Positions 1 to 33,661 of a stretch of 33,661 bases of DNA are shown here, piece after piece; within the stretch, counting starts at the first letter, position 1; each line of letters begins with the position of its first letter. Location: positions 1 to 33,661 of the forward strand of contig JAILLO010000075.1 of assembly GCA_024693105.1 (NCBI GenBank), given 5' to 3'. This stretch comes from Clostridia bacterium (GTDB lineage Bacteria; Bacillota; Clostridia; Peptostreptococcales; Anaerovoracaceae). Both the position numbers and the translations under genes were made by a program. The notes under the pieces were generated by a model. It was given only the letters and a program-made list of their open reading frames with translations, was not told the DNA's origin and made no database searches.

Positions 1-210
1 GCCAAAAATGCGGAAATCTTCACGACCTCTGTTGACAGTGCGGCAGTTTATGTGAATGCTTCCACAAGATTTACAGACGGAGGCTGCTTCGGACTCGGCT
101 GCGAAATGGGAATTTCAACCCAGAAGCTCCACGCAAGAGGACCGATGGGGCTTGAAGAACTTACAAGCTACAAGTATGTGATAACAGGCGACGGACATAT
201 AAGGGAGTAG
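1..210 (+). CDS. proA: Glutamate-5-semialdehyde dehydrogenase, C-terminal end (partial)
   Basis: The window opens inside this gene; 69 C-terminal codons are present in frame 1, ending in TAG at 208-210. The visible protein carries the conserved ProA tail: the [18 protein letters not shown] stretch, then [18 protein letters not shown] and a final [12 protein letters not shown]. ProA reduces gamma-glutamyl phosphate with NADPH to glutamate-5-semialdehyde, the second step of proline synthesis in the cytoplasm. The gene lies 9 bp upstream of proB, so the two are probably one transcript. The order proA-proB is the reverse of the common proB-proA order. The catalytic cysteine region lies outside the window, so nothing can be said about activity. 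Confidence 0.95.
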
Positions 211-219
211 GAAAAGAGA

Positions 220-987
220 ATGAGAACAGTTATTAAAATCGGAACATCAACGCTTGCATATGCGGGCGGACATCTGAATATCAGAAGGGTTGAGCTTCTT
301 TGCAAAATCATAAGCGACCTTAAAAATTCGGGAATGGAAGTAATTCTGGTAAGCTCAGGCGCAATAGGCATGGGCTGCGGTAAGCTGAAGTTTTCTTCGC
401 GGCCGTCAGATATGCCGAGCAAGCAGGCAGCGGCGGCAGTCGGGCAGTGTGAGCTTATGTATGTATATGACAAGCTTTTTTCCGAATACAATCATACTGT
501 TGCGCAGATGCTCATAACGGCGTCCGACGTGGAAAATGAGGACCGCCGCAGGAATTTTACAAATACGCTCAACAGGCTGCTTGAGCTTGGAGTGATTCCG
601 ATCATAAACGAAAACGACACAATAGCAACCGACGAAATTGTAATCGGTGACAACGATACGCTTGCTGCAACGGTTTCGAGCAATATCAAGGCAGATCTTC
701 TGCTGCTCCTTTCCGATATTGACGGCCTTTATACGGCCGATCCGCACAAGTCAAAGGATGCAAAGCTGATTCATGAGGTCAGGGAGCTTACAGATGAGAT
801 CCTTTCGCTTGGAGGAGGCGCAGGTTCGAGTCTTGGAAGCGGCGGCATGAAGACAAAGCTTGATGCAGCGGCAATATGTATGAAAAGCGGCTGCGATATG
901 GTGATAATAAACGGCAGCAAACCGGAGCTTTTGTACCGGATTGCAGACGGTGAAGCGGCCGGCACCAGATTTTTTGCGGTAAAGTAA
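220..987 (+). CDS. proB: Glutamate 5-kinase, short form without PUA domain
   Basis: Phosphorylates L-glutamate to gamma-glutamyl phosphate, the first committed step of proline synthesis. The 255-residue protein is a single amino-acid-kinase domain: an N-terminal KIGTSTL phosphate-binding loop (residues 6-12), VSSGAIGMG (about 45-53), INENDT (about 129-134), LLLLSDIDGLYTADP and a GSGGMKTKLDAA motif near 210. The E. coli enzyme has about 367 residues because of a C-terminal PUA domain, which is absent here; PUA-less ProB proteins are known in several Firmicutes. ATG at 220 is preceded by a modest purine-rich site (GGAAAAGAG) that overlaps the proA stop. It is co-directional with proA and proC. 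Confidence 0.95.
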   Translation: MRTVIKIGTSTLAYAGGHLNIRRVELLCKIISDLKNSGMEVILVSSGAIGMGCGKLKFSSRPSDMPSKQAAAAVGQCELMYVYDKLFSEYNHTVAQMLITASDVENEDRRRNFTNTLNRLLELGVIPIINENDTIATDEIVIGDNDTLAATVSSNIKADLLLLLSDIDGLYTADPHKSKDAKLIHEVRELTDEILSLGGGAGSSLGSGGMKTKLDAAAICMKSGCDMVIINGSKPELLYRIADGEAAGTRFFAVK

Positions 988-1060
988 AACCGACGGGTGA
1001 AAACTTACAAGGCGGGCTTTGGAATTACAGCCTGAAAGGCATTTGAACGAGGAGGTAGTC

Positions 1061-1882
1061 ATGAAATACGGATTTATAGGATGCGGAAATATGGGCGGCG
1101 CTCTTGCGCGCTGCGTTGCGAAGGAAGCCGGAAAAAAAGGCGGTGGAGATGAAATTCTTCTGAACAACAAAACAGCCTCAAAGGCAGAAGCTCTTGCAAA
1201 AGAAATTTCTGCGGACTGCACTGCAAACTGCACGGATATCAGAACTCTGGCAAAGACAAGCGATTATATTTTTCTGGGAGTTAAACCGCAGTTTATGGAA
1301 GATATGCTTGAAGAAATCGAAGATGTGCTTGCAGAAAGAAGGGAGCGTTTTGTTCTTGTAAGTATGGCGGCGGGACTTTCAACCGACAAGATACTTAAAA
1401 TGGCGGGTGTGCCTAAATGCCCGATAATAAGAATTATGCCGAATCTTGCGGTTTCCGCAGGTGAGGGAATGACGCTTTACTGCTCCAAAAATTGCAGTGA
1501 AGAGGAGACAGCTGCCTTTCTTGAAATAATGAATTGCTCCGGAAAGCTTGCGCAGCTTCCCGAAAATCTGATTGATGCGGGAAGTGCCGTATCAGGATGC
1601 GGGCCGGCATTTGTATTTATGTTTATTGAAGCTCTTGCGGACGGCGGAGTCGCATGCGGACTTCCAAGAGACCGCGCCCAGCTTCTTGCCGCACAGACAC
1701 TTCTTGGCTCTGCGAAGCTTCTTCTTGAAAGCGGAAAGCACCCCGGACAGCTCAAGGATAATGTCTGCAGTCCGGCAGGGACTACTATTGAAGGCGTTCT
1801 TGCGCTTGAAAACGGCGGATTCAGGTCGCTTGCGCAGGATGCCGTAATTGCCGCATATAACAGAACACTGGAACTAAAGTAG
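1061..1882 (+). CDS. proC: Pyrroline-5-carboxylate reductase
   Basis: Last step of proline synthesis: NAD(P)H-dependent reduction of 1-pyrroline-5-carboxylate. The 273-residue protein has the N-terminal Rossmann motif GFIGCGNMG (residues 4-12), a VSMAAG segment, and the C-terminal dimerisation domain with SGCGPAF and the CSPAGTTIEG motif that binds substrate. ATG 1061 is chosen because a clear GGAGG lies at 1051-1055 with normal spacing; an in-frame TTG at 1019 would add 14 residues that have no ribosome site and are foreign to the family. The 73-bp gap after proB holds no evident terminator, so the proline genes probably form one operon. Length and motifs are normal. Confidence 0.96.
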   Translation: MKYGFIGCGNMGGALARCVAKEAGKKGGGDEILLNNKTASKAEALAKEISADCTANCTDIRTLAKTSDYIFLGVKPQFMEDMLEEIEDVLAERRERFVLVSMAAGLSTDKILKMAGVPKCPIIRIMPNLAVSAGEGMTLYCSKNCSEEETAAFLEIMNCSGKLAQLPENLIDAGSAVSGCGPAFVFMFIEALADGGVACGLPRDRAQLLAAQTLLGSAKLLLESGKHPGQLKDNVCSPAGTTIEGVLALENGGFRSLAQDAVIAAYNRTLELK

Positions 1883-1952
1883 CAATGCCGAAGCGCGCAT
1901 AAAAGCGCACATAAAAATAAAAGCGGAAAAAAGCCCGGGGAGGAAATTAAAA

Positions 1953-2225
1953 ATGACTGAGGCTGCAGCAAAAGCCATGGCGGGAGAGAAAGCCGAAAAA
2001 ACAACAGAAATCAAAACAGAAATTAAAAGGGGAAAGTATCGTCATTACAAAGGAAACGAATATGAAGTGCTTGGCATGGCAAAGCACAGCGAGACGCTTG
2101 AAGACCTTGTAATTTACAGGGCTCTTTACGGCAATCACAGTTTGTGGGCGCGGCCTGCAGTTATGTGGAACGAAAAAGTTACAGTAAACGGGAAAGAAGT
2201 TAAGAGATTTGAGTTTATTGAATAA
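1953..2225 (+). CDS. DUF1653 family protein
   Basis: Ninety residues. From residue 26 on it matches the DUF1653 pattern (GKYRHYKGNEYEVLG, AKHSETLEDLVIYRALYG, WARP..MW, then a final RFEFIE), a small domain of unknown function common in bacteria. The first 25 residues are an Ala/Lys/Glu-rich, probably flexible, tail. A strong GGGGAGG site lies at 1937-1943, 9 nt before ATG. It sits 70 bp after proC and 10 bp before the amidohydrolase gene, so it is probably co-transcribed with both. No catalytic residues can be assigned. The family assignment is confident; the function is unknown. Confidence 0.85.
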   Translation: MTEAAAKAMAGEKAEKTTEIKTEIKRGKYRHYKGNEYEVLGMAKHSETLEDLVIYRALYGNHSLWARPAVMWNEKVTVNGKEVKRFEFIE

Positions 2226-2235
2226 GAGGTAAAAT

Positions 2236-3597
2236 ATGCAGGATATTCTGCTGATTGGGGGAAAGTACCCCGATTTTGAAAAGAGAGAATTTGTACAGGC
2301 AAATGTTGCCGTCAAGGACGGAAAAATCACTTATATAGGGGCAGATGAGCCGGCGGCGGCGGAAAAGATCGACTGTAGCGGCAAAGTCATTTCTCCCGGA
2401 TTTATAGATATTCATATGCACGAAGAAAATGTTTCGGAGGGTGACAAATGGGTAATTGCCGAAATGATGCTGAAGCAGGGAGTTACATTTGCGCTTGGCG
2501 GAAACTGCGGAGTTATGAGGCAGCCGGCAGCCGAATTTAAGGAAATGATTAAAAGGACCGGCGGATGTCCGATAAACTACGGACTTTTGTCGGGATATAA
2601 TTATTACAGGAACAATGTTCTTGGGATAGACCATGATGAACCGGCCTCAAAGGAAGACCGTGACAAAATCGCCGGATATATGCGAAAAGACATCGAAGAG
2701 GGGGCTTTTGGGATTTCGTTTGGGATTGAGTACGATCCCGGAATTACGACAGAAGAAATGAAATACGCAATGCAGTTTCAAGGGGACGGGGATTTTCTTG
2801 TTTCGGCGCATTACCGCGGGGATGCCGCGAAGGCTCCTGAAGCTGTACGTGAGATGATAGAGCTCCAAAATGCGACAGGCAAGAAATTTCAGATTTCACA
2901 TCTTTCGTCGTGCTCTGCAATGGGTCAGATGGATGAAGTTCTGGAAATGATAGAAAAGGCGGCAGGGGAAAATCCGCGCCTTGATTTTGACACATATCCT
3001 TATAATGCTTTTTCGACAATGATGGGCTCTGAGGTTTTTCAGGATGGCTGTCTGCAGGGCTGGGGTAAGGATTATAATGACGTGCTTCTTACTGAACCGC
3101 CATACGAAAATGTGCTCTGCACAAAGGAGATTTTTGATGATGCGAGAAAGAATTATCCCGATATGCTTGCGGTTGTTTTTGCGATGAATGAAGATGAAAT
3201 TGCAGCAGCGGTTTCACACAGGCTCGGCATGGTTGCAAGTGACGGAATTATCAGCAACGGAAAAGGTCATCCGCGGGCTGCGGGAACGTTTCCGCGTTTT
3301 CTCGGAAAATATGTAAGAGAAGAAAAAAGGCTCACGCTTATGGAAGCTCTTGAAAAAATCACGCTTCGGCCGGCAACGCGCCTTGGCATGGAAAATTTCA
3401 AAGGCGTTATCAAAGAGGGCGCCGATGCGGACATCACGGTATTTGATCCTGAGACGATTCTTGACGGTCCGACTTTTGAAGATATAAATATCGAAAACAG
3501 AGGAATCGACTGTGTAATTGTCGGCGGCAGAGTAAGCCTTTTTGAAGGAAAGCCGACAGGAGTTCTTGCGGGAAGATTTGTGAGGAAAAGCAAGTAA
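2236..3597 (+). CDS. N-acyl-D-amino-acid deacylase-like amidohydrolase
   Basis: A 453-residue amidohydrolase of the D-aminoacylase branch, which removes the acyl group from N-acyl-D-amino acids with bound zinc. Expected ligands are visible: H60 and H62 in PGFIDIHMH, C91 in GGNCGV (the cysteine ligand typical of this branch), H192 in SAHYRGD, H222 in QISHLSS and D336 in ASDG. The C-terminal GADADITVFDP and NGxxV-like barrel-sandwich segment is also present. An AGAGGT ribosome site lies 5 nt before the ATG. It is the last gene of the proline cluster and is followed by a terminator. The exact substrate cannot be read from sequence; a dipeptidase or D-glutamate deacylase role is also possible. 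Confidence 0.85.
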   Translation: MQDILLIGGKYPDFEKREFVQANVAVKDGKITYIGADEPAAAEKIDCSGKVISPGFIDIHMHEENVSEGDKWVIAEMMLKQGVTFALGGNCGVMRQPAAEFKEMIKRTGGCPINYGLLSGYNYYRNNVLGIDHDEPASKEDRDKIAGYMRKDIEEGAFGISFGIEYDPGITTEEMKYAMQFQGDGDFLVSAHYRGDAAKAPEAVREMIELQNATGKKFQISHLSSCSAMGQMDEVLEMIEKAAGENPRLDFDTYPYNAFSTMMGSEVFQDGCLQGWGKDYNDVLLTEPPYENVLCTKEIFDDARKNYPDMLAVVFAMNEDEIAAAVSHRLGMVASDGIISNGKGHPRAAGTFPRFLGKYVREEKRLTLMEALEKITLRPATRLGMENFKGVIKEGADADITVFDPETILDGPTFEDINIENRGIDCVIVGGRVSLFEGKPTGVLAGRFVRKSK

Positions 3598-3623
3598 AAA
3601 AGTAGTAATTGTTGCAGTTTTAG

Positions 3624-3655
3624 ATGCCCATGGTTTTTATCGTGGGCATTTGTTA
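3624..3655 (+). terminator. Rho-independent terminator after the pro/amidohydrolase operon
   Basis: ATGCCCA (3624-3630) pairs with TGGGCAT (3643-3649), and the stem can extend inward by a T-G and a G-C pair. A short T-rich run (TTTGTT) follows. It lies 27 bp after the stop of the amidohydrolase gene. Confidence 0.65.
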
Positions 3656-3751
3656 TATAAGCAAAACAAGGGAAGGGAACTTTCAAGTTTATAGAATGGC
3701 AATTTGGAGCCGCAACTACCCGAAATGTATGTAATAAATAGGAATAATAAG

Positions 3752-3780
3752 TTGACATAGGGCACAATAAGAACTAATAT
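3752..3780 (+). promoter_or_regulatory. Sigma-A type promoter for the DUF2812-like gene
   Basis: A perfect TTGACA (3752-3757) is followed after 17 bp by TAATAT (3775-3780). The predicted start near 3787 gives a leader of about 55 nt before the ATG at 3842. The surrounding DNA (3656-3841) is AT-rich and holds no other gene. Confidence 0.65.
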
Positions 3781-3841
3781 GGATTCGTAGAGAAGATGGA
3801 TACTCATTTTGTAAAGACGTGTTTTGGTTAGGGTGGGAATA

Positions 3842-4465
3842 ATGTCAGAAGTGATAAAGTGTAAATTGCCGTTCAGAAAACTGCAACTTTCGGAAATTAT
3901 TAGATGGCTGCAGGAAAAGGATGCTGAAGGGTGGACTTTGACTGAATTGCGCGGAAGCAAAGCAGTATTTGCGAGAGACGAAATCCGACATGATTATTTC
4001 TTTATAAAGCGTAAAGATTATCAAGACAATAAAGAAATAATGGAATCCAAGCATTCAATGCTTGCCGGGTGGAATTGCTATCTGGAATTGGTTTCGGTAG
4101 AAAACGGAAGGGGAAATGATTTTGCGGATTTGCAAATCGTTTCGCTGCCATCAAGGATTAGAACTGAAGAAATTCTGATGGAGATTCCGTTGATATTATT
4201 TATAGTGTATTTTACATATGAGCTATGTAAAAAGTACAAGCTCACGGGCAATGAGTCGATATTTTTTGATTTAATGCCTTATGGAGCAGTATTTTTTGAA
4301 ATGCTATATATTGTATCGCTTTATATGGTCATTGGACTTGCAATACTAAACCGTATGCCTCTTTTTTTCGGAAAAGTTTACAAGGTAATGAATCAAGCGT
4401 TTTTTGTATTTTTAGGAATTTTTATAATGCTGCAGGCGATGCTCTTTGCACAAAAGATTATGTAA
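3842..4465 (+). CDS. DUF2812-like membrane protein
   Basis: A 207-residue protein with a soluble N-terminal part and hydrophobic C-terminal half. The N-terminal pattern (IRWLQEKDAEGWTL, then a KAVFARDE...YFF stretch) resembles DUF2812, a domain found in Firmicutes proteins often encoded near PadR regulators; no such regulator is present here. Likely membrane segments lie at about residues 110-130, 145-170 and 182-203. ATG 3842 is chosen because of GGGTGGGA at 3831-3838; an in-frame TTG at 3824 lacks a ribosome site. It has its own promoter and terminator, and its codon use is visibly more AT-rich than the neighbours, which may mean transfer. Function unknown. Confidence 0.6.
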   Translation: MSEVIKCKLPFRKLQLSEIIRWLQEKDAEGWTLTELRGSKAVFARDEIRHDYFFIKRKDYQDNKEIMESKHSMLAGWNCYLELVSVENGRGNDFADLQIVSLPSRIRTEEILMEIPLILFIVYFTYELCKKYKLTGNESIFFDLMPYGAVFFEMLYIVSLYMVIGLAILNRMPLFFGKVYKVMNQAFFVFLGIFIMLQAMLFAQKIM

Positions 4466-4490
4466 TAACGACGATAGATGTCAACAAAAG

Positions 4491-4527
4491 ACAGAGGTTT
4501 TGGATGCAAATCCAAAACCTCTGTTTT
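4491..4527. terminator. Bidirectional terminator between convergent genes
   Basis: A perfect 15-bp stem (4491-4505 with 4510-4524) closes a GCAA tetraloop. T-rich runs follow on both strands: TTTT after the stem on the plus strand and CTTTTG on the minus strand. It stands between the convergent DUF2812-like and EamA-like genes and can serve both. The DNA from 4528 to 4602 shows nothing else. Confidence 0.85.
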
Positions 4528-4602
4528 ATATAGGTCGGAGTAATTATCGAATTAAAACAGTCGCCTCGCAACGATATTTCGAAGATGTGGCAAGCTTAAA
4601 CC

Positions 4603-5031
4603 TCAAGATGCCTTGTTTATGAAAATAAGGCCTCCGATGCAGAGGACAATTCCGATGATCTGGTTCATGCCGATATGTTCCTTGAAAAAGAGAAGTCCTA
4701 CAACAATAAGAACAACAGCAAGCGCAATATTACATACCAAAGAACCGAGGCTGATATTCCAGCCTGCACGGTAGAGGAAAATAAAACCTACTTCAAGGCC
4801 GACGATAGCAAGGCCAAGAGCAAAAGGCGCCCAGTTTGTTTCTTTAAGCTGTCCGACAAAATCCTTTGTCGGGCTCGTAGCAAAAAATAAAGCCAGCGCA
4901 AAAACAGCACCTACAAGGTAGGTAATTACAAGGCTTGCAAATGCATTGAGCTGTCCGGGTACCGACTTTGAACAGATATGATAAAGTGTATTTGCTCCAA
5001 CAACAAGAATAACCGGAAAATAATAATTCAT
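4603..5031 (-). CDS. Small EamA/DMT-type membrane protein
   Basis: A 142-residue, very hydrophobic protein with about five membrane segments and a C-terminal IIGIVLCIGGLIFIN segment typical of one EamA repeat of the drug/metabolite transporter superfamily. Full-length members have ten segments in two repeats, so this is a half-size type that would need to pair with itself or a partner. The ATG at 5031 is preferred, with GGGTGAAA at 5037-5044; an in-frame TTG at 5046 adds five residues but has no ribosome site. It stands alone between two terminators. The transported substrate cannot be inferred. Confidence 0.75.
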   Translation of the reverse strand: MNYYFPVILVVGANTLYHICSKSVPGQLNAFASLVITYLVGAVFALALFFATSPTKDFVGQLKETNWAPFALGLAIVGLEVGFIFLYRAGWNISLGSLVCNIALAVVLIVVGLLFFKEHIGMNQIIGIVLCIGGLIFINKAS

Positions 5032-5064
5032 GATAATTTCACCCAACTTTCGCTATGATTTTTA

Positions 5065-5110
5065 AACGGATTTTTTGAAAAATCCGTTGTGACAATATGC
5101 GCATATTATA
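5065..5110 (-). promoter_or_regulatory. Promoter -10, overlapping palindrome and leader hairpin of the EamA-like gene
   Basis: On the minus strand a TATAAT (5105-5110) overlaps a perfect 14-bp palindrome, AATATGCGCATATT (5094-5107), which would cover the transcription start. No convincing -35 is visible; its place is taken by the terminator stem of the upstream gene. Just downstream, an 11-bp inverted repeat (5065-5075 with 5078-5088) could form a leader hairpin. A repressor site is a reasonable inference but unproven. Confidence 0.4.
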
Positions 5111-5117
5111 TCACATA

Positions 5118-5151
5118 TAAAAACATCGGGAAAGCAGTTTGCCTTCCCGAT
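5118..5151 (-). terminator. Terminator of the YknXYZ-like export operon
   Basis: On the minus strand an 11-bp stem with one G-U pair (arms 5141-5151 and 5125-5135, 5-nt loop) is followed by GTTTTTAT. It lies about 40 bp after the permease stop. Confidence 0.8.
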
Positions 5152-5191
5152 AAAAACAGATTTTGTTGTTTTGCCTGTAACCCACAAAAGT

Positions 5192-6433
5192 TTACTCGAA
5201 GCGCAGAGCTTCTATAGGATCAAGTTTTGCTGCTTTCTTTGCAGGGAAAAGGCCGAAGAAAAGTCCGACACCCGCAGAGAAAAGTACCGCAATTATAATG
5301 GTCAGAGGTTCTATCACAAGCGACATGTGTATGCCTTGCGTGCCTGCGACAATCATGCCGATTTTTCCGATTCCGATTCCAAAGAGCGTACCGATGCCGC
5401 CCCCTATAACCGAAAGAATCATTGCTTCAATAAGGAACTGTGTAAGAATATCCTTTGTCCGTGCGCCGAGAGATTTTCTGATACCGATTTCGCGTGTTCT
5501 TTCTGTTACGGATACAAGCATGATATTCATAATGCCGATGCCGCCTACAAGAAGTGAAATTGCGGCGATCGCACCGATGGCAATCGACAGAATTCCAAGT
5601 ACTTTGTTTATCATTTCCATCTGGCTTTCGGCGCTCTCGAATGTGTAAAAACCTTCGTCCTTGCCTTTTACGTTTTCAAGATATCCGGTAAAGCTTTTCC
5701 CCTGAGCCGCGATATCTGTATCCGGGTCGCAGTAAATCTCTATATAATTAAAATATTCTTCTCCCGCAGGAAGTACGGTGGAATAAGGCATATAGCACTT
5801 ATATGTATTCGAAGTTGCAAGACCTGCAAATGCTGATTCTTTCTCTTCGAAAACACCGATAACCGTTGCATCGGTCTGCTCTCCGTTCAAAGTTACCGGA
5901 ACTTCTTTTTTCAGGGCAGCATCTTTGGAGCCAAAGAGTCTTACGGCCATTTTGTCCTGTATTACAATAACATTTTTCCGTCCCCTTATGTCACTGTCCA
6001 ATATCATTCTTCCCGACTGCATGAGAAGCGTTTTGTTGTAATCGTCATAATTCGCACCTACTCCGAGAATGCTCAGATTTGCATCTGTCCTTCCTACCTT
6101 TGTGGCGGACGAACCGCTTACATAAGGAACGGCATATTTGATCATCTCAGGAAATCTGGCTTTTAGCGCGTTGATGTCTTCCGAAGTAAAGAAATCATTC
6201 ATTGAAAAGTCATCTGTATTCATCATTTCCCAGTTTGGCATGATATAAAGATATGAACTTCCCATGGCTTCAAATTCGGCCGTAACGGCGCCTTTTGCCG
6301 AGGCACCGATTGAAGTGATTGCGATTACGGAGCTGATGCCTATAATTATGCCGAGCATAGTCAGAAAAGAACGCATTTTGTTTGTCTTGATTGCCGTCAG
6401 AGCAAGATTTACGTTTTCTAAAAAGAGCATCAT
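5192..6433 (-). CDS. ABC transporter permease, MacB/YknZ type
   Basis: A 413-residue permease of the FtsX/MacB family. It has one N-terminal membrane segment (about residues 20-42, with the typical LTMLGIIIGISSVIAI), a large extracytoplasmic MacB core domain (about 45-270), and three C-terminal membrane segments (about 279-305, 335-358, 375-397). Between the first two of these lies the ERTREIGIRKSLGA coupling motif at about 311-324, and the end is DPIEALRFE. It couples ATP hydrolysis to mechanical export or envelope stress responses in this family. The ATG overlaps the ATPase stop as ATGA, indicating translational coupling. Closest known type is B. subtilis YknZ; the substrate is unknown. Confidence 0.92.
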   Translation of the reverse strand: MMLFLENVNLALTAIKTNKMRSFLTMLGIIIGISSVIAITSIGASAKGAVTAEFEAMGSSYLYIMPNWEMMNTDDFSMNDFFTSEDINALKARFPEMIKYAVPYVSGSSATKVGRTDANLSILGVGANYDDYNKTLLMQSGRMILDSDIRGRKNVIVIQDKMAVRLFGSKDAALKKEVPVTLNGEQTDATVIGVFEEKESAFAGLATSNTYKCYMPYSTVLPAGEEYFNYIEIYCDPDTDIAAQGKSFTGYLENVKGKDEGFYTFESAESQMEMINKVLGILSIAIGAIAAISLLVGGIGIMNIMLVSVTERTREIGIRKSLGARTKDILTQFLIEAMILSVIGGGIGTLFGIGIGKIGMIVAGTQGIHMSLVIEPLTIIIAVLFSAGVGLFFGLFPAKKAAKLDPIEALRFE

Positions 6434-7158
6434 TTGCCGCTCACCTCCCCGTAAAAGCCCGAGGCCACGCCGCGCCCGGTCAGCTCGTCCTTTATGATAT
6501 TGCCGTCGCGGAAGGTAATTACACGGTCTGTGAATTCTGCTATATCAGGCTCGTGCGTTACGATAATTACGGTATTTCCGCGGTTTCGGTTGAGGTCTGT
6601 AAATATTTCCATGATTTCGACCGAGGACTTTGAATCGAGATTGCCGGTAGGCTCATCCGCAAGTATGATAGGAGGCTCATTTGCAAGAGCTCTTGCTATT
6701 GCAACTCTTTGCTTCTGACCGCCGGAAATTTCATTTGGCATGTGATTGTAGCGATCTCCGAGTCCGACATCTGTAAGCAGACTTATTGCCCTTTTTCTTC
6801 TTTCCTGCTTCGCAGTCCTGCCGTAAACCATGGGCAGCTCAACATTTTTGAGCGCGCTTGTACGCGGAATCAGATTGAAGGACTGAAAGACAAAGCCGAT
6901 TTTGCGGTTTCTGATATATGAAAGCTCATCATCTCTGAGTCTGCTGACATCTTCCCCGTCAAGGTAATAATTTCCCGAACTCGGTTTGTCCAGGCATCCG
7001 AGCACATTCATGAGGGTTGATTTTCCGGAGCCCGAAGCACCCATAATTGCGACAAATTCTCCCTGATGTATCGTAAGGTTCACACCTTTAAGCGCTTTTA
7101 CCTCAATATTTCCGTTTTTATATATTTTTTCGAGATTACAAACTTTAATTACTTCCAA
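6430..7158 (-). CDS. ABC transporter ATP-binding protein, MacB/LolD/YknY type
   Basis: A 242-residue ATPase with all motifs: Walker A GASGSGKST (residues 40-48), Q-loop Q92, signature ISGGQ (144-148), Walker B IILADEP (164-170) and the family-typical TGNLDS. It energises the permease encoded directly downstream, with which it overlaps by 4 bp. The start is a TTG at 7158: a GGTGG site lies just upstream at 7165-7169, and the N-terminus aligns with the family there. It begins 14 bp after the adaptor gene, so adaptor, ATPase and permease are one operon. Confidence 0.93.
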   Translation of the reverse strand: MEVIKVCNLEKIYKNGNIEVKALKGVNLTIHQGEFVAIMGASGSGKSTLMNVLGCLDKPSSGNYYLDGEDVSRLRDDELSYIRNRKIGFVFQSFNLIPRTSALKNVELPMVYGRTAKQERRKRAISLLTDVGLGDRYNHMPNEISGGQKQRVAIARALANEPPIILADEPTGNLDSKSSVEIMEIFTDLNRNRGNTVIIVTHEPDIAEFTDRVITFRDGNIIKDELTGRGVASGFYGEVSGK

Positions 7159-7172
7159 AGTGAACCACCGCC

Positions 7173-8417
7173 TTATTCTGCAATCTGCCCGGATGTATCA
7201 ATTTTCACCGTCATATTGTCGGTCATGTCCTGGGTAGGTGAAAGGACGACTTTGTCGCCTTCGTTCACTTTCTTTGTAATTACTTCGACGTTGAAGGCTG
7301 CTTCGACTCCCGTTTCAACAAATACTTTTTTGAGAGTATTGTCTTTTGAAACTGTGAAGATGCAGGTTTTTCCGGTTTGTGCGTCCTGCATAAGCGCTTC
7401 GGAAGGAACAACCAGAGTTTTTTCACTCTTTGCGACAAGAATACCCGCCTTTGCCGTAACGCCGGCTATAAGACCGGAATCCTGACTGTTTATCGAGATT
7501 GTCACAGGAATTACCATCTCGGTTGAATCAGCTTTTTTCTCGCCGGTCGGGGAAATTTTCGTAACTTCACCGCTCACGGTCTTGTCACCGAGCACTTGCG
7601 AAGAAATTTCAGCTGTCTGGCCCACTTTGATTTTGCTTATGTCGTATTCGCCTATTTTTACATTCATCTGAAGACGGTCAAGATTTTCAACAACAAACAT
7701 AGGCTGGCCGTCTGTATCGGAAGGGTTTCTTCCTACGGTCACATTTACTCTTGTCACTGTTCCCGAAATAGGGCTTTTGATTTTTGTGTTGTCAAGGCCG
7801 TCAAAGGAGCTTACCGTAATAGCTGCCTCCTCGTAAGCCGATTTTGCCGTAAGAACGTCATCCTTTGCAAGAGCGCCTTCATTATAAAGGGACAGTTTAG
7901 TATCATAAATCCTTTTTGCTTCGGAAGCCTGGAGCTGTGCCTTTCTGTAATCGTCAATAAGATTTCCGCTGTCAAGGACGGCAAGCACCTGGCCCTTTGA
8001 AACTCTGTCGCCTTCCGAAACGAGAATCTGTGTGATTTCGTAGTTTAAGGAAGAAGTGATTTCTGCTTTTTCCGAGCCCCCAACCTCGCCTTTTACATCT
8101 ATTATTTCTTCGACATCCCCGCGTGTGACTTCACCGACGCTTACGGCTGTCGCGCCGCCTGCTCCGCCGAGATTAAGCTTTGGAAGCAGGAATGCCGATG
8201 CGGCTCCGAGAATTACGGCCAGTGCGATAATTATGGCAAGGGCTTTTATGATATTTCTTCTTTTGCTGCGTGGCTTCTGCTGTTTTTTTGCCTTTTTTGC
8301 TTCTCTTTTGGAGTCTGCTTCGCTCAGCTTCTCTTCATATTTTTTGTAAAGATCCTCACGAACGAAAATTTTTTCGTTTCCGCTTGCGTTTTCCGAATTT
8401 TGATTTGTGTTTTCCAA
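7173..8417 (-). CDS. Membrane fusion (HlyD/MacA/YknX-like) adaptor of the ABC exporter
   Basis: A 414-residue adaptor. It has a charged cytoplasmic tail with a KKAKKQQKPRSKRR cluster, one membrane anchor at about residues 58-80 (IIKALAIIIALAVILGAASAF), a lipoyl/barrel-sandwich hybrid (GGSEKAEITSSLNYEI... and later SPISGTVTRV), a short coiled hairpin, and C-terminal beta-barrel domains. It links the permease to the outer wall or substrate. The best start is TTG at 8417, with AGGAGG at 8426-8431; an in-frame GTG at 8435 lies upstream of that site and has none of its own. It is the first gene of the three-gene export operon. Confidence 0.88.
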   Translation of the reverse strand: MENTNQNSENASGNEKIFVREDLYKKYEEKLSEADSKREAKKAKKQQKPRSKRRNIIKALAIIIALAVILGAASAFLLPKLNLGGAGGATAVSVGEVTRGDVEEIIDVKGEVGGSEKAEITSSLNYEITQILVSEGDRVSKGQVLAVLDSGNLIDDYRKAQLQASEAKRIYDTKLSLYNEGALAKDDVLTAKSAYEEAAITVSSFDGLDNTKIKSPISGTVTRVNVTVGRNPSDTDGQPMFVVENLDRLQMNVKIGEYDISKIKVGQTAEISSQVLGDKTVSGEVTKISPTGEKKADSTEMVIPVTISINSQDSGLIAGVTAKAGILVAKSEKTLVVPSEALMQDAQTGKTCIFTVSKDNTLKKVFVETGVEAAFNVEVITKKVNEGDKVVLSPTQDMTDNMTVKIDTSGQIAE

Positions 8418-8691
8418 CTTACTTTCCTCCTGCACTTACACTTTTTTGAATGCACATTTTTTTCGGTTTTATACTAACATCAGTTACATAAAAGGAAATT
8501 AAGGGTTTATAAAAAGATTATTAACAAATTTTAACTATTAATTAAACAAGGTGCATTTTTCCCGTCAGCTTTTAAAATTTTCACCTGTTCAACATATAAT
8601 CATCACATTTGAAAGGTAAACTTATAAACATAGAGCGGGGGAGTTAAGACCACCCCTAAGCTTTCCTTCTTTTATTGAATACACACACTTT
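8418..8691. other. AT-rich upstream region of the export operon
   Basis: No gene is supported here. On the minus strand a TATAAA (around 8469-8474) could be a -10 for the export operon, but no good -35 is paired with it. The stretch 8500-8550 is very AT-rich with several TTAA steps and may act as an upstream promoter element. A 64-residue open frame near the right end has no ribosome site and crosses a terminator, so it is not called. Confidence 0.35.
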
Positions 8692-8733
8692 AAAGGAAAA
8701 ATCCCGGGTTCAGGCCCCGGGATTTTTCCTTTT
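8692..8733. terminator. Strong terminator downstream of metH
   Basis: A perfect 17-bp stem (8692-8708 with 8716-8732) with a 7-nt loop. The arms contain A/T tracts at their outer ends, so it can terminate in both directions. It stands about 100 bp after the metH stop on the minus strand and closes the sprT-ogt-metH operon. Confidence 0.85.
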
Positions 8734-8742
8734 ATAATATTC

Positions 8743-8762
8743 TTTTGTTTTGTTTTGTTTTG
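8743..8762. repeat. (TTTTG)x4 short tandem repeat
   Basis: Four perfect TTTTG units lie in the 3' region between metH and its terminator. They are not in a gene, so copy-number change would not shift a reading frame. Confidence 0.8.
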
Positions 8763-8829
8763 TTGCCTGATGCCTTTTGGTCTGCAGCCGGGAAGTCCCG
8801 ACGCGGACCGTGTCATAAGCCGCTTGTGA

Positions 8830-11274
8830 TTACAGGAGGACTTCTTTTGCTATATCGACCGATTCCTTTGCATCGCGCGCATAAAAATCAGCACCTATTT
8901 TCATGGCGTAATCCTTTGTAAGAACTGCTCCGCCTACCATGATTTTGCATGGCAGGTTTTTCTCGCGGAGAAGGCTGATTGTTTCCTTCATGCTTACAAG
9001 AGTCGTTGTCATAAGCGCCGACAGCCCTACAAGCCGGACATCGTTTTTTTCGACGGCATCAGCAACTGCCTTGTATTCCACATCTTTTCCGAGGTCGATA
9101 ACCTCAAAGCCGTAGTTTTCAAGAAGTACTTTGACGATATTTTTGCCGATGTCATGGACATCTCCCTTTACCGTCGCAAGAACGATTTTCCCCTTGGATT
9201 CACTTGATGCACCGCTTTCTTTCAGCTTAGTTTTGATAACTTCAAAAGCAGCCTGGGCACAGTTTGCCGCCATAATGAGCTGCGGCAGAAATATTCTGCC
9301 CGTTTCAAATTCACTGCCTGCCTTGTCGAGTGCGGGAATCAGCATTCCGTTTACGATTTCCATAGGGTCGTTATTATTAAGAAGCTCTTCCGTAAGGCGG
9401 CCTGTTTCTTCGCGAAGACCGTGCGCTATAAGATAACCGAGGTCTCTTGATGTATCTGCTGCCGCTTCCGGAGCAGATGAAGCCTTTGAAGGCCCGGCAA
9501 AATTCCGCGGTTTTTCCGCAGCAGGCGCGGTCTTTTGGGCGACCTTTTGATTTGCCGCTTTTGCAGGGACGAAATCCTTGTAAGCCTCAATATATTTAAC
9601 TGCATTTTTGTCATAAGAGGCAAGCATCCTGTAGGCTCTTACGGCTCCTGTCATATTTTCATCGTTTGGATTGATGATAGGAAGATCGAGTCCTGCCATC
9701 AGCGCCATTGAAAGAAAGGTCTGGTTGATAAGAGGCCTGTTTGGAAGTCCGAATGAAATATTTGAAACACCAAGCGCGGTTTTCATGCCGAGTTCGCTTT
9801 TGACCTTCGAAAGGGCATCAAGGGTATTCATGACGTTTTCCTGCTCCGCAGATGCGGCAAGAGTCAGGCAGTCCACAAATATTTCTTTCTTTTTAATGCC
9901 GATTCGCTCCGCGTTTTCAAGAATTTTTTTCGCGATTCTGATTCTGTCGGCAGATGTTTTCGGTATGCCCTGTTCATCAAGAGTAAGCGCGATAAGAGCG
10001 GCGCCGTATTTCTTTGCGACGGGGAGAACGTTTTCCATGGATTTTTTCTCGCCGTTTACGGAATTGAGAAGCGGTTTGCCGTTGTAAATACGCAAGGCTC
10101 TTTCCATGACCTTCGGATTTGTAGTGTCTATCTGAAGCGGCGTGTCGCTGATTTCCTGGATTGCTTTGACTACTTTGCACATCATGCCTGCTTCGTCAAT
10201 ATCGGGAATGCCGACGTTGACATCGAGGATTTCGGCGCCGCCTTCAGTCTGTTCAAGCGCAAGATTCAGCGCGTAGGAAATGTTGTCGGAAAGGAGAGCC
10301 TCCTTAAGCGCACGTCTTGCCGTTGGGTTCAGTCTTTCCCCGACGATTTTAGGACCGTCTATAATTACTGTTTTTGAAGGAGTACATACAGCGGAAGGAA
10401 TTTCTTTGCTTTGCTTCACGAAGGTTTTTCCTTCAAGCATTTTTGAAAGACCTGTTATAAATTCAGGCGTTGTTCCGCAGCAGCCGCCCATAAATCTGAC
10501 GCCGAAGCGTATTGTTTTTTCCATAAATGCGCAGAAATCAGCCGCTTCTATGGAGTATTCCCCCGTTTCGGGATCGGGAAGTCCTGCGTTTGGTTTTACA
10601 AGAAGCGGAAGGTTGGTCCATCTGCTTATTTCCGAAATAATAGGATACATTTCCGCAGGTCCCAGGGAGCAGTTGATACCAAGGGCATCGACACCGAGGC
10701 CGTCTGCCGTAAGGGCAAATGCCGAAGGCGTGCAGCCCGTAAAGGTTCTGCCGTTTTCTTCAAAGGACATTGAAACAATCAGCGGAAGGTCGGAATTTTC
10801 TTTTACCGCAAGTATTGCCGCTTTCAGTTCGTAAAGATCGGTCATTGTTTCGATAACAAAAAGATCTGCGCCGTCAGAGGCGGCAACAATTTCCCTAAAT
10901 GCATCGTATGCCTCTTCAAACTGCAGCGAACCGTTTGGAACAAGCAGCTTGCCAAGAGGGCCTATATCAAGGGCGACAAGCGCTTTTTCGCCGGCTGCGG
11001 CTTTTGCGTTTTTAATTGCGGCCGTTATTACTTCACGGACAGAATAACCGCTTCTTGCAAGCTTATATCTGTTTGCACCGAAAGTGCAGGTGTAGATAAT
11101 ATCGGCACCGGCATTTACATAAGCCGAATGCACGGATTTTATCATTTCAGGCGTTGTAATTCCTACAACCTCGGGGAGCTTTCCTGTTTCAAGACCTGCC
11201 TGCTGAAGCATTGTTCCCATGCCGCCGTCAAGCAGTACAAATTCTTTTTTTTCAATCAGTTCATGAAATTTCAA
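8830..11274 (-). CDS. metH: Cobalamin-dependent methionine synthase, lacking the reactivation domain
   Basis: Transfers the methyl group of methyltetrahydrofolate through cobalamin to homocysteine. The 814 residues hold, in order: the homocysteine/zinc domain (about 1-290, with LLDGGMGTML, GINCS and the GGCCGT cysteine pair), the pterin-binding domain (about 310-560, IVGERLNPT and LDVNVG), a low-complexity Ala/Lys/Pro linker (about 575-615), the cobalamin cap, and the cobalamin domain with D705-x-H707-x-x-G710. E. coli MetH has about 1,227 residues; the missing AdoMet-binding reactivation domain is encoded separately by the next upstream gene. Start is TTG at 11274, 12 nt after an AGGAGG, a slightly long spacing. 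Only 3 bp separate it from the reactivation gene. Confidence 0.93.
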   Translation of the reverse strand: MKFHELIEKKEFVLLDGGMGTMLQQAGLETGKLPEVVGITTPEMIKSVHSAYVNAGADIIYTCTFGANRYKLARSGYSVREVITAAIKNAKAAAGEKALVALDIGPLGKLLVPNGSLQFEEAYDAFREIVAASDGADLFVIETMTDLYELKAAILAVKENSDLPLIVSMSFEENGRTFTGCTPSAFALTADGLGVDALGINCSLGPAEMYPIISEISRWTNLPLLVKPNAGLPDPETGEYSIEAADFCAFMEKTIRFGVRFMGGCCGTTPEFITGLSKMLEGKTFVKQSKEIPSAVCTPSKTVIIDGPKIVGERLNPTARRALKEALLSDNISYALNLALEQTEGGAEILDVNVGIPDIDEAGMMCKVVKAIQEISDTPLQIDTTNPKVMERALRIYNGKPLLNSVNGEKKSMENVLPVAKKYGAALIALTLDEQGIPKTSADRIRIAKKILENAERIGIKKKEIFVDCLTLAASAEQENVMNTLDALSKVKSELGMKTALGVSNISFGLPNRPLINQTFLSMALMAGLDLPIINPNDENMTGAVRAYRMLASYDKNAVKYIEAYKDFVPAKAANQKVAQKTAPAAEKPRNFAGPSKASSAPEAAADTSRDLGYLIAHGLREETGRLTEELLNNNDPMEIVNGMLIPALDKAGSEFETGRIFLPQLIMAANCAQAAFEVIKTKLKESGASSESKGKIVLATVKGDVHDIGKNIVKVLLENYGFEVIDLGKDVEYKAVADAVEKNDVRLVGLSALMTTTLVSMKETISLLREKNLPCKIMVGGAVLTKDYAMKIGADFYARDAKESVDIAKEVLL

Positions 11275-11277
11275 TTT

Positions 11278-12648
11278 CTAATTTTTCCTCCTGAAATTGC
11301 ATGTTTCGCTCAAATTACAGCTGTCGCAGTCGTGTGAAGAAGGACACGAAGGCCCTTTTGCCTCTCTTCTCATAATGCCGGCTGCCTGCATGCCGGTTGG
11401 AGCGTATGTTGTTTTGAGTGCCTCTGTTTTAAAAACATAAGGCTTCACAGTTGATTTTGCGGATTTCTTTTTTTGTTTTGCCGGAGTATGCGAATATGAT
11501 TTCGGTATATTAAAAATCAACTTGGGATCCGAATTTTTAGGGCCGTTTTTTATATAATCCGCATCGATATCCTCATAAACCGGAGCTCTGGCTTCGGAAG
11601 GGTCCTGTATCCATGTCTCCGGTGAAGAGACATAGGCTTTCTGTCTTTTTTCCGGCATATTGCTTTTGCGCCTTTTGAATAAAGAAAAATCCTCTTTTTC
11701 TTTTTCGGCTTCTTTTTCGGCGGGAACAGCGGCGGTGATATTTTCCGGCTCTTCGGAAGCGGAATCTTCTTCCTGAGGCGGTCTGCCTGCAGAAGCATCA
11801 TATGTTTTTCCGATGCCGTCAAAGCCGGTAAGCTCCGCAAGTGCCTGAATTGTATTTCTTCCGAGGGAAGATTTCTTTTTGTTTGCTTTTTTTGTCTTTG
11901 TTCTCTGAAGTCTTCCGGGTGTAATTCCCTCAGGCTGTTCCTGCTCCGCTTCTGCGGTTTTTTCGGGTGCGCTTTTCCCGGAGGCTTCGCCTGTTTCCCT
12001 GCCCTGCTGAGCTTTTTCCTTTGCGAGCGTCTTTTCGTCCTCGTAAAATCTTGTAGGCCTGTTTGTCATTCCTAAAAGCGCAGTGACCGATTTGACAGGA
12101 GTCATAAGTCCGCTTTCATTGAGGGAAAGCCCGATTTTCTTTGAGGCGTCTACAAGAAGCAGAAAATCCTCCTGAACACTTAACGGAAAGTCACCGTAAC
12201 CGGGACTGAAGCGTCTTGTGAAGTGATAGTCTTCAAAACGGTCTTCGAGTATGATCTCTATTTTGTCGCAGACCTGCTCTATCGCAACATTTGCCATCGA
12301 ATCAAGTATTACCGCTGCAGACATGTCCATAATCTGCGCCTTGCGTATAAGCATATCGACTTCGACGGAAAGCGTTGCGGCAAAAAAGACAACTTTATCG
12401 CTGCTGTAAAGAAGCTTGGAAATATCGGCGCCGATAAGAGGCAGCTTGGGATCGTCCACATCATAAACCTTGTAGGTATAACGAGGCCGCGCAGTTTTGA
12501 GGAGCTCTCTTTGACATTCGTTCATAAGGAGACGCAGCTCCTGCGTCGGTTCAAGGTTAATGTCTGTGTTTCTGTTTCCCAGAAGTCTTAAAACTTCTTT
12601 CTGGTTTAAAGATGTAAGCTTGACCGGTCTGTCATTTTGGTAGCTCAA
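11278..12648 (-). CDS. Separate methionine synthase reactivation-domain protein with long C-terminal extension
   Basis: About 456 residues. The first 195 or so match the MetH AdoMet-binding activation domain: YDVDDPKLPLIGADISKLL, an active-site-like RRFSPGYGDFPLSVQ segment (about 145-159; the E. coli motif is RxxxGYP) and SGLMTPVKSVTALLGM. It should reductively remethylate inactive cob(II)alamin on MetH. Residues about 200-430 are a charged Lys/Glu/Pro/Ser-rich extension, probably disordered, and the C-terminus is a cysteine cluster, C-x5-C-x2-C-x5-C. The TTG at 12648 is the likely start: AAGGAGGG lies 7 nt before it and TTGA overlaps the ogt stop. An ATG two codons upstream would sit on the ribosome site. 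Confidence 0.85.
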   Translation of the reverse strand: MSYQNDRPVKLTSLNQKEVLRLLGNRNTDINLEPTQELRLLMNECQRELLKTARPRYTYKVYDVDDPKLPLIGADISKLLYSSDKVVFFAATLSVEVDMLIRKAQIMDMSAAVILDSMANVAIEQVCDKIEIILEDRFEDYHFTRRFSPGYGDFPLSVQEDFLLLVDASKKIGLSLNESGLMTPVKSVTALLGMTNRPTRFYEDEKTLAKEKAQQGRETGEASGKSAPEKTAEAEQEQPEGITPGRLQRTKTKKANKKKSSLGRNTIQALAELTGFDGIGKTYDASAGRPPQEEDSASEEPENITAAVPAEKEAEKEKEDFSLFKRRKSNMPEKRQKAYVSSPETWIQDPSEARAPVYEDIDADYIKNGPKNSDPKLIFNIPKSYSHTPAKQKKKSAKSTVKPYVFKTEALKTTYAPTGMQAAGIMRREAKGPSCPSSHDCDSCNLSETCNFRRKN

Positions 12649-13196
12649 TGCCATCCCTCCTTGTATTTGCAGCCTTCTATATCAAGAAGCATGCTTTTGA
12701 AGTTTAAGCCTGCGGCATAGCCGATAAGTTTTCCGGATTCACCTATAACTCTGTGACACGGAATCACAATCGCAATAGGATTTTTGTTCGCCGTCTGGCC
12801 GACTGCTCTTGCCGCCATGCGGGAGCCTACGGCTTCTGCAATTTCAGCGTAGGTTTTTGTTTTTCCGTACGGAATTTTTGTTATTTCACGCCATACCTTC
12901 ATTTGAAACTCTGTACCTTCCATAAATACGGGAAGCTTAAAATCCTTTCTGCGTTTGTGAAGATATTCGTCAAGCTGCCTGTAAGCTTCTTTTATAATGA
13001 AAGTCTCTTCTTCGGTGCCTACAGGAGGCGGAGTCTGTGATGCGAAAAATATGTCGGTAACTGCTCCGCTTCTTTCGGCAATTCCGATTTTTCCGAGCAT
13101 TGTTTCATAGAAGAAATATTTTTTTGTGTCATGAACCGGTTCTTCCTCCTTCGGTTCGACAAATTCTATCTGATCTGTAAAGTCCAAGTTCTGCAT
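12645..13196 (-). CDS. ogt: Methylated-DNA-[protein]-cysteine S-methyltransferase
   Basis: A suicide repair protein that moves the alkyl group from O6-alkylguanine to its own cysteine. The 183-residue protein has the IPCHRV active site with the acceptor at C147, the conserved FQMKVW and IPYGKTKTYAEIA segments, a GSRMAARAVG helix-turn-helix and the NPIAIVIPCHRVIG loop. An N-terminal stretch of about 25 residues, acidic and without known function, precedes the family core. GGGG lies a few bases before the ATG. It is 9 bp after the sprT-like gene and its stop overlaps the start of the MetH reactivation gene, so all are co-transcribed. Confidence 0.93.
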   Translation of the reverse strand: MQNLDFTDQIEFVEPKEEEPVHDTKKYFFYETMLGKIGIAERSGAVTDIFFASQTPPPVGTEEETFIIKEAYRQLDEYLHKRRKDFKLPVFMEGTEFQMKVWREITKIPYGKTKTYAEIAEAVGSRMAARAVGQTANKNPIAIVIPCHRVIGESGKLIGYAAGLNFKSMLLDIEGCKYKEGWH

Positions 13197-13205
13197 TTTT
13201 TCCCC

Positions 13206-13793
13206 TTATCTGATTCTCTTAAGCTTTCCGCCGCAACGGCATCTGTACATATGCGGGCTTTCGATGATTCTGCACATTTTCATGCGCGGAAATTCTGCCC
13301 CGCATTTTGTACATACCACAAGGTATTTTGATTCTGAGGCGGCCTTTGCCGAATTTAAAAATTCTCTTTTTCTGTGATATTCTATGAAGGCGGGATCTGT
13401 TATCCCGTTTTCTTCGGGCGTTGAAGCTCTTTTGACGTTATAGCCGAATTCTCTGTTGACTATGTCGGCACAGCGCTGCCAGCGACCCCCGTGTGAATGG
13501 CAGCCTTCAATCGTATGAAGGACTTCATGAATAAGAGTCTGCCTTATGCTTTTCAGCGGTGCGGTAAGCATGGCCTCTGCCAGTTCAATTATGAAGCTTC
13601 CGGTTTTGTAATCCCTGCGGCATGCGCCAAAACGGCATTTTGCCCTGGTGTTGATATATACATGCGGGTTAATTCTTGCAGCGGGCACAAGGCCGGGCAT
13701 CATGACCTGACGGATAACAAAAGCAAGCTGTTCGTCCGCAAATTTTTGCATTTTGCTGCCATATTTTCCTGCGTACTCTTTTGTCGTCTGCAT
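13206..13793 (-). CDS. SprT-like zinc metallopeptidase-domain protein
   Basis: A 195-residue protein with the SprT-like arrangement: a zinc-protease motif H89-E90-x-x-H93 (LIHEVLHTIEGC), a further histidine ligand candidate in HSHGGRW (H99/H101), and a C-terminal zinc-ribbon with two cysteine knuckles (VCTKCG and YRCRCGG). Eukaryotic relatives (SPRTN) cut DNA-protein crosslinks; bacterial roles are mostly unproven. ATG 13793 is preferred, 6 nt after GGGAGG; an in-frame TTG at 13811 precedes that site. It is the first gene of the operon with ogt and metH, behind a good promoter. The link to alkylation repair is suggestive only. Confidence 0.85.
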   Translation of the reverse strand: MQTTKEYAGKYGSKMQKFADEQLAFVIRQVMMPGLVPAARINPHVYINTRAKCRFGACRRDYKTGSFIIELAEAMLTAPLKSIRQTLIHEVLHTIEGCHSHGGRWQRCADIVNREFGYNVKRASTPEENGITDPAFIEYHRKREFLNSAKAASESKYLVVCTKCGAEFPRMKMCRIIESPHMYRCRCGGKLKRIR

Positions 13794-13822
13794 GCAATAC
13801 CTCCCGGACAAACTTACATTCT

Positions 13823-13852
13823 ATTATACTAAAAACGACAGGATGTTTTCAA
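13823..13852 (-). promoter_or_regulatory. Promoter of the sprT-ogt-metH operon
   Basis: On the minus strand TTGAAA (13847-13852) is followed after 18 bp by a perfect TATAAT (13823-13828). The start of transcription would fall about 20 bp before the sprT-like ribosome site. Confidence 0.7.
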
Positions 13853-13855
13853 GGG

Positions 13856-13903
13856 AAATCCCCTTTTTCCAACGGCTGCAAATCCCCTTTTTTCAACGGC
13901 TGC
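13856..13903. repeat. Two tandem 24-bp direct repeats
   Basis: Units 13856-13879 and 13880-13903 differ at one base and end in AACGGCTGC. Two further GGCTGC copies follow within 80 bp. They begin just upstream of the -35 of the minus-strand operon and lie between two divergent promoters. Confidence 0.8.
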
Positions 13904-13988
13904 GCCATGCGCCAAACCGGCCCCGCAAAAATCCGCAGTGCGGCTGCATATAAAAATGTCCAAAACTGCAACTTTTGGCTGCATGCTG

Positions 13989-14017
13989 TTGAAATAATCA
14001 GAGAATCAGAGTATAAT
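13989..14017 (+). promoter_or_regulatory. Promoter of the HPt gene
   Basis: TTGAAA (13989-13994), 17-bp spacer, perfect TATAAT (14012-14017). Transcription would start near 14024, giving a leader of about 50 nt. Confidence 0.75.
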
Positions 14018-14073
14018 TAAGAGATAATAATTGCAAAAATGTACTTGATTGAAAGGTACTCAAGGAGGATACG

Positions 14074-14430
14074 ATGTCAAACGATGAAATGCTGGACGTA
14101 CTGGCGGAATGGGGTGCAGACGTTAGTAATGCGATGAAATCCATGCTGGACGACAAACAATTTTATAGAGACTGTCTTAACAAGCTTTTTGCCGATCCTT
14201 CCTTTTCACTTCTCGGGCGCCAGCTGAAGGCGGGAGATTTGGACGGGGCCTTTTCAAGTGCGCATATGCTCAAAGGCATCACAGCAACACTGGGGCTTAC
14301 GCCTATCAGCAAACCGATTTATGAAATTGTTGAGATTCTGAGAAAGAGAGAATCCGAAGGAACAGAGGATCTTTACAAGCTTATTTCCGAAAGGCACAAG
14401 GAACTTGGGAAAATCCTGAGTGAAGAGTAG
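14074..14430 (+). CDS. Stand-alone HPt (histidine phosphotransfer) domain protein
   Basis: A 118-residue helical protein with the HPt signature AHMLKGITATLG; H64 is the expected phospho-accepting histidine, followed by the conserved LKG and a glycine five residues on. HPt proteins relay phosphate between hybrid kinases and response regulators. No kinase or regulator gene is in the window, so the partner must be encoded elsewhere. AAGGAGGAT at 14062-14069 and a near-consensus promoter indicate good expression. The gene ends 4 bp from the convergent GIY-YIG gene without a clear terminator between them. Confidence 0.8.
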   Translation: MSNDEMLDVLAEWGADVSNAMKSMLDDKQFYRDCLNKLFADPSFSLLGRQLKAGDLDGAFSSAHMLKGITATLGLTPISKPIYEIVEILRKRESEGTEDLYKLISERHKELGKILSEE

Positions 14431-14434
14431 GCTT

Positions 14435-14707
14435 TCAGGACAGATTAAATACTTCGATGAGTTTAAGCTTTTCATCGCGTGACAGTTTTTTTACAGCTGC
14501 TTCGCGACGGAGAGCTTCGTTTTTTGTTGCGAGCTCTTCAAAATAAACCATTTCGACAGGACGCCTTGCACGTGTATATTTCGAGCCTTTGCCGGAATTA
14601 TGACACTCAAGGCGCTTTTGCAGATCGACGGTCCAGCCGGTATAAAGATTTCCGTCACTGCATCTTAATATATAAACATAATTTCCTTTTGTATTTTTAA
14701 ATTCCAT
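14435..14707 (-). CDS. GIY-YIG nuclease-family protein (UPF0213/YhbQ type)
   Basis: A 90-residue single-domain protein with the GIY-YIG core: YVYILRC (residues 10-16), LYTGWT (about 21-26), the conserved arginine in DLQKRL and HNSGKGSKYTRARRP. The glutamate in the ALRREAAVKKL helix completes the usual active site. Small proteins of this type are common in bacteria; YhbQ-like proteins have been linked to DNA repair, but the cellular role is uncertain. A GGTGG site precedes the ATG. It lies 33 bp after ylmH and is probably the last gene of that transcript. Confidence 0.9.
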   Translation of the reverse strand: MEFKNTKGNYVYILRCSDGNLYTGWTVDLQKRLECHNSGKGSKYTRARRPVEMVYFEELATKNEALRREAAVKKLSRDEKLKLIEVFNLS

Positions 14708-14740
14708 AATAAAACCACCGTCTGTATTTTGCAGCCGCCC

Positions 14741-15568
14741 TTAAAGGTACTGCCGCAGCGTAACAAAAGTCCTGTCTTTTCGCGTAGAACCGCCAATCTC
14801 AAGGAGAATAACCTTTCCTTTGCCGCGGAGCACAAGCTTGTCGCCTTCATGCACCGGCGCGTCTGTTTTCTGAACCTGAAGGCTGTTAACGAAAACAAGT
14901 CCGGAAGTGACAGCCTCCTGCGCTTTTGAGCGTGAAAGAGAAAAAGCCGATGCGATTATATTGTCAAGACGAAGGGATGAAACGGTGTCCTTAAAATCCC
15001 TGAATAGGTTTTCGGGAACCTGCAGCATGCGCACATCGGCAAGCTGCGCAGAAAGCTCGCTTCGCCCGGCTTTCCTGTAATTTGCAAGAAGAAAATCCGA
15101 AATTTCCCCAAGTATAACTATATCGGCACCGTCCTTGCGGACAAGTATGTCGCCTGCCTTTTCCCTGCGCACGCCAAGACCTGTCAGCGCACCGAGATAA
15201 TCACGGTGGGAAAGCTCTTTTCCTCCGCCGCTTTGCATCTGAAGGCAGCTCAAAGGATTGTCATCCGGATTGCTTTCGAAGTAGGTCTTAAAGGCTTCAA
15301 ACGGAATTTCTCTGCCGGTATGCCCGAATTTCGAAAAGGAAGGGTCATCAAGCATATAATCGGGGACAAAAAAACATACCGTTCTTTCGGCATCTTCATA
15401 TCCTCCGTAATATCCAAAGAAGAAATCCTTTTCCCTGCGGCACAGCTGCGTGAGGAGCGTGCGGCGGTGCATATCGAGAAAATCGGTTCTTGTCATCATG
15501 TAATTGTCACGGCATTTGCCGATTTTATCCTGGGCAGATGCCAGGAAATATTCATCTTCTTTTGTCAT
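14741..15568 (-). CDS. ylmH: YlmH/RqcP2-like S4-domain RNA-binding protein
   Basis: A 275-residue protein of the YlmH family. Typical elements are the HRDYLGALTGLGVRREKAGDI segment in the middle and a C-terminal S4 RNA-binding domain from about residue 195 (LRLDNIIASAFSLSRSKAQEAVTSGLVFVN). B. subtilis YlmH binds stalled 50S subunits carrying peptidyl-tRNA and can support ribosome quality control. In many Firmicutes ylmH lies in the division/ylm cluster; here it is between an HTH protein and a GIY-YIG gene. An AAAGGA site precedes the ATG with about 9-nt spacing. Confidence 0.9.
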   Translation of the reverse strand: MTKEDEYFLASAQDKIGKCRDNYMMTRTDFLDMHRRTLLTQLCRREKDFFFGYYGGYEDAERTVCFFVPDYMLDDPSFSKFGHTGREIPFEAFKTYFESNPDDNPLSCLQMQSGGGKELSHRDYLGALTGLGVRREKAGDILVRKDGADIVILGEISDFLLANYRKAGRSELSAQLADVRMLQVPENLFRDFKDTVSSLRLDNIIASAFSLSRSKAQEAVTSGLVFVNSLQVQKTDAPVHEGDKLVLRGKGKVILLEIGGSTRKDRTFVTLRQYL

Positions 15569-15619
15569 ATGAGTGTGTCCTTTGCAGGCTTTGCCGCTGG
15601 ATTTTCCGCAGCCGTCTTT

Positions 15620-17098
15620 TTATATGCGGCCGCTTTCAAGGAGATTAATGTGCTCTTTTATTGCCCTAATAACATTTTCTTTTCCTACAATCGTATTCGG
15701 GGTTTTTCTTTCTTTTCTGTATTCAATCGAAGTCCAGAAGGCATCAAGCAGCACTTTTTCCTCGCTGAAGAGAAGATTGTTGCTCAAAGCCTGATTAAGC
15801 AGCAGAATGCTGATATTCTCCTTTATGAGAATGCAAGGGTCTTTTGGCGTCGGATCTGCAATTCTGACACTGTAATTATCATACTTTTCCAGCATCAAAA
15901 CAGTGTTTTTCAAAATATCGATGTAATCCTGCGGCGTTACGTAAGGTTCGCGGCTGCCCTGAATGATTGAATAAAAAGGTGCGTGTGTCGCAAGTTCTTC
16001 ACGTGAAAAAAGAGGGAAAATATCAAGAAAACAGTACTTTTGAAGGTTTTCAAGGCTTATCGCTCTGTCATGCGCAAGAACATTCAGGGTCGACGGCTTC
16101 CGGTACAGATTCGTGAGGTTTTTCGCAACGGATTCCGGGAAGAACGCCGTATATGGAAAGAAATCCCTGCGCACTGTATTTGCAGGGGCCGGTATTATAT
16201 TTTCGCTGTAATAACCGAGGAAGTCGGTTATTGTCAGCTGGCTGTAAACATTGAGAAGCGGTCTGCAAAAGTTGAGATGATTGCGGAAATCGGATATTGC
16301 AGTCTGAATCGCATATTTATCCTTTGTCAGCATGGAAAAACCGCTGTCATGTGTAGTTGCGACCGAATGCGAAAAGACAAAACCGCTCTTTGCGGCGATG
16401 TATGCGGATGCTTTGTGAATTTCCTCTCTGAATTTCGGATAGTAAAACGGTGACACCTTTTCCGACAAAAAGAAAGGAAGCCAGTTTTTAATTTCTTCAA
16501 CTATCTCGTTTGAATTTTTGTTCAGGCGGTGCAGGCTGATAATCGGATTGCCGCGTTTCACCGCTTCAAGAAGCATCGAATCGAATTTTGCCCAAAAGAG
16601 CGAATCCTCCTTAAGCCAGGCAAGATCCTCTTCGTCTGCTATATAAAGAGGCTGAGGCTTTGGATATTCAAGTACATCCGCAAGAAGCGACATAATTACC
16701 TTTCTACGCCCTTCGTTTCCGTAATAAAGCTGATATGTCGAGGCTGCCTTTCCCGCTGAATTCTGAAAGGGAGCGCCTGCTTTTTTAAAAGAAATCTGGG
16801 CTTCGTCATCATTGCTTTTCAGCCACTTGTAAATTATATCCGCCATAAGACTTTCTTTTTCGGACCATTCGCCGTCGAGCTTCAGGGCGTCCATAATAAT
16901 CTTTTTCTGATAATCGTCCTTAACCCGCTTTGTCAGGTAAACGGCCATAGGCATAAGGAAGTTCTGACTTTGCGGAAGCTTTCTGCCGCCGTGACGCAGA
17001 CGGCTTATATGCGAGGCATCAAGTGAAACTGCACTTGCGAGTGTACTGTTTTTTGTATTTGTTACATCCATAAGAAAATTCAGCTTGTCGGAAAACAT
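15620..17098 (-). CDS. Large HTH-type putative regulator of unknown family
   Basis: A 492-residue protein. Residues about 8-60 look like an XRE-type helix-turn-helix (LASAVSLDASHISRLRHGGRKLP). The remaining 430 residues are mixed helical sequence without a signature I can name; there is no visible membrane segment, ATPase or sensor motif. AAAGGAG lies 6 nt before the ATG. The promoter has a perfect TTGACA inside a 19-bp palindrome, so it may control its own expression. Its stop is 51 bp before ylmH, and read-through is possible. A role as transcription factor is inferred only from the N-terminal domain and the site in front of it. Confidence 0.7.
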   Translation of the reverse strand: MFSDKLNFLMDVTNTKNSTLASAVSLDASHISRLRHGGRKLPQSQNFLMPMAVYLTKRVKDDYQKKIIMDALKLDGEWSEKESLMADIIYKWLKSNDDEAQISFKKAGAPFQNSAGKAASTYQLYYGNEGRRKVIMSLLADVLEYPKPQPLYIADEEDLAWLKEDSLFWAKFDSMLLEAVKRGNPIISLHRLNKNSNEIVEEIKNWLPFFLSEKVSPFYYPKFREEIHKASAYIAAKSGFVFSHSVATTHDSGFSMLTKDKYAIQTAISDFRNHLNFCRPLLNVYSQLTITDFLGYYSENIIPAPANTVRRDFFPYTAFFPESVAKNLTNLYRKPSTLNVLAHDRAISLENLQKYCFLDIFPLFSREELATHAPFYSIIQGSREPYVTPQDYIDILKNTVLMLEKYDNYSVRIADPTPKDPCILIKENISILLLNQALSNNLLFSEEKVLLDAFWTSIEYRKERKTPNTIVGKENVIRAIKEHINLLESGRI

Positions 17099-17145
17099 TG
17101 AAAGCTCCTTTCTGTTTCAGGATATTTGCATTCCGGTTTTTTATA

Positions 17146-17174
17146 ATATTACACCTTGACACGCCTCGTGTCAA
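17146..17174 (-). promoter_or_regulatory. Promoter of the HTH regulator gene
   Basis: On the minus strand TTGACA (17169-17174), 17-bp spacer, TAATAT (17146-17151). The -35 is one arm of the palindrome at 17156-17174, so a bound protein would block it. Confidence 0.65.
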
Positions 17175-17188
17175 ATATGTCAATGACA
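17156..17188. promoter_or_regulatory. Operator-like double palindrome (TGTCA/TGACA half-sites)
   Basis: TTGACACG-CCT-CGTGTCAA (17156-17174) is a perfect inverted repeat. Four bases later comes a second perfect one, TGTCA-A-TGACA (17178-17188). Both use the same TGACA half-site. The cluster lies between the minus-strand HTH gene and the plus-strand amidohydrolase gene. Confidence 0.6.
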
Positions 17189-17311
17189 AAATGCAAAAAA
17201 CCCTTCGCATTTTTTTTATTTGTTGTAAAGTATAGATGACGCTTTTAGCAAACACCAAAACTTGCATACAAACCGAAAAAGGCATCCTTCTCCCAAGGGG
17301 TGCTTTTTTCA
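17188..17311 (+). other. Leader of the amidohydrolase gene with terminator-like hairpins
   Basis: Two T-tract hairpins lie well upstream of the ATG at 17425. The first is weak: AAAATGC (17188-17194) with GCATTTT (17207-17213), followed by more T. The second is better: an A-rich arm with GGCATCCTT (17276-17289) pairs with AAGGGGTGC plus six T (17295-17309), with one bulged G. No gene ends here on the plus strand, so they could attenuate the downstream gene or end a short RNA. On the minus strand the second can also form, with a T run. Confidence 0.45.
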
Positions 17312-17424
17312 TTTTTTTGTGCTAAAATTACCTCGTAATTATCGTATTTGCGACATATTCCGCACGCGTTGCAGCTGTCGGACACGGCTTTTGCCGCAGG
17401 CGGACAAAAAAGGAGATATTTTGT

Positions 17425-18840
17425 ATGGCGTTTGGTTTTTTCAGGAAAAATGAAAGTGCGGATCTTATTATAAGGGGCGGCACAATATGCACACTTGATG
17501 CAGATCTGCCATATGCGGAGGCGGTTGCCTGCAAAGACGGCATTATTATCGGAGTCGGAGACGAAGAGGATATCGCGGAATTCGAAGGAAAGGCCACCGA
17601 GATCATAGACCTTGAAGGAAGCTTTCTCGTGCCGGGATTTATCGATACATGCGGACATCCCGTAAGCAGGTGTTTTTCGGGAATGGGAAATATTCTTTCG
17701 GACCCTTTTGATCTTGACACGGTTCTCGGTGAGATTACAACTTATGTCGATGCTCATCCCGAAGAAGAATATTACTTCTTCAGAGGCTATGATGAGGTGA
17801 TTCTCAAAGACAAAACGACGGAGGAAACAAGGGCGCTGCTTGATGAAATTACCGATGAAAAGCCGGTTGTTGTTATGGGCGAAAGCGGTGTGCACTGCTG
17901 GTTCAATACATATATGCTTGATATGGCAAAAGCAGCGGCAGAAGAGGAAGAGATGCCTGTAATTACGCTGTCGTATCTTATTTCGCTTATTGAGCCTTTT
18001 GATTATGACGAGCTTCGGCGCAATGTCATTGAAATAGCAAAAGACTATTGCTCAAGAGGTTTTACTTCTGTTTTTGACTGCGGTTCGCCGGATTTCTTTG
18101 ATTCTGTTTATCAGGAAATCCTGATGGGAATGTTTAATGAAGACATGAGCAAGCAGCGTTATTTCGGCGCACTTCTTGTAAACCGGGATTTTAATCCTGC
18201 TGCAATTACATATAAGCTTTCACAAAAGCGCACGGCCTGCATGGAACTTGACGGTATTTTCAATTTCAACACGCTTACGGTCGTTCTCGACGAAACTTCA
18301 AAGGGAAGCCGCATATCGCAGGAGTCTGCGGAAAAGATTATTGCAGAGGCTGCGGAAAGAGGCTTTGACATATATGTGGAGGCAAAGGGTGAAGATATGG
18401 TCTTTGAAGCTCTTGCCGATTTAAGGAATTTGAGAAATGCCGGCTGTAAAAAAAATATTTTCACGATAGCTTACGACGGTGAGATAGAAACAGACGAAGA
18501 TCTTGATTTTGAAGAGGATATCTTCGAAACGGTTTCAACGCTTGACAAGGACAAAGATTTTGCTGTTTTGGACAGTGCGGGTTCTGTGGAAGAAGCCGTG
18601 GACCTTCTGACTTCGGCCGCAGCAATCCAGCTTGGAGCATTTGACAGACTGGGAAGTATCGAAAAAGGAAAATGCGCGGATTTCGCCGTTTTCAAAACAA
18701 ATCCTCTTGAGGCTCCGGGCGTTGCCGCGCTGCGCAATACAGAGGCCGAAATGACAATTATGAACGGACGCGTTGTCTATGACAAAGAGGAAGACGAGGC
18801 CTCAAAATGGTATGCGATGATGGCTTCGGGCATATGCTAG
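17425..18840 (+). CDS. YtcJ-like amidohydrolase with altered metal-binding residues
   Basis: A 471-residue member of the amidohydrolase 3/YtcJ fold: an N-terminal DLIIRGGTICTLD, PGFID at 70-74, an HCWFNTYML segment near 157 and a C-terminal LGSIEKGKCADFAVF plus MNGRVVY barrel. The usual metal ligands are largely gone. The HxH motif reads C76-G-H78, the HAIGD histidine is E319 (EAKGED), and the IEHxQ histidine region reads FTIAYD. The protein is therefore either inactive or uses different chemistry. AGGAG lies 9 nt before ATG 17425. It stands alone, closed by a terminator. Family is sure; activity is doubtful. Confidence 0.8.
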   Translation: MAFGFFRKNESADLIIRGGTICTLDADLPYAEAVACKDGIIIGVGDEEDIAEFEGKATEIIDLEGSFLVPGFIDTCGHPVSRCFSGMGNILSDPFDLDTVLGEITTYVDAHPEEEYYFFRGYDEVILKDKTTEETRALLDEITDEKPVVVMGESGVHCWFNTYMLDMAKAAAEEEEMPVITLSYLISLIEPFDYDELRRNVIEIAKDYCSRGFTSVFDCGSPDFFDSVYQEILMGMFNEDMSKQRYFGALLVNRDFNPAAITYKLSQKRTACMELDGIFNFNTLTVVLDETSKGSRISQESAEKIIAEAAERGFDIYVEAKGEDMVFEALADLRNLRNAGCKKNIFTIAYDGEIETDEDLDFEEDIFETVSTLDKDKDFAVLDSAGSVEEAVDLLTSAAAIQLGAFDRLGSIEKGKCADFAVFKTNPLEAPGVAALRNTEAEMTIMNGRVVYDKEEDEASKWYAMMASGIC

Positions 18841-18848
18841 AAAATTAA

Positions 18849-18910
18849 GCCGGATAATAACCGGCACGCCCTCAAAGAGGCTGCAGGCACAGCTTTTGTG
18901 AGGGCTTTTT
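18849..18910 (+). terminator. Terminator after the YtcJ-like gene
   Basis: GCCCTCA (18868-18874) pairs with TGAGGGC (18899-18905), with an inner GCTG/CAGC stem, followed by five T. A smaller GCCGG/CCGGC hairpin (18849-18865) precedes it. Confidence 0.8.
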
Positions 18911-18985
18911 AATTAGTAAGCGGCGCCGGGAAATGCCGGCAAATACGGCGGCAAAAAATTTTCTAAAAAATAATGCGAAAAGTTC

Positions 18986-19012
18986 TAAAGTTTTTAAGGC
19001 CGGTGCCGATAA
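18986..19012 (+). promoter_or_regulatory. Consensus sigma-28 (SigD/FliA) promoter
   Basis: TAAAGTTT (18986-18993), 11 bp, GCCGATAA (19005-19012). This matches the enterobacterial FliA consensus at every specified base and the SigD pattern TAAA-N15-GCCGAT. It faces the unknown gene starting at 19206; transcription would begin near 19018. Confidence 0.8.
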
Positions 19013-19205
19013 AAGATGAAAGGGTCACAGGAAGCGGCGCAAAAGCCCGAAAAGAAGACCCCGAAAGAGAGAATCAGAAAAATTATCCCGGTTATGAGCA
19101 GCGGTTTTCCGAAAAAGGCAGCCGGTTTGCAGGAGGCAAAGTCCCCGGCAGGTCGCGATAAGTCCTCAAAAAGAAATACAGCTGCAGTACAGAAAGGAGT
19201 ATCAT
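19013..19205 (+). other. Long leader of the sigma-28-driven gene
   Basis: About 190 nt between the promoter and the ATG. Short open frames cross it, but none has a ribosome site and they run into the real gene in another frame, so no CDS is called. Several GC-rich short inverted segments occur (around 19100-19160), but no riboswitch class is recognised with confidence. Confidence 0.4.
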
Positions 19206-19865
19206 ATGCCTATTTCATCAGTAACACAGGTACCTTCACAGGTAGCGGTAAAATCAGCAGACTATGCAGCATCGAGCATTTCCGAAGCGAAAGAGCAGTC
19301 AAGCGAAGTCGCAACCGAAATGGTAAAGGACGTCGTTAAAAAGGACGAATTTGTCAGAAATGACTCACAGGGTGGCGTAACCACATACAGCAACACGGGA
19401 AAACTGACGGCAGACCAGGTGGGAGCACTGAAAAACAGTCAGATTGAGTCATACAAGAATTTCATTTCAAACATGTTCCGCGATCAGATGAAGAATTTCT
19501 CGGGTTCGGTAAACATGAATTTTTCAATGGAGTTCAGTTTTTCGATGGAGATTACCGCAACACAGGAGGCTTCTGCGGAAGCCAAGGATGACCCTTGGAG
19601 CGTTGATTCTGTGGCTACAAGAATTATGGACATGGCGATGGCGCTTACAGGCGGGGATTCCTCAAAAATTGACCTTATGAGGCAGGCGGTTGAAGACGGT
19701 TTTAAGGCTGCGGGCCTTGAATGGGGATCGGAGCTTCCTGACATCAGCAATCAGACTTACGACGAAATAATGAAGCGCTTCGAATACTGGGAAAAGAACG
19801 GAAGCCTTGATAATTACGTTATGTCGGATGAACCGGCAGAAACGGCAGCGGTATCTGCAGAATAA
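19206..19865 (+). CDS. Unknown protein, probably in the sigma-28 (motility) regulon
   Basis: A 219-residue soluble protein without signal peptide or membrane segment. The N-terminal 80 residues are Ser/Ala/Val-rich and polar. A methionine/phenylalanine-rich strand (MNFSMEFSFSMEI, about 103-115) follows. The C-terminal part is helical, with a conserved-looking GFKAAGLEWGSELPDISNQT segment and then YDEIMKRFEYW. It vaguely resembles DUF5610-type proteins, but I cannot confirm this. AAAGGAG lies 5 nt before the ATG. The consensus sigma-28 promoter 190 bp upstream suggests expression with flagellar or chemotaxis genes, none of which are in the window. A strong terminator follows. Function unknown. 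Confidence 0.8.
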   Translation: MPISSVTQVPSQVAVKSADYAASSISEAKEQSSEVATEMVKDVVKKDEFVRNDSQGGVTTYSNTGKLTADQVGALKNSQIESYKNFISNMFRDQMKNFSGSVNMNFSMEFSFSMEITATQEASAEAKDDPWSVDSVATRIMDMAMALTGGDSSKIDLMRQAVEDGFKAAGLEWGSELPDISNQTYDEIMKRFEYWEKNGSLDNYVMSDEPAETAAVSAE

Positions 19866-19930
19866 TACTGCAGCTTTGACAAAAGAAAACAATGATTATC
19901 CAGTATCAACAGATGATATCATATTAATCC

Positions 19931-19969
19931 CTGAAAACTGCAGCCTCCCCGCTGCAGTTTTCAGTTTTT
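19931..19969 (+). terminator. Terminator after the sigma-28-driven gene
   Basis: Perfect 14-bp stem (19931-19944 with 19951-19964), CTCCCC loop, then five T. Confidence 0.9.
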
Positions 19970-20037
19970 GAAGCAGTGCAAATATGATAAAATGTATGGC
20001 AGATAAAAATACTGCTTATTATACGGAGAAAATAAAA

Positions 20038-20583
20038 ATGACTGTTCTCAGAATATATACAGACGGAGGCTGCTCGGGAAACCAGAGCAGCGAAAATATC
20101 GGAGGCTGGGGCGCAATTCTTGAATTCGCAGGACACCGCAAGGAGCTTTTCGGCGGTGAAAAAAACACCACTAACAACAGAATGGAGATGACGGCGCTCA
20201 TTTCAGCTTTCAAGGCGATAAAAAAGCCCGGTCAGACGATTGAAATTTTTTCGGACAGCTCGTATCTTATGGACTGCTTCAGGAAGAAGTGGTATGTGAG
20301 CTGGGAAAAGAACGGATGGGTCAACAGCAGCAAAAAACCGGTCGAAAACAAAGATTTGTGGCAGGAGCTGCTTGTTTATGCAAGGCAGCATGACATAACC
20401 TGCTTCAGGGTGAAGGGCCATGTGAACCTTCGGGGCGCAGCTGTGAATAAAGAGGCTCTTTATGCAAAGTTTACGGAGTGGAACGGAAAGAGGTTTTCTT
20501 TTGATGACTTTGTTTATGTAACGGAGATGAATAACCGCGCCGACGAACTCGCAAATATGGGGATTGACGCCCAGCGCATTTAG
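20038..20583 (+). CDS. rnhA: Ribonuclease HI with an extended C-terminal insert
   Basis: Cleaves the RNA strand of RNA-DNA hybrids. The 181-residue protein has the four catalytic acids: D9 (YTDGG), E50 (NNRMEMTAL), D73 (FSDSSYL) and D169 (NNRADELAN), plus H128 in VKGH. In the E. coli enzyme the histidine and last aspartate are 10 residues apart; here they are 41 apart, so an extra segment of about 30 residues is inserted. ATG 20038 is preferred because GGAG lies at 20025-20028 and the domain starts directly; an ATG at 19984 would add 18 residues without a ribosome site. It appears to be a single-gene unit after a terminator. Confidence 0.92.
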   Translation: MTVLRIYTDGGCSGNQSSENIGGWGAILEFAGHRKELFGGEKNTTNNRMEMTALISAFKAIKKPGQTIEIFSDSSYLMDCFRKKWYVSWEKNGWVNSSKKPVENKDLWQELLVYARQHDITCFRVKGHVNLRGAAVNKEALYAKFTEWNGKRFSFDDFVYVTEMNNRADELANMGIDAQRI

Positions 20584-20756
20584 CCGGATTTTTGCAAAAA
20601 AAGGAAAAAAAGTGCGTTCAATGCAGAAAAGCAGTTAAATGCCTTTATATGATAAGCAATCTTAAAGCCGTTGTAATACTGCTGTAATATTGACATTGTA
20701 TACTATTTATGATTTGTAAAATAGGAATTTATTTTGAAGAAAGGAGGTAAGCAAAC
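20584..20756 (+). promoter_or_regulatory. Upstream region of the yycHIJ operon
   Basis: No gene. A perfect TTGACA (20690-20695) is present, but the hexamers at normal spacing downstream are poor; TATACT (20699-20704) and TATGAT (20708-20713) are nearby at wrong distance. A promoter here is likely but its exact boxes are uncertain. A strong AAGGAGGT ribosome site lies at 20741-20748. Confidence 0.4.
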
Positions 20757-21296
20757 ATGCAAATGAAACATAGGAGCAGATATTTTGTTATATTGGCGCT
20801 TATTTTGTCATTGCTACTGTCAACTTCAGCTGTTTTTGCTGCGGCAAATCCGAATGTGACTATTGCAAGTCCTGTTTCAGGCAGCACGGTTTCTTCCTCA
20901 AGTCTTCTTGTATCGGTCAAGGTTACGGCACCGACAACCATCAAGGTTGGTGTTGCAAAGCTTATGAAAACCGCTGATACACCCGCGACTGCCGCAGAAT
21001 ATGAAAAGGCGGTCAAGGAAGGAACACTTTCTTCATTCACAACGGCATCCGTTTTCCAGGACGAGCCGTTTAAGACAAAAAACAATCTGAGCTTCTACAC
21101 GAAAAAGCTCGAAAACATGTCGCCGGGCGTTTACAGGGTTAAGGTTGAAACCTTAGGCTCAGCCGGAACTGCTGTTTATTCAAGCTCAAGATATGTCATC
21201 ATGAAATCCGAAGCTTCCGCAGCCGTTGATTTCTCATCGACACAGCCGGGTGCAGTACAGTTCCTTCAGGGACTTTTGAAATCGATATTTAATTAG
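20757..21296 (+). CDS. Secreted protein of unknown function ahead of yycH
   Basis: A 179-residue protein with a clear signal peptide: basic N-terminus, hydrophobic stretch (about residues 10-24) and an AFA cleavage site near residue 28. The mature part begins like a bacterial Ig-like or fibronectin-like strand domain (NVTIASPVSGSTVSSSSLLVSVKV) and contains SPGVYRVKVETLGSAG, so a beta-sandwich is likely. The last 25 residues are less structured. It lies 17 bp before yycH and shares its strand, so it is probably co-transcribed. An export or wall-sensing role would fit the yyc context, but that is inference. Confidence 0.8.
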   Translation: MQMKHRSRYFVILALILSLLLSTSAVFAAANPNVTIASPVSGSTVSSSSLLVSVKVTAPTTIKVGVAKLMKTADTPATAAEYEKAVKEGTLSSFTTASVFQDEPFKTKNNLSFYTKKLENMSPGVYRVKVETLGSAGTAVYSSSRYVIMKSEASAAVDFSSTQPGAVQFLQGLLKSIFN

Positions 21297-21313
21297 ATTA
21301 GAGAGATGTAAAT

Positions 21314-22822
21314 ATGAATACGTCCCCGCATTCAAAACGAAATACAATTGAATTTATTAAAAGCATACTTTTAGTAGTATTGTGCCTGTCCACAATACTA
21401 CTTTTGTATTTTTTTTGGACAGATAAACGTTTCGAAGACTTTTCACTTGATGACCTTCCGTTTATGGATGCGGAAGAAGAGAGCATGGAGATGCTTGATG
21501 TGCTTCTTCCGACAAAAATGTGGATATGCCACGGAGAAGGAACGTATACCGGTATAGAACACAAGAAGCCGGTCTGGAACGGACAGGGAAACAGTCTTTT
21601 CGGATACTTCGTTAAGTTTATGAGCAATTCAAATATGATCTTTGAGGAAATCACAAAAGAGCAGTATGCTTCGATTATGGAAAAGCTGTGTCTTTGCGGT
21701 GAATTTGAGTACGGACTGCCTTTTGAAGGGCTTTGTGCTCTTGCCGGATCCGAAAAGCCGGCAGGTTCCGATTCGTCGATGTCCATAAATCAGCTTGTAA
21801 TTTCAATGGGAAGTCCCGAAAGCTTTTTCCTTGCCGATGAAAACTCGGATAAATACTACCGCCTTGCTCTTCAGGAGCAGCCTCAGGGACTTGAGCAGTG
21901 GCTTACACAGCTGGATTCTACCATGACGAATCCTTATTTTGAAGTCGGAACCGTTGTCGGCTCACCGATTGAAAACAAGACCCTGATGCCTATAGCACTT
22001 GAGGCGGAGCTTCGCGAGATGACCTGCACAAAGGAATTTGCGGATGCGGGAGGTGAAGAAATTCAGGAGCTTGCGAAAAGCTTTTTCGGAGACAGCTTCG
22101 ATTTTGTAAGAAAGATTGACGAAGCAAACGGAACAAAAGTATATATGTACGGCTACGGCGAGAAAATTCTTATTGCCGGCAAAGACGGCACGATTGAATA
22201 CAAAGAGGATATTTCAGCAACATCTGAGAAGGCAGGCTTTTTCATTTCGCTCGAACGTGCGCTGAAATTTATCTCGGCTCATGAGGGAATCGAGGCACTA
22301 AAGGGCCATGTAACTGATATTTTCCTTAAATCGGTGACAAAAGGCGCGCGAAACGGGTCTTATCACTTCTATTTCGGCACTATGATTGACGGGCTGGAAG
22401 TCAGTTATATGGAGAGCAGTCCTTTGGAGCTTGAGGTTTGCGGCCAGCAGGTGACATATTACAGAAGGGCGCTGTTTGAAGATTTCCAGGAGGCTTCCCG
22501 AAGCCGCACATCAGAAAAAGAAGTTTCCGAAGCCGTCAATGTTCTTGCAAAGAATTATGATAAAATTTATATACATCTTACACAGAACCCGGACATCGAG
22601 GAACCTGTCGCTGCCCAGACGGCATTTATCAGGGTGGCAAACAGCATTGACAAAATAAGCTACGGATATCTCATTTTAAATCAGAAGCAGCAGAATTCAA
22701 AAAAGACAGGCAAAACGGCTGTCGAGCCGGTATGGATGATTTCCCTCGAAAACGGAAGGGTGAACGCATATTTTGGTCTTTACAGTGCCGATTATCTCGG
22801 CTGCAGCGTAACTGAAAGGTAG
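21314..22822 (+). CDS. yycH: YycH-like regulatory protein
   Basis: A 502-residue membrane-anchored protein: a short cytoplasmic N-terminus, one membrane segment (about residues 15-33) and a large extracytoplasmic domain. Length, topology and position directly before yycI and yycJ identify it as YycH; sequence similarity alone would be weaker evidence. In B. subtilis YycH and YycI bind the sensor kinase WalK and restrain it. An AGAGAGATG site precedes the ATG. The gene is 8 bp from yycI. Confidence 0.82.
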   Translation: MNTSPHSKRNTIEFIKSILLVVLCLSTILLLYFFWTDKRFEDFSLDDLPFMDAEEESMEMLDVLLPTKMWICHGEGTYTGIEHKKPVWNGQGNSLFGYFVKFMSNSNMIFEEITKEQYASIMEKLCLCGEFEYGLPFEGLCALAGSEKPAGSDSSMSINQLVISMGSPESFFLADENSDKYYRLALQEQPQGLEQWLTQLDSTMTNPYFEVGTVVGSPIENKTLMPIALEAELREMTCTKEFADAGGEEIQELAKSFFGDSFDFVRKIDEANGTKVYMYGYGEKILIAGKDGTIEYKEDISATSEKAGFFISLERALKFISAHEGIEALKGHVTDIFLKSVTKGARNGSYHFYFGTMIDGLEVSYMESSPLELEVCGQQVTYYRRALFEDFQEASRSRTSEKEVSEAVNVLAKNYDKIYIHLTQNPDIEEPVAAQTAFIRVANSIDKISYGYLILNQKQQNSKKTGKTAVEPVWMISLENGRVNAYFGLYSADYLGCSVTER

Positions 22823-22830
22823 ATTTTGAA

Positions 22831-23619
22831 ATGGACTGGTCAAAAGCAAAGACAATTTTAATAATAGCTCTTTTGTTTACAAACCTTATACTGCTGTGGA
22901 ATTATGATTTCAGGGAAGAGAGCAAGGCCTCTGATGCGGACAAGGAAGCACTTCTTAAGGTTCTTGAAGCTCAGGATATTTACCTTGATGTGGAGCTTCC
23001 GGGCACTCATGCGGATATGCCTATTTTATCCATCCGTTATCTGCAGACGGACGAGGAGCTTGTAAAACAAAAGCTCGAAACCGCAAAGCGGGTAGAGCCT
23101 GATTCGCTTGATGAAATCTATGTTTCCGCTGCGGAAGGTTTTATCGGTGAGCTCGGCTACAATTCCGACACAATGGCTTTTTCCGAAGTGAGAGACGGGG
23201 AGAACCTGCCGTTTGAAATACCAAAGGGCTTTACCGCTTCGGAAGCGCTTGAAAATCCGAATGCAGTCTGCAGACAGGTCGTTTTCAGAAATATTTTCGA
23301 AGATGTTCCGGTTGAGGAAAGCTATATGATCTGCACGTATGTTGACGGAAAACTCGCGGATTTCAGCCGGTACTGGCTGGAACCTGTGGGAACCGGAAAG
23401 AAAAAGGTACATACTATTTCGGCGGCCTCCGCGATGGTAAGCTTTATGGGTGAACAGTCCGAAAACGAGCGGGTTGTGGTTGAAGATATCAGGCTTGTTT
23501 ACTGGCTGGATGATGCAGCCTTTGATGTCGAATCGGCAGTTTCCGACATGGCGTTTCCGGCATGGAAAATAACATATAACGGTGGAAAAACAACTCATAT
23601 TGAAGCCACACAAATGTAA
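22831..23619 (+). CDS. yycI: YycI-like regulatory protein
   Basis: A 262-residue protein with the family-typical start MDWSKAKTILIIALLFTNL: a single N-terminal membrane anchor (about residues 7-24) and an extracytoplasmic domain. It ends with a W-containing strand region (AWKITYNGG). In B. subtilis YycI works with YycH to inhibit WalK. AAAGGTAG overlaps the yycH stop and serves as its ribosome site. It is 12 bp before yycJ. Confidence 0.85.
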   Translation: MDWSKAKTILIIALLFTNLILLWNYDFREESKASDADKEALLKVLEAQDIYLDVELPGTHADMPILSIRYLQTDEELVKQKLETAKRVEPDSLDEIYVSAAEGFIGELGYNSDTMAFSEVRDGENLPFEIPKGFTASEALENPNAVCRQVVFRNIFEDVPVEESYMICTYVDGKLADFSRYWLEPVGTGKKKVHTISAASAMVSFMGEQSENERVVVEDIRLVYWLDDAAFDVESAVSDMAFPAWKITYNGGKTTHIEATQM

Positions 23620-23631
23620 GACAGGAGAATT

Positions 23632-24495
23632 ATGAGAGAAAAAGATTCAGATATAATGTATGAAGGTCTTTGCTGCTGCAATAAAGCGGCAGGACTTTGC
23701 TTATGCTCAATTTCAAGCGGAAGCAGCGGCAACTGCTATCTTGTCAGGTCCGCGACAACAGCAATCCTGGTCGATGCCGGAATAAGCGGAAAGAAAGTGC
23801 TTAACGGGATTTCAAAGGCAGGGACGGAGCCTGAAGAAATAAAAGGTCTTTTGATTACGCATGAACATGTCGATCATATCAAAAGCGTAAAGGTTCTGAC
23901 AAAAAAACTGCCGAACATGAAGGTCTTTTCAAATGCGCATACATGGGAATTCCTTGAGGATGCGGTGCCCGTGGAAAGAGGCTGCATTTTCAGGACGGGA
24001 GAGGCCTTCAGTATAGGCGATATCGAGGTCATGACTTTTCATGTATCGCATGATGCCGCAGAGCCTGTCGGATACAGCTTCCGCTCGGGGTCTTCGCAAA
24101 TCAGTATCGTTACTGATACAGGCTGCGTGACCGATGAAATTTACAACGAAATCCGTTATGCCGATCTGCTTGTTCTTGAGGCAAACCACGAGGAAGGACT
24201 TGTGCATATGTGCAGGTATCCTTATCAGATAAAAAGAAGAATTCTAAGCAAGCTCGGTCATCTTTCAAATGCGGCAGCGGGAGAGCTTCTTTGCAGGGTT
24301 ATGCAGGAAACAAAGCGAAGCAGACCCCTTCAGGTGCTGCTTGCGCATTTAAGCAGCGAAAATAACACGCCGGCCCTTGCCAGGATGACGGTAAAAAACA
24401 TCCTCGAGGAACATAATTACAGAGAAGGACGCGACATAGAAATAGATGTGCTTGTAAAGGATGCTGTAAGCGATGTTTACGAGACGGGCGAGTAG
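23632..24495 (+). CDS. yycJ: YycJ/WalJ metallo-beta-lactamase-fold hydrolase
   Basis: A 287-residue MBL-fold protein with the dinuclear metal motif H77-x-H79-x-D81-H82 (THEHVDH), a later histidine (VSHDA) and the family-typical SISSGSSGNCYLV near the start. Close relatives have nuclease activity (5' exonuclease, linked to mismatch repair or wall homeostasis). The first 23 residues form an unusual cysteine-rich leader (CCC and CLC) before the family core. AGGAG lies 5-6 nt before the ATG. It is placed between yycI and rlmH as in B. subtilis. Confidence 0.9.
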   Translation: MREKDSDIMYEGLCCCNKAAGLCLCSISSGSSGNCYLVRSATTAILVDAGISGKKVLNGISKAGTEPEEIKGLLITHEHVDHIKSVKVLTKKLPNMKVFSNAHTWEFLEDAVPVERGCIFRTGEAFSIGDIEVMTFHVSHDAAEPVGYSFRSGSSQISIVTDTGCVTDEIYNEIRYADLLVLEANHEEGLVHMCRYPYQIKRRILSKLGHLSNAAAGELLCRVMQETKRSRPLQVLLAHLSSENNTPALARMTVKNILEEHNYREGRDIEIDVLVKDAVSDVYETGE

Positions 24496-24513
24496 GCGAA
24501 AAAGGGAAAATTC

Positions 24514-24993
24514 ATGAATATTACAGTGATATGCATAGGAAAACTAAAGGAAAAATACTGGACGGAGGCTGTCGGCGAATACAGCAAAAGACTGAGCCGG
24601 TTTTGCACCTTGAAAATTGAGGAGCTGAAGGAGGCGCGCCTTGCTGACAATGCCTCGCAGGCAGAAGAGCGTGCGGTGATTGAAGAAGAGGGGCGAAGTA
24701 TACTTAGGAGTATTACAAAGGACACTTATGTTATATCGCTTGAAATAAAGGGAAAGCAGATGTCCTCGGAGCAGCTTGCCGCAAAGCTGGACAGCCTCGC
24801 GCTTGAGGGGAAAAGCAACATTGCCTTTGTAATAGGGGGCTCGCTGGGCCTGAGTCCGGCGGTAAGTGAAAGGGCAGACATGAAGCTGTCGTTTTCCGCA
24901 ATGACGTTTCCTCACCAGATGATGAGAGTCATACTGCTTGAGCAGATTTACAGAGCATTTAAAATCAACAGAAACGAGACTTATCACAAATAA
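24514..24993 (+). CDS. rlmH: 23S rRNA (pseudouridine1915-N3)-methyltransferase
   Basis: A 159-residue SPOUT-fold methyltransferase that modifies pseudouridine 1915 of 23S rRNA using AdoMet. Diagnostic segments are the N-terminal VICIGKLKEKYW, the AdoMet loop FVIGGSLGLSPAV (about residues 110-122) and the C-terminal LLEQIYRAFKINRNETYHK. Length is normal for the family. It follows yycJ by 18 bp, repeating the classic wal-operon order without htrA. Confidence 0.96.
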   Translation: MNITVICIGKLKEKYWTEAVGEYSKRLSRFCTLKIEELKEARLADNASQAEERAVIEEEGRSILRSITKDTYVISLEIKGKQMSSEQLAAKLDSLALEGKSNIAFVIGGSLGLSPAVSERADMKLSFSAMTFPHQMMRVILLEQIYRAFKINRNETYHK

Positions 24994-25028
24994 ACGGAGG
25001 CCTTGAATGCGGCCGGGAGGGAGAAATT

Positions 25029-25526
25029 ATGAACAGACTGTTAAAATTACAGGGTATGCTGATTGATGAAATTGACAAATACGGTGCAATTGTAACGGAA
25101 AGAGACGAGCCGCTTGAGTGGGAGAAGGTTCACATTTCCAGTTGCGCAAAGATCGGATATATTATGGCGCTTTTCAGGGATGTCGATCCCGATATGGCGG
25201 CATGCGCGTGCGCCTGTCACGATTTCGGAAGAATTGTGACGGGAAAGCAGAAAGGTCATGCAGAGGCCGGATACGAACCTGTTAAGGCTTTTCTGAAAAA
25301 GACGGAGCTTTTTTCAGAGGAAGAAATCGAGCAGATTGCCGTTGCAGTGAAAAATCACAGCAGCAAAAGCGAGCTGGGCGGTCCGATTGAGGAAATTGTC
25401 AAAGATGCGGACGTGCTTGATTTTGACCAGTACGGAACAGAGCTGCCGCGTGAGGAGCAAAAGAGGAGGCTCAGGCGCATTGAGGGCGTGCTTGCTGATA
25501 TGAAAAAGGCAGGATTTGTTTTGTAA
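25029..25526 (+). CDS. HD-domain phosphohydrolase
   Basis: A 165-residue HD-domain protein with a metal-binding set: H35, the doublet H64-D65 in CHDFGR, H77, H110 and D126/D128 (VKDADVLDF). Such proteins hydrolyse phosphate esters, often of nucleotides, but the substrate is unknown. A GGGAGGGAG site precedes the ATG. It is the last gene of the yyc transcript, 35 bp after rlmH, and is followed by a strong terminator. Confidence 0.88.
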   Translation: MNRLLKLQGMLIDEIDKYGAIVTERDEPLEWEKVHISSCAKIGYIMALFRDVDPDMAACACACHDFGRIVTGKQKGHAEAGYEPVKAFLKKTELFSEEEIEQIAVAVKNHSSKSELGGPIEEIVKDADVLDFDQYGTELPREEQKRRLRRIEGVLADMKKAGFVL

Positions 25527-25541
25527 TAACGATACGTATGA

Positions 25542-25575
25542 AAAACCCCGGGTGCATGGCATCCGGGGTTTTGTT
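25542..25575 (+). terminator. Terminator of the yycH-rlmH-HD operon
   Basis: A 14-bp stem (25542-25555 with 25559-25572), one G-U pair, ATG loop, T-rich tail TTTTGTT. Confidence 0.9.
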
Positions 25576-25590
25576 ATTATTTTGTAATAA

Positions 25591-25871
25591 CGCCGCGGGG
25601 ATGTATCGGAAAAACCGATAAAAAGGGCGGCGATACCGGGCAAAGGGCGGAGCCGGACAGGCGGCCCGAAGTCACATCTTTGCGGTGCAAACTGATTTGG
25701 GATTGTATTTGCTTTAAAACAGCCGTACAGCAAAATAATCAGCAAAGGGGCGGGCGAAATTTCAAAAATCGGCAAACCGCAAGTAATTCAAAAGGGGAAT
25801 GTACGCTTTTGCAAACAAGCTGTAAGCAAAATTGACGGCAAAACAGTACAAAAAATGGCAAATTACGACAG
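25591..25871. other. Structured intergenic stretch upstream of the antiporter gene
   Basis: No gene is supported. A GC-rich part folds well by eye: CGCCGC (25591-25596) with GCGGCG (25627-25632) encloses an ATCGG-AAAAA-CCGAT hairpin (25605-25619), followed by CGGGC (25637-25641) with GCCCG (25664-25668). The rest (25670-25871) is A-rich with repeated GCAAA and GGCAAA words. A non-coding RNA or riboswitch-like leader is possible. Confidence 0.35.
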
Positions 25872-25947
25872 GTATACTGTATACTTGCTGTAAATGTCAT
25901 TTGTCTTATTGCGAAAATTCAGAAGCTTTGATAACATTATCATAATG
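25872..25947 (+). promoter_or_regulatory. Promoter and palindromes for the antiporter gene
   Basis: TTGCGA (25909-25914), 17 bp, TAACAT (25932-25937) is a reasonable promoter. Around the -10 lie TGATAA-CA-TTATCA (25929-25942) and CATTAT-C-ATAATG (25935-25947), overlapping inverted repeats somewhat like Fur-family boxes. A separate GTATAC-T-GTATAC palindrome lies at 25872-25884. All are candidate repressor sites. Confidence 0.45.
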
Positions 25948-26045
25948 GAAAGAATTGGACTTTTTTTAAGATGTTGTGTATTTACGGACCTATAAGTCAG
26001 GCTTCGGCCCGCGGATAACGGACCGGTACGATTGGAGTGAGAATT

Positions 26046-27506
26046 ATGTTAAAACATTTTAATTTAAAAGTATTTGCTGCGGCAGTTATTCTTATACTGT
26101 GCAGCGGCATCGCCGCATTTGCGGAAACAGAGCATGTGAACCTCGGTGAACAGCTTCCTCTCTGGAGCTGCCTGCCATTCCTGGGCATGCTTCTTTCAAT
26201 AGCAATTTTTCCGCTTGTAAAACCGGAATGGTGGGAACATCACCAGCTGCATGCGGCAGTATTCTGGTCGCTTTTGTTCCTTGTTCCGTTTGCAATTGCA
26301 TTCGGCGGCCACCTTTTGATTTTCAATATACTGGAGACAGTTCTTCTTGATTATCTGCCGTTTATAGTGCTTCTGTTCGGACTTTTCGTTGCGGCAGGCG
26401 GTATAGTGCTTAAGGGAACACTTGTCGGAACGACAAAAGTAAACGTTATTCTGCTTCTTATAGGAACTCTGCTCGCAAGTTGGATTGGAACAACCGGAGC
26501 TGCGATGCTGATGATCAGACCTCTTATAAAAGCAAATTCATGGCGTGAAAAGAAAGCTCATGTAGTTATCTTCTTCATATTTATGGTAGCAAATATAGGC
26601 GGCTGCCTGACACCTGTCGGAGATCCGCCTTTGTTCCTCGGATTCTTAAGAGGAGTTCCGTTCTTCTGGACCATGAAACTTTTCCCTGTTATGCTGCTCA
26701 ATATTGCTATTCTTACCGCAGTATTTATCGTGATGGACAGAATGTTCTACAAGAAGGAAATTGCAGCAGGAAGATCTCCGCAGGACATGCTCGGAAACGA
26801 AGAAAAAGAACCTCTGAAGGTTGAAGGCGCTCACAATTTCATCTTCATTATCATGATTGTCGGCGCAGTTATCCTCAATGGTCTTCTTCCGGGATTTGAA
26901 GCATTTGCGGATCAGGCAACGGGCGAACTCAAGGGCATCGATCTTGCAGGAGTTGTATTCCCGTTCAACAGTATGATTCAGATGGCAATTATACTTATTG
27001 CGGCATTCCTTTCGATGAAGACAACAAAGAAGACGACAAGAGAATTAAACAGCTTTACTTTTGCACCGATTGCAGAAGTTGCAAAGTTATTTATCGGTAT
27101 CTTCTTGACCATGATACCTGCACTTGCTATACTAAAGGCGAACGGTGCGTCACTTGGGCTCCACGATCCGTGGCAGTTCTTCTGGATTACAGGTCTGCTT
27201 TCGTCCTTCCTTGACAATGCACCGACATATCTTGTTTTCCTTACTACCGCAGGTTCGGTCGGATTTACCGAGGGCATTGTGACAACAGTGGGAACAGTTG
27301 CTCCGAAGATTCTTATGGCAGTTTCTGCCGGTGCAGTATTTATGGGAGCAAACACATATATCGGAAATGCACCGAACTTTATGGTTAAATCCATAGCAGA
27401 AGAAAACAAAATCAAGATGCCGAGCTTCTTTGGATATATGGCATGGTCGCTGGCAATCCTGGTTCCGACATTTATCATTGATACATTAGTCTTCTTCCTT
27501 TTCTAA
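26046..27506 (+). CDS. NhaD-type sodium/proton antiporter family protein
   Basis: A 486-residue integral membrane protein of the ion transporter superfamily (CitM/ArsB/NhaD type). About 11-12 membrane segments are visible; conserved patterns include TTGAAMLMIRPL, NIGGCLTPVGDPPLFLGFLRGVPF and, in the C-terminal half, SSFLDNAPTYLVFL with GNAPNFMVKSIAE. The first 25 residues resemble a signal sequence or extra membrane segment. GGAGTGA before ATG 26046 decides that start over the upstream GTG at 26037. Likely exports Na+ in exchange for H+; an organic anion or other cation substrate cannot be excluded. Single gene with own promoter and terminator. Confidence 0.85.
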   Translation: MLKHFNLKVFAAAVILILCSGIAAFAETEHVNLGEQLPLWSCLPFLGMLLSIAIFPLVKPEWWEHHQLHAAVFWSLLFLVPFAIAFGGHLLIFNILETVLLDYLPFIVLLFGLFVAAGGIVLKGTLVGTTKVNVILLLIGTLLASWIGTTGAAMLMIRPLIKANSWREKKAHVVIFFIFMVANIGGCLTPVGDPPLFLGFLRGVPFFWTMKLFPVMLLNIAILTAVFIVMDRMFYKKEIAAGRSPQDMLGNEEKEPLKVEGAHNFIFIIMIVGAVILNGLLPGFEAFADQATGELKGIDLAGVVFPFNSMIQMAIILIAAFLSMKTTKKTTRELNSFTFAPIAEVAKLFIGIFLTMIPALAILKANGASLGLHDPWQFFWITGLLSSFLDNAPTYLVFLTTAGSVGFTEGIVTTVGTVAPKILMAVSAGAVFMGANTYIGNAPNFMVKSIAEENKIKMPSFFGYMAWSLAILVPTFIIDTLVFFLF

Positions 27507-27604
27507 AAGACTGCTTCAGAAGCAGCTGCGGCATGAAAAATCATATGCCGGGAAGAAGCTCCCGAATTAGCAATTTAACTAAACTAAATCTTTTTCTGGA
27601 CGGG

Positions 27605-27640
27605 CCGTCTCCCTATGGAGGCGGTTTGTTCATTTTTGTG
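27605..27640 (+). terminator. Terminator after the antiporter gene
   Basis: CCGTCTCC (27605-27612) pairs with GGAGGCGG (27617-27624) with one G-U pair, followed by TTTGTTCATTTTT. Confidence 0.75.
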
Positions 27641-27960
27641 ATGCGGAGTCCTCGGAGGTCTTGCAGGGTTTCCGGCCTAAAGCGGGGGCGGAAGCCGTGC
27701 TCTGAGAAAAACCCCAGGCACGGCCCGCCGGAAAAGGAGCATCCCATTCTCGTGCGGTCTAAAAAATAACGAACACCGCGCATAATAAAAAACGAAAAAC
27801 GGAATTACTGCAAAGTATTAACAATTAAGGAAACTCGGCGGGCCGGCACGGCCTGCATGCCTTGCAAGCCAAAACGCAGTATTTTCAAGGGATAGTACGA
27901 ATCGGAGGAAGAATCAATATCAAAAAATGTAATAATCAGAGTTCAAAGATTAGAAATACA
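27641..27960. other. Gene-free stretch with GC-rich inverted repeats
   Basis: No gene is supported. GCCGTGC (27694-27700) pairs with GCACGGC (27718-27724), extended outward by GGCGG/CCGCC and roughly by TTTCCGG/CCGGAAA (27669-27734). Another GGCC/GGCC pair with the same GGCACGGCC word lies near 27848. From 27880 the DNA turns AT-rich. A non-coding RNA or decayed repeat is possible. Confidence 0.35.
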
Positions 27961-27963
27961 AAT

Positions 27964-28032
27964 TAGACAAAAGCTTAACAATATCGTAAACTTCAAGTGT
28001 ATGAGGTATTTATTTTTTAAATACCAACACTT
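27964..28032 (+). promoter_or_regulatory. Upstream regulatory region of pstS
   Basis: TAGACA (27964), TTAACA (27975) and GTAAAC (27986) are spaced 11 bp apart, faintly like a PhoP box of TTAACA-type repeats. Downstream an inverted repeat, GGTATTTA (28005-28012) with TAAATACC (28018-28025), extends to AAGTGT/ACACTT (27995-28032) and could form a leader hairpin. Clear -35/-10 boxes were not found. Confidence 0.35.
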
Positions 28033-28068
28033 ATAGCTTTAGAATTTTGAATTATTACGGAGGCAAAA

Positions 28069-28995
28069 ATGAAAAAACTATTATCTGTGTTAATCTGTCT
28101 GATTCTCGTTCTTTCACTTGCAGCATGCGGTCAGTCTGCTGAAGGTGAAGCAACCGATACCGCAGCAAGCGATGAATTCCAGTCATCAATCATGTTCTGC
28201 GGATCCACATCTCTTTATCCGATTATTTCATCTCTGGCTTCATCGTTTACAGATGAATACGAAAAGTGGAGTGATTATGACGCATCATTCCCTGAAGCAA
28301 ACGTTTCAATTTACGTGGCTCCGGGCGGAAGCGGCGTAGGCGCATCTGCAGCAATTGACAAGACTGCCGATTTCGGGATGATTGCAAGAACAATAAAGGA
28401 TGAAGAAAAGGAAGCGCTCGGCGAAGGTTATCAGGAATTTGTAGTTGCACGTGATGCCCTGACAGTATCAGTAAACGCTTCAAACCCAATCTGCAAGGTT
28501 AAGGACGACCTTGACAAGGAAACAATCAAGAAGATTTTCGCAGGTGAGATTGAAACATGGAATCAGATTGATTCCTCACTTCCTGCAGAAAAGATCAACG
28601 TATATATCCGTGACCTTTCCGGAGGCGCATACGAAGTATTCCAGAAGGCAATTATGGGTGAGGCGGAAATCACATCATCCGCTACACAGTCCGCATCAAT
28701 GACAGAGCTTGCAACAAACGTTGCAAACGATCCATGGGGCATCGGATATGTAGGCTTTGGAGCTTTCACAAAGGCAAACACCGACAAGACGGTTCTTGCG
28801 GCAATGAAGGTTGACGGCGTTGAAGCAAACGAAGAAACAATTATAAGCGGCGATTACGTTGTACAGCGTCCTGTAATGTTCGTAACCGGCGATGAAATTT
28901 CCGAGTCCGAACAGGCATTTATTGATTACATTTTCTCCAAAAAAGGTTATGATGTAATTGTAGAAAACGGATACATTCCGGCATTCTCAGCATAG
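28069..28995 (+). CDS. pstS: Phosphate ABC transporter substrate-binding lipoprotein
   Basis: A 308-residue lipoprotein with lipobox LAAC (lipidated C20), anchored outside the membrane. Phosphate-binding features include the GSTSLYPIISSLA segment at the mature start, an APGGSGVGASAA loop and RDLSGGAYEVF, which match the PstS phosphate-binding loops. It captures inorganic phosphate and passes it to PstCA. GGAGG lies 6 nt before the ATG. It is the first gene of pstSCAB; an intercistronic hairpin separates it from pstC and may keep PstS in excess. Confidence 0.93.
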   Translation: MKKLLSVLICLILVLSLAACGQSAEGEATDTAASDEFQSSIMFCGSTSLYPIISSLASSFTDEYEKWSDYDASFPEANVSIYVAPGGSGVGASAAIDKTADFGMIARTIKDEEKEALGEGYQEFVVARDALTVSVNASNPICKVKDDLDKETIKKIFAGEIETWNQIDSSLPAEKINVYIRDLSGGAYEVFQKAIMGEAEITSSATQSASMTELATNVANDPWGIGYVGFGAFTKANTDKTVLAAMKVDGVEANEETIISGDYVVQRPVMFVTGDEISESEQAFIDYIFSKKGYDVIVENGYIPAFSA

Positions 28996-29061
28996 CTTCG
29001 GGAGACTCATTCTCAAAACGGCGGACAAAGCCTGCCGGATGAGATAAAAACACAAACATTT

Positions 29062-29109
29062 GCCGCCTGAGGCAATCCCTTTCGGGGAACCATCTCAGGC
29101 GGCTGTTTT
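29062..29109 (+). terminator. Intercistronic stem-loop between pstS and pstC
   Basis: A perfect 10-bp stem, GCCGCCTGAG (29062-29071) with CTCAGGCGGC (29094-29103), contains an inner CCC/GGG hairpin and is followed by TGTTTTAT. It probably acts as partial terminator or RNA stabiliser so that pstS is made in excess. Confidence 0.7.
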
Positions 29110-29134
29110 ATATTCGTTAAAAAGGAGAATTCTT

Positions 29135-30028
29135 TTGGGAAAGAAGTTGAATTCCGCATTTTTATTAATAATTACAGTACTTACGGCAATGGCACTTCTT
29201 GTACTTGCCTTTGTAATTTTCTTCATAGTTAAAGAGGCTCTGCCTGTTCTTGAGACGGCAGGGCTTTCTGAGCTTCTGACGGGAAGCCGCTGGATGCCGG
29301 TTGACTACGGCACTTCGGGAGGTATGGCATTCGGCCTTTTTAATTTTATTGCGGGGTCTGTTGCGGTATCGTTTCTTGCCATTGTAATTTCTTCGGTTGT
29401 GGGGCTTGGCGCTGCGATGTATCTTTCCTGCGCCGCAGGCGAAAGGACAAGAGCATTCGTATATCCGGTTATAGACCTCCTGGCGGGAATACCTTCTGTT
29501 GTTTACGGCTTTGTGGGGATTGTGGTTATGCTGCCGCTGTTTTTAAAGGCCGGTGTGCATACAGGCTCGTGCGTGCTTGCCGCGGGCATACTGCTTTCTG
29601 CCATGCTTCTTCCGTTTCTTGTCTCATCGTGCAGCGATACGATGCTGCGAGCTAAGGAATGCTATATGCCGTCTGCAGAGGCCATGGGGATCAGCAAATG
29701 GTATGCCATGGCAACAATTGTGCTTCCGGCATCATGGCGAAACATTCTATTTTCAATGATTCTCGCGGTGGGAAGAGCCATGGGTGAAACAATGGCCGTT
29801 ATGATGGTTATCGGAAACGCAAATCTTTTCCCGAATATTCTCGGAAAAGGTGAGACAATAGCCTCTGTCATAGCGCTTGAAATGGGAACTGCCGTAGTAG
29901 GCTCTGCGCATTACCACGCACTTTACATGGCAGGGCTTATCCTCATGATAATTGTCTTCTTTATTAATATGGGAATTATGCTTCTGAGAAAGCATCTCTT
30001 GAACAGGGGAGGTGCAGGCAATGCTTAA
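29135..30028 (+). CDS. pstC: Phosphate ABC transporter permease PstC
   Basis: A 297-residue permease with six membrane segments. The MetI-like core contains the ATPase-coupling EAA loop: AEAMGISKWYAMATIVLPAS. TTG 29135 is the likely start, 7 nt after GGAG (29124-29127); a longer frame from 29060 would translate through the intercistronic hairpin and has no ribosome site. It forms the channel with PstA, whose gene overlaps its end by 8 bp. Confidence 0.92.
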   Translation: MGKKLNSAFLLIITVLTAMALLVLAFVIFFIVKEALPVLETAGLSELLTGSRWMPVDYGTSGGMAFGLFNFIAGSVAVSFLAIVISSVVGLGAAMYLSCAAGERTRAFVYPVIDLLAGIPSVVYGFVGIVVMLPLFLKAGVHTGSCVLAAGILLSAMLLPFLVSSCSDTMLRAKECYMPSAEAMGISKWYAMATIVLPASWRNILFSMILAVGRAMGETMAVMMVIGNANLFPNILGKGETIASVIALEMGTAVVGSAHYHALYMAGLILMIIVFFINMGIMLLRKHLLNRGGAGNA

Positions 30029-30848
30029 AGCGCGTCTTACGAAAATGTGGGCATATGCCGGCATGGGACTTGTACTTGGAATCGTAATCTTTATTTTCAT
30101 ATATATATTTGCAAAGGGCGCAGGCAGTATAGACCTTGAATTTCTGCTGGAATCACCGCGCGGCGCAGTCCTTGGCATGGAGGGAGGAATTTTTCCGGCA
30201 ATAATGGGAAGTCTTGCCTTCACGCTTACGGCGGTCGTTCTTGGTGGAATTCCGGCCGTTGCGACAGCGGTTTATATCGTTTTTATATGCAAACGAAGCA
30301 GCTTTGAAAATATAATCAGAGGAGTTCTTCAGTGCATTGCAGGGATTCCTTCAATTGTTCTTGGACTGTTTGCATACAGCTTTCTTGTAAGGGATCTTGC
30401 AATAGGGCGCTGCATACTTGCATCCTCTGCGGCTCTTGCCGTCATGATTATGCCTTTTATCGAGGCACGCGTCGAAAAATCGCTGCGCGAAATTCCGCAG
30501 CAGATGCTCAGTTCTTCTTATGCGCTTGGATGCAGCAGGGGATATACTGTATTTCACATAGCTCTTCCCTATGTGCGTCAGGAAATAATATCGGCGCTTA
30601 TTCTGGGTGGATGCTTTGCAATGGGCGCAACACCGCCTCTTATTTTTACGGGAGGCGTCGCCTTCAGCGGAGTTCCGCAGACACTTCTTGAGCCTGCAAT
30701 GGCACTGCCGCTGCACCTTTATCTTCTTGTTGCACAGGGCACACCGTCGCTTGGAGCGGCATACGGCACGGCCTTTGTAATGATGGCAGTTATTCTTATC
30801 AGCAACGCACTGGCTACGTTCTACGGAAGGAGACGAAGATGGAAATGA
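30021..30848 (+). CDS. pstA: Phosphate ABC transporter permease PstA
   Basis: A 275-residue permease with six predicted membrane segments and an EAA loop (SSYALGCSRGYTVFHIALP). ATG 30021 is chosen because GGGGAGG lies 8 nt upstream and the start overlaps the pstC stop; a GTG at 30012 is within the ribosome site. The stop overlaps the start of pstB by 10 bp, so the genes are translationally coupled. Confidence 0.92.
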   Translation: MLKARLTKMWAYAGMGLVLGIVIFIFIYIFAKGAGSIDLEFLLESPRGAVLGMEGGIFPAIMGSLAFTLTAVVLGGIPAVATAVYIVFICKRSSFENIIRGVLQCIAGIPSIVLGLFAYSFLVRDLAIGRCILASSAALAVMIMPFIEARVEKSLREIPQQMLSSSYALGCSRGYTVFHIALPYVRQEIISALILGGCFAMGATPPLIFTGGVAFSGVPQTLLEPAMALPLHLYLLVAQGTPSLGAAYGTAFVMMAVILISNALATFYGRRRRWK

Positions 30849-31588
30849 TTTTGAGACTTGAAAAGGTAAGTGCATATTACGGAAAAAAATCAGCCCTCAA
30901 AGAGGTCAGCATGTCCGTTCCAAAGAAGCAGATAACTGCGATTATAGGGCCTTCAGGCTGCGGCAAATCAACGCTTCTTCGCTGCATTAACTCGCTTTTG
31001 AGCGAAGAAAAGGACGCTTCATATACAGGAGATATTTTTCTTGGCGAAAAAAACACCCGCGATATTGAAGGAGATGAACTCAGAAGGCGGATCGGAATGG
31101 TCTTTCAGACGCCTTCACCGTTTCCGTTTTCGGTCTACAAAAATATGACTTACGCGCCGAAATATAACGGAGTGCACAGCAAAAAAGAACTGGATCGGAT
31201 TGCTGTCGAAAAGCTTAAAATGACGGGACTTTTTGATGAAGTTTCGGCTGAACTTGACAAAAGCGCTCTGAAACTTTCCGGAGGCCAGCAGCAGAGGCTC
31301 TGCATCGCAAGGGCTCTTACGGTCGACCCGGAGATTCTGATGCTCGACGAACCGTGCAGCGCGCTAGACATAAAAAGCAGCGCAATTATCGAGAAAATGC
31401 TCGCGGAACTTAAGAAAACCTACACGATTATTATCGTGACGCACAATCTTGCCCAGGCAAAGCGCATTGCGGACAGAACGGTTTTCATGTATGATGGTCA
31501 TGTGATTGAAGAGGGGCCGACAGATGAGATTTTCGGCAACCCAAAGAAGGAGGAAACCAAAGACTTTCTGAGCGGAGTTTTCGGATGA
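30839..31588 (+). CDS. pstB: Phosphate ABC transporter ATP-binding protein PstB
   Basis: A 249-residue ATPase: Walker A GPSGCGKST (37-45), Q-loop Q90, signature LSGGQ (146-150), Walker B ILMLDEP (166-172) and the CSALD motif that is typical of PstB. It powers phosphate import through PstCA. An AAGGAGA site within pstA precedes the ATG. Its stop overlaps the start of the HAD gene as ATGA. Confidence 0.94.
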   Translation: MEMILRLEKVSAYYGKKSALKEVSMSVPKKQITAIIGPSGCGKSTLLRCINSLLSEEKDASYTGDIFLGEKNTRDIEGDELRRRIGMVFQTPSPFPFSVYKNMTYAPKYNGVHSKKELDRIAVEKLKMTGLFDEVSAELDKSALKLSGGQQQRLCIARALTVDPEILMLDEPCSALDIKSSAIIEKMLAELKKTYTIIIVTHNLAQAKRIADRTVFMYDGHVIEEGPTDEIFGNPKKEETKDFLSGVFG

Positions 31589-32064
31589 TCGAAATGATTA
31601 AAATAGAAATACCGGGGCGTGATGAGCCCCTTGAGTTAAGATACCTTGTGCTTGATTATAACGGGACGATTGCCTGTGACGGAAAGCTTCTTGAGGACGC
31701 GGCGCAGGCGATTGAGAAGCTCAAAGACAATCTTGAGATATATATTCTGACTGCCGACACTTACGGAAATGTTCGCAAGGAGTGCGAGAAAACCGGTGCA
31801 AAGATTGAGACCTTTGCACACGCGGGCGCAGGCGTCTGCAAGGAAGAAACGGTGAAAAGACTCGGAAAAGGCGTCTGCGCCTTTGGAAACGGATTCAACG
31901 ATATTGCAATGTTTGACGCAGCGGATTTCAGCGTGTGCATTATAGGTGAAGAGGGTGCATATTCAGGTGCAATTTCCCATGCCGATATCGTTGTTACTTC
32001 CGCAAAGGACGCATTTAACCTCCTTCTGAAACCTGACAGAATCAGGGCGGGGCTTAGAAATTAA
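31585..32064 (+). CDS. HAD-like protein, soluble P-type-ATPase-like, in the pst operon
   Basis: A 159-residue HAD-superfamily protein like the small COG4087 group related to the P domain of P-type ATPases. Motif I is D24-Y-N26-G-T28, with Asn where most HAD phosphatases have the second Asp. Motif II is the LTAD threonine; motif III and IV are the downstream K (KRLGKG) and GNGFNDIAMF. D24 could be phosphorylated; lack of the second Asp argues against fast phosphatase activity. It overlaps pstB by 4 bp and holds the place often taken by phoU. A link to phosphate metabolism is inferred from position only. Confidence 0.78.
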   Translation: MIEMIKIEIPGRDEPLELRYLVLDYNGTIACDGKLLEDAAQAIEKLKDNLEIYILTADTYGNVRKECEKTGAKIETFAHAGAGVCKEETVKRLGKGVCAFGNGFNDIAMFDAADFSVCIIGEEGAYSGAISHADIVVTSAKDAFNLLLKPDRIRAGLRN

Positions 32065-32157
32065 AAAGAAAGCGAAAAACATCTTCCTTAAATATCCCCA
32101 AGGCTGTATCAATTGTGGTGCGTTTAAAGAATCATATTGCGAATTTCGGACTTTTCA

Positions 32158-32195
32158 GGAAAAATTCTCAATAGCATTGAGAATTTTTCCTTTTT
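32158..32195 (+). terminator. Terminator of the pst operon
   Basis: A perfect 15-bp stem (32158-32172 with 32176-32190), AGC loop, then five T. It lies 94 bp after the HAD gene; nothing else is seen between them. Confidence 0.9.
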
Positions 32196-32212
32196 GAGTT
32201 AAAATTCTCAAT
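32164..32212 (+). promoter_or_regulatory. Promoter with three ATTCTCAAT 9-mers
   Basis: ATTCTCAAT occurs at 32164-32172 and 32204-32212, with its inverse ATTGAGAAT at 32176-32184. TTGAGA (32178-32183), 16 bp, TAAAAT (32200-32205) is a plausible promoter for the ATPase gene, and two of the 9-mers overlap its boxes. Part of the array is also the terminator stem. Confidence 0.45.
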
Positions 32213-32246
32213 AGAAACGCAAACAATAGTTGAGAGGAGAGGGGCT

Positions 32247-33437
32247 ATGATAAAAAGGGAAAAATACATTGCTACGATCCGAAAGTTTTATGACAGTGAT
32301 TTGATAAAGATAATTACCGGTGTGCGTAGATGCGGTAAGTCCGAGATTTTGAAGCAGATAAAGGATGAAATAGCTGTAAAAACCGACAATATAGTCTTTC
32401 TGAATTTCGAGGATCGTTTGGTGACATCGCAGATTCAGACATGGGAAGATATCGTCAACCATGTCGAAGAGAAGAGAAAAGGGGGTCTTTCTTACATTTT
32501 TCTCGATGAAGTTCAGGAAATTGAAGATTGGCAGTTGGCATGCAAGACACTCCGCCTTCGGGATTGCTCGGTTTTTATTACCGGCTCGAATTCAAAACTT
32601 TTATCCAAAGAATTTACAAAAGAATTATCCGGTCGTTATGTGAATTTTAGAATACGACCTTTCGTCTATAAAGAAATTTTGGAATATGCCAAAGAACTGG
32701 GAAGAGAAATCCCGGTGCATGACTATCTGATATGGGGCGGCTTTCCTAAAAGGCTGGAACTTGAAGGTGAAGAAGAACTGCGTATATATTTGAATGATTT
32801 AGACCGGACGATTGTCGAAAATGATATTGTTAATCGATACAAGATAAAAAAAGAGAATGAGTTCAGGAAAGTTGCTGCATTTTTACTGTTATCAAACTCT
32901 AGGATTTATTCAGCCAAAAAAATTGCGGATTCTATGAAAAGCGCAGGGATTGAGTGTGCCAGCAATACCGTGCAAAAGTGGATTTTTTATCTCAATGAAG
33001 CTTATATCCTAGATCAAGTAGAAAGATATTCCAAGAAAGCAAAGAGAACGCTTGAGAACAGTCGCAAGCTGTACAATTGTGATGTTGCACTGAATTCAAT
33101 TAGGGCAGTCGGAAATCGTTATGATTTAACACACAATCTTGAAAACATAGTTTACAACGAACTATGCTACATGGGATACAAAATCAGCGTATATGATAAT
33201 AACGGTCGTGAAATCGATTTCTTGGCAGAGAAGGGTAACTACAGATATTTCATCCAAGTCGCATACAGCGTATCGGAAGATAAAGCCTATGAGCGAGAAA
33301 TGTCCGCATTTTCCGGGCTCAATCAGGTAGACACCAAGATTCTGATAACAAACGATGAGATTGATTACTCTACCAGTAATGTAAAGCACATAAAACTTAA
33401 AGATTTCTTGTTGATGGACAACTTGGAAACAAGATAA
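32247..33437 (+). CDS. AAA-family ATPase with C-terminal DUF4143 domain
   Basis: A 396-residue protein of the ATP-binding AAA_14/DUF4143 family, widespread in anaerobes. Walker A is GVRRCGKS (25-32), Walker B YIFLDE (83-88), sensor ITGSNSKLL about 110-118. The C-terminal domain has a PD-(D/E)xK-like core, GREIDFLAEK followed by YFIQVAYS; Gln instead of Lys is usual in this subfamily. The function is not established. A strong GAGGAGAGG site precedes the ATG. Its codon use is more AT-rich than the central genes, and it borders an insertion element, so transfer is likely. Confidence 0.85.
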   Translation: MIKREKYIATIRKFYDSDLIKIITGVRRCGKSEILKQIKDEIAVKTDNIVFLNFEDRLVTSQIQTWEDIVNHVEEKRKGGLSYIFLDEVQEIEDWQLACKTLRLRDCSVFITGSNSKLLSKEFTKELSGRYVNFRIRPFVYKEILEYAKELGREIPVHDYLIWGGFPKRLELEGEEELRIYLNDLDRTIVENDIVNRYKIKKENEFRKVAAFLLLSNSRIYSAKKIADSMKSAGIECASNTVQKWIFYLNEAYILDQVERYSKKAKRTLENSRKLYNCDVALNSIRAVGNRYDLTHNLENIVYNELCYMGYKISVYDNNGREIDFLAEKGNYRYFIQVAYSVSEDKAYEREMSAFSGLNQVDTKILITNDEIDYSTSNVKHIKLKDFLLMDNLETR

Positions 33438-33447
33438 AATGATTATA

Positions 33448-33478
33448 AAAGCGTGGACTTTAGTGGCCCACGCTTTTT
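33448..33478 (+). terminator. Terminator after the ATPase gene
   Basis: AAAGCGTGG (33448-33456) pairs with CCACGCTTT (33468-33476), followed by further T. It lies 10 bp after the stop. Confidence 0.85.
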
Positions 33479-33525
33479 ATTTTGTGGCTTTAGCGGCGGT
33501 CCGGCGACGTAGGCGCCGGCCAAAT

Positions 33526-33550
33526 AACCACCGGCTATGCCGGTGTGGTT
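33526..33550 (+). repeat. Imperfect subterminal hairpin of the IS left end
   Basis: AACCACCGGC (33526-33535) pairs across a TAT loop with the downstream arm (33539-33550), leaving a GT bulge at 33545-33546. Bulged hairpins of this type are bound by TnpA in IS608 and relatives. Confidence 0.7.
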
Positions 33551-33579
33551 AAATAGCTTTAGCTTTAAGTAAATAAAAA

Positions 33580-33628
33580 CTCCTGTTACAATAGTGTAGA
33601 TTTGCCAATCACACAAAGAACAGGAGGT
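33580..33628 (+). promoter_or_regulatory. Stem sequestering the tnpA ribosome site, and possible promoter
   Basis: CTCCTGTT (33580-33587) is the exact complement of AACAGGAG (33619-33626), which contains the tnpA Shine-Dalgarno sequence. Read-through RNA would hide the ribosome site. A TACAAT (33587-33592) may be a weak internal -10; transcripts starting from it would lack the blocking arm. Confidence 0.65.
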
Positions 33629-33634
33629 GCGTCC

Positions 33635-33661
33635 ATGAAGGACAATAATAGTTTAGCACAT
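33635..33661 (+). CDS. tnpA: IS200-type transposase TnpA, N-terminal nine codons (partial)
   Basis: Only MKDNNSLAH is visible before the window ends. This is the usual beginning of IS200/IS605 Y1 transposases, where NSLAH or NSLSH is followed by TKWNCKYH. AGGAGG lies 7 nt before the ATG. The catalytic HUH motif and tyrosine are outside the window, so integrity cannot be judged. Confidence 0.7.

Follow-up and report, generated by a model that had tools for sequence, protein, structure and literature searches.

A lone gene for a 219-residue protein in a clostridial genome (Clostridia bacterium, family Anaerovoracaceae, assembly GCA_024693105.1) appears to be a real and conserved member of the sigma-28 (FliA/SigD) motility regulon, detached from the flagellar clusters, and its regulon membership is well supported by comparison of sequences. 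We consider it quite likely that this regulon member plays an accessory role at the filament stage. Three lines of evidence, the promoter, the gene neighborhood and the co-occurrence with flagellin, connect a widespread family of uncharacterized proteins with the flagellar program. Detached FliA-dependent genes are already known as a kind; what is new is a testable assignment for this family. Cluster-based annotation can easily overlook genes that are detached in this way. Throughout, the window denotes the entire 33,661-nucleotide stretch that was analyzed (contig JAILLO010000075.1).

A sigma-28 promoter upstream of a lone gene

An earlier note on this DNA, made from the sequence alone, had asserted that the sigma-28 consensus is matched at all specified bases 5′ of a single gene, with a strong ribosome-binding site and a terminator, in a window devoid of flagellar and chemotaxis genes. 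All these observations hold. The site TAAAGTTTTTAAGGCCGGTGCCGATAA, of the form TAAAGTTT-N11-GCCGATAA, is located on the forward strand 5′ of the gene for the 219-residue protein and agrees with the regulon consensus (TAAA, a 15-nt spacer and GCCGATA(A/T)) at every position. The tar promoter of Escherichia coli, TAAAGTTTCCCCCCTCCTTGCCGATAAC, a mapped FliA promoter, is of the same form (PMC4183435). The features of the region are as follows.

18868-18910, forward strand: hairpin followed by a T run; arms 18868-18874 and 18899-18905, identified by inspection only, the loop being too long for the scanner
18986-19012, forward strand: predicted sigma-28 (FliA/SigD) promoter; -35 element TAAA at 18986-18989, 15-nt spacer, -10 element GCCGATAA at 19005-19012
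19018-19205, forward strand: predicted 5′ leader of about 190 nt, its start placed from the promoter position
19193-19199, forward strand: ribosome-binding site AAAGGAG, read in the sequence, ending 6 nt 5′ of the ATG
19206-19865, forward strand: open reading frame (ORF) of 219 codons with an ATG start, from the ORF list
19602-19799, forward strand: conserved C-terminal helical bundle (codons 133-198), from alignments and predicted structures
19931-19969, forward strand: intrinsic terminator with a perfect 14-bp stem, a 6-nt loop and a T run, from the hairpin scan

The promoter lies 220 nt 5′ of the start codon. The preceding amidohydrolase gene ends at 18840 and is probably terminated by the hairpin and T run that follow it, and the next gene downstream, encoding RNase HI (PF00075), begins past the terminator of the gene under study, which can thus be read as a monocistronic unit. 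An ORF of 107 codons at 19016-19339 was rejected as a gene because it begins 5′ of the predicted transcript start. The leader is no more structured than shuffled sequences (z -0.26), and an Rfam search of the whole window matched no element. The predicted fold contains a small hairpin, UUUGC-AGGAG-GCAAA, at 19126-19140 on the forward strand, about 65 nt 5′ of the start codon, with GGA in the loop; speculatively, it could be a candidate CsrA-type site, and csrA is encoded in the genome.

Inspection of the window ORFs revealed no flagellar or chemotaxis gene. Elsewhere in the window, a lone Hpt-domain protein (PF01627) is encoded at 14074-14430, with no evident phosphorelay partner in the window, and a 492-residue protein without a Pfam match is encoded on the reverse strand at 15620-17098.

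SigD, flagella and sigma-28 sites in the source genome

The sigma factor and the flagella expected of a sigma-28 regulon are both encoded in this genome. A profile search identified SigD/FliA (234 bits against a cut-off of 189.6) along with four flagellin-type matches, one of them FlgL, and a set of flagellar export, hook, motor and chemotaxis genes, named by eye, is present on other contigs. Pfam confirms FliA, FlgM (38.9 bits, cut-off 25), FlgN, CheA, FliD, FliS, FlhA and FlgE.

Whether the promoter match is rare by chance, as the earlier note had it, depends on how the site is defined. The complete site is present a single time in the window and absent from all 100 shuffles of it, and the 16-base form TAAAGTTT-N11-GCCGATAA is found at only two of the nine core sites in the genome, those of flgM and of the window gene. 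In contrast, the 11-base core itself, TAAA-N14-16-GCCGATA, is close to the chance level, with 9 sites in 1.9 Mb versus 6 for the reversed control pattern, so that the core match alone is weak evidence. The core sites with a 15-nt spacer include those 5′ of flgM, cheA, a gene for a YjfB-type protein and the window gene, and fliD has a site with one mismatch 52 nt upstream; no obvious target gene could be assigned to others of the nine core sites, such as those on contigs C51, C63, C85 and C97. The YjfB-type putative motility gene (L001:1591-1794; 68 residues, PF14070), with its exact core site at L125:10897 on contig C23 of the same genome (G000), is possibly another detached member of the regulon.

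Conservation of the promoter among homologs

What decides the matter is the conservation of the promoter 5′ of homologs. These came from a further 15 genomes of the family, from named genomes that were scanned and from 32 other genomes of the phylum; for each of 50 homologs, the best match to TAAA-N15-GCCGATA in the 300 nt upstream was scored, with dinucleotide shuffles as the control. The site is retained far above the chance level: it is exact in 14 of the 50 (shuffle mean 0.005, largest 1), deviates by no more than one mismatch in 20 (mean 0.23, largest 2) and by no more than two in 29 (mean 2.93). The 50 sequences are related, so that the counts are not independent events, but the aligned proteins are only 21-33% identical to the window protein. 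In the family to which the window belongs, 9 of the 15 homologs have the exact site, mostly with the extended TAAAGTTTTT. The exact sites in the relatives lie 43-122 nt 5′ of the start codon, compared with 220 nt in the window, and about 40% of the homologs have no recognizable site even when two mismatches are allowed. The homologs of two culturable species, Acetoanaerobium noterae and Halanaerobium polyolivorans, are preceded by imperfect sites.

These counts bear on the possibility that the promoter match arose by chance, for which one could invoke the 9 core sites against 6 in the control, as well as the binding of E. coli FliA to many sites inside genes (PMC4183435). With 14 exact sites upstream of homologs and an intergenic location 5′ of a lone gene in the window, this explanation is highly improbable. 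The conserved site points instead to transcription of the gene by SigD.

A distant relationship to DUF5610

The window protein matched no family in Pfam, NCBIfam or PHROGs. The hint at DUF5610 (PF18433) in the earlier note stands for its distant relatives, not for the protein itself, which does not match this profile at E-values up to 1. L028, a homolog that a search with the window protein retrieved at E 3e-17, scores 30.8 bits on DUF5610 against a cut-off of 26.4, and 11 of 23 relatives match it at E-values up to 0.5. By this sequence evidence, the window protein is a distant relative of the DUF5610 proteins.

In an AlphaFold2 model, residues 1-67 are predicted to be disordered and residues 69-98 to form a helix, from which a disordered linker leads to a helical bundle at 133-198 that is predicted with confidence. 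In the alignments, conserved residues are concentrated in the bundle, and the disordered N-terminal tail is little conserved. A sequence search found no solved structure for the window protein, and Foldseek yielded no match at E ≤ 0.001; the highest VIA Z, 8.6 for a designed helical repeat, is within the usual range for helical bundles. The window protein contains no cysteine, whereas many homologs have at least one. It is not matched by the FlgM profiles PF04316 and TIGR03824, and searches with other export families gave no significant match. A resemblance of some N-termini in the family to FlgM was rejected, the relatives reaching only E 0.18-0.31, which is not significant.

Flagellar neighborhoods and co-occurrence with flagellin

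In seven other genomes, the homolog is located in or near late flagellar clusters, with the following arrangements.

Halanaerobium polyolivorans (L067): flgK-flgL-fliC-flaG-x-x-[gene]-fliD-fliS
L101: fliD-fliS-x-x-[gene]
L102: flgM-flgN-flgK-flgL-x-csrA-x-[gene]
L115: gene beside flgB/flgC and fliC
L100, L103 and L112: gene about 1-7 kb from fliC

Small flanking genes for coiled-coil or FlgN-like proteins recur in some of these neighborhoods; the FlgN-like gene adjoining the homolog in L115 matches below the cut-off. The small coiled-coil genes near the homolog are at L100:8862-9110, L102:9141-9377 and L067:5022-5707, and two of them show similarity to a portion of the N-terminal helical region of flagellin, again below the cut-off (E 2e-4). 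Furthermore, a homologous pair of helical-looking proteins of about 120 residues, without a convincing Pfam match, is encoded next to the family gene at L102:7917-8285 and L103:8503-8868.

Among 149 genomes of the family, 33 encode flagellin, 16 carry the gene and 11 have both (Fisher p 3e-5, phylogeny ignored). In a sample of 398 genomes of the phylum, 322 of which encode flagellin, all 33 carriers of the gene encode flagellin (p 7e-4, phylogeny likewise ignored). Many flagellated genomes lack the gene, which accordingly is accessory. Five carriers in the family are without a detected flagellin (G007, G061, G093, G117 and G142). FliA and FlhA are present in G007, and the other four assemblies, 80-90% complete, showed no flagellin, no FlhA and no FliA above the cut-off. 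Two of these, G061 (L029) and G117 (L030), which are 84 and 90% complete, have the exact promoter 5′ of the homolog despite the missing flagellar markers, which may reflect a recent loss of genes or contigs absent from the assemblies; G093 and G142 have a degraded promoter.

Taken together with the conserved promoter, the SigD and flagella of the genome, and the location of homologs in flagellar clusters elsewhere, this co-occurrence argues for a detached member of the motility regulon, as the earlier note had proposed. The two tests by which the note said its proposal could fail, on sigD and motility genes in the genome and on the promoter of orthologs, were both carried out, and the proposal withstood them. 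It could still be asked whether the gene has no part in motility and was merely recruited to the regulon, as has been reported for flxA of E. coli (PMC4183435). Its detachment in the lineage of the window, its absence from many flagellated genomes and its presence in the four assemblies where neither flagellin nor FlhA was detected would all fit such a scenario, which we nevertheless regard as unlikely given that elsewhere the gene is part of late flagellar clusters and that flagellin accompanies it in 33 of 33 carriers in the wide sample.

A possible filament-stage accessory protein

We favor the reading that the gene, as a monocistronic unit, belongs to the late (class-3) part of the sigma-28 motility regulon. 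Once the hook-basal body is completed and FlgM is gone, SigD would transcribe it along with flgM, fliD, cheA and the gene for the YjfB-type protein. The product, with its flexible N-terminal tail and conserved helical bundle, would be a filament-stage accessory protein, a role suggested by the neighborhoods described above. It would be handled by the late export machinery as a filament- or cap-associated or a released substrate, the tail serving as the export signal. Export through the flagellum is the more tentative part of this proposal, somewhat short of an even chance. That the tail is predicted to be disordered, that the window protein has no cysteine and that export-chaperone-like genes lie nearby is compatible with export; the cysteines in many homologs and the lack of significant matches to FlgM or other export families speak against it.

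We rate nearly as highly, and thus as a serious possibility that still falls below even odds, an accessory role in the cytoplasm, where the protein would be a chaperone or a regulator of late assembly or of chemotaxis and the motor, made under SigD and hence present only while flagella are being built. The all-helical predicted domain, the FliS and FlgN-like genes among the neighbors and the cysteines of many homologs are in keeping with this role; the long disordered tail with its poorly conserved sequence is not, and no chaperone family was matched. The protein might also be a second FlgM-like anti-sigma factor or a secreted regulator with feedback on SigD, considering that its promoter is the same as that of flgM, that it combines a disordered tail with C-terminal helices and that two members of the family give a weak alignment (E ~0.3) with the N-terminal portion of the FlgM model. 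We consider this very improbable: the alignments to FlgM fall short of significance, the conserved helical domain shows no match to it, and the genome already has an FlgM.

If the filament-stage role with export applies across the family, DUF5610-type proteins of Clostridia and Halanaerobium could be a widespread, as yet unassigned class of sigma-28-dependent flagellar accessory proteins, each with a disordered tail and a helical bundle, that leave the cell through the flagellum and act in the filament or in the surroundings of the cell. We put this generalization forward tentatively, as one that may well fail.

Relation to known systems

DUF5610 (PF18433), a family whose function is not known, shares with the window protein the C-terminal helical region and is matched by its homologs, although not by the window protein itself. 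A literature search returned no paper that mentions DUF5610, and its link to sigma-28 and flagella appears to be unreported in the literature searched. Keyword searches for the family also returned nothing from the parts seen of a Clostridioides difficile promoter map (PMC7438776) and of a Roseburia/Eubacterium motility survey (PMC3720852).

The YjfB-type gene of the same genome is similar in that it is small, its function is poorly known and an exact sigma-28 core site precedes it; its 68-residue product, however, belongs to another family. In Campylobacter, the flagellar apparatus exports non-flagellar proteins (PMC2764114). If the window protein is exported, it would share with these the combination of an N-terminal signal and flagellar export, but there is no known sequence relation between them, and export of the window protein is a candidate property only. 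A precedent for the arrangement of the gene is found in E. coli, where flxA, ves, ynjH, yhjH and ycgR are known as detached FliA-dependent genes (PMC4183435). Like the window gene, these lie apart from the classical flagellar clusters, singly or in operons, and have promoters of the TAAA-N15-GCCGATA type (PMC4183435). Their proteins are not known to be related to the window protein, whose relatives, unlike the E. coli genes, are embedded in flagellar clusters.
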